38,793 bases of DNA. It comes from Acidimicrobiaceae bacterium. GTDB taxonomy: Bacteria; Actinomycetota; Acidimicrobiia; Acidimicrobiales; Ilumatobacteraceae. Positions 1 to 38,793 of the stretch are shown one piece after another. A program made the position numbers and the translations under genes. The DNA lies in the NCBI GenBank assembly GCA_002698945.1, contig NZZV01000056.1, positions 1 through 38,793 of the forward strand. Direction: 5' to 3'. The notes beneath the pieces were generated by a model. It had not been told where the DNA came from. It searched no databases and saw only the letters and a list, made by a program, of their open reading frames with translations. The stretch's first letter is position 1. Each line of letters begins with the position of its first letter.

Positions 1-885
1 TCAACCGAACCCGGACCGAAGTTCACATTCGACGCCACCGGAGGATTCCTCACATCCGACGACACCAACTGCCCATCACCGAAACCCTCGGCCAATACCG
101 GCGTCAGATTCACCAACGCAGCGTCACCAGGACTCCCGCTGACCGAGAAACACCGTCTGCCAGACGGGCCGATCTTGCCCCCACCAACACCTTTGCGAGT
201 ATCCACACGTCGGTCCGGAGAACCCGACGCCTTCGCTGGTGTGTACGCCGACTTGGCGATCGTCCCAAGATGGTCAGCAACAAGATGCACGCTCGTGTGG
301 ACCGAGTTCACGAAACACACCTTGCCATCAGCCCCGATCCTGGCAACCGCCACATTCGGATCAACCGAACCCGGACCGAAGTTCACATTCGACGCCACCG
401 GAGGATTCCTCACATCCGACGACACCAACTGTCCATCACCGAAACCGTCCGCCAACACCGGCGTCAGGTTCACGATCGCCGCATCACCCCGACTCCCCGA
501 CACCGAGAAGCACTGCCGACCGGACGGCGGCACCTTCCCACCACCGATCCCCCTGCGCGTATCCACACGACGATCAGGAGCACCCGACGCCTTCGCCGGG
601 GTATACGCCGACTCAGCAATCGTGCCGAGATGATCCGCCACCAAGTGCACCGACGAATGCCGCGAGTTCACGAAACACACCTCACCGTCCACACCGATCT
701 TCGCGACCGCCACGTTCGGATCGACCGTGCCCGGGCCGAAGTTGACATTCGACGCAACCGGCGGGTTTACTCTCGCATCAGACGACACCAACTTCCCATC
801 GCCCGCACCCATGGCCAGTACTGGCGTCAAATTCACGATTGCCGCGGCACCCGGTGAGCCCTTCACAGCGAAACACCGAACAGCA
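1..885 (-). repeat. 360-bp coding tandem repeat array
   Basis: The 3' part of the secreted protein gene is a tandem array with a 360-bp period. Bases 1-71 are identical to 361-431, and similarity then drops along the unit. The copy starting near 721 is more diverged and carries one extra codon. The first unit (reading on the minus strand) begins near 885. Mixed identity within a unit suggests recent gene conversion or unequal exchange in one half of it. Confidence 0.85.
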
Positions 886-2486
886 GACGGAGCGACCGGT
901 CCCGGATCGGGACTTGGAGCATCACAGCCCTGCGGTTCGGGCACGACCTTGGTCAACTCTCGGCGTTCGTACCCAACCGGATCCACGATGAAGACCGTTT
1001 CCTTGCCCTGTGCGAAGTCCGCCGCGATCGCCTGCGGAGGACCGATCAGGTCTTCTATGACCGGATCGTCAGTGACCGATCCGAGGTACACGTCCACCGG
1101 GGTGGACGTGATGTTGAACACCTCGATCGAAGTGCAGGTGACCTCGCCGATACCAACCCAGGGCTGTAGTGGGCAACCGGGCGGCACGGTGAACGGACTG
1201 CCGTCCACATCGGTAAGGCCTGTGGCAGTACTGAGATGTAGGTTCACCTGCACGCCGTAGCGCGGCACGTGGTTGACGGGCACATCGAGCGTCTGCCCTG
1301 CCGACACCGAGATCAACGAGGCGGGAGCGCCGCCCGCATACTCCGGCGCATAGATCATGTCGGCGGTCGCACCCCCCGTGTTGGTGATCCGCAGCTTTCC
1401 CGACTCGCCGCTACACGGAGCGTCAAGCGGCGTCACCTTGAGCACGGGACGGTCGGGCACAGAGGGGGCATCGGTACAGGCCAGGCCGATCTCGCCGCTG
1501 TAGGTCTCGGTGAGGCGCTCGCTCACAAGGTCGAGCGACCAGTCGGCGTACATGCCATCGGTGTCGAAGACGATGTCGAAGTCGTCCGTGAAGGCGGTCA
1601 CCGGCTGCTCGAACCCGCGCACGGTCCAGGTGTAGGTGCCTTCGCCGAGGTTGCGGCCGGAAACGTACAGAAACCCGCCGCACTGTGGCTCGCCGGTCGG
1701 GACGGCGATCTCGACAGAAGGATCAACGCACTCGTCAGCCCACACCACGGTGTCCGAGCCGAGGTCGCCCGGATAGTTGGGCGTCATCCCCCAGAGGATC
1801 TCTTCCTGTCTCACGCCCTCGCGAACGATCGGAGCCAGAACGTGGGAGTCACCGGGATCGAGGTATGCGATGCGTCCCTCGGGGATCGCGACCCCGTGGG
1901 TCACCTCTTCGTACGTAAGACCCCACGTCAACAAGATCAACTCCTCGCTGACATTCGTGAACGTGATGCTGTCATCTTCGATGCCAGGACCGGCGCAATC
2001 GATTTCCGCGGTGTAGTCGTCGGTGCGTGGACTGCTGTAGATGCACGGTCCGGCGTCAACGGAGAGGGTCAGCACCTCTGGAACAGTGAACTCGTACACC
2101 AGTTCAAGTCGAACTTCATACGGACCGGGTTCCTCTAGCAGAGAAAAGCCTCCGCCGACCTCGCCCATCCCAGTGACCGGAAGCGTCTGTGTATCCAAAT
2201 CGACGCCATCCTTTACGAGGACGGCATTGAGATCACCTCCCGAGTCCCATCCGTTCCAGTCGGTCACGCCGAGGATGTATGAGACCATATAAACGGTGTT
2301 GCCCGAGATGTCCCCGACGCACTCCTTGGCCTCGGCGTGGGCGACCGGCGCGGGATCACCTGGCTCCAAGGTGTCCGCACTCGCGTGCGGAGGCAACACG
2401 ACCGCGAAGGTCGTACCGATCATTGCCAGCACGCTTGCCAATGCCAATGTGGCCCGACGTGTACTCAACCCGTGCCGTGATCCCAT
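1..2486 (-). CDS. Secreted protein with about 120-residue tandem repeats (3' end beyond window)
   Basis: The minus strand is open from ATG at 2486 to the window edge (828 codons, no stop). A purine-rich GGGAGG lies just upstream of the ATG. Residues 1-38 form a signal peptide: basic start, hydrophobic core and an Ala-rich end. Residues about 40-530 are non-repetitive, with paired cysteines and beta-rich sequence resembling stacked Ig-like surface domains. From about residue 535 a 120-residue unit repeats. Each carries NVNFGPG, a DPNVAVA stretch, SVHLVADHLG, VDTR and GDGQLVSSD motifs. These resemble repeats of large secreted proteins common in Acidimicrobiia, where VHLVAD-type segments alternate with LDTR segments. 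The function is unknown; a cell-surface or secreted role is inferred from the signal peptide. Codon use is less GC-biased than in neighbouring genes. The C-terminus is missing because the gene runs off the left edge. Confidence 0.85.
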   Translation of the reverse strand, partial: MGSRHGLSTRRATLALASVLAMIGTTFAVVLPPHASADTLEPGDPAPVAHAEAKECVGDISGNTVYMVSYILGVTDWNGWDSGGDLNAVLVKDGVDLDTQTLPVTGMGEVGGGFSLLEEPGPYEVRLELVYEFTVPEVLTLSVDAGPCIYSSPRTDDYTAEIDCAGPGIEDDSITFTNVSEELILLTWGLTYEEVTHGVAIPEGRIAYLDPGDSHVLAPIVREGVRQEEILWGMTPNYPGDLGSDTVVWADECVDPSVEIAVPTGEPQCGGFLYVSGRNLGEGTYTWTVRGFEQPVTAFTDDFDIVFDTDGMYADWSLDLVSERLTETYSGEIGLACTDAPSVPDRPVLKVTPLDAPCSGESGKLRITNTGGATADMIYAPEYAGGAPASLISVSAGQTLDVPVNHVPRYGVQVNLHLSTATGLTDVDGSPFTVPPGCPLQPWVGIGEVTCTSIEVFNITSTPVDVYLGSVTDDPVIEDLIGPPQAIAADFAQGKETVFIVDPVGYERRELTKVVPEPQGCDAPSPDPGPVAPSAVRCFAVKGSPGAAAIVNLTPVLAMGAGDGKLVSSDARVNPPVASNVNFGPGTVDPNVAVAKIGVDGEVCFVNSRHSSVHLVADHLGTIAESAYTPAKASGAPDRRVDTRRGIGGGKVPPSGRQCFSVSGSRGDAAIVNLTPVLADGFGDGQLVSSDVRNPPVASNVNFGPGSVDPNVAVARIGADGKVCFVNSVHTSVHLVADHLGTIAKSAYTPAKASGSPDRRVDTRKGVGGGKIGPSGRRCFSVSGSPGDAALVNLTPVLAEGFGDGQLVSSDVRNPPVASNVNFGPGSV

Positions 2487-3349
2487 ATCGCCTCCCGATC
2501 TGCCGTCGAAGACTGTGCTCCGCGGTCAAGGCCACGAGACAGTGCCAGGCGGTCAAGCGATCGTCAAGTACCAGGCGACATGTCTCGCAGTGACCGCACT
2601 CGAGAGTCCAAGACCTGAGCCCGACGGCGACACGGTTTGAACCTGACCCGGAACCTTGGACACCCTGATTACGCGGGAGACCGTGTAGGGAGGAGCCCTT
2701 CATGGGTCGTCCGAACAGGTACCCCGACCAGTTCCGCAAGGACGCGCTCGACCTTGAACGGGCTGGCCCTGCGGACGGGATCCGGGAGCGCTCCGCAGCA
2801 TCCCGACTCTCACTCCCTAGACCGAGATGCCCGGCCGAACTCGGATGTCGAGGTGGCGGTGATCCTCCAACCACCCGACAGCGTGAATGCTCTCAGAACG
2901 CGAGCACTCAAGTCCGCCAATGGTGTTCCGACACTCGGCGCTCTCGGTCTTGGAGCATCCGGCACAACGATCATGACCACGGCGAGTGAACCGCGAACCA
3001 TCGCCAAGTTGTCAATCCCCGCTGGTGCGCGTGCCATAGCCCGGACCTCACTTGATCCCCGTTGCTAGGCGAGCGCCGAGCGTATCGAAGCTCTTGTTGG
3101 GAGGTTACGACATCTCTCCTCTCGCTGTGACGCACCGGAAGCGAGGATGTCAAACAGTGTCCAGAGGGATGTACATCCGACGCCGTCGTTGTTCCCGTCG
3201 AAGCCGTGCGGATCGGATCCGATGACCTGGAAACGGGGAGGCGATTCGTAGGGCAGGAAGGTCTCCGCAGTTCAGATCGGGCGGTGGCGGAGGGATGCAT
3301 CCGCCGCAGTAGGACGGACAACAGTTGGTGGGAACCCTCAAGAAGACGG
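2487..3349. other. Gene-poor interval, 863 bp
   Basis: No reading frame here has convincing coding character. Overlapping open frames on both strands give low-complexity Arg/Ser/Pro translations without recognisable domains. The only interpretable content is an IS3-type left-end remnant near 2638-2770. The stretch separates the surface-repeat gene from the tRNA-Val gene and probably contains the promoter of the former close to 2490-2560. Confidence 0.5.
2638..2770 (+). pseudogene. IS3-family left end and orfA 5' fragment
   Basis: A motif TGAACCTGACCCGGAACC starts at 2638 and resembles the left inverted repeat of actinobacterial IS3-family elements. About 60 bp later, a good Shine-Dalgarno (GGGAGGAG) precedes ATG at 2702. 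The frame begins MGRPNRYPDQFRKDALDL, which is the typical start of an IS3 OrfA helix-turn-helix transposase subunit. After about 20 codons the resemblance stops: no helix-turn-helix, no OrfB and no DDE domain follow. This is best read as a truncated, inactive insertion sequence remnant. Family assignment rests on remembered motif patterns, not a search. Confidence 0.6.
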
Positions 3350-3385
3350 AAAGACCTGGCAGATCTTGCGATCTACCAGGTCTTT
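3350..3385 (-). terminator. Intrinsic terminator of tRNA-Val
   Basis: A long hairpin has outer stem AAAGACCTGG (3350-3359) pairing with CCAGGTCTTT (3376-3385), and an inner stem AGATC/GATCT around a TTGC loop. On the minus strand the hairpin starts at the last base of the encoded CCA of the tRNA and is followed by a pyrimidine/T-rich tract. This fits a Rho-independent terminator immediately after the tRNA. Confidence 0.8.
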
Positions 3386-3461
3386 GGTGGGCGATATTGG
3401 ACTCGAACCAACGACCCCCGCCGTGTGAAGGCGGTGCTCTAGCCATCTGAGCTAATCGCCC
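3385..3461 (-). tRNA. tRNA-Val (anticodon CAC)
   Basis: The 77-nt cloverleaf folds cleanly on the minus strand. Acceptor GGGCGAT pairs with ATCGCCC. The D-arm is GCTC/GAGC. The anticodon stem CCGCC/GGCGG encloses loop TTCACAC, giving anticodon CAC (valine, GUG codons). The T-arm is GTTGG/CCAAT with loop TTCGAGT. The discriminator base is A and CCA is encoded at 3387-3385. It lies 40 bp downstream of the septum-formation-domain gene on the same strand. Confidence 0.97.
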
Positions 3462-3501
3462 GTGCGGGCACCGAAGGGTAGCACCCCCTCGCGAGATTCA
3501 C

Positions 3502-3945
3502 TCACGCATCGGGGGCTCCGTAGCGTCCGGAAACCTCGCCCTCGCCGAACACCAGGGCGACGCACACCACGCGGCCGAACCGGGCCTCCCACGTCGCTTC
3601 GGTGGGGGCGACGGCGAGGATGCCGAACCGAGGATCGGGCGGGATGTCGGCACAGCGGGCATCTGCCAGAGCGAACAGCTCGTCGTCGGGTGGATAGGGC
3701 CGATCGCCGTCGGGGTTGAGCTCGTCGACGCCGACCACCTCGGCAGTGTGCGGGTCGGCACAGTCGATCACCTCGACGACCCCGACGGTCCCGTCGTCGT
3801 CGGGCTCCAGGTCGAAGCACGTCCCCACCTCGAGGTCGGTGATGTCGCTGGACGACGACGAGGTCAACCGCACGGCCATCGCCAGCACGACGACGGCGAC
3901 ACCGGCGAGTACCACCCCGGCCAGCGCCCACCGGAGCCCGCGCAT
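3502..3945 (-). CDS. Membrane-anchored septum-formation-domain protein
   Basis: A 147-residue protein starts at ATG 3945, which overlaps the stop of the upstream J-domain gene by one base (TGATG), so translation is probably coupled. An N-terminal membrane segment at residues about 5-25 (LRWALAGVVLAGVAVVVLAM) is followed by a domain outside the membrane. That domain has VGTCFDLE, VIDCADPHTAEVV and further cysteines, the signature of the actinobacterial septum-formation domain family (pfam13845 type, assigned from memory). The role is not established here; the family is linked to the cell envelope. The upstream in-frame region to 4092 is the antisense frame of the J-domain gene, so the internal start is preferred. 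Confidence 0.8.
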   Translation of the reverse strand: MRGLRWALAGVVLAGVAVVVLAMAVRLTSSSSSDITDLEVGTCFDLEPDDDGTVGVVEVIDCADPHTAEVVGVDELNPDGDRPYPPDDELFALADARCADIPPDPRFGILAVAPTEATWEARFGRVVCVALVFGEGEVSGRYGAPDA

Positions 3946-4742
3946 CACCCCGTTCCCGTCTCGGTCGCCTCGATCGGTTCCACGCACGCGCGGCCCAGCC
4001 CGAGCCGGTCTCGGTAGGCGAGGTAGGCGGGAGGACACGTGGCGCTCGTCGGGATGACGAGTCGAACCACCAGTTCGGCCTCGGGACCGCACGCGATCTC
4101 ACGAACGTCGGTGTTCGCCTCGACGGCGACACACGACCCGACCCGCAGAATGCCGTCCGGCGGCTCGTCCTCTGGCGCCTCGATCAACGCCGCGCTGGCG
4201 ATGATCACCACCGACCCGACGACCGCTGCGATCGCCATGAACTTCCACGGCATCCGGGCCGGCCCGGGCGGGCTGACCACCCGCCCGATGGTGCGCGACC
4301 CACGCGACGGTGGTCGTGCCCCGACCGTGTCGTCGTCCCAGTCGTCACTCCAGTGGTCGGCCGAACGGGACGTTCCACTCGGCCCCGCGGTCGTCGCCGA
4401 TCCCGTCGGCGCAGCGAGCTCCCGGTCGTAGTGGGAGCGGCGCTCCGGTCGGCGGAGGACGTGGTACGCACGGTTGAGCTCGGCCATCGCCGCACTCGTG
4501 CTGCGTTGGTCGCCGGTCGCCACGTCGGGGTGATGGCGACGAGCTCGTTCGAGGTACGCGGCTCGGATCTCCTCCGCCGAGGCGTCACGACCGACGCCGA
4601 GGGTCTCGTAATGGGTGGCGATACGAGTCAGCGTAGAGCCGGACGAGGGCCGACACCCGTCGTTGATGGAGTGAGCGGTGGGGCCTGGTTCGGGTGAGCC
4701 GGCCGGCGCATCGGGCCACGCACAATCGTGGCCGGAGGACAC
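3945..4742 (-). CDS. J-domain (DnaJ-like) protein with C-terminal membrane anchor
   Basis: The frame reads 265 residues from GTG 4742. That start is uncertain, because the first 40 residues are poorly structured and a shorter form beginning near residue 38 is possible. Residues about 43-107 are a J-domain: HYETLGVGRDASAEEIRAAY, then HHPD, then a helix ending YHVLRRPERRSHYD. The HPD motif needed to stimulate Hsp70 ATPase is intact. A charged linker follows, then a membrane helix at about 168-188 (MAIAAVVGSVVIIASAAL). The C-terminal part has VGSCVAVE and IACGPEAELVV and resembles the exported domain of the next gene. Predicted topology is J-domain in the cytoplasm and a Cys-containing domain outside. 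No zinc-finger or DnaJ C-terminal substrate-binding domains are present, so it is not canonical DnaJ. Confidence 0.8.
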   Translation of the reverse strand: MSSGHDCAWPDAPAGSPEPGPTAHSINDGCRPSSGSTLTRIATHYETLGVGRDASAEEIRAAYLERARRHHPDVATGDQRSTSAAMAELNRAYHVLRRPERRSHYDRELAAPTGSATTAGPSGTSRSADHWSDDWDDDTVGARPPSRGSRTIGRVVSPPGPARMPWKFMAIAAVVGSVVIIASAALIEAPEDEPPDGILRVGSCVAVEANTDVREIACGPEAELVVRLVIPTSATCPPAYLAYRDRLGLGRACVEPIEATETGTG

Positions 4743-4956
4743 TGCCAGTCAGCGCATCCTCCGGCCACGGGGCGTGGTGCGACGTTCCCGCGAATGACGG
4801 GACCACAACCGTCACTCACATCGCAAACGCCGGAAATCACCGTACCGCGCCCGCCGAGCGGACGGCAAGCGACTTCAGCTGCCCTTGACCAAGACAACCG
4901 AGATCGCGGCGATGATGACGAGCGGGATCACGCCGTGATCACCGAAACCGGTTCGC

Positions 4957-6390
4957 TCAGCTGTCGAGATTCGCCATCACGTGCTTGACGCGGGTGTAGT
5001 CGTCGAGCGCGTAGGCCGACAGGTCTTTGCCGTATCCGGACTGCTTGTAGCCACCGTGGGGCATCTCCGCGACGAGCGGGATGTGGGTGTTGATCCAGAC
5101 GCACCCGAAGTCGAGCCGCTTCGCCATGCGCATGGCGCGACCGAAGTCACGGGTCCAGACACTCGACGCCAGGCCGTAGTCGACACCGTTCGCCCAGGCG
5201 ACCGCCTGATCCTCGTCATCGAAGGTCTGCACGGTGATGACGGGACCGAAGATCTCGCGTTGGCTCATCTCGTCGTCCTGGCGGAGCCCGGCGACGACCG
5301 TGGGCTCGAGGAAGTAGCCGGCGTCACCGATGCGATGGCCACCGGCGGTCACACTGGCGTGGTCGGGCACCCGCTCGAGGAACCCTTGCACGTGGGCGAG
5401 CTGGTTGGCGTTGTTGACCGGGCCGAAGAGGACGTCGTCGCCGGTCGCTCCCCCGTGGTTCGTCCGGGTGCCGTTCGCCTGCTCGCTCAACGCATCGACG
5501 AAGTCCTGGTAGATCTTCGGGCCGGCGAGCACGCGGGTGGCGGCGGTACAATCCTGTCCGGCGTTGAAGTAGCCGGCGATCGCGATCCCCTCGGCCGCAG
5601 CCTCGATGTCGGCGTCGTCGAACACCACGACCGGCGCCTTGCCGCCGAGTTCGAGGTGGACACGCTTCAGGCTCTTCGACGCCGCCTCCGCGACCTGCAT
5701 GCCGGCTCGCACCGAACCGGTCACCGACACCATCGCCGGGGTGTCGTGCTCGACCATCGCACGTCCGGTGTCGCGGTCGCCGCAGATGACGTTCAGTACG
5801 CCGGGCGGCAGGAACTCCTGCGCGATCTCGGCCATGCGGCCGGTGGTGGCGGGCGTGGTGTCACTCGGCTTGAGGACGACGGTATTGCCCGCCGCGATCG
5901 CGGGTGCGAACTTCCAGACCGCCATCATCATCGGATAGTTCCACGGCGCCACCTGGGCGCACACGCCGACCGGCTCGCGACGCACGAACGACGTCATGTT
6001 CTCCATGTACTCGGCGGCCGCCTTGCCCTCCAGGTGGCGGGCGGCCCCGGCGAAGAAGCGGATCTGGTCGACCATCGGGCCGATCTCTTCGCCACGATGC
6101 ACGTCGTAGGGCTTCCCAGTGTTCTCGCACTCGAGTTCCATCAGCTCGTCGCCGGCCGCCTCGATCGCATCGGCGATGCGGATCAACGCGAGCGAACGTT
6201 CGGATGGAGTGGCATTGCTCCACCCCTCGAACGCTGCACTCGCGGCCGCCATGGCCGCGTCGACGTCCTCCTCGGACGAGAGCGCCGCGTCGGCGTACTG
6301 CTCTCCCGTCGACGGATCGATCACTGCGCTCGTCGTGCCGCTCTTGGCGTCGACCCATTCCCCGTTGATGAAGTTCTTGAACGCTTTCAC
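4957..6390 (-). CDS. Aminobutyraldehyde/aminoaldehyde dehydrogenase (ALDH superfamily)
   Basis: The enzyme has 477 residues from GTG 6390 ([12 protein letters not shown]). The open frame continues upstream to 6741, but that extension is only the antisense of the Thr-rich linker of the divergent lipoprotein. It is an NAD(P)-dependent aldehyde dehydrogenase with [13 protein letters not shown], the VSVTGS coenzyme motif, the LELGGKAP motif with general base Glu247, and the nucleophile Cys281 in [12 protein letters not shown]. The whole length aligns well by eye with remembered E. coli PatD (gamma-aminobutyraldehyde dehydrogenase), including the C-terminal [15 protein letters not shown] and DYTRVKHVM. 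The likely reaction is oxidation of 4-aminobutyraldehyde or a related aminoaldehyde during polyamine breakdown. Betaine-aldehyde specificity cannot be excluded. It stands alone, divergent from the hydrolase gene. Confidence 0.88.
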
Positions 6391-6463
6391 GCGCGCTGGT
6401 CTATCAGATCGCGAATCCGCCGGGAACCCGTTCACGTGGGGGTCGTGACGTAAGTTCCTGGGC

Positions 6464-8647
6464 ATGAGGGGATCCATCGCACTGTTGCTGGCCGCTGCCT
6501 GCGCGCTCACCGCCTGCTCGTCGAGTGACGACACGTCCGGTGACACCTCGGTCGAGGACACGGTGAGTTCGGCGACCGACACGACACTGGCCTCGCCCGC
6601 CACGACGGCGACCGACAAGACGACGGCACCGTCCACGACAACTGCCGCTACGACAGCTCCCGCCACGACCGCGCCGGCCACGACGACGCCGGACACGACG
6701 ATGCCGCCGGTGCCCGCCGACGCGTCGCTGATCGCTGCCATCGAGGCGGATCTGGCCGCTGCACCGGACGGGTGTGATCCGCTCGATCCGCGTCAGTGCG
6801 TGCTCCCCTACCCATCGAACGCGACGACCGTCGCCGACGACTCGTCCGTGACCGGGCTGCGCGTCGCATTCCCGGCCGACGGCTTGCCGGCGAACAGCGA
6901 CGGGGTCCACATCGACCCGACCGAGTGGAACCGCAACGACGGCTTCTCACCGAACTCGTCGATCCTGACCCACGTCCCGGGGCTCGACATTGACGCGTCA
7001 GCACTGCCGCGCTGGGACGATCTCGCGGCGTCGCTCGGCGACGACGCAACGGTCGTGATCGTCGCCGACGACGGTCAGCGAGTCCCGTTGTGGGCCGAAC
7101 CCGACGTCGACGTGACCGGACCGGACGACGAGGTGCTGGTGATCCACCCGGCGGTGTCGCTGGAGGAGGGTCGCACGTATCACGTCGCCCTGCGCGGTCT
7201 GGTCGACGACACCGGAGCGGCGATCGAACCGTCGGCCGCGTTCCTGGCCTACCGAGATCGGCTGACGACCGAGCTCGACACGATCGAGGAACGACGAGCC
7301 GAGATGGAAGCGATGTTCGCGACACTCGACGCCGCCGGCATCGGTCGAGACGATCTGCAGCTCGCTTGGACCTTCACCGTCGCGAGCACCGAGAACATCA
7401 CCGGGCGGATGCTGCACATCCGCGACGAGACGCTCGCCGAGTTGGGCGATGCGGCGCCGAACTTCACGGTGACCGAGGTCGTCGAACCGCCGGAACTCGA
7501 CCGCGAGGGACTCGCTCGCCAGATCGTCGGGACGTACACCGTGCCGAACTGGCTGACAGGTGACGGCGGGCCCGGCAACCGCTTCGAGACGGGCGACGAC
7601 GGGCTCCCCGTGCGCAACGGTGACGTCGAGTCGCCGTTCGTCTGCAACGTGTCCGACGCCACGATGAACGGCAATGAGCCGGCCCGCATCGTGCAGTACG
7701 GCCATGGTCTGCTCGGCAGCCACTTCGAGATCAACGCCGGCAACGTTCGAGCGATGTCGAACGAGCACGACGTGGTCCACTGCGCCACCAAGTGGGCCGG
7801 CATGAGCGAGGACGACATCGGCAACGCGGCGAGCGTCCTGACCGAGGTGTCGACGTTCCCGACGATGGCCGACCGGCTACAGCAGGGCGTGCTCAACCAG
7901 ATCGTGCTCGGCAGGTTGATGCTCGCCGAGGACGGTTTCGTGAGCGACCCGGCCTTCCAGCGGCCCGACGGCTCACCGCTGATCGACCACACGGTCTTGC
8001 ACTACGACGGCAACAGCCAGGGCGGGATCATGGGTCTGATGCTCGCGGGTGTCTCGCCCGATTTCGATCGTGCGGTGCTCGGGGTGCCGGGGATGAACTA
8101 CTCGATGCTGCTCCCCCGCTCGGTCGACTTCGACACGTACGAGGCGATCATGACGCCGGCCTACCCGAGCACGCTCGATCGCATGCTGATCATCTCCCTC
8201 ATGCAGATGCTGTGGGATCGCGCCGAGGGCGCCGGCTACGTGCGACACGTCGTCGACGATCCGCTGCCGGGCACCAACGCCAAGCAGGTGCTCATGCACG
8301 TCGCGTACGGAGATCACCAGGTCAGCGAGCTGTCGGCGCTCGTGCAGGCGCGCACGATGGGCATCCCGATCCACCGACCCGCCGTCGCGGACGGACGTTG
8401 GCCGGGCGACCCGGCATGGGGGCTCGACGACGCGGTGCCGGGCGAGTCGGCCTCGGCGATCGTGGTCTGGGACTCCGGCATGGCCCCGATCCCGTTCGAG
8501 GCGACCCCACCACGAGCGGGTGACGACTCGCACGAGGACCCGCGCGCCGACCCCGACGCCCGGGTGCAGAAGGCCGCCTTCCTGTTCGACGGCGAGTACG
8601 TCGACGTCTGCGGCGGCGCCCCCTGCACCGCCGACCACGTCGACTGA
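6464..8647 (+). CDS. Secreted lipoprotein, alpha/beta-hydrolase (lipase-like)
   Basis: The 727-residue protein has a lipoprotein signal ending in the lipobox LTAC (Cys18). A Thr/Ala/Pro-rich linker follows to about residue 90, typical of wall-spanning actinobacterial lipoproteins. Residues about 100-270 look like the Ig-like N-terminal domain found in bacterial extracellular lipases ([29 protein letters not shown]). A hydrolase domain follows with YGHGLLGS and a nucleophile elbow GNSQGG (Ser518), then [10 protein letters not shown] and a late YGDHQVS that may supply catalytic His. It is probably anchored on the outer face of the membrane and hydrolyses an ester substrate that is not known. 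It is convergent with the Lrp gene, with a palindrome between them. Confidence 0.8.
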
Positions 8648-8679
8648 CCCCCACCGACACCCCAGCAAGCCCGTCGAAC

Positions 8680-8720
8680 GCATGAACTCGTTGCGCACCC
8701 GGTGCGCAACGAGTTCACGC
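8680..8720. repeat. Dispersed palindrome, copy 1 (bidirectional terminator position)
   Basis: TGAACTCGTTGCGCACC (8683-8699) and its exact reverse complement (8701-8717) are separated by one base, with two further flanking pairs. It sits between two convergent genes, 35 bp past the hydrolase stop and 35 bp before the Lrp stop. It could act as a bidirectional terminator hairpin. The same 17-bp arms recur at 37496-37530, so it is also a dispersed repeat. No T-tract follows on either strand. Confidence 0.85.
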
Positions 8721-8751
8721 ATTGGTCAGGTCGATGGGTGAGTGCGGTGGG

Positions 8752-9195
8752 TCAGCTGCGGACGACTCGGAGGAGGAGTTTGGTTTCGGTGCTGGCGACG
8801 CCGGCTTCGGAACGGAGCCACCGGACGAAGGTGTCGAGTCCTTCGGCACCGTGACAGGCGACGTTGATCGAGTAGTCGGCGGTCCCGGTGACGTAGGCGG
8901 CGAAGGTGACCTCGTCGCGCTGCGACAGTCGTTGCTCGAACTCCTCGACGTCGCCCGGGCCGAGCTTCACGTCGACGACCGCCTGCACCGTGCGCCCGAG
9001 CGCATCGGGATCGATACGAACCGTGTAGCCCTCGATGACCCCGTCCCGTTCGAGCCGTCGCACTCGGTCGGCGGCGGAGGTCGATGCCAGATGCACGGCC
9101 TCGCCCAGCTCACGCCAGCTGATTCGTGCGTCTCGTTCCAGCTCACGCAGGATTCGAAGGTCGGTCTGATCCAAAGCACTCGATTCGGAGGCCAT
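8752..9195 (-). CDS. Lrp/AsnC-family transcriptional regulator
   Basis: The protein has 147 residues. An N-terminal winged helix-turn-helix (LDQTDLRILRELERDARISWRELG..., residues 7-65, recognition helix around LASTSAADRVRRLE) is followed by an alpha/beta RAM effector domain with VKLGPGDVEEFEQRL and YVTGTADYSINVACHG. It lies divergent to an alanine dehydrogenase gene with a 62-bp gap. In mycobacteria an AsnC-family protein (AldR) divergent from ald responds to alanine, so regulation of the neighbour by alanine or another amino acid is inferred. The start at 9195 was chosen because it is ATG at the domain-appropriate distance. Confidence 0.92.
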   Translation of the reverse strand: MASESSALDQTDLRILRELERDARISWRELGEAVHLASTSAADRVRRLERDGVIEGYTVRIDPDALGRTVQAVVDVKLGPGDVEEFEQRLSQRDEVTFAAYVTGTADYSINVACHGAEGLDTFVRWLRSEAGVASTETKLLLRVVRS

Positions 9196-9257
9196 TGAAG
9201 CATTCTGTCACGGATCTTTCCTCGCACACACGGCCCGACGGCGACGACAATCGGTGC

Positions 9258-10391
9258 ATGGCAGGTGCAGCGATCACGACCGTCGGCGTCCCCAAGGAGA
9301 TCAAGACCCTCGAACACCGGGTGGCGATGACACCCGACGGTGTTCGCGAACTCGAACGTCACGGCATCGACGTGTTCGTCGAGACCGGCGCCGGCGAGGG
9401 CGCCTCGATCACCGACGACGACTACCGCGCGGCGGGTGCCGACATCGTCGCCACCGCGGCCGAGGCCTGGGCGAAGCAGATGGTCGTCAAGGTCAAAGAG
9501 CCCCAGGAGAGCGAGTACCCCTACCTCCGCCCCGACCTCACCCTGTTCACCTATCTGCATCTCGCCGCCTACCCCGACGTCGCGCGTGCCCTGCTCGCCG
9601 CCCGCACGACCGGCATCGCCTACGAGACCGTCCAACTCGACGGCGGCGCGCTGCCGCTCCTCGCCCCGATGTCGGAAGTGGCCGGTCGGCTCGCCACCCA
9701 GATCGGCGCCCACTACCTCGAGCGTCACAACGGTGGCCGCGGCGTCCTGATGGGCGGGGCCCCGGGAGTGCGCCCGGCGAAAGTCGTCGTGCTCGGCGCC
9801 GGCAACGTGGGCTGGAACTCCGCCTGGATCGCCGCCGGCATGGAAGCCGAGGTCGTCCTGGTCGACAAGAATCTCGACCGACTTCGCTGGGTCGACCAGA
9901 TCCACCAGGGTCGCATCATGACGCTGGCGTCGAACCGGGGTGCGATCGAGCGGTCGGTCGCCGAGGCCGACCTCGTGATCGGGGCGGTGCTGGTGGCCGG
10001 CGGCCGTGCACCGGTCCTCGTCGACGAGGCGATGGTCCGCTCGATGAAGCAGCGCGCCGTCATCGTCGACGTGGCGGTCGACCAGGGAGGCTGCATCGAG
10101 ACGATCCACGAGACGAGCCACGACGACCCGGTGTACGAGCTCCACGGCGTGGTCCACTACGCCGTCGGCAACATGCCCGGCGCGGTCCCCCACACCTCGA
10201 CCTACGCGCTCACCAACGCGACCCTGCCGTACATCCTCGAAGTCGCCGTGCACGGCCCCGCAGACGCCGCCCGGCGAGATCCGGCCCTCGCACTCGGCGT
10301 CAACACGGTCGCCGGCCAGGTGACCAACGAGCCGGTCGCCGAGTTCCTAGGCGACGCCTTCGTCGACCCGGTGGCCGCACTCACCGGCTGA
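9258..10391 (+). CDS. ald: Alanine dehydrogenase
   Basis: Residues 1-377 match the alanine dehydrogenase family over its full usual length. VGVPKEIKTLEHRVAMTPDGV opens the substrate domain, followed by KVKEP and YLHLAAYP. A Rossmann segment VVVLGAGNVGWNSAWIAAGM binds NAD. C-terminal NMPGAVPHTSTYALTNATLPY is diagnostic. It interconverts L-alanine and pyruvate with NADH and ammonia. The start is ATG 9258; the open frame extends upstream but overlaps the divergent regulator. The Lrp-family gene next to it is the likely regulator. A P450 gene follows 59 bp downstream in the same direction. Confidence 0.95.
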   Translation: MAGAAITTVGVPKEIKTLEHRVAMTPDGVRELERHGIDVFVETGAGEGASITDDDYRAAGADIVATAAEAWAKQMVVKVKEPQESEYPYLRPDLTLFTYLHLAAYPDVARALLAARTTGIAYETVQLDGGALPLLAPMSEVAGRLATQIGAHYLERHNGGRGVLMGGAPGVRPAKVVVLGAGNVGWNSAWIAAGMEAEVVLVDKNLDRLRWVDQIHQGRIMTLASNRGAIERSVAEADLVIGAVLVAGGRAPVLVDEAMVRSMKQRAVIVDVAVDQGGCIETIHETSHDDPVYELHGVVHYAVGNMPGAVPHTSTYALTNATLPYILEVAVHGPADAARRDPALALGVNTVAGQVTNEPVAEFLGDAFVDPVAALTG

Positions 10392-10450
10392 CTGCACCGT
10401 CGACACCCGCCGAGTCCCCGCAGCTTGCCCGGCGGGCGTACGCTCCTCCC

Positions 10451-11668
10451 ATGGGGACCCTCGCGACCGAGCTCGACCTGCCTGACCTGACGTTCGTCGA
10501 CGACGCCGACCGCACCTGGCAGGAAGCTCGCGAGGCGGCCGACGCCGTCGCTGCCGAACATTGGCTCGCCCGCGGCATGTTCGGGTTCGCGGTGCTCCAC
10601 TACGACGACGTCGTCGCCGTCCTCCGCGACCGGCGCTGGCACTCGGCGTCGGGACAGATCCTGGAGATGGCCGGCATCGAGAGCACCGAATGGACCGCTC
10701 GCCGGCGGCAGTCGATCCTGTCGGCCGAGGGTGAGGAACACGTGCGACTCCGCCGGCTGGTCGGACCGGCGTTCTCGCCCCGCCACGCCGACTCGCTCCG
10801 GCCGTTCATGCGGCAGGTGGTCAACGAGCTGATCGACGGGTTCGAAGGTCACGGTCGAGCCGACGTGGCCGTCGACTTCTGCGAGCCGTACCCGATCCCG
10901 ATCATCTGCGAGCTGTTCGGCGCGCCGAAGGAGGACTGGAAGCAGTTCTCGCTGTGGGCGACCGACATCTTCCGGATCTTCAACGGCAACCTCGAAGAGG
11001 ATCTGCCCGCGATCATGCGAGCCAACGAAGAGCTCGACGACTACCTCGGCGAGCTGATCGACCGCCGCCGGAACACCCCGTCCGACGACCTGGTGACGGC
11101 CCTCATCGCGGCCGAGGACGAAGGCGACCGCCTCTCGCACGACGAGCTGATCTCACTGTGTGTCGCGGTCCTGATGGCCGGCACCGACACGACCCGCAAC
11201 CAGCTGGGCTGTTCGACCTACCTCTTCGCCCAGCACCCCGAGCAGTGGGAACTCCTGCGGAAGCGACCCGAGCTCGTCCCGCGAGCGGTCGAGGAGACGA
11301 TGCGATATCTGGGAGCCGTGCGCGGCACCGTGCGGATCGCGAGCGAGGACATCGAGTACCGCGACGTGCTGTTCCCGAAGGGGACGGTGATGGCCGCGTC
11401 GCTGAGCGCTGCGAACCGTGACGAGTCGACCTTCGCCGATCCGCTCACGTTCGACATCACGCGTGAGCCGTCGAACAAGCCGCAGCTCACCTTCGGGTCC
11501 GGCATCCACTACTGCCTGGGCGCCGCACTCGCTCGCGCCGAGCAGCAGGAGGCCTTGACGATCATGGCCGATCGGATGCCGAACCTGCACCTCGACAGCG
11601 CCGTGGAGTGGAAGCCGAACTCGTTCGGCATCTGGGGTCCGGCGCGCCTCCCGGTGACGTTCGGCTGA
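10451..11668 (+). CDS. Cytochrome P450
   Basis: A soluble bacterial P450 of 405 residues, typical length. The I-helix oxygen-activation motif is AGTDTT, the K-helix ExxR motif is EETMR, and the haem loop is FGSGIHYCLGAALAR with proximal ligand Cys355. ATG 10451 begins the protein; there is no membrane anchor. Substrate cannot be read from sequence; no dedicated ferredoxin or reductase gene is adjacent. It may be co-transcribed with ald (59-bp gap), though no functional link is obvious. Confidence 0.93.
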   Translation: MGTLATELDLPDLTFVDDADRTWQEAREAADAVAAEHWLARGMFGFAVLHYDDVVAVLRDRRWHSASGQILEMAGIESTEWTARRRQSILSAEGEEHVRLRRLVGPAFSPRHADSLRPFMRQVVNELIDGFEGHGRADVAVDFCEPYPIPIICELFGAPKEDWKQFSLWATDIFRIFNGNLEEDLPAIMRANEELDDYLGELIDRRRNTPSDDLVTALIAAEDEGDRLSHDELISLCVAVLMAGTDTTRNQLGCSTYLFAQHPEQWELLRKRPELVPRAVEETMRYLGAVRGTVRIASEDIEYRDVLFPKGTVMAASLSAANRDESTFADPLTFDITREPSNKPQLTFGSGIHYCLGAALARAEQQEALTIMADRMPNLHLDSAVEWKPNSFGIWGPARLPVTFG

Positions 11669-11775
11669 TCTGCTCGGCCGACGCTCACGCTCGCGAAACT
11701 CAGCCGGTTCCACGACATCAGTCGCGGTACGGTGCACCTGGTCCTGTCACGACGAGCCGAAGGAGGTCGACGCAC

Positions 11776-11847
11776 ATGAATGTCACTGCGCCCCAACCTC
11801 TCGGCCGCGCTCGTCGAGCAGCCTCGGGTACGACAGGCTCCGCCTGA
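11776..11847 (+). CDS. Possible 23-residue leader peptide upstream of RIO kinase
   Basis: A short frame ATG 11776 to TGA 11847 is preceded at correct spacing by AAGGAGG (11760-11765 region), the strongest Shine-Dalgarno in the neighbourhood. The peptide MNVTAPQPLGRARRAASGTT... has no known domain. It ends 59 bp before the RIO1 start, which has its own weaker CAGGAG. It may be a regulatory upstream ORF; whether it is translated is unknown. Its Arg/Ala/Ser content offers no obvious attenuation codon run. Confidence 0.35.
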   Translation: MNVTAPQPLGRARRAASGTTGSA

Positions 11848-11906
11848 CCACCCGGCTCCGAGCGGCCGAACGCCCCAACGTTCCGCAACGCATCAGGAGC
11901 ACCCAC

Positions 11907-12656
11907 ATGCGCCCCGTTCCCGATTGGCTCGTCGTCGAGCCGGTCGACGACATCGAGCTCGGTGTCGTCACCTCCGGTAAAGAAGCCCAGATCGACCTCG
12001 TCGAACGCACCGGCCACGATGGCCGAAGTTGTCTCGTCGCCCGAAAGCGATATCTGCCGCGCGAGGTCCACAACAAGGGAGAGCTGGAGGCGCTCGGCTT
12101 CCAACGCGCCTCCACCTTCCGCCACGACGTCCGCTACCGCGAGGGCCGCCAGTTCCGCAAGAGCCGCGATCGTCGTGCGGTCGAGCGGATGACCTCGTAC
12201 GGCAAACACCTCCTCCAGGACCGCTGGACCGGTCACGAGTACGACGTCATGTCGACCCTGTGGGACGCGGGTCTCTCGGTCCCCTACCCGATCGGCTACT
12301 CGACCGACGTCCTCGAGCTGGAGTTCATCGGCGATCGGGACGGCGCCGCTCCCCAGCTCCGTTCCGCACCACTCGGTCGCCCGCAGTTGGAGGCGGCGTT
12401 CGAGCAGCTCGTCGACGGGTTGATTGTGATCGTCTCGGCGGGGTGGTCGCACGGCGACCTGTCCGCCTACAACCTGCTCTGGTGGGACGATCGCCTGTGG
12501 TTCATCGACTTCCCGCAAGCCGTCGACATCGCTGCCAACCCGATGGGGCTCGACTTCCTCCACCGCGATGTCACCAACGTGTGCGAGTGGTTCGACCGAC
12601 GGGGACTCGATGTCGACGGCGAGGCACTGTTCGCCCAGCTCCTCGGCGTGATGTGA
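11907..12656 (+). CDS. RIO1-family atypical serine protein kinase
   Basis: A 249-residue protein with a RIO-type kinase core. The nucleotide-binding half contains ISSGKEAQI-like VVTSGKEAQIDLVER and ARKRY (lysine of the ATP site). The catalytic loop is HGDLSAYNLL (Asp184, Asn188) and the metal-binding loop is WFIDFPQAVD (Asp replaces the DFG motif, as in RIO kinases). It probably phosphorylates or binds ATP in the cytoplasm; bacterial targets are poorly known. It starts at ATG 11907 behind CAGGAG. It is convergent with the arfB gene, with an 8-bp gap. Confidence 0.9.
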   Translation: MRPVPDWLVVEPVDDIELGVVTSGKEAQIDLVERTGHDGRSCLVARKRYLPREVHNKGELEALGFQRASTFRHDVRYREGRQFRKSRDRRAVERMTSYGKHLLQDRWTGHEYDVMSTLWDAGLSVPYPIGYSTDVLELEFIGDRDGAAPQLRSAPLGRPQLEAAFEQLVDGLIVIVSAGWSHGDLSAYNLLWWDDRLWFIDFPQAVDIAANPMGLDFLHRDVTNVCEWFDRRGLDVDGEALFAQLLGVM

Positions 12657-12664
12657 CAATCGGG

Positions 12665-13081
12665 CTACCAGTCGTTGCGGGTCGGTTTTCGCCGCTGACG
12701 CTTCTTTTCGCCGTGCTGCTTCTTCGCCTCCAGACGTCGACGCTTCGAGCCCTTCGTGGGTTTCGTCGCCTTCCGCTTGCGTTCGACGCGCAGCGCTTCG
12801 CGGAGCCGGTCGGCGAGCCGTTGTTCCGCCAACTCGCGGTTGCGGAGTTGGCTCCGTTCGTCGTCGGCGCTGACCCGCACCTCCGAGCCGAGCCTCGACC
12901 GAACCCGGTCGCGCTGCGCCTCGCTGAACGTCGACGACGCATCGACGTCGAAGCGGAGGTCGACGCGGGTGGCGTTCTTGTTGGCGTGCTGGCCGCCCGG
13001 TCCGCCGGACGCGCTGAACGAGACGTCGAGTTCGCGGCGCGGGATCCGCACCGAACGCGTCACGACCAGGTCGTCGCTCAT
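12665..13081 (-). CDS. arfB: Alternative ribosome-rescue factor / peptidyl-tRNA hydrolase (ArfB type)
   Basis: A 138-residue protein carries the release-factor-like catalytic motif SASGGPGGQHANKNATRV (GGQ at 29-31) and a very basic C-terminal tail (KRKATKPTKGSKRRRLEAKK...), the layout of ArfB/YaeJ. That tail enters the empty mRNA channel of stalled ribosomes so that the GGQ loop can hydrolyse peptidyl-tRNA. Length is normal for the family. It starts at ATG 13081, only 26 bp from the divergent oxidoreductase start, so promoters must overlap. Confidence 0.92.
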   Translation of the reverse strand: MSDDLVVTRSVRIPRRELDVSFSASGGPGGQHANKNATRVDLRFDVDASSTFSEAQRDRVRSRLGSEVRVSADDERSQLRNRELAEQRLADRLREALRVERKRKATKPTKGSKRRRLEAKKQHGEKKRQRRKPTRNDW

Positions 13082-13107
13082 CGGCCCAGCCTGCCACGCT
13101 GGTGCCC

Positions 13108-14151
13108 ATGGCTGATCTCAAGTTGGGACTTTCCACCGGCTACTGGTCGTCGGGCCCGCCCGCCGGTGCCGCGGCGGCGGTGCTCGAGGCCGACCGCCTC
13201 GGGTTCGACTCGGTGTGGACCGCCGAAGCGTACGGCTCCGATGCGTTGACGCCGCTCGCGTGGTGGGGTGCTCAGACCGAGAACGTCCGGCTCGGCACCT
13301 CGATCGTGCAGATGTCGGCGCGCACGCCGGCCGCGACCGCCATGTCGGCGATGACCATGGACCACCTGTCCGGCGGCCGCTTCGTGCTCGGCCTCGGAGC
13401 GTCCGGCCCGCAGGTCGTCGAGGGCTGGTACGGCCAGCCGTATCCGCGCCCGCTCGAGCGGACACGCGAGTACGTCCGGATCATCCGCGACATCGTTCGC
13501 CGCGAGGCACCGGTCGAGTTCCACGGCAACCACTACGACCTGCCGTACACGGGCGACGACGGCATGGGCATCGGCAAAGCGCTGAAGCCGACGGTCCACC
13601 CGCTCCGCCCGGACATCCCGATCTGGCTCGGCGCCGAGGGCCCGAAGAACGTGTCGCTCGCCGCCGAGATCGGTGACGGTTGGCTGCCGCTCTTCTTCTC
13701 CCCCAAGGAGGACGCGTGGTACCGCGAGCGCCTCCAGGTCGGCTTCGACGCCAGCGGTGACGACGGCAAGGCCGAACGGTTCGAGGTCGCCTCGATGCTG
13801 ACGGTGATCCCCGGCGACGACGCCGAGGAGTGCGCCAACCTGATGCGGCCGTTCATCGCGTTGTACGCCGGCGGCATGGGCGCCAAGGGTGCCAACTTCC
13901 ACTTCGACGTGTTCGATCGGATGGGGTGGGGCGGTGTCGCCACCGAGATCCAGGAGCTCTACCTGCAGGGCAAGAAGGACGAGGCGGCGGCGCTGATCCC
14001 GCTCGAGATGGTCGAAGACGTCGCGCTCGTCGGTCCGCCCGCCAAGATCAAGGACGAGATGGCGAAATGGAAGGAGACCTGCCTCACCACCGTCCTGCTC
14101 TCCGCCCGCGCCGACCAACTGGAGATGCTCGCCGACCTCATCAACGGCTGA
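13108..14151 (+). CDS. LLM-class F420-dependent oxidoreductase
   Basis: The 347-residue protein is a luciferase-like TIM-barrel: LGLSTGYWSSGPP, ADRLGFDSVWTAEAY, RLGTSIVQMSARTPAATAMSA, LSGGRFVLGLGASGPQVVEGWYG and later IWLGAEGPKNVSLAAEIGDGWLP. This pattern is typical of actinobacterial F420-dependent members. The hydride donor is probably reduced F420; the substrate is unknown. ATG 13108 is preferred over GTG 13102 two codons upstream, since the domain begins at ADLKLGLS. No other F420 gene is nearby. Confidence 0.9.
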   Translation: MADLKLGLSTGYWSSGPPAGAAAAVLEADRLGFDSVWTAEAYGSDALTPLAWWGAQTENVRLGTSIVQMSARTPAATAMSAMTMDHLSGGRFVLGLGASGPQVVEGWYGQPYPRPLERTREYVRIIRDIVRREAPVEFHGNHYDLPYTGDDGMGIGKALKPTVHPLRPDIPIWLGAEGPKNVSLAAEIGDGWLPLFFSPKEDAWYRERLQVGFDASGDDGKAERFEVASMLTVIPGDDAEECANLMRPFIALYAGGMGAKGANFHFDVFDRMGWGGVATEIQELYLQGKKDEAAALIPLEMVEDVALVGPPAKIKDEMAKWKETCLTTVLLSARADQLEMLADLING

Positions 14152-14191
14152 GTCGTCGACGGGTGAGTCGTCAACGGTTGCGGCGAACCAC

Positions 14192-14845
14192 TCAGCGGTC
14201 CTGCCAGGTGCAGATGCAGGCTTCGTTGCCGTCGGCGTCGGCGAGGACCCAGAACGCGCGAGCTCGAGCATTGCTGAGCAGCGTCCCACCCGCCGCGATC
14301 GCGTCGGCGACGCGCTGTTCCGCTACGTCGTGTGCGACCGTCACGTCGAGGTGGAAGCGGTTGCGCCCGGTGCGCGGCTCGTCCATCTGTTGGAACCACA
14401 GCGCCGGGCCGCGACGTTGCGGATCGACCAGGTTGCCCTGCGCGTCGGCGTCGTAACCCAGGATCGCGCGCCAGAACGGGCGGATTCGGTCCGCATCCAT
14501 CGTGTCGAGCGCAAGTTCGAGATCCCACACCTCGGTGGGGCGCGCGGCGGCACACATGGCTTCGGCCAGGGCCGAGATCGTTCGCGCCAACTCGACGTCG
14601 AGGGTGGTCAATCCGTCCACGGCATGCGTCTTCATCTGGACGCGCACGACACCGGGGTATGTCAGCTGGAGGTCGGGGTGGTGCCCCGCCGCCTCGGCCG
14701 CGACGGCGATCGCCGAGACGAGTCCTGCAGCCTGCGGGAACGTCGGCAGGTCGAACTCGGCGACGACCATGCCGAGCACGTATCGCCAGTCGTCGAGGCC
14801 GACCAGTCTGTCGAATTCGGCGGCGTCGATGCGTTCGGGTTCCAT
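14192..14845 (-). CDS. Pterin-4a-carbinolamine dehydratase / glyoxalase-like fusion
   Basis: A 217-residue protein with two domains. Residues about 1-95 form a pterin carbinolamine dehydratase domain: AAGHHPDLQLTYPGVVRVQM followed by HAVDGLTTLDVELA. In this family the HHP histidines act in dehydrating 4a-hydroxytetrahydropterin. Residues about 105-217 resemble a glyoxalase/VOC fold (WDLELALDTMDADRIRPFW, LGYDAD, FHLDVTV, VLADADGNEACICTW). The start is ATG 14845; the open frame upstream overlaps the small zinc-ribbon gene. No aromatic amino-acid hydroxylase is in the window, so the pterin substrate is uncertain; the VOC half could bind a metal-dependent substrate. Confidence 0.85.
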   Translation of the reverse strand: MEPERIDAAEFDRLVGLDDWRYVLGMVVAEFDLPTFPQAAGLVSAIAVAAEAAGHHPDLQLTYPGVVRVQMKTHAVDGLTTLDVELARTISALAEAMCAAARPTEVWDLELALDTMDADRIRPFWRAILGYDADAQGNLVDPQRRGPALWFQQMDEPRTGRNRFHLDVTVAHDVAEQRVADAIAAGGTLLSNARARAFWVLADADGNEACICTWQDR

Positions 14846-14876
14846 GTCGGCAGTCTCGCGCCGATGCGGCCGGTCG

Positions 14877-15053
14877 TCAGTCGCAGCAGCTGTCGCGCCA
14901 GCCGCACCCCGAACACTTGAAGTGGGCGTGTTCGGGGAACAGGTCGCTGCCGCACATCGGACACTCGGGATAGGTGCCGAGCACCGACCGGCAACTACCG
15001 GTGGCGTCAGCGGCGATCGACACGACGGGATTCGGTTCGGTCTGCTGTGACAT
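14877..15053 (-). CDS. Small zinc-ribbon protein (58 residues)
   Basis: The frame from ATG 15053 to TGA 14877 encodes 58 residues starting MSQQTEPNPVVSIAADATG. It contains CPMCGSDL and CSGCGWRDSCC, separated by 13 residues including HAHFK. Two CxxC knuckles make a compact zinc ribbon likely; the final CC pair may add ligands. The gene ends 31 bp before the pterin-dehydratase fusion start on the same strand, suggesting an operon. Codon use is normal for the window (third positions mostly G/C). Function is unknown; zinc ribbons of this size bind nucleic acid or protein partners. Confidence 0.7.
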   Translation of the reverse strand: MSQQTEPNPVVSIAADATGSCRSVLGTYPECPMCGSDLFPEHAHFKCSGCGWRDSCCD

Positions 15054-15109
15054 GAGTCCACCACGATCGCGCGTCGCCGGTGGGTCGGTCGCGGATGCTC
15101 GCCACTAAC

Positions 15110-15125
15110 TTGACTCGCGGGTCAA
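15110..15125. promoter_or_regulatory. Candidate operator TTGAC-N6-GTCAA at MFS start
   Basis: TTGAC (15110-15114), TCGCGG, GTCAA (15121-15125) is a perfect inverted repeat that ends on the first base of the MFS start codon. Its position would let a bound repressor block initiation. The cognate regulator is not identified in this window. Confidence 0.35.
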
Positions 15126-16438
15126 TGAGTGCGTCCACCGCCACCGAGCCGTCGCCTCGGCAACGTCACCGGCCCGGCACTGCCCGGGCGGCCCTCGCCT
15201 ACCCGGCGTTCCGCATCCTGTTCATCGGCACCACCCTGTCGAGCGTCGGCACGTGGATGCAGAACTTCACCCTGCCGGCGTACCTCGACTCACGAACCGG
15301 CTCGGCCGGACTCGTCGGCCTGATGGTGTTCGCCCAGCTCGGACCGCTCCTGCTGCTGTCGATCCCTGCCGGGATGCTCGCCGACCGCGTCAACCGGACG
15401 CGTCTCGTCATCGGCATGCAGTCGACGATGCTCGTGTTCTCGCTCGTCCTCGCCGGCCTCGTCGCCACCGACGCCCCGCTGTGGACGCTGTTCGCGGCCC
15501 AGCTCGCGATCGGCATCGCCAACACCGTCAACGCGCCAGCGTTCAGCGCCAGCATCCCGATGCTCGTCGGTCGCGCCGACCTCCCGGGTGCCATCAGCCT
15601 GAACTCGGCGATGATCAACGGGAGTCGGATCCTGGGGCCCGCCTTCGCCGCCCTGCTGGCGGCACTCGGCATGTCGATCGCACAGCTCTTCCTCGTCAAC
15701 GCCGCGACGTTCTTGTTCCTCATCGTCCCGCTGTGCTTCGTGGCGCTCCCGCAGGTCGCCGGCAAGGTGACCCGGCGCGGGTGGCGCCAGCTGTCCGCCG
15801 GCATCGACATCGTCCGGAATCGACGTGTGCTGTCACGCACCATCTCGACGATGTTCCTGTTCTCGCTCGTCTGCCTGCCGTACGTCGGCCTCTTCCCGTC
15901 CGTGGCTCGGCTCAACTTCGACCTCGACCCGGAAGGCAACGGCTATCGGTTGCTCTACATCACGTGGGGGCTCGGTGCGTTCTTCGGTGCGCTCGCGGTC
16001 GGTACCTGGTTGTCACGCCGGGACACCCGGCGACTCGTCCCGTTCGGGCTGCTGCTGTTCGCTGCCGCCCTCGGCGTGTTCAGCGTGCTCTCCTCGCTCA
16101 CCGTGGCGTTGCCGGTCAGCTTCGCGCTCGGATTCGTGTACTTCATGACCGCGACCGCGCTGGCATCGGTCATGCAGCGCAACCTCGCGGACAACGAGCG
16201 CGCGATGGCGATGCCCTTGTGGTTCATGGCGTTCGGCGGGACCGTACCGCTCGGCAACCTGATCGCCGGACCGATCATGGATTCGATCGGGGCGCGCTGG
16301 GTGCTCGGTTTCGGCGCCCTGTTCGCTGTCGGACTGTCGTGGTGGTCGAACCTGGCCCGACTCGACGAGGACGACTTCCTCCCGGTCGACGACGGCGGCG
16401 AGCCCTTCGTCCCCGTCAACGCCAACCGCCTCTTCTGA
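15125..16438 (+). CDS. MFS transporter
   Basis: A 437-residue integral membrane protein with about 12 hydrophobic segments. ILFIGTTLSSVGTWMQNFTLPAYL forms the first helix, and the loop AGMLADRVNRTRL after helix 2 matches the GxLaDrxgRr motif of the family. The layout resembles the enterobactin-exporter-like (EntS/DUF894) group often annotated in actinobacteria; cargo is unknown. ATG 15125 is chosen because the frame to 15080 adds an unlikely segment. There is no clear Shine-Dalgarno, so leaderless initiation is possible. It is divergent from the zinc-ribbon gene. Confidence 0.88.
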   Translation: MSASTATEPSPRQRHRPGTARAALAYPAFRILFIGTTLSSVGTWMQNFTLPAYLDSRTGSAGLVGLMVFAQLGPLLLLSIPAGMLADRVNRTRLVIGMQSTMLVFSLVLAGLVATDAPLWTLFAAQLAIGIANTVNAPAFSASIPMLVGRADLPGAISLNSAMINGSRILGPAFAALLAALGMSIAQLFLVNAATFLFLIVPLCFVALPQVAGKVTRRGWRQLSAGIDIVRNRRVLSRTISTMFLFSLVCLPYVGLFPSVARLNFDLDPEGNGYRLLYITWGLGAFFGALAVGTWLSRRDTRRLVPFGLLLFAAALGVFSVLSSLTVALPVSFALGFVYFMTATALASVMQRNLADNERAMAMPLWFMAFGGTVPLGNLIAGPIMDSIGARWVLGFGALFAVGLSWWSNLARLDEDDFLPVDDGGEPFVPVNANRLF

Positions 16439-16472
16439 CGGCGGCCTCGTCGTCTGTGGTAGTCGGCGTCGT

Positions 16473-17765
16473 CTACTTCTCCAGCAGCTCGGCGACGAAG
16501 CGCTCGAGGCCACCTGCTCGGCTGGCTTTGACCAGCACGACGTCACCCGGGCCGAGGTCGCCGAGCACGGTAACCGGGTCATCGGTCGGCTCGACCCCGT
16601 AGCGATCGGTGCCCGTGGCGACGATCTCGATGTCCCGCGCTCGGGCGTCCGCGGCGACTCGGGCGTGCCCGGCGTCCGGATCGTCCAGCTCGCCCATCGG
16701 CCCCAGGATCGCCACGCGCCGATCCGCCCGCATCGCAGCGATGGCGTCGAGCGCGGCGCGCATCGAGTCGGGGTTGGCGTTGTACGCGTCGTTGACGACG
16801 ACCGCGCCGGAGTCGAGCGTATGTACCTCCATGCGCATCCCCGAGACGGCGGCGGTCCGGAGGGCGTCGACCGCCGCGTCGACCGAGCCCTCCACGACAC
16901 CGGTGACGGCGATCGCGGCCGCGGCATTGCTCGCCATGTGGACGCCGCTGGCCGCGAGCTCGACCCTGGCGCTCCCCCACGGCGTCTCGACCGTGAAGCG
17001 CGGACGCGCCAGCGGGTCGAGTTCGAGATCGGTCACCCGGACGTCACCGGCACCGACACCGAAGGTGATCACGTCGCCGGGCGCCGAACCCGCCATCGCC
17101 GACACGCGGCTGTCGTCGGCGTTCAGGACCGCGGTTCCCGTCGCCGGCAGTTGTTCGACGAGTTCGCGCTTGGCACGGGCGACGCCCTCGATTCCGCCCA
17201 CCCGCTCGGTGTGCGAGGCGGCGACCCGGGTCACGACCCCGATCGTCGGTCGGGCGACGTCGCACAGGCGGACGATCTCGCCGAACCCGCGCATGCCCAT
17301 CTCGACGACGAGCGCCTCGACGTCGTCGGGCGCGCCGAGGATGGTCACCGGGAGGCCCTGCTCGTTGTTGAAGCTCCGCACGTTCGCGGTGACGCGCCGC
17401 GTGGCGCCGAGTGCGACGGCGATGAAGTCCTTGGTCGACGTCTTCCCGACGCTGCCGGTCACACCCACGACCGGGACGTCGAGTTGCCGGCGAGCCCAGG
17501 TGGCGAGTGCCATCAGTCCGGCCGCGGTGTCGTCGACCTCGACCGCGGTACCGCCGACGGGGGCCCGGTGCGTCAGGTAGGCGGTCGCACCGGCCCCGAG
17601 CGCCGATCCGATGAAGTCGTGGCCGTCGCGCTCGGCGACGATCGGCACGAACAGCTCACCGGGACGCACCGAACGCGAGTCGAACGAGGCGCCGTCGACA
17701 GCGACGTCCGGTCCGTGCAGGACGCCGCCGACGGCTGACGCGATCCGGGATGCCATGATCCGCAT
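16473..17765 (-). CDS. murF: UDP-N-acetylmuramoyl-tripeptide--D-alanyl-D-alanine ligase
   Basis: The enzyme has 430 residues. The Mur ligase architecture is complete: N-terminal DSRSVRPGELFVPI with DGHDFI (UDP substrate domain), a P-loop GVTGSVGKTSTKDF at about 105, central NNEQGLPVTIL, EMGMRGFGEI, and C-terminal DAYNANPDSMRAALDAI and GPMGELDDPDAGH. It adds D-Ala-D-Ala to the UDP-MurNAc-tripeptide in the cytoplasm. Length is slightly short for MurF (usually 450-500). Start ATG 17765 (MRIMASRI) matches family length better than ATG 17756. It is head to head with ddl, which makes its D-Ala-D-Ala substrate, and outside the usual division/wall cluster. Confidence 0.93.
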   Translation of the reverse strand: MRIMASRIASAVGGVLHGPDVAVDGASFDSRSVRPGELFVPIVAERDGHDFIGSALGAGATAYLTHRAPVGGTAVEVDDTAAGLMALATWARRQLDVPVVGVTGSVGKTSTKDFIAVALGATRRVTANVRSFNNEQGLPVTILGAPDDVEALVVEMGMRGFGEIVRLCDVARPTIGVVTRVAASHTERVGGIEGVARAKRELVEQLPATGTAVLNADDSRVSAMAGSAPGDVITFGVGAGDVRVTDLELDPLARPRFTVETPWGSARVELAASGVHMASNAAAAIAVTGVVEGSVDAAVDALRTAAVSGMRMEVHTLDSGAVVVNDAYNANPDSMRAALDAIAAMRADRRVAILGPMGELDDPDAGHARVAADARARDIEIVATGTDRYGVEPTDDPVTVLGDLGPGDVVLVKASRAGGLERFVAELLEK

Positions 17766-18873
17766 GGCTGCGAACGGTACCGTCGTGAGGGTGAGCAACG
17801 AGCGCATCCACTTGGTGGTCGTGTTCGGCGGGCAGTCGGCCGAACACGACGTGAGCTGCACGACCGCTGCGCACGTGCTCGCCGCCGCCGACCCCGACAA
17901 GTACCGCATCACCCCGGTCGGCATCTCGACTGACGGCCAGTGGGCGATCGCCACCGAAGCGGCTGCGGCCTTGCGCTCCGGACCGCAGGCGTTGCCGAGT
18001 CGGCTCGATCCCCGTGGTGACACCCTGTCGCCGACGACGATGCTGGGCGAGGCCTCCGACCTTCCGGAGCGCACGGTGGTGTTGCCGCTGCTCCACGGCC
18101 CGATGGGCGAGGACGGCACGGTGCAGGGCATGCTCGAACTCGCGAACGTCGCCTACGCCGGAGCCGGCGTGCTCGGGTCGGCGGTCGCCATGGACAAGGC
18201 GATGGCCAAGCAGGTGCTCACCGCGGCCGGTATCGCCCAGGCCCGCTATCGGGCGTTCGCCGAGCACCAGATCACCCCGGGCTTGCCCGCAGAGTTGGCC
18301 GACGAACTGGGCCTTCCGTGCTTCGTCAAGCCGGCCAACATGGGTTCGTCGGTGGGCGTCACCAAGGCCAAGACGGTCGACGAGCTCAGCGATGCGATCG
18401 ACTACGCCCTGACCTACGACGAGTGGATCGTCGTCGAAGAGGGCATCGTCGGTCGTGAGATCGAGGTGGCCGTGATCGGCAACGACGATCCGTTCGTGTC
18501 GCTCCCGGGCGAAATCCTGCCCGGCGACGAGTTCTACAGCTACGACGACAAGTACGTGAACGACGCGTCGTCCGGCGTCATCCCCGCGCCGCTCACGCCC
18601 GACCAGACCGCCGACGTGCAGGCGCAGGCACTCGCCGCGTTCCGGGCACTGCGGTGCGAGGGCCTCGCCCGCTGCGACTTCTTCCTCGAGGAATCGGGAG
18701 CGGCGCGTGGCTTCCTCTGCAACGAGGTCAACACGATGCCCGGCTTCACGCCGATCTCGATGTTCCCCAAGATGCTGATCGCCAGCGGCATGTCGTATCC
18801 CGAGATCATCGACCGTCTCGTCGAGTTGGCGCTCGAACGCCACAGCCGTCGCCGCCGCAACACCAAGCACTGA
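17764..18873 (+). CDS. ddl: D-alanine--D-alanine ligase
   Basis: A 369-residue ATP-grasp enzyme. VVVFGGQSAEHDVSCTTAAHV is the N-terminal signature. LHGPMGEDGTVQGMLEL, CFVKPANMGSSVGVTKAK, EIEVAVIGN and CNEVNTMPGFTPISMFPKM are the substrate- and Mg-ATP-binding motifs. It joins two D-Ala. Three starts are possible: ATG 17764, GTG 17785 and GTG 17791 (VSNERIHLVVVFGG, which places the domain closest to the start). The ATG would overlap the murF start codon on the other strand. The 3' end is 7 bp from the convergent DUF305 gene. Confidence 0.93.
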   Translation: MAANGTVVRVSNERIHLVVVFGGQSAEHDVSCTTAAHVLAAADPDKYRITPVGISTDGQWAIATEAAAALRSGPQALPSRLDPRGDTLSPTTMLGEASDLPERTVVLPLLHGPMGEDGTVQGMLELANVAYAGAGVLGSAVAMDKAMAKQVLTAAGIAQARYRAFAEHQITPGLPAELADELGLPCFVKPANMGSSVGVTKAKTVDELSDAIDYALTYDEWIVVEEGIVGREIEVAVIGNDDPFVSLPGEILPGDEFYSYDDKYVNDASSGVIPAPLTPDQTADVQAQALAAFRALRCEGLARCDFFLEESGAARGFLCNEVNTMPGFTPISMFPKMLIASGMSYPEIIDRLVELALERHSRRRRNTKH

Positions 18874-18880
18874 CGCAGCG

Positions 18881-19552
18881 TTATCCGAGCTCGGCGATCA
18901 TCGCCTCCATCTGGTCGATCTGCACACCCTGCGCCGTCAGCATGTCGGTCGCCCAGAACTCCAGCGTCGTGTCGCTGCCGTGGACGAGCACGTCGGTGAG
19001 CATCGTCAATGCCCCCTCGTGATGGTCGATCATCAACTGCAGATATTGCCGATCGAAGCCCGTTCCTGACGCACCGGTGAGGGCATCGAGCTCCTCCGGG
19101 GTCGCCATCCCCATCTGCTCGACCATCATCGGCATCTGGAGCATCATCTCGTACGCCGCCTCGGCGTCGGTCACCTCGAGACCGTTCCAGGTCTGCCAGT
19201 TCTGCATCATGCCGATCTCGACCTCTTGTTCGACCCCGATGCGCTCCGCGAGGGCCAGCACGGTCGCGTCGCCGGCGCGTCCCGGGGCCAGATCGCTCAT
19301 GACCGTCGCCTGGAAGTGGTGCGGGATCATCATGGCGACGAAGTCCGCATCGGCGTCGTTGTAGCTCCCGTCGGGCGGCGACGCGACGGTCGTGGTGGTG
19401 TTCGCGGTGATGGTGGTCGTCGTCGGGTCCTTCGGCTTCTTGCCGCCACCCTTGTCCGGCGGTGGCCCGGCACTCGCGACGGCTGCGACGGCGACGGCGG
19501 ACAGCACCACGACGACCACCGACGCTCGGCGGAACCTCTTGTCGAATCTCAT
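18881..19552 (-). CDS. Exported DUF305-family protein
   Basis: The protein has 223 residues with a signal peptide (residues 1-28, VVVVVLSAVAVAAVASAGP) and a Lys/Pro/Thr-rich linker to about 60. The rest has two helical halves with MMIPHHFQATVMSD and MIDHHEGALTMLTD, the paired His-rich motifs of DUF305, a ferritin-like helical family sometimes linked to metals. Many Met residues (MLQMPMMVEQMGM) add possible soft-metal binding; this is inference. ATG 19552 has a good SD (AGGAGG). It follows the LVIVD gene by 83 bp on the same strand and is probably co-transcribed. Confidence 0.87.
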   Translation of the reverse strand: MRFDKRFRRASVVVVVLSAVAVAAVASAGPPPDKGGGKKPKDPTTTTITANTTTTVASPPDGSYNDADADFVAMMIPHHFQATVMSDLAPGRAGDATVLALAERIGVEQEVEIGMMQNWQTWNGLEVTDAEAAYEMMLQMPMMVEQMGMATPEELDALTGASGTGFDRQYLQLMIDHHEGALTMLTDVLVHGSDTTLEFWATDMLTAQGVQIDQMEAMIAELG

Positions 19553-19635
19553 CGCATCCTCCTACGAGTGCACAGCGAGTGGTGGTGGGCGATGCGATCC
19601 GTCCTCCGCAGCGAGAACGGATCGCGAGACCCGCC

Positions 19636-21033
19636 TCAGTCCTTCAGCCGATACTGCGTCTGGGCGTTGAAGTGATCCTGCTTGACCCGGTTGGCGCTGC
19701 TGACGCCCTCGGTGCCGGTCAGCCGGAGGACGTCGAGCCCGAGCGTGATGTCGCTCGAGTAGATGTAGCCGTTGTACCAGTACGCCGACCAGCTGCCGCC
19801 GAGCGCCGGCGGGTCGAGCGCACCCCGATCGAACCAGGCGATCTCGAACGGGTTGGCCGGATCGGTGAAGTCCATCACCAACACGCCGCCCTGGTACCAC
19901 GACTGCACCATGAGGTCGCGATCGTTGGATGGGACGATCGACCCGTTGTGTGCGACACAGTTCTCGGTGTTGGCCTGGTGGCGCGGGATCTTGAAGTAGC
20001 TCTGGAACTCGAGCGTCCGGTCGTCGCCCTCACCGACGATCGTGAAGATCGCGTTGGCGCCCCGTTCGGGACCGACCGCCTCGTTGCAGGTGGCTCCGCC
20101 TCCGCCGCCGAGTTCGTCGGTGAACACGACCTTCGTCGCGTCGTTGCTGAACGTCGCCGAGTGCCAGAACGCGAAGTTCGTGTCCGTAACGCTGGTGATC
20201 ACGTACGGCGCCACGGGATCGGAGATGTCCATCAGGACGCCCTCGCCCATGCAGGCCCCGGCGGCGAGATCGAGTTCGGGGTAGACGGTGATGTCGTGGC
20301 ACCCGGCCGTGCGCGAGATCGCCCCTCCGTCGGGGAACAACACCGCCTTGTTCACCACCGATGCCGACGCCGGGTCGTCGATGGGTACCTCGACGATGGA
20401 GATCGCGTCGTGCGGAGGCTGACAATTCGGGAACGCCGCGTTGGGTCCGTACGAGGAGATGTAGAGGTACACCACGTCGTCGGTCGCACCGGGCACGAGG
20501 GTGTGGGTGTGCGACCCACAGTCGGTGCGCACGGTGGCGACCTGTTGCGCGTTGGTGGGATCGCTGATGTCGACGATCCGGATGCCCTCCCAACCGTCGG
20601 GGTTGGCGGTGGAGGTGCCACTGCTCTGGCACGAGTCATCGGTCCGAGCCGCGTCGACCGACATGAACACCAGCGAGCCGTCGGGGCTGACCGACGGGTC
20701 GCCCTGACCGCCCGGGCAGGCGAACTGGCCGACCAACGTCGTCTTCTGCGGGTGCTTGATGTCGTAGAAGTTGAGACCCCCATACGTGCCTTGGATCGCG
20801 AGGTCGCCGTAAAAGGCGAGGTCGCTCTGGAACACGCCGTCGTTGACGCCCTGCCGAGGGACGTTCACGACGAGGTCGAGGTTCGGCGTGCTCGCCTCGG
20901 TCCCTGATGGGAGCGGCTCGTCAGCTTGTGCCGACGTCGGACTGCCGTACACGACCTGGCTGAGCACGAGCGCTCCGATGAGAGCGGCCGCCACGGCACC
21001 GCGCCGCGTCCGCCTACGAGTAGCAACGATCAT
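19636..21033 (-). CDS. Exported LVIVD-repeat (beta-propeller-like) protein
   Basis: A 465-residue exported protein starting at ATG 21033 behind GGGAAGG. Signal peptide residues 1-36 end near SPTSAQA. The mature part has repeated beta-strand motifs IRIVDISDPTNAQQVATV, LMDISDPVAPYVITSV, LVMDFTDPANPFEIAWF and GLNFYDIKHPQKTTLV, the LVIVD repeat type that builds a propeller-like surface. A Gly-rich loop GGGGGATC and several cysteines are also present. The ligand is unknown. Longer frame upstream to 21093 lacks a signal-like start. It is divergent from the ATC-hydrolase gene. Confidence 0.85.
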   Translation of the reverse strand: MIVATRRRTRRGAVAAALIGALVLSQVVYGSPTSAQADEPLPSGTEASTPNLDLVVNVPRQGVNDGVFQSDLAFYGDLAIQGTYGGLNFYDIKHPQKTTLVGQFACPGGQGDPSVSPDGSLVFMSVDAARTDDSCQSSGTSTANPDGWEGIRIVDISDPTNAQQVATVRTDCGSHTHTLVPGATDDVVYLYISSYGPNAAFPNCQPPHDAISIVEVPIDDPASASVVNKAVLFPDGGAISRTAGCHDITVYPELDLAAGACMGEGVLMDISDPVAPYVITSVTDTNFAFWHSATFSNDATKVVFTDELGGGGGATCNEAVGPERGANAIFTIVGEGDDRTLEFQSYFKIPRHQANTENCVAHNGSIVPSNDRDLMVQSWYQGGVLVMDFTDPANPFEIAWFDRGALDPPALGGSWSAYWYNGYIYSSDITLGLDVLRLTGTEGVSSANRVKQDHFNAQTQYRLKD

Positions 21034-21240
21034 CACGTCACCTTCCCTGTGGTGAGTTCGTGCGGCACTTCCCCATCGGATCTCGACGGGCACGTCCGAC
21101 GAGACCGTCTCATCCTTGCCACGCGGTGTGTCCAGCCGACCTCAATTCGCGTCAGGGCCGGTTGCCGTCCTGCACAAGACACTGCCGCGTCGCGGTTATC
21201 ACAGCCGGCGCCGTGCCTCGAGCGGGCGTATGGTGACGGG

Positions 21241-21747
21241 ATGACGTTCGAGCGGCCGGTCGACCAGCTCAACGAGGTCGGCGTCCTGAATCGCCGCGAG
21301 ATCGAAGCTCGCATCGTCGCTCCCCTGCTCGAGCGACTCGCTGACCGCTTCGGCCCAGACGTCTACGAGACCACTCGCGAGGTGATCGTCGACATCGCAC
21401 GTGCCCAGGGCTCGGACCTGGCTGCGGTCGTCGGCGACACGACGCTGCCCGCATTTGCATCCGCACTGGGCGCCTGGTCGGCCGACGGGGCACTCGAGAC
21501 CGAGGTACGCGAGCTCTCCGACGAGGTGTTCGCGTTCGACGTCACCCGCTGCCGCTATGCCGAGATGTACCGCGCCCTCGGGTTGGCCGATCTCGGTGCG
21601 ACGATGTCGTGCAATCGTGACGGCTCCCTGATCGAGGGATTCAACCCCGACGTCGTGTTCACCCGGACCCGAACGATCATGGCGGGCGACGACCATTGCG
21701 ACTTCCGATTCGAACTACCGGCCACGCCGGTCGAGATCCGAACGTGA
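21241..21747 (+). CDS. L-2-amino-thiazoline-4-carboxylic acid hydrolase family protein
   Basis: A 168-residue protein. The C-terminal half matches the ATC-hydrolase family pattern: FAFDVTRCRYAEMYRALGLADLGATMSCNRDGSLIEGFNPDVVFTRTRTIMAGDDHCDFRFEL. Members can hydrolyse a thiazoline ring en route to cysteine, but most are uncharacterised, so the reaction is not asserted. Start ATG 21241 lies at the domain-appropriate distance. The stop overlaps the next gene start by GTGA, so the two are translationally coupled. Confidence 0.8.
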   Translation: MTFERPVDQLNEVGVLNRREIEARIVAPLLERLADRFGPDVYETTREVIVDIARAQGSDLAAVVGDTTLPAFASALGAWSADGALETEVRELSDEVFAFDVTRCRYAEMYRALGLADLGATMSCNRDGSLIEGFNPDVVFTRTRTIMAGDDHCDFRFELPATPVEIRT

Positions 21748-22154
21748 CCAGGTCTCGCCGGCTGGGGCCGTTCGCCCGACTCGGGATCGGCGGGTTGCTC
21801 GCGTCGGTCGGACTCACCGGGGTACTCGCGGCGTGCGGTGACGACGACCGTCCGTCCGATGCGGCGTGGAGCGCTATCTGGGATGGCGAGCGGGCGCTCG
21901 TGCCGACCGAGGCCGAGTTCGTCGTCGGGGGACGCGAGTTGTGCGACCAGTTGGTCGGGCTGTATCGCGAACGCTTCGACGATCTGACGCCGACACCGTC
22001 GGAGGGGCTCGACGACGCCGTCGCGGCATGGTCCGATCAGGCCGAGCAGATCGCGTTCGACTGCCCGGACGACCCCGACGTCGTGGCGACCGAGTACGAG
22101 GCGTTGCGCCGCCTCGAAGCCGAGGTCGACGCCGGATCGGGTGCCGGCGGCTGA
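21744..22154 (+). CDS. Small lipoprotein, unknown function
   Basis: A 136-residue protein starting at GTG 21744, which overlaps the previous stop. A lipoprotein signal with basic start and hydrophobic core ends in LAAC (Cys31). The mature part is acidic and helical, with conserved-looking Cys residues (GGRELCDQLV, AFDCPDDPDVV). No family is recognised. Coupling suggests it works with the ATC-hydrolase-family protein, though one is predicted cytoplasmic and the other membrane-anchored. It is convergent with the TetR gene. Confidence 0.65.
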   Translation: MTRSRRLGPFARLGIGGLLASVGLTGVLAACGDDDRPSDAAWSAIWDGERALVPTEAEFVVGGRELCDQLVGLYRERFDDLTPTPSEGLDDAVAAWSDQAEQIAFDCPDDPDVVATEYEALRRLEAEVDAGSGAGG

Positions 22155-22196
22155 TCGGCAGACGGATCGACGAGCCGCCGGGTCGAACTCGGCTCC

Positions 22197-22796
22197 TCAG
22201 CTCGTCGGCGACAGCGCCGATCGCAGGAACGCTCGCAACTCGTCGCGCAACCGCCGCAGGCCCGCCAGATCCGGACGCCAGCCGACCGCACGCAACACCT
22301 CGGGTTCGGTGGCGATGCCGGTGACCGTGGCGTACGCCAACCCGGCGATCAGGCCGGGGTCGCCACGGCGCAGCCGTCCCTTGTCCATCTCGAGCGCCAG
22401 ATACTCGATGCCGCGCTCGACGAGCGGCTGCACGTGGCGTCGGAGGCGGTCGGCACGAGCGTCGGGCAGTCGGCTCACCTCCCGGACGAGGCCGAGCAAC
22501 GCCGGCCGACGCACGGCCGGCCGGAACACGGCCTCGATGACCGCGTCGACGCGATCGAGCGGGTCGTCGTCCGCCGACCGGATCGCCGCCTCGATCGCGA
22601 GGTGCAGCTCGGCCGCGACCGCCTCGAGGACGGCGTCGACCAGTTCGTCCTTGGACGGGAACCAGTACAGGACCGTCTGCTTCCGCACGCCGACGGCGCG
22701 GGCGATCTCGTCGAGCGAGACCGCATCGACGCCGCGCCGGCCGAACAGGTCGATCGCGGCGTCGAGAATGCGTTGGCGTGTCGGTGTGACGGTCAT
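22197..22796 (-). CDS. TetR-family transcriptional repressor
   Basis: A 199-residue protein. The N-terminal helix-turn-helix (RQRILDAAIDLFGRRGVDAVSLDEIARAVGVRKQTVLYWFPSKDELV, residues 7-52) is typical TetR. The C-terminal helical ligand domain (about 60-199) is not specific enough to name an effector; for a lipid operon neighbour an acyl-CoA or fatty acid is a reasonable inference. It is divergent from the acyl-reductase operon, and a palindrome in between is the likely operator, so it probably represses that operon and itself. Confidence 0.92.
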   Translation of the reverse strand: MTVTPTRQRILDAAIDLFGRRGVDAVSLDEIARAVGVRKQTVLYWFPSKDELVDAVLEAVAAELHLAIEAAIRSADDDPLDRVDAVIEAVFRPAVRRPALLGLVREVSRLPDARADRLRRHVQPLVERGIEYLALEMDKGRLRRGDPGLIAGLAYATVTGIATEPEVLRAVGWRPDLAGLRRLRDELRAFLRSALSPTS

Positions 22797-22860
22797 CTGG
22801 TCGTTCCTCGTCTCGATCCTCTCGTCGATGGCGGCTCGGTGCGGAACGTGCGGACCACCA

Positions 22861-22889
22861 TTGAAGAAGTCTCTACCAAGTGGTAGACA
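22861..22889 (+). promoter_or_regulatory. Predicted promoter of the acyl-reductase operon
   Basis: A TTGAAG hexamer (22861-22866) and TAGACA hexamer (22884-22889) are 17 bp apart, matching a sigma-70-type promoter. Transcription would begin near 22896-22898, at the GTG of the reductase, so a leaderless transcript is likely. Confidence 0.5.
22872..22887. promoter_or_regulatory. Candidate TetR operator
   Basis: TCTACCA (22872-22878), AG, TGGTAGA (22881-22887) is a perfect inverted repeat with a two-base centre. It lies between the predicted -35 and -10 hexamers of the reductase promoter and 75 bp from the divergent TetR start. Position and symmetry fit repression by steric block. Confidence 0.6.
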
Positions 22890-22897
22890 GTGCCATT

Positions 22898-25282
22898 GTG
22901 ATCGCCGAATCGCTCGCTGGCAAGCGCATCGCCATCACCGGCTCGACCGGATTCGTCGGCACCGCGCTCGTCGAACGAATCCTGCGCAGCGTGCCCGACT
23001 GCGACCTCGTCCTGCTCGTCCGCGACGGCAAGCGCACCAAGGCCGCCAAACGGGTCGAGAAGGAACTGCTCCGCAACGACGCCTTCGACCGACTCCGCGA
23101 GCAGTACAACGCCCCCGGGTCGAGCGAGTCGTTCGCGGAGATGACGGCCCGTCGGATCACGACGATCGCCGGCGACGTGTCGAGCGACGGACTCGGACTG
23201 AGTGACGACGACCGCCGCACCTTCTCGACCGCCGACGTCGTCATCCACTCCGCAGCGACGGTGTCGTTCGACTCACCGCTCGATCGGGCCGTCGAGATCA
23301 ACCTGCTCGGACCGGTCCGCATCGCGGAGTTGTGCCACGCCCTCGGGATCACGCCCCACCTCGTGGCCGTCAGCACCTGCTACGTGGCCGGCAACCGACG
23401 CGGCAACGCGCCCGAGGTCCTGGTCAGTGAGGGTCCGTTCGACATCGGCCTGTCGTGGAAAGCCGAGGTGGCCGCGGCGCGCCGACTCCGAAGCGACAAC
23501 GACGCCCTCAGTCGTCAGCCCGACCAACTGGCGCGCTTCCGCAAGGAAGCCCGTAACGAGCTCGGCGCCGCTGGTGCACCGGCGCTCGCCGCCAAGACCG
23601 AGCAAATTCGCGAGCGTTGGGTTCGCGACCAGCTCGTCGAGGCGGGCCGGTCACGCGCCGCCAGCGTCGGCTGGCCCGATGCCTACGCCTTCACCAAAGC
23701 ACTCGGCGAACAAGCCCTCACCGACACGGTTGCCGAACATGGCGGCGATGTGCCCGTGTCGATCGTGCGGCCCTCGATCATCGAGTCGGCGTGGGCCGAG
23801 CCCCACCCGGGCTGGATCCGCGGCTTCCGCATGGCCGAACCGGTCATCCTGTCCTACGCCAAGGGTCTCCTGAGCCAATTCCCCGGTGTGCCCGAGGGCA
23901 CGATCGACGTCATCCCGGTCGACATCGTGGTGAGCGCCATCATCGCCGTCGCCGCCGTCGGCCCCGAGGCCGCGCCGCCGATCACCCAGGTCGCCTCCGG
24001 CGGCATCAACCCGCTCACCTACCGCATGCTCATCGACTACGTGAGCACCTGGTTCGGCGAGCATCCGCTGTACGACCCGAAGGGGCAGCCGATCGTGCTC
24101 CCCGAGTGGCGCTTCCCCGGACGCGGCAAGGTCGAAGGCGAGCTGCGTCGGGCCAACCGGGTGCTCGGGTGGAGCGAGAAGACGCTCCAAGCACTGCCAC
24201 TGCGCGGGAAGCAGGCCGAGCTCGCAGCGACGATCGAGTCGCGCCGGGCCGAGGTCGAGGCCGCCACCCAGTACGTCGAGCTGTACGGCCTCTACACCGA
24301 GTGTGAGGCGATCTACCAGGTCGACAACCTGCTCGCCGTCGACCGCCTGCTCGACGACGTCGACCACGAGGTGTTCCAACTCGACCCGCGCATCGTCGAC
24401 TGGCACCACTACGCGACCAACATCCACCTGCCGGCGATCGTGCAGCACGCACGCGTCAAAACGACGCCGGGCAAGTCGCGATCGACCGACCGCATGGTGC
24501 GACTCCGCAAGCAGGTGCTCGACCCGAAGCGCCACGTCGCCGCATTCGACCTCGAGAACACACTGATCGCGTCGAACGTCGTCGAGAGCTACTCGTTCCT
24601 CGCGACCCGCCGGCTCAACACGCCGGAACGGATCCGATACGTCCTCCGCACCCTGTCGGAGGCCCCCGGGCTGCTCCGGATGGACCGCCGCGACCGCACC
24701 GACTTCCTGCGCCACTTCTACCGCCGCTACGAGGACGCGCCGATCGAGCAGATCGAGCTCGACGTCCAGGCGATGATGCACGAGCTGATCCTCACCAAGA
24801 GCTTCCCCGAGGGGATGCGCCGGGTCCGCGACCACCGCGCCGCCGGCCACCGCACCGTGCTGATCACCGGTGCGCTGGAGTTCAACGTCGCGCCGCTGAA
24901 GCCGCTGTTCGACGAGATCATCGCCGCCGAGATGACGACGACCGCCGACGGTCGCTACACCGGCGAGATGAAGTCGGTGCCGCCCACCGGCGAGACACGC
25001 GCCCAGCTGCTGTCCGACTATTGCGACGCCGAAGGGTTCCGCCTCGACGAGTGCGTCGCCTACGCCGACTCGTCGTCGGACCTGCCCCTCTTCGAGGCGG
25101 TCGGCTTTCCCGTCGCCGTCAATCCCGAGACGCGGCTCGCCACGATCGCTCGCAAGCGCGGCTGGCTCGTCGAGCACTGGTCGAAGGCACAGGGAGCGCC
25201 GAAGCCGCTGCTGCCGATCGGCCCGATGCTGAACGACCGCGAGCGGCGACGCCGGTTCGTGTCGAGCGGAGGCGGCCGATGA
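22898..25282 (+). CDS. Fatty acyl-CoA reductase fused to HAD-IB phosphatase
   Basis: A fused protein of 794 residues (from GTG 22898; GTG 22880 is an alternative but lies within the operator). Residues about 1-450 are a thioester-reductase/fatty acyl reductase type SDR: TGSTGFVGTALVERIL (NADPH loop) and YAFTK (Tyr263, Lys267). This type reduces acyl-CoA to aldehyde or alcohol. Residues about 545-750 are a HAD-IB phosphatase: FDLENTL (nucleophile Asp551; the usual second Asp is Glu), LITGALEF, MKSVPPTG and ADSSSDLPLFEAVG. Fusion of these activities suggests a phosphorylated lipid intermediate. The ATGA overlap with the next gene shows operon coupling. Start assignment is uncertain. Confidence 0.88.
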   Translation: MIAESLAGKRIAITGSTGFVGTALVERILRSVPDCDLVLLVRDGKRTKAAKRVEKELLRNDAFDRLREQYNAPGSSESFAEMTARRITTIAGDVSSDGLGLSDDDRRTFSTADVVIHSAATVSFDSPLDRAVEINLLGPVRIAELCHALGITPHLVAVSTCYVAGNRRGNAPEVLVSEGPFDIGLSWKAEVAAARRLRSDNDALSRQPDQLARFRKEARNELGAAGAPALAAKTEQIRERWVRDQLVEAGRSRAASVGWPDAYAFTKALGEQALTDTVAEHGGDVPVSIVRPSIIESAWAEPHPGWIRGFRMAEPVILSYAKGLLSQFPGVPEGTIDVIPVDIVVSAIIAVAAVGPEAAPPITQVASGGINPLTYRMLIDYVSTWFGEHPLYDPKGQPIVLPEWRFPGRGKVEGELRRANRVLGWSEKTLQALPLRGKQAELAATIESRRAEVEAATQYVELYGLYTECEAIYQVDNLLAVDRLLDDVDHEVFQLDPRIVDWHHYATNIHLPAIVQHARVKTTPGKSRSTDRMVRLRKQVLDPKRHVAAFDLENTLIASNVVESYSFLATRRLNTPERIRYVLRTLSEAPGLLRMDRRDRTDFLRHFYRRYEDAPIEQIELDVQAMMHELILTKSFPEGMRRVRDHRAAGHRTVLITGALEFNVAPLKPLFDEIIAAEMTTTADGRYTGEMKSVPPTGETRAQLLSDYCDAEGFRLDECVAYADSSSDLPLFEAVGFPVAVNPETRLATIARKRGWLVEHWSKAQGAPKPLLPIGPMLNDRERRRRFVSSGGGR

Positions 25283-26463
25283 GGGCGCTCCAGATCCGGC
25301 GTTCGGCCGGCAAGTTCGGTCTCGCTCGGGTGGCGTCCGCCGTCGCCCCCGCCACGTCGGCGCGCATCGGACCGCTGGAGTACCGCTCGATCGACGACCC
25401 CGACTGTCCCGGCGACGGGTGGCATCGAGTGCACACACGGCTCGCCGGCATCTGCGGATCCGACCTGTCGCTCGTCGAGGGCCACGCCTCCACCTACTTC
25501 GACGACTACGTGAGCTTCCCGTTCGTGCCCGGCCACGAGGTCGTCGGCGAACTCGACGACGGGACGCGGGTCGTGCTCGAACCGGTCCTCGGGCACGAGG
25601 CGCGCGGCTTCGCTCCCCCGTTCGACGGTGCCGCACCCGGCGACGGAGATGACTACGCCCACCTCGCCACCGGCCACCTCGCGCCCGGCATCCAGACCGG
25701 CTTCTGCTGCTCGACCGGCGGCGGTTGGGCACCCTGGTTCTGGGCCCACGAATCGCAGCTGCATCGCATCGGCGACGACATGCCCGACGAGCGAGCGGTG
25801 CTCGTCGAGCCGATCGCCGGCGGCATCCACGCCGCGCTGCTCGCCGCGCCCACGCTCACCGACGTCGACGACCCGATCGTCGCCGTGCTCGGTGCCGGCA
25901 CCATGGGCCTCGCCGCGATCGCCGGACTGAAGCGGTACCTGCCGGACGCCCAGGTGATCGTCGGAGCTCGGTACCCACACCAGATCGCGCTCGCCGGCGC
26001 ACTCGGCGCCGACGAGGTCGTCCAGGCGAGCAAGCTCGACCGGGCCGTCCGTCGCTCCGCCGGCTGCCACATCATCGGCGGCGTGCTCAGCTCGGGCGCC
26101 CACGTGACGATCGACGCCGTCGGCAACAGCGGCTCAATCACCGACGCCCTGCGCATCACGCGGCCACGCGGACGGGTCGTCCTGCTCGGTATGCCGGCCG
26201 AGGTGCGGGTCGACCTGACCGGGCTCTGGCACCGCGAGACCGAACTCAAGGGTGCGTACACGTACGGCACCGAGACGCTGCCCGACGGCACCACCGCCCG
26301 CACCTTCGACCTGGCGTTCGCGACCGCGAACCACTACGAGGCCGAACGACTGCTGTCGGCCACGTACCGGCTCGACGCCCACGTCGACGCCCTCGCCCAC
26401 GCCGCCGAGGCCGGCCGCCGCGGCGCCGTGAAGATCGCCTTCGACCTCCGAGGAGACACCTGA
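25279..26463 (+). CDS. Zinc-type alcohol/polyol dehydrogenase (MDR superfamily)
   Basis: A 394-residue enzyme, starting within the previous stop (ATGA overlap). ICGSDLSLVEGHA, VPGHEVVGEL and a Rossmann AVLGAGTMGLAAIAGL are medium-chain dehydrogenase signatures; Cys and His-Glu for the catalytic zinc are present. The usual CxxCxxC structural-zinc lobe is replaced by a Gly/Asp-rich loop followed by CC, so it probably lacks that site. With the reductase it may interconvert long-chain alcohol and aldehyde, or act on another operon intermediate. The stop is followed immediately by the start of the repeat ORF. Confidence 0.85.
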   Translation: MRALQIRRSAGKFGLARVASAVAPATSARIGPLEYRSIDDPDCPGDGWHRVHTRLAGICGSDLSLVEGHASTYFDDYVSFPFVPGHEVVGELDDGTRVVLEPVLGHEARGFAPPFDGAAPGDGDDYAHLATGHLAPGIQTGFCCSTGGGWAPWFWAHESQLHRIGDDMPDERAVLVEPIAGGIHAALLAAPTLTDVDDPIVAVLGAGTMGLAAIAGLKRYLPDAQVIVGARYPHQIALAGALGADEVVQASKLDRAVRRSAGCHIIGGVLSSGAHVTIDAVGNSGSITDALRITRPRGRVVLLGMPAEVRVDLTGLWHRETELKGAYTYGTETLPDGTTARTFDLAFATANHYEAERLLSATYRLDAHVDALAHAAEAGRRGAVKIAFDLRGDT

Positions 26464-26472
26464 TCATGCCCC
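26441..26472 (+). repeat. Left direct repeat flanking the 230-bp insertion
   Basis: The sequence at 26445-26472 equals 26675-26702 base for base (28 bp); extended to 26441-26472 and 26671-26702 there is one mismatch. It holds the end of the dehydrogenase gene, the GAGGAG ribosome binding site, a stop and an ATG. The duplicated segment encloses the palindromic-repeat ORF. Confidence 0.9.
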
Positions 26473-26693
26473 CCAGGCCGCCCGTCCCCGGACCCACAGT
26501 CGATTTAATCGCCCAGGCGTCCACCGGTGGACACACAGTCGATTTAATCGCCCAGGCGTCCGCCGCTCCCCGACCCCCCGGACACACAGTCGATTTAATC
26601 CACCAGGCGTCCACCGGTGGACATACAGCCGATTTAATCGCCCAGGTGTCCGCTGGCGCCGGGATGGAACTCGCCCTCCGAGGAGACACCTGA
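26466..26693 (+). CDS. 75-residue multi-repeat ORF, possible peptide precursor or repeat artefact
   Basis: The frame from ATG 26466 to TGA 26693 lies in the operon between the dehydrogenase and the LarA-like gene. It uses an exact copy of the downstream gene's GAGGAG ribosome binding site. Translation starts MPPRPPVPGP and contains four copies of a TVDLIAQAS-like core (TVDLIAQAS, TVDLIAQAS, TVDLIHQAS, TADLIAQVS) linked by TGGH or a Pro-rich spacer, then ends ALRGDT, the duplicated C-terminal codons of the dehydrogenase. Spacing of cores is 13, 17 and 13 residues, so all stay in frame. Among copies the core differences change residues (A to H, V to A, A to V); a His codon differs silently. This weakens the case for protein-level constraint. 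It could be a multi-core ribosomal peptide, a short linker protein, or a fortuitous reading of a palindromic element. No modifying enzymes typical of RiPPs are recognisable beside it. Confidence 0.4.
   Translation: MPPRPPVPGPTVDLIAQASTGGHTVDLIAQASAAPRPPGHTVDLIHQASTGGHTADLIAQVSAGAGMELALRGDT
26485..26665. repeat. Four palindromic units within the operon
   Basis: A core CGATTTAATCG, itself palindromic around its central T, begins at 26501, 26540, 26591 and 26630. In copy three the right half is altered. Around it lie GGAC...GTCC ends; GTCCACCGGTGGAC, a perfect palindrome, joins units 1-2 and 3-4. The AT-rich core is unusual in this GC-rich sequence. Each unit can form a hairpin in RNA, so the cluster could lower or tune expression of the downstream genes. 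No further copy was seen elsewhere in the window. Confidence 0.8.
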
Positions 26694-26702
26694 TCATGCC
26701 CC
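26671..26702 (+). repeat. Right direct repeat flanking the 230-bp insertion
   Basis: Second copy of the repeat described at 26441-26472, offset by exactly 230 bp. It contains the ribosome binding site and start codon of the LarA-like gene, so that gene is intact after the insertion or duplication. Confidence 0.9.
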
Positions 26703-28285
26703 GTCCCGGATTCGTCCTCGACGTCGACAAGTCGACGCCGCCGGTGCTGTTCTGGCGCGGCGAGGGGTTCAGCCTCGAGAAACTGCCCGCCGACCGCAGC
26801 CGCATCATCTACCCCGCCGAGCCGCTCCCGGGCCTCGACGACCCCGACGGTCACATCCGCGACGCGCTCCTGAACCCCCACGACATGGAGCCGCTGCCGG
26901 CCCTCCTGCGGCCCGACATGAAGCTGACGATCTGTTTCGACGACGCCAGCCTGTCCTTGCCGAAGATGCGTCGCCCCGACATCCGCCAACGCATCATCGA
27001 AGCCGTACTCGATCACGCGGCAGAGGCGGGCGTCGACGACATCCACATCATCGCTGCGCTCGGTTTGCATCGGCGGATGCACGACTACGAACTGCGCCAC
27101 GTGCTCGGCGATCGCATCTTCGATGCGTTCGAGCCCCGCGGTCTGCTGTACCAGCACGACGCCGAAGACCCCGACAACCTGGCCGTGCTCGGGGAGACCG
27201 ACCACGGTGAGGTGCTCGAGATCAACAAGCGGGTCGCCGAGAGCGACCTCGTCGTCTACGCCAACGTGAACCAGGTGGCGATGGACGGCGGCTGGAAATC
27301 GATCACCACCGGCTTCGCGTCGTATCGCTGCCTGGCAAACCACCACACGCCGACCCACCTGCAGGAGACCAAGAGCCTGATGGGTCACCGCGACCACTCG
27401 GCGCTCCACAAGAGCATCTGGCGCCTCGGCAAGGTGCTGCGCGACAACGGACCGAAGATCTTCCAGGTCGAGACGTCGATCAACACCGCTGCATTCCCCG
27501 ACACGTTCGGCTTCCTCAGCAAGCGCGAGTGGGAGTGGACGGCCAAGGACCGGGCGCTGTACCTCGCCACCGAGAAGTCGCTCAAGCGCATGCCGAACCG
27601 GGCCAAGCGCAAGATCTTCCACTCGATGGAGGCGCCGTACGAGATGACCAGTGTGCAGGCCGGCTTCACCCCGTCGGTGCACGAGATCACCCTCGAACAC
27701 GTCTACGAGCAACACCTCGTGCCGGTGGAGGGCCAGACCGACATCCTCACGATGGGGATCCCGTTCATCTGCCCCTACAACCCCGAGGGCATCATGAACC
27801 CGATCCTCGTGATGTGCATGGGACTCGGCTACATGTTCAACATGTACCGCAACAAACCGCTGGTGCGCGACGGCGGGGTCATCATCATGACCCACCCGAC
27901 GTACCGCGAGTTCAACCCGGTGCACCACCCGAGCTACATCGACTTCTTCGACGAGGTGCTCGCCGACACGACCGACCCGGTCGTCATGGCCGAGAAGTAC
28001 GAGCGCAAGTACGCCGAGGACGAGTGGTACACGCACCTGTACCGCACCGGCAACGCCTATCACGGCGTACATCCGTTCTACGCCTGGTACTGGGGCGCCC
28101 ACGGCCAGCAGTGGGCCGGCAAGGTGATCGTCGTCGGCGGCGATCCGTCGACGGTGCGCCGACTCGGCTTCACCCCGGCGAGCACGATGGACGACGCGTT
28201 CGAGATCGCCTCCGACGTCGTCGGCCGCTCCCCCAGCATCTCCCACCTCCACGTCCCCGGCGTCCTGGTCGCCGACGTCCACTGA
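26696..28285 (+). CDS. LarA/DUF2088-family protein (lactate-racemase-like)
   Basis: A 529-residue protein starting at ATG 26696 behind GAGGAG. GLHRRMHDYELRHVLG (His125), GGWKSITTGFAS (Lys201) and ANHH (His217) correspond in spacing to His108, Lys184 and His200 of remembered lactate racemase LarA, an enzyme with a nickel-pincer nucleotide cofactor tethered on Lys184. The second catalytic His (174 in LarA) falls on Val191 or Asn192 here, and the DDxTR motif is replaced by DDASLSLP. Chemistry may therefore differ from lactate racemisation. Two-hydroxy-acid epimerisation or related redox chemistry on an operon intermediate is possible. No larB, larC or larE cofactor genes are in this window. Confidence 0.78.
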   Translation: MPRPGFVLDVDKSTPPVLFWRGEGFSLEKLPADRSRIIYPAEPLPGLDDPDGHIRDALLNPHDMEPLPALLRPDMKLTICFDDASLSLPKMRRPDIRQRIIEAVLDHAAEAGVDDIHIIAALGLHRRMHDYELRHVLGDRIFDAFEPRGLLYQHDAEDPDNLAVLGETDHGEVLEINKRVAESDLVVYANVNQVAMDGGWKSITTGFASYRCLANHHTPTHLQETKSLMGHRDHSALHKSIWRLGKVLRDNGPKIFQVETSINTAAFPDTFGFLSKREWEWTAKDRALYLATEKSLKRMPNRAKRKIFHSMEAPYEMTSVQAGFTPSVHEITLEHVYEQHLVPVEGQTDILTMGIPFICPYNPEGIMNPILVMCMGLGYMFNMYRNKPLVRDGGVIIMTHPTYREFNPVHHPSYIDFFDEVLADTTDPVVMAEKYERKYAEDEWYTHLYRTGNAYHGVHPFYAWYWGAHGQQWAGKVIVVGGDPSTVRRLGFTPASTMDDAFEIASDVVGRSPSISHLHVPGVLVADVH

Positions 28286-28290
28286 TCACG

Positions 28291-29295
28291 ATGGACGTGC
28301 CGAAGCGATACCTCCGAGCGGGGCAACGCCTGGCCGGCCGCGCCGAGAACGTGGCCCGCAAGGCGGCCACACCGCTGCGGTCGTACGGCTTCCCGTACCG
28401 CGCCCCGAACGTGCCGAAGGGCGTCGCGGTGCCCGAGGAACCATCGAAGCTGGGCGCCGACTACGACACCGACTGGGCCCGCCGCCCGCTCGCCCGTGCT
28501 GCCCGAGGCGTCATCACCGAGGGTCCGCTCCGGCTGCTGATCGGCGGTCTGGCGATGCCGGAGGTGACCGGCGTCGACCGGCTCGACTCGCTGTCGAAAC
28601 TCGACGAGCCACCGCCGGTGATCTTCGCGCCGAACCACCACAGCCACCTCGACACCGGGTTGATGATCAGCGCGATCCCGCGCTGCTGGCGTCGTGAGCT
28701 CGTCGTAGCGGCCGCTGCGGACTACTTCTTCGACGCCCACTGGAAGGCGGCGATGTCGGCACTCGCGCTCAACGCTATCCCGATCGACCGTGAGGTGACG
28801 AGCCGCCGCTCGAGCGACATGTTCCGTGACCTCATCGCCGACGGGCACAGCCTGCTGATCTATCCCGAGGGCGGCCGCTCCCCCGACGGCTGGGGTCAGG
28901 AATTCAAGGGTGGAGCCGCGTACCTGTCGTCACGGACGGGGGCTCCGGTCGTGCCGGTGTTCATCGACGGGACGGGGGCGATCTACGGCAAAGGCATGAA
29001 GCGTCCGAAGCCGGGACGCACCAAGGTCGTGTTCGGGGCGCCGCTGCGCCAAGCCGACGACGAGAACACCCGGCGCTTCAACACTCGCATCGAAGCCGCC
29101 GTGACCCGCCTCGGCGACGAGGCCCTCACCGACTACTGGACCGCCTCGAAGCGGGCGGCACAGGGCACCAGCCCCTCGTTGGCAGGGCCCGACTACAACG
29201 GCTGGCGCCGCCAGTGGGAGCTGGGCGAACGCCGCAAGCTCGGTGCCGCCGGCCTCCGTCGCCGCCAACAGCGGGTCTGGCCCGACCTCGGCTGA
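28291..29295 (+). CDS. PlsC-type lysophospholipid/1-acyl-glycerol-phosphate acyltransferase
   Basis: A 334-residue acyltransferase starting 5 bp after the LarA-like stop. NHHSHLD (H116-x4-D121) is the catalytic motif and YPEGGRS the acyl-acceptor-binding motif; PIDRE-like VTSRRSSDMF and VPVFIDGTGAIYGKGMK are further family features. It transfers a fatty acyl group to a lysophospholipid or similar acceptor at the membrane. As the last gene of the operon, it fits lipid assembly with the acyl reductase and phosphatase. A short GTCGAG/CTCGAC hairpin lies at 29325-29339 after the stop; it lacks a T-tract. Confidence 0.9.
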   Translation: MDVPKRYLRAGQRLAGRAENVARKAATPLRSYGFPYRAPNVPKGVAVPEEPSKLGADYDTDWARRPLARAARGVITEGPLRLLIGGLAMPEVTGVDRLDSLSKLDEPPPVIFAPNHHSHLDTGLMISAIPRCWRRELVVAAAADYFFDAHWKAAMSALALNAIPIDREVTSRRSSDMFRDLIADGHSLLIYPEGGRSPDGWGQEFKGGAAYLSSRTGAPVVPVFIDGTGAIYGKGMKRPKPGRTKVVFGAPLRQADDENTRRFNTRIEAAVTRLGDEALTDYWTASKRAAQGTSPSLAGPDYNGWRRQWELGERRKLGAAGLRRRQQRVWPDLG

Positions 29296-30469
29296 CCCTG
29301 GCCGCCGCCGCCCGCACGACCGCCGTCGAGTTTCTCGACGCTCCGGGCCCGGTGACCCCGGTCAGCAGCAGCTCGCCCGAACGCCTCGAAGCAACGAGTT
29401 CGGGCCCCATCAATCTCGGTGACCCAAGTCCGGAGTGCCGAACCACCGCCGCCGAGAACCCACGGCCAGCCGGCACCCCACCTTCCCGGTGGCTCCCGTC
29501 CGGAAACCCGCACCACCGCCGCCGAGAACCCACGGCCAGCCGGCACCCCACCTTCTCGGCAGCTCCCGTCCGAAACCCCGCACCACGCCCACCGAGATCA
29601 GTGCGACGAGGTCGAGGTGCATCCAGTCGCGCCTCCCTCGCCCATCGCCTCGAAGCAATCGATTCGCCCACCAGTTCTCGGCGGCAGCAGTTGCACTTTC
29701 CGCAACCAGCGCCACCGAGATCTCAGCGTCGACCGTCAGCGCAGACATCTCGGCGGCATCGGATGCGGAACACGCAACCGAATCCGCCGAGAACGGTCGG
29801 CACTGACCACGACGCTGACCCGAGCAACGACGCCTCGGGCAACGACGCCTCGAAGCAGCGAGCTGGACTCCCGTCACGTCTCGGTGACCCGAAGTCCCAC
29901 GTCTCAGACCATCCCGCCGAGCATCTCGCCGTCGCCAGTTCTCGGCGGCAACGGTTGCACTGTCCGCAACCAGCGCCACCGAGAACCACGGCCAGGCCAG
30001 CCATGACACGATCGCGGCGACAACCGCAGCGGAAAGCACACCCAACGCCACCGAGAACTCGACACCCGCGTCTCGGCGGCTCCCGTCCGGGAACCCGCAC
30101 CACAGCCGCCGAGAACCCACCACCACCCCACACCCCACGATCGCGGTGGGAACCGTTGCGGAGAACGCACCTGACGCCACCGAGAAGCCTCAACGCACGG
30201 TCTCGGGGCGATCGGTCCAGCCTCCTGGGCTCGGGCGCCGCGGAACTGGGGAGGTATCAGCTCACTGCTTCACAGCACAAGCGGTGCGAAACCAACGCCC
30301 GAGGACCACCGACACCCTGGGCATCCTCGATCTCGTCGACCGGTCCGGGGCCGCTGCACCCCGCCTGCCCGACGACACGAGGCCATTCGTGACCGAGACG
30401 GTTCATCGGCTCAGCTGGGATCCCGGACCAGGCTGCGCTGCCGAGTCGGAGCAGTCAGACGAGCCGTGG
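29296..30469. other. 1.17-kb intergenic region with palindrome array
   Basis: The interval between the convergent acyltransferase and LysM genes has no gene with recognisable domains. Overlapping open frames exist on both strands only because the repeats are GC-rich. It holds ten 44-46-bp imperfect palindromes (separate entry) and a second short motif CGCCTCGAAGCA at 29382, 29646 and 29846, each about 30-33 bp before units 1, 4 and 6. The last 280 bp before the LysM gene (30190-30469) shows nothing definite. Confidence 0.6.
29414..30185. repeat. Array of ten imperfect-palindrome units (44-46 bp)
   Basis: Units lie at 29414-29457, 29484-29527, 29554-29597, 29676-29720, 29748-29792, 29879-29922, 29940-29984, 30011-30056, 30071-30114 and 30140-30185. 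Most open with TCTCGG(C/T)G and all end near (A/G)CCGAG(A/C), so the ends are inverted repeats. Middles often contain CCG(G/A)AA or TTGC...GCAA arms. Units 8 and 10 open with ATCGCGG instead. Units 1-3 also share 26-bp spacers and form a 70-bp direct tandem repeat; other spacers differ in length and sequence. This is a REP/BIME-like pattern rather than a CRISPR. Confidence 0.85.
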
Positions 30470-31147
30470 TCAGCAGTCGCCTTCGGGCGGGATGTTGATC
30501 GTGGCGGTGGCGAGGAACCAGACGCTGAAGTCGCGCGAGGGGTTCGCCGCCTGCAACTGGTCGACGGTGATCCCGAAGTCGGACGCCACCGTCCCGGGAT
30601 AGTCGCCGGCCTCGATGGTGTACGTGCACCCCTCGCCCGTGGCCGTCTCCTCCTCCGTGTCGCCCGTGTCGCCCGCATCGCCCGTGTCGGTCGAGCCGGT
30701 GTCGGTGGAACCCGTATCGCCCGAACCGGCGTCGGTGGCGGTCTCGGTCTGGGTCGAGCCGGCAACGGCGGCGCCGGGCGGGATCAGGATCGCTTCACCA
30801 GGCAAGAGGAAGTGGTCGATGCCGTCCTCCCAGCCGTTGTAGGCGACGATCTGGTCCATCGTCACGTCGTACAGGCCGGCGATCCGCGAGAGGCTGTCGC
30901 CCGCCCTGATCGTGTACGTCTGCTCGGTCGGCACGGTGCCACCCGCAGGCGGGGTCGCGCCCGGGGCGAGTGTCGTGGTCGTGGTCGTGGTGGCCGGCGC
31001 CTTGAGGGCGTAGCTCGTGGTGGGCACGTACTGCAGGGTGTCGCCGGATCCGGCGGCCTCGCCGTCGGACGAACCGCATCCCGACAGCAGCGCCATGGCG
31101 GCGACGCCGAGCGTGAGCGCGAACGAGGCGCGACTGCTGGATTTCAT
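30470..31147 (-). CDS. LysM-domain lipoprotein
   Basis: A 225-residue lipoprotein: the signal ends in LLSGC (Cys24). A Thr-rich linker (ATTTTTTTLAPG) leads to LysM domain 1 (TYTIRAGDSLSRIAGLYDVTMDQIVAYNG..., about 78-125), then an acidic Thr/Gly/Ser-Asp spacer (SGDTGSTDTGSTDTG) and LysM domain 2 (CTYTIEAGDYPGTVASDFGITVDQLQAANPS, about 174-225). LysM domains bind peptidoglycan, so it probably bridges membrane and wall. ATG 31147 is chosen over GTG 31153. It is downstream of gltD on the same strand (109-bp gap). Confidence 0.88.
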   Translation of the reverse strand: MKSSSRASFALTLGVAAMALLSGCGSSDGEAAGSGDTLQYVPTTSYALKAPATTTTTTTLAPGATPPAGGTVPTEQTYTIRAGDSLSRIAGLYDVTMDQIVAYNGWEDGIDHFLLPGEAILIPPGAAVAGSTQTETATDAGSGDTGSTDTGSTDTGDAGDTGDTEEETATGEGCTYTIEAGDYPGTVASDFGITVDQLQAANPSRDFSVWFLATATINIPPEGDC

Positions 31148-31256
31148 GACCACCAGCGTACGGGGTTCCGTGCCGTGAGTGGTGGCACCCTCAGGTACTG
31201 CTCAGCACGACCTGGCGCGGGGACGTGTCGCGCTCGCATCATGTGTCACCTCGGCG

Positions 31257-32708
31257 TCACATCAGCGGACGGTCGGTGGGCGCGATCGGCGACGGCAGGC
31301 GTGACTCGCCCATCAGGTACCGATCGACCCCGGCAGCGGCGGAACGGCCCTCGGCGATCGCCCACACGATCAGGCTCTGCCCACGCCCCATGTCGCCGGC
31401 GGTGAAGACGCCGGGGACGTTGGTCATGAAGTTCTCGTCGCGCATCACGTTCGATCGCTGGTCCCGCTCGACCCCGAGTTCGTCGAGCCACGGGAACGTC
31501 TCGGTGCCGGTGAACCCCAGCGCCAGGAACACGTAGTCGGCGGGGATCTCGGTGTCGGTGCCCTCGACCTTCTGGAATCGACCGTCGACCATCTCCACCT
31601 CGTGGAGGGCGAGCGCCTTGACGTTGCCCTCGCCGTCGTCGACGAAGCGCTCGGTGTTGACCGAGTACATCCGCTCGCCGCCCTCGTCGTGGGCGGAGGT
31701 GACCTTGTACGTGAAGGCGAACTGCGGCCACGGGTTGCTGGTCGCACGCTCCTCCGGCGGGCGGGGCATGATCTCGAGCTGGGTCACCGACGCGGCGCCT
31801 TGGCGGTGGGCGGTGCCGAGGCAGTCGGCACCGGTGTCACCGCCGCCGATGATGACGACGTGCTTGCCGTTGACGTCGATCGGCGAGGCCTCGATGTCGC
31901 CCAACTGCACCCGGTTGGCGAACGGCAGGTACTCCATCGCCTGGTGGATGTTGTTCAGCTCGCGGCCGGGCACCGGCAGGTCGCGCCACTGGGTGGCGCC
32001 GCAGGCCAGCACGATCGCGTCGTACGACGCCTGCAGCACGGCGATGTCGACGTTCTCGCCGACGACGGCGTTGGTCCGGAACTCGGTGCCCTCGGCCTCC
32101 ATCTGCTCGAGACGACGGTCGATGTGGCGCTTCTCCATCTTGAACTCGGGGATGCCGTACCGCAGGAGACCGCCGATGCGGTCGGCACGTTCGAGCACGA
32201 CGGTGTCGTGGCCAGCACGCGTCAGCTGTTGCGCCGCGGCGAGCCCCGCCGGGCCGGAGCCGATCACGGCCACGCGGTTGCCGGTCTTGACCGACGGGAT
32301 CTGAGGAGCGACCCAGCCACGGTCGAACGCGTAGTCGATGATCTCGACCTCGACCTGCTTGATGGCGACCGGGGGTTGGTTGATGCCGAGCACACACGCC
32401 GACTCGCACGGCGCCGGGCACAGTCGCCCGGTGAACTCGGGGAAGTTGTTGGTGGCGTGGAGGCGGTCGATGGCGTCACGCCAGTGGTCACGGTAGACGA
32501 GGTCGTTCCAGTCGGGGATCAGGTTGCCGAGCGGGCAGCCGTTGTTGCAGAACGGGATGCCGCAGTCCATGCAGCGACCCGCCTGGGTCTGCACCTTCTC
32601 GACGGGGAACTCCTCGTACACCTCGCGCCAGTCGCGCAAGCGCACGGGCACCGGCCGGTACTGGGGGGTCTCCCGCGTCCATTGCAGGAATCCGGTCGTC
32701 TCACCCAT
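31257..32708 (-). CDS. gltD: Glutamate synthase small subunit
   Basis: A 483-residue iron-sulfur flavoprotein. N-terminal CMDCGIPFCNNGCPLGNLIPDWN and CPAPCESACVLGI supply [4Fe-4S] cysteines. VAVIGSGPAGLAAAQQL (FAD) and VVIIGGGDTGADCLG (NADPH) are the dinucleotide sites, followed by GVFTAGDMGRGQSLIVWAIAEGR. It passes electrons from NADPH to the large subunit for glutamine-dependent glutamate synthesis. It follows gltB by 66 bp on the same strand, as expected of an operon. Confidence 0.96.
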   Translation of the reverse strand: MGETTGFLQWTRETPQYRPVPVRLRDWREVYEEFPVEKVQTQAGRCMDCGIPFCNNGCPLGNLIPDWNDLVYRDHWRDAIDRLHATNNFPEFTGRLCPAPCESACVLGINQPPVAIKQVEVEIIDYAFDRGWVAPQIPSVKTGNRVAVIGSGPAGLAAAQQLTRAGHDTVVLERADRIGGLLRYGIPEFKMEKRHIDRRLEQMEAEGTEFRTNAVVGENVDIAVLQASYDAIVLACGATQWRDLPVPGRELNNIHQAMEYLPFANRVQLGDIEASPIDVNGKHVVIIGGGDTGADCLGTAHRQGAASVTQLEIMPRPPEERATSNPWPQFAFTYKVTSAHDEGGERMYSVNTERFVDDGEGNVKALALHEVEMVDGRFQKVEGTDTEIPADYVFLALGFTGTETFPWLDELGVERDQRSNVMRDENFMTNVPGVFTAGDMGRGQSLIVWAIAEGRSAAAGVDRYLMGESRLPSPIAPTDRPLM

Positions 32709-32774
32709 GATTCGTCTCCTCCGTTCGATCGCTCTCGTTCACCACAACACTCATCTCAGCCGTCACTTCGCCCG

Positions 32775-35700
32775 TCATGTCGCCCTCGCCGCTTCCATGA
32801 TCCGGGCGACGGTCTCGACCTCGTCGAGCCCCTCGGCCTCGGCCCGGGCCGACACGGTGAGCACCCGCTTGTAGTCGATCGGCATCACCTTGCGGAACCG
32901 GCTCACCTCGACGCTCCACGACGCCAACATGCGCGCCGCGACCGCGGAGTCGGTGTACCGGTGGTGCTGCTCGATCGCTTCCCGCAGGAACTCGCGATCG
33001 GCGTCGTCGAGCTGCTCGACCTCGACCATCTCGTAGTTGACACGACGGTCGAAATGGTTGCCGCGGTCGTACACGTAGGCGATGCCGCCCGACATGCCGG
33101 CACCGAAGTTGCGGCCGGTCGGACCGAGAATGACGACCCGGCCACCGGTCATGTATTCGCAGCCGTGGTCACCGACACCTTCGACGACGGCGGTCGCACC
33201 CGAGTTGCGGACACAGAACCGTTCACCGACCACGCCGCGCAGGTAGATCTCGCCGCCGGTCGCGCCGTAGCCGATCACGTTCCCCGCGATGATCTGGTCC
33301 TCGGCGACGAAGGGTGACGTCTCCGGCGGGCGAACGATGAGACGCCCTCCGGACAGACCCTTGCCCACATAGTCGTTGGCGTCGCCGAGCAGTCGCATCG
33401 TGATGCCGGCCGGCACGAACGCACCGAAACTCTGACCGGCGGAGCCACGGAACGTGATGTCGATCGTGCCATCGGGCAACCCTGCGCCCTTCCACTTCTT
33501 GGTGACCTCGTGTCCGAGCAGGGTGCCGACCGTGCGGTTGACGTTGCGGATCGCGAGGTCGATCTCGACGTGCTGTGCGTCGTCGATCGCCGGTCGGGCG
33601 AGACGGATCAACTCCTGATCGAGCGCCTCGTCGAGCCCGTGATCCTGCGACTGGGTGCAGATGAACGCCTGCTCGTAGGGGTTGTCGACCAGCTGCAGGA
33701 TCGGGGCGATGTCGAGTCCGTGCGCCTTCCAGTGGTCGACGGCGGGCTGGACGTCGAGCATCTCGACGTGACCGATCATCTCCTCGAGGGTCCGGAAGCC
33801 GAGTTCGGCCATGTACTCGCGGATCTCCTCGGCGATGTACTCGAAGAAGTTCACGACGAACTCGGGCTTGCCCGTGAACCGCTTGCGCAGCTCGGGATTC
33901 TGGGTCGCCACACCGACCGGGCAGGTGTCGAGGTGACAGACGCGCATCATCACGCACCCGGAGACGACGAGCGGCGCCGTCGCGAAGCCGTACTCCTCGG
34001 CGCCGAGCAACGCAGCGATCACGACGTCACGACCGGTCTTGAGCTGACCGTCGGTCTGGACGACGATGCGGTCGCGGAGCCCGTTGAGCACGAGGGTCTG
34101 TTGCGTCTCGGCCAGACCGAGCTCCCACGGACCGCCGGCGTGCTTGAGCGAGGTGAGCGGTGAGGCGCCCGTCCCGCCGTCGTGCCCGGAGATCAGCACC
34201 ACGTCGGCCTTGGCCTTCGACACGCCGGCCGCCACCGTGCCGACACCCATCTGGGCAACGAGCTTCACGTGCACCCGCGCCAACGGGTTGGCGTTCTTCA
34301 GGTCGTGGATCAGCTGCTTGAGATCCTCGATCGAGTAGATGTCGTGGTGGGGCGGCGGGCTGATCAGGCCGACGCCGGGCGTCGAGTGCCGGGTCTTGGC
34401 GATCCACGGGTACACCTTGCCGCCGGGCAGCTGGCCGCCCTCGCCCGGCTTGGCGCCCTGGGCCATCTTGATCTGGATGTCGTCGGAGTTGGTGAGGTAC
34501 TCGGCAGTGACACCGAACCGTCCCGACGCGACCTGCTTGATCGACGATCGACGGGTCGGGTCGTACAGTCGATCGGCATCTTCGCCGCCTTCACCGGTGT
34601 TCGACTTGGCGCCGAGCTGGTTCATCGCGACGGCCAACGTCTCGTGTGCCTCGGCCGAGATCGAACCGTACGACATGGCACCCGTGGAGAATCGCTTGAC
34701 GATCTCGCTGACCGGTTCGACCTCGTCGATCGGCACGGGTGGGCGCGCTCCGTCCTTGAACTTGAACAGGCCGCGCAGGGTCGCCAGGTGACGCGACTGG
34801 TCGTCGACCCGGCCGGTGTACTCCTTGAAGATGTCGTAGCGACCCGCTCGCGTGGCGTGCTGCAGCTTGAACACCGTCTCGGGGTTGAAGAGGTGGTACT
34901 CCCCTTCGCGACGCCATTGGTACTCGCCGCCGAGTTCGAGGCGGCGATGCGAGCGCAGCTCCGGCCGCTTCGGATTGGCGACCGAGTGGCGCAGCTTGAT
35001 GGCGTGGGCGATCTCGTCGAGGCCGATGCCGCCGAGGCGGCTGACCGTTCCGGTGAAGTACTTGTCGACCAGTTCGTCGCCGAGGCCGATCGCCTCGAAG
35101 ATCTGGGCACCGGTGTACGACGCGACGGTCGAGATGCCGATCTTCGACATCACCTTCAGCACACCCTTCGAGCACGCCTTGATGTAGTTCTTGATCGCCT
35201 GCTGGGGGTCGAGCCCGCCCATGCCGTGCAGACCTTCGGCGATGAGGTCCTCGATCGACTCGAACGCCAGGTACGGGTTGATCGCGCCGGCCCCATAGCC
35301 GATGAGCAGCGCCATGTGGTGCACCTCGCGCGCGTCGCCGCATTCGACGACGAGGCCGACCTTCGTGCGCTGCTTGGTGCGAACGAGGTGATGGTGGACC
35401 GCCGAGGTGAGCAGCAGCGACGGGATCGGCGCCTCGACGGAGTCGGCGTTGCGGTCGGACAGCACGATGACCCGCGCCCCACCCTCGATCGCCGCCGACA
35501 CCTCGGCGAAGATCGCGTCGAGCGCCGTGCGAAGCGCATCGCCACCGCCGTCGACCCGGTACAGGCCCTTGACCACGTGAGCGGCGAGCCCCGGGAACTG
35601 GCCGTCGCTGTTGGCGTGGATGATCTTGGCGAGTTCGTCGTTGTCGATCACCGGGTACGGCAGGTGCAGCTGTCGGCAGCTGTCGGGACCGGGTTGGAGC

Positions 35701-37325
35701 AGGTTCGACTCGGGGCCGATCGTGGACGCGATGGCCGTGACGACCTCTTCGCGGATCGCGTCGAGCGGCGGGTTGGTCACCTGCGCGAACAGCTGTTGGA
35801 AGTAGTCGAACAGCAGACGCGGCCGGTCCGATAGCACCGCGAGCGGGGTGTCGGTTCCCATCGAGCCGATCGGCTCGGCGCCGGCCTTGGCCATCGGCGT
35901 GATGATGATCTTCAGCTCTTCGTGGGTGTAGCCGAACATCTGCTGACGCCGCAGGACGCTGTCGTGGGAGAACACGACGTGCTCGCGAGCGGGCAAGTCG
36001 GGCAGGCTGACCATGCCGTCGCGCACCCAGTCGGCGTAGGGGTGTTCGGCGGCGAGCTGCTTCTTGATCTCCTCGTCGTCGACGATGCGGCCCTCGCGCG
36101 TGTCGATCAGGAACATCTTGCCGGGCTGCAGCCGGCCCTTGCTGATCACCTTCGACGGGTCGATGTCGATCACACCGACCTCCGACGCCATGACGACGAG
36201 GTCGTCGTCGGTGACCCAGTAGCGGCTCGGGCGGAGGCCGTTGCGGTCGAGCACGGCGCCGATCACCTCACCGTCGGTGAACGTGACGCTCGCCGGTCCG
36301 TCCCACGGCTCCATCACCGACGCGTGGAACTCGTAGAACGCCCGCCGATCGGGGTCCATCTCGGCGTTGTTCTCCCACGCCTCCGGGATCATCATCAGCA
36401 CCGCATGGTGCAGCGGACGACCGCCGAGGTGGAGCAGCTCGAGGGCCTCGTCGAATCGTGCCGTGTCGGACGCACCCGGCGTGCAGATCGGGAATGCCTG
36501 TTCGAGGCCGGGCAGATGCGGGCTGGCCGCCATCGCCTCGCGGGCACGCATCCAGTTCTGGTTTCCCTGCACCGTGTTGATCTCACCGTTGTGTGCGACG
36601 TACCGGTACGGGTGCGCCAGCGGCCACGAGGGGAACGTGTTGGTCGAGAACCGGGAGTGCACGAGCAGGAGCGCGGACTCGATGCGCTCGTCGGTCAGGT
36701 CGCCGAAGAACTGGCCGAGCTGGGGCGTCGTGAGCATGCCCTTGTAGACGATCGTGCGAGCCGACAGCGACGCGAAGTACATCTCCTCGTCACCCGTCTT
36801 GTGCTCGTGTTCAACCCGCTTGCGGGCGACGTAGGTGCGGCGGTCGAGATCGACGCCGGTCTCGCCGTCCGGCGACGACACGAACACTTGTCGGAAGCTG
36901 GGCATGACCGCACGCGACGTCTTGCCGAGGCAGTCGGGGTCGATCGGCACGTCGCGCCATCCCAGGACCGTGAGGCCCTCTTCGGCGAAGATCTGCTCGA
37001 TGCGAGCCATCACCTTGACGCGCACGTCGTCGGGCGCCGGCAGGAACGCGATGCCCGCGGCGTAGGAGCCGGCGGCGGGCAGGTCGAAGTCGACGGTCGA
37101 CCGGAACAGCCGGTCGGGGATCTGGATGAGGATGCCGGCGCCGTCACCGGTGTCGGGCTCGGCGCCGGTCGCACCGCGGTGCTCGAGGTTCGTCAGGGCG
37201 AGGAGCCCGGTCTGCACGAGCTCGTTCGATGCGTGGCCCTGCATGTGGGCGACGAACGACACGCCACAGGAGTCGTGTTCGAAACGCGGGTCATAGAGAC
37301 CCGTGGGGCCGGGGTACGTCTGCAT
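32775..37325 (-). CDS. gltB: Glutamate synthase large subunit
   Basis: The 1516-residue large subunit has the full family length. It begins with a 19-residue propeptide before Cys20 in [18 protein letters not shown], the class II amidotransferase nucleophile exposed after cleavage. [72 protein letters not shown] and [21 protein letters not shown] (3Fe-4S) mark the central, FMN and synthase parts. C-terminal GxxG-rich repeats ([13 protein letters not shown]-like) form the beta-helix domain. It converts glutamine and 2-oxoglutarate to two glutamates together with gltD. ATG 37325 is selected because it places Cys20 at the expected distance. Confidence 0.97.
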
Positions 37326-37386
37326 CGGATCCTTCCAGCGGAAGAGGGGTTGTCAGGAGTCCGGGACGACGTTGGCCCGAAGGAAC

Positions 37387-37406
37387 TGCCATGTTACGAG
37401 ATGGCA
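37387..37406. promoter_or_regulatory. Inverted repeat in the predicted gltB promoter
   Basis: TGCCAT (37387-37392) and ATGGCA (37401-37406) are exact inverted repeats separated by 8 bp, 62 bp upstream of the gltB start. A possible -10 (TAACAT on the minus strand) lies between and over them with a TTGTGG -35 at 18 bp. This could be a regulator site for nitrogen control. It does not match the GlnR consensus GTnAC-N6-GAAAC well. Confidence 0.35.
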
Positions 37407-37492
37407 CACCCCGACCACAAAGACCATCCGCGACACGCATGGTGCCCTCAGCACCACCGATGGCACCGCTACCCACCCTCACCACGATGAAT

Positions 37493-37533
37493 GCGTGAAC
37501 TCGTTGCGCACCGGGTGCGCAACGAGTTCACGC
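37493..37533. repeat. Dispersed palindrome, copy 2 (41 bp)
   Basis: GCGTGAACTCGTTGCGCACC (37493-37512) and its exact reverse complement (37514-37533) flank one G. Its inner 34 bases equal those of the copy at 8683-8717 apart from the centre base. It lies between the crotonase-family gene stop (37562, 28 bp away) and the gltB promoter, so it could terminate transcription of the former. No T-tract follows. Confidence 0.9.
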
Positions 37534-37561
37534 GTTCGTGGGCTTTGCGGCGGGGCGTGGG

Positions 37562-38374
37562 TCAGTCGGTGAAGTGGGGGGCGCGCTTTTCCATGTTGGA
37601 CATGATCGCCTCGACCTGGTTCGGGGTGCCGATCTGGGCGTGGATCACCTCGCGCTCCATCGCGAACTGCTCGGCGGCGCCCTCGACGAACAGCCGGTTG
37701 AAGAGCGCCTTGGCGCCGCACACCGCGCCCGGGCTGCGTCCCGCGATCTCGCGAGCCATCGCCATCGCATCGTCGTACGGGGTGTCGGACAGTCGGGTGA
37801 CGAGCCCGATCTCGGCCGCCTCGCGGCCGTCGACCATGCGGGCGGTGTAGGTGAGCTCACGGGCGATGTCCTGACGGACGATCTTGCTGAGCATGAACGT
37901 GCCGGTCATGTCGGGCACGAGCCCCCAATGCACCTCGCGCACCGACCACTTCGTGTCGGGGTGAGCGATCCGGATGTCGGCACCCATCGCGATCTGGAAG
38001 CCGCCACCGAGCGCGTGGCCGTGCACGGCTGCGATGACCGGCACCTCCAACTCCTGCCAGACCCAGCACACCTGCTGCCCGAGGTGGGTGATCCGGCCGT
38101 CGTCGATCGCTCCGGGGTTACCACGATCGTCGGTCTGACCCGTGCCATCGCCACCGGCCATGCCGGCGAACATCGAGAAGTCGAGACCGGCGCAGAACGA
38201 CTCACCGTCACCGACGAGCACGACCACGCGCACGCCGTCGGCGGTCTTCAGTGACTCACCGGCCTCGGCGATCGCGGCGAACTGCTCGCGGTCGAGGGCG
38301 TTGCGCTTGTCGGCGCGGTTGAACCGCACCTCGGCGATGCCGTCGTTGATGGAGACGATGACGCGATCGGACAT
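37562..38374 (-). CDS. Crotonase/enoyl-CoA hydratase-family protein
   Basis: A 270-residue crotonase-fold protein. SFCAGLDFSMF and AAVHGHALGGGFQIAMGADIRIA form the oxyanion-hole regions. Of the two usual catalytic acids, one Glu appears retained (KWSVREVHWGLVPD). At the other position, GGGFQ, Gln replaces the typical Glu, so classical hydration is uncertain. It could catalyse isomerisation or another CoA-thioester reaction. ATG 38374 is a normal-length start. It stands alone downstream of the methyltransferase on the same strand. Confidence 0.9.
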   Translation of the reverse strand: MSDRVIVSINDGIAEVRFNRADKRNALDREQFAAIAEAGESLKTADGVRVVVLVGDGESFCAGLDFSMFAGMAGGDGTGQTDDRGNPGAIDDGRITHLGQQVCWVWQELEVPVIAAVHGHALGGGFQIAMGADIRIAHPDTKWSVREVHWGLVPDMTGTFMLSKIVRQDIARELTYTARMVDGREAAEIGLVTRLSDTPYDDAMAMAREIAGRSPGAVCGAKALFNRLFVEGAAEQFAMEREVIHAQIGTPNQVEAIMSNMEKRAPHFTD

Positions 38375-38430
38375 GACGTCCAGCCTGCCCCAGCTGAGCT
38401 TCGAGCGACGAACCGTTCGACCCGCCGGGA

Positions 38431-38793
38431 TCAGCGCAGCCGCGCTCGGAGGGTGTAGCTGTGCGGCAACCGCTCCGGTCGGTCGACGAGGCGGAACTCG
38501 CCATCGCCGACGTCGACCATCTGATCACCCAGCGCCGGCCACGGCACCGAGTCGTGTTCCTCGAACAGGGTGATCTCGAACCCGTTCGACCACAGCGCGT
38601 TGAAGATCTCGGCGAGACCGTGGTTGAAGTGGACGATGTCGGGTGCTGCGAGCGCACCGGCCTGCTCGGTGTAGGTCGACTCCTCGCTGAACGACACCCC
38701 GTCGGTCTCGAAGTACGGGTACTCGAGCACGACCAGGCCGTCGGGACGGGGATCGTCCATCGCCCAGAGCACGGGATGCCCTTCGCGGATGAA
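38431..38793 (-). CDS. SAM-dependent methyltransferase, C-terminal part (5' end beyond window)
   Basis: The minus frame is open from the right edge to TGA at 38431. It reads FIREGHPVLWAMDDPRPDGL, LEYPYFETDGVSF, FNHGLAEIFNALWSNGFEI, HDSVPWPALG and ends SYTLRARLR. This resembles the C-terminal half of a class I SAM-dependent methyltransferase, where HPV followed by LEYPYFE lies near the end of the Rossmann sheet. The SAM-binding half lies outside the window, so the substrate is unknown. Confidence 0.75.
   Translation of the reverse strand, partial: FIREGHPVLWAMDDPRPDGLVVLEYPYFETDGVSFSEESTYTEQAGALAAPDIVHFNHGLAEIFNALWSNGFEITLFEEHDSVPWPALGDQMVDVGDGEFRLVDRPERLPHSYTLRARLR

Follow-up and report, generated by a model that had tools for sequence, protein, structure and literature searches.

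The block at positions 26441-26702 of the window (by which we mean the whole analysed stretch of 38,793 nucleotides from an Acidimicrobiaceae genome) belongs, judging from its sequence, to a family of REP-like extragenic palindromes that is specific to its clade. REP-like repeats are already known as a kind; the sequence form found in Ilumatobacter is new. The explanation towards which we lean slightly is that of an orphan REP-like element which has spread as single-stranded hairpins and has been homogenised by copying between sites.

The block is made of four units of a 33-bp palindrome, following the pattern GGAC-N8-GATTNAATC-N8-GTCC, with a 39-bp period and ACCGGT linkers, and it is flanked by 28-bp direct repeats (Table 1). 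The direct repeats can be extended to TCG[A/C]CCTCCGAGGAGACACCTGATCATGCCCC, at 26441-26472 and 26671-26702 (31/32 identical, 230 bp from start to start), and their exact 28-bp part carries the TGA that ends the dehydrogenase gene, as well as GAGGAG and ATG. A sequence-only reading of this DNA had described four palindromes spaced by 39, 51 and 39 bp between 28-bp direct repeats sharing a stop, a ribosome-binding site and an ATG; the coordinates of the units and of the repeats confirm this description. The usual form of the element is a pair, GGAC..GTCC-ACCGGT-GGAC..GTCC, and ACCGGT is found in 61 of the 105 linkers at 39-bp spacing in the three species which carry the family. When the window was compared to Rfam at gathering scores, the sole match was a tRNA at 3388-3461, the array itself matching no curated RNA family.

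Table 1. Features of the block and of the two adjoining genes (positions in the window).
Feature	Position	Strand	Remark
Upstream gene, zinc-binding dehydrogenase (PF00107, PF08240)	25279..26463	+	
Direct repeat, left copy, 28 bp	26445..26472	+	upstream-gene stop TGA 26461-26463, GAGGAG, first ATG 26466-26468
75-codon ORF over the array	26466..26693	+	judged incidental: start codon duplicated; other arrays without frame constraint
Inserted non-unit DNA, left of array	26473..26489	.	missing from G001 empty site
Unit 1, 33 bp	26490..26522	-	5'-3' on the - strand is the GCCTGG-rich "Y" form
Linker ACCGGT, units 1/2	26523..26528	.	self-complementary hexamer
Unit 2	26529..26561	-	- strand fold -11.9 vs -6.6 kcal/mol on the other strand
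18-bp spacer, dimer/dimer	26562..26579	.	
Unit 3	26580..26612	-	
Linker ACCGGT, units 3/4	26613..26618	.	
Unit 4	26619..26651	-	
Inserted non-unit DNA, right of array	26652..26674	.	missing from G001 empty site
Direct repeat, right copy, 28 bp	26675..26702	+	downstream-gene ATG at 26696; G001 empty site has this repeat once, shorter by one base
Downstream gene, 529 aa, lactate racemase N-terminal domain (PF09861)	26696..28285	+	

REPs are in general palindromes of 20-40 bp, located mostly between genes, present in high copy number and often clustered. The family described here has these marks. In the window genome (G000, 82% complete) the 33-bp unit occurs 106 times with at most one mismatch and 98 times exactly, while the reversed pattern, used as a control, occurs 0 times in both cases. 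These copies are clustered in 30 arrays, mostly intergenic: 27 of the 30 lie outside the open reading frames called by a simple script, which is a crude gene caller. The pattern search yielded 80 units in the complete chromosome of a sister species (G001), 77 of which were located, and 40 in Ilumatobacter sp. HKST-UBA13 (G004, 79% complete). The family is thus carried by 3 of the 10 genomes of the genus, one of the 7 others being only 1.3 Mb long. The unit was found in none of 51 genomes of other genera, the exact pattern matched G000 and G001 only among 395 genomes of the class, and a dimer-pattern search of viral contigs gave no match. Arrays contain from 1 to 8 units, and their unit numbers differ mostly in 39-bp steps.

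The orthologous operon of G001 has no array. Hence, the window copy is an insertion. Further array sites of G000 are also empty in G001. The proposal of a mobile or replicative repeat element, made in the sequence-only reading, is supported both by the 30 arrays of the genome and by this empty site. That reading also suggested a recent tandem duplication with growth of repeats, which holds in part: the 28-bp duplication and a doubled dimer are indeed present, but the repeated unit is that of a dispersed family. The 28-bp duplication is peculiar to the window copy, since the next longest match between the two flanks of an array is 10 bp among the 59 arrays compared, the flanks of different arrays matching each other up to 15 bp by way of a chance yardstick; no target duplication above chance was found at the other arrays. 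This uniqueness, and the lack of the block in six orthologous intergenic regions, is what one would see if the block were a private neutral tandem duplication looking repetitive by chance. The sequence-only reading would have settled for such a duplication had orthologous operons lacked the block and had no copies existed elsewhere. The six orthologous upstream regions do lack it, but there are many copies elsewhere, namely 29 more arrays in G000 and more than 100 units in the two other species together, and we regard a private duplication as extremely improbable.

The 75-codon ORF reported through the block is present, from the ATG at 26466 to the stop at 26691-26693 (75 codons and a stop), nested in a longer open frame at 25725-26693. 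With its start, its ribosome-binding site and its course through four units, it could suggest a coding repeat, that is a multi-core peptide precursor of the TVDLIAQAS type. But this start is that of the next gene, duplicated. Although 39 and 51 are, by coincidence, both divisible by 3, the 49 spacings other than 39 bp, collected over 67 arrays, show no preference for multiples of three (14, 17 and 18 for remainders 0, 1 and 2). As the start codon is duplicated and other arrays are under no frame constraint, we judged the ORF to be incidental. Moreover, the two adjoining genes, the only neighbours considered here, code for a dehydrogenase and a lactate-racemase-like protein. The peptide precursor of the sequence-only reading is therefore very improbable. 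In the explanation which we prefer, a single event would have put the array between two nearly abutting genes, duplicating 28 bp with the stop, the ribosome-binding site and the start; both genes would thus have kept intact signals, and the array would code for no peptide by design.

Eighteen array sites are common to more than one species and 7 to all three; at 13 shared sites both flanks match in at least one pair of species. At site L074_5313 the flanks align up to a few bp from the array, on both sides and in all three species. Nevertheless, the unit consensus differs from one species to the next and holds over all the arrays of a species, even at shared sites. In HKST-UBA13, columns 11-12/22-23 read CC/GG in 42/42 units examined, while in G000 CC is found in 3/106 and GG in 1/106 units, and in G001 CC in 0/73 and GG in 2/73. 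Sites which are shared, together with a unit core which is specific to the species (42/42 in HKST-UBA13), mean that the units of the arrays evolve in concert within each species, as far as can be read from the aligned copies. REPs are common, and how they spread and remain alike is an open question, particularly where a family lacks a transposase. Three close species with shared array sites and a consensus of their own each provide a natural experiment on the joint evolution of dispersed bacterial repeats: given shared sites and a consensus per species, homogenisation can be separated from new insertion. In the preferred explanation, units would be gained and lost, once a site is seeded, by hairpin-driven slippage or unequal recombination, and dispersed arrays would be kept alike by copying, either through conversion or through re-insertion into existing arrays.

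The hairpin potential of the block, raised in the sequence-only reading as another function, is supported by folding. As RNA the window array is more stable than 200 of 200 shuffled sequences on both strands (z = -6.1 on the + strand and -6.8 on the - strand), and so it is as DNA on the - strand (z = -8.05, 200/200). The Y strand gives the more stable fold in 63/66 distinct units of G000 and 47/52 units of G001; in G004 both strands are about equal (Y better in 17/32). In G000 the outer GGAC/GTCC and the inner GATT/AATC are paired in 62 to 66 of the 66 distinct units, depending on the position, and the arms between these fixed blocks pair only in part. The fourth outer pair is broken in G004, where the left end is GGAA in 28/42 units. 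Covariation of the arms is absent, however: at positions 5, 7, 8, 11 and 12 Watson-Crick pairs do not exceed the expectation for independent columns in G000 and G001.

We then considered the orientation of the arrays on the complete chromosome of G001, whose oriC was placed at 4.67-4.68 Mb by dnaA-dnaN-parAB. Relative to the replication fork, 20 of its 23 arrays point the same way, with the more stable strand on the lagging-strand template (9 Y and 3 X on one replichore, 0 Y and 11 X on the other; Fisher p 0.0003). The test came after the pattern had been noticed, and only two arrays are prospective: found after the polarity had been predicted, they both fit. One of the 20 fitting arrays, L109, reads X, Y, X by unit; a second scoring and its orthologue L070 make it Y. 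Of the G001 arrays that another species has as well, 14/15 are fork-polar (15/16 if L112_3026 is counted as shared). The G000 sites without a G001 array, once placed on the G001 map on which this comparison of old and young arrays rests, show no polarity, with 7/13 (typed by hand) or 8/13 (computed) in the fork orientation, the difference being one array of ambiguous orientation, L076. In Pseudomonas fluorescens SBW25, some tandem REP arrays are likewise described as forward on one side of the genome and reverse on the other, in passages of PMC3116915. We suppose that the Y strand, which makes the stronger hairpin, folds on the lagging-strand template as long as it is single-stranded, and that new sites would have been seeded by a putative trans-acting enzyme of single-stranded DNA, of the HuH/TnpA-REP type, perhaps extinct.

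The polarity of the shared arrays would also be expected if the arrays served as binding sites for a protein that organises the chromosome or acts in replication, with selection fixing their place and orientation and with species-wide changes reflecting co-evolution with this protein. Protein-binding sites are reported in REPs and BIMEs, and fork-polar motifs are comparable. Besides, in G000 the 16 fixed positions deviate in 8/1696 cells against 259/1696 for the 16 variable arm positions, a contrast partly ascertained by the search pattern itself, and many sites are common to species with mostly 76-92% identity in the flanking DNA. The arrays are unrelated to gene 3' ends (10 divergent, 13 convergent and 18 co-directional among the 41 arrays with both neighbours called); a terminator function was rejected as well, the arrays not being biased to convergent genes (13/41). 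On the other hand, 7 of the 10 genomes of the genus lack the family, which can therefore have no essential role in the genus, and one shared site does not have the same number of units in every species (4, 2 and 4 at L069, L102 and L157). We hold such a host function to be unlikely. In a broader form, about 25-30 dispersed, fork-polar palindromic arrays would constitute one genome-wide unit which the host keeps in fixed places of the chromosome, homogenised over its sites in each species, co-evolving with a putative replication or nucleoid protein and devoid of a transposase of its own, which we find rather doubtful.

The unit layout is similar to that of TIGR-Tas guide-RNA arrays (edge repeat, spacer, loop repeat, spacer), with a period close to 39, as far as these are described in PMC12045711. 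But no Nop-domain (PF01798) match exists in the three carrier genomes, two of them at about 80% completeness; what lies between the fixed parts varies around one consensus instead of being free spacer; and the 30 sites are dispersed, not set beside one gene. We rejected this reading, to which we give practically no credit.

The family resembles REPs and BIMEs, including the SBW25 tandem arrays, by its short extragenic palindromes in about a hundred copies, set in pairs or tandem clusters with flanking DNA (as described in part of PMC3116915). It differs from them in that its units have no GTAG foot and no RAYT was found beside them, the unit ends GGAC/GTCC being paired; in that array units are in direct orientation (one G001 array was scored as mixed); and in that no more than three species, all of one Actinobacteriota genus, were seen to carry it. 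Another likeness is with the CGTC-tagged REPs, which PMC3733652, in the sections concerned, presents as an abundant superfamily apparently without a dedicated transposase in genomes where unrelated IS200-type transposases are present; here too no dedicated transposase was found while unrelated ones reside in the genome. However, CGTC-tagged REPs have an unpaired CGTC end, stems of 8-9 bp and mostly HH dimers (same sections), whereas our units, many of which contain CGTC, have it inside paired ends (GGAC/GTCC), with a 33-bp dyad and direct dimers. The word Actinobacteria is absent from the main text of that survey. Our literature searches gave no report of such repeats (REP, RAYT) in Actinobacteria among the matches listed; the match for Ilumatobacter palindromic repeats concerns, by its title, virus-host pairing and defence, and those for REPIN concerted evolution were unrelated.

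Ordinary REPs could also be moved in trans by a resident RAYT (TnpA-REP) recognising more than its own flanking palindromes. A PF01797 search found one or two Y1 transposase genes in 8 of 9 genomes of the genus (G009 was left out), including all three carriers, the exception being G007, of 1.3 Mb. The G001 protein matches the NCBIfam REP-associated tyrosine transposase with 53 bits, below the cut-off of 80, and fork polarity is expected from single-strand transposition, according to a passage of PMC6006769. Against this, RAYT-like genes also exist in members of the genus without the unit, and the G000 match contains one TAG in frame, so that the gene may be broken there. Within 1.5 kb on each side of the 11 Y1 loci of the genus there are 0 units, even with 3 substitutions allowed. 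The three loci whose flanks were inspected carry other palindromes, of the (G)GGTCAG type, unrelated to the unit, and look like TIRYTs with their TIR families, as these are presented in parts of PMC3733652; these palindromes form a family separate from ours. The flanking palindrome of G001 is also a dispersed one: GGGTCAGGTG occurs 83 times in 1.48 Mb and its reversed control 0 times. A resident RAYT was thus rejected as a linked mover, and its action in trans seems to us hardly probable, much as the broader host reading does.

Finally, genes lying between paired arrays code for a DUF1353 protein, an AbiEi-like/MTES_1575 protein and an IS5-family transposase. They were rejected as an autonomous partner, as only the last is mobile and is inserted into units. 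A MITE origin, considered for the IS5 family only, was rejected likewise: the terminal repeat of this IS differs from the unit, and a flank duplication exists in 1/59 arrays. Fork polarity and an IS located only at unit centres are two handles with which a single-strand mechanism in Actinobacteriota could be tested. Both copies of the IS5-family element in G001, the only IS seen in arrays, are inserted into the middle of a unit, with TTA duplicated. This siting resembles that of the REP-targeting ISPsy8 and ISRm22, whose copies occupy one position of the repeat, on its axis of symmetry, 3 bp being duplicated in the case of ISPsy8 (as reported in portions of PMC1525189), the differences being the IS5 family, the number of copies (only two) and the actinobacterial repeat.

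Re-measurement bore out the coordinates, the spacings and the 75-codon ORF given by the sequence-only reading: four units of 33 bp, each of the form GGAC-N8-GATTNAATC-N8-GTCC, lie between two copies of a 28-bp direct repeat, with a zinc-binding dehydrogenase gene on one side and a gene for a lactate-racemase N-terminal domain on the other. The block is not the private duplication which that reading had kept as an alternative. Searching the window's own genome (G000) with it returned 65 matches at many places, and the unit pattern with at most one mismatch found 106 units there, against none for the reversed pattern used as a control. These units chain into 30 arrays of 1 to 8 units, with one orientation within each array except for two units that our script could not classify. 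A spacing of 39 bp is the rule for unit pairs; over three species, 61 of 105 pairs at this spacing have the linker hexamer ACCGGT. The three outermost bases are CCC on the left of 34/67 arrays and GGG on the right of 34/67.

Three of 61 related genomes, each belonging to this genus, contain the exact pattern (98, 66 and 10 units); with at most one mismatch, three of ten genus genomes carry units (106, 80 and 40). Among 395 genomes of the class, a sample which did not include G004 (taken to be Ilumatobacter sp. HKST-UBA13), the exact pattern matched only in G000 and in its sister species G001. A stricter two-unit pattern, scanned against a contig database which may omit records of the own genome or of very near ones, matched only HKST-UBA13, on four contigs, and the viral contigs scanned with the dimer pattern gave no match. 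We judge this palindrome family to be REP-like (REP: repetitive extragenic palindrome), orphan and clade-specific. It behaves like a REP but lacks the foot and the linked transposase by which the named REP superfamilies are defined, so we class it as a variant form of REP, and a new one.

The resident Y1 transposases (RAYT-like; RAYT: REP-associated tyrosine transposase) were considered as linked mover and rejected. Their genes were found in eight of the 13 genomes searched, that is in eight of nine genus members (G009 not included), the 1.3-Mb G007 having none, and in none of four genomes from other families of the order. Not one of the 11 Y1 loci contains the unit. The three loci analysed with their flanks have palindromes of the GGGTCAGGTG, GGTCAGACCCC and GGGGTCAGGCACC kinds alongside, so at least these enzymes have their own repeats; the GGGTCAGGTG palindrome, beside the G001 RAYT gene, is dispersed in that genome (83 copies in the 1.48 Mb scanned, against 0 for the reversed control). 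The window family is an orphan in the sense that none of these Y1 genes is tied to it. The CGTC REPs of Di Nocera et al. (PMC3733652) are likewise orphan, and the window family is without their tag. We also note that the Y1 transposase match of the window species (L088, contig C46) has one TAG inside its open stretch and that its frame ends early; this gene may be broken.

That the block would be missing both from orthologous operons and from elsewhere, as expected of a private duplication, held for the operons only, its copies elsewhere in the genome being abundant. Orthologues of the gene downstream of the window array were found in six other genus genomes, and the block is absent from all six upstream regions (at most 330 bases before the first residues of the gene). 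At the G001 orthologue (98% protein identity), a single copy of the 28-bp sequence, one base shorter, stands where the window carries two. Because this site is empty with a single copy, the window array is an inserted one, and 28 bp that contain the stop, the ribosome-binding site and the start were duplicated with it; the block is one recent-looking insertion of the family. The family as a whole does not show the 28-bp duplication: of 59 arrays whose two flanks were compared, only the window array has a flank duplication longer than 10 bp. As judged by eye, the space upstream of the racemase-like gene holds other short palindromes, unrelated to the unit, in two further genus members (loci L097 and L098; AGTTGTGCCTGGCACAACT in G009, AAGTTGTGTCTGACACAACTT in G006), and in a third, G008, a stretch with inverted matches.

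Flank comparison gave 18 array sites common to at least two species, seven of them to all three; both flanks match in at least one species pair at 13 sites, and one flank at the other five. A nineteenth is likely: G000 L065_16, at a contig start, and G001 L112_3026, split by an insertion sequence (IS), adjoin the same gene, the match of which begins 9 bp past the former and about 28 bp past the half-unit right of the IS in the latter. Strand and unit orientation, compared by hand, are concordant at the 18 sites, with the exception of L104/L132 because of its ambiguous G004 units. Nevertheless, unit sequence follows species despite the common sites. Columns 11-12 are CC and columns 22-23 GG in 42/42 G004 units examined, as against CC in 3/106 G000 and 0/73 G001 units and GG in 1/106 and 2/73. 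Of the 16 variable arm columns, 1.8 differ between units inside an array and 3.5 between units from different arrays of the same genome (G000 pooled with G001). Orthologous arrays differ by 2.8, and non-orthologous ones by 3.8, between G000 and G001; the values are 5.9 and 6.7 for G000 and G004, 7.1 and 6.9 for G001 and G004. Site memory is hence weak in the first pair, small in the second and absent in the third. This is concerted evolution at sites held in common, unless these were filled independently, which is unlikely because the flanks match closely. Either conversion among the dispersed copies or new insertion into arrays already present would produce concerted change.

The 16 fixed positions of the unit deviate in 8/1696 cells in G000 and the 16 variable arm positions in 259/1696 (summed column counts), a contrast which is an upper estimate because copies whose fixed positions are intact are more readily found by the search pattern; the fixed positions of G001 deviate in 19/1168. 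Near good units, up to four mismatches were allowed, and a block search not requiring the fixed positions reached the same genome places as the pattern search. In the column counts, GCCTGG-like strings run the same way in the two arms instead of being inverted, so that the mid-stem of one strand pairs largely by G-T wobbles and the strands differ in fold stability. The GCCTGG-rich Y strand (GGACGCCTGGTGGATT..AATCGCCTGKGTGTCC) is more stable than its complement, X, in 63/66 distinct units of G000, 47/52 of G001 and 17/32 of G004. At most of the variable arm positions, Watson-Crick pairs do not exceed the expectation for independent columns (in G000, 14 against 25.4 at position 5 and 11 against 19.9 at position 11), and these counts speak against selection on pairing. 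In all three foldings, the complete array of the window gave a better fold than 200/200 shuffles.

G001, assembled as one 4.775-Mb contig on which 77 of 80 units were located, served as polarity map. Its arrays below 2.1 Mb are 9 Y and 3 X, and those above 2.8 Mb 0 Y and 9 X (an IS-split array at 1.788 Mb counted once). Third-position skew and gene strands are weak signs that the origin lies close to the contig ends; dnaA, dnaN, parA and parB lie at 4.67-4.68 Mb and the origin is therefore placed there, with the terminus near 2.29 Mb if opposite. The polarity was first noticed in the data and then tested: the Y form is on the lagging-strand template in 20/23 arrays (Fisher p 0.0003, binomial p 0.0005). 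This includes L109, which was scored X, Y, X unit by unit but which a second scoring and the unambiguous orthologue L070 make Y; leaving it out gives 19/22. We had predicted beforehand that any further arrays above 3.35 Mb would have the X orientation, and the two found (seven units, one unclassified) are both X; they have no match among the G000 and G004 regions compared. Fourteen of 15 shared arrays and 4/6 unshared ones fit, or 15/16 and 3/5 if L112_3026 is counted as shared. Put on the G001 map, G000 sites without a G001 array (3/13 common to G004) fit in 7/13 cases with orientations taken by hand or 8/13 computed, the difference being the ambiguous array L076. Since these sites lack the polarity that shared G001 arrays have, selection over time may enrich it, or the map may be invalid for G000. 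Lagging-strand hairpins together with homogenisation between sites would be the mechanism of the family; it has precedents in SBW25, where tandem REP arrays are mirrored (PMC3116915), and in relatives of IS200/IS605, which prefer the lagging strand (PMC6006769).

With ORFs from a simple codon-score gene caller, 27/30 G000 arrays lie outside called ORFs. The 41 G000 and G001 arrays with both neighbours called, four of which fall inside a called ORF, are 10 divergent, 13 convergent and 18 co-directional. According to Di Nocera et al. (PMC3733652), REPs lie mainly between co-directional and convergent genes, whereas the window family occupies divergent spaces too.

An IS is also inserted in units. 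Two array pieces of G001 are separated by the gene for a transposase of the IS5 family (144.6 bits to NF033580, cut-off 110), and its IS splits a unit mid-way (GATTTA-IS-TTAATC). The protein occurs at two places across ten genus genomes, both in G001, and the second copy, matched in two pieces, is also within a unit at the identical position; given the genome share of the units (80 x 33 bp in 4.775 Mb), the probability that 2/2 copies fall in units by chance is roughly 3 in 10 million. In G000, contig C49 opens on a similar end of an IS, likewise at this unit position. The arrangement is like the type 1 association of REPs and ISs of Tobes and Pareja (PMC1525189).

Positions of the window units and of other features observed
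Feature	Location	Strand	Remarks
Unit starts	window 26490, 26529, 26580, 26619		
tRNA	window 3388-3461	-	
Tandem repeat	window 1-800		360 bp, 2.2 copies, 81% matches; perhaps repetitive coding sequence
TCTCGGCGGC/GCCGCCGAGA-rich stretch	window 29300-30200		7/9 window matches at 29448-30105
70-bp tandem repeat	window 29438-29597		within the preceding stretch
Palindrome GTCGGATGATGTCAGACATCATCCGAC	L117, G001 C1, ~3.991 Mb		differs from the unit; site carries an array in the other species
Palindrome GTGAACAATTT..AAATTGTTCAC	L130, G000 C31, ~13.45 kb		differs from the unit; site carries an array in the other species

The TCTCGGCGGC/GCCGCCGAGA motif also occurs 9 times in locus L073, and it is present in 6 other G000 loci examined (a count made without control); it may be another dispersed repeat family. 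A further dispersed motif of G001, GTCAGACATC, was found 41 times in 1.48 Mb of stretches (reversed control 0).
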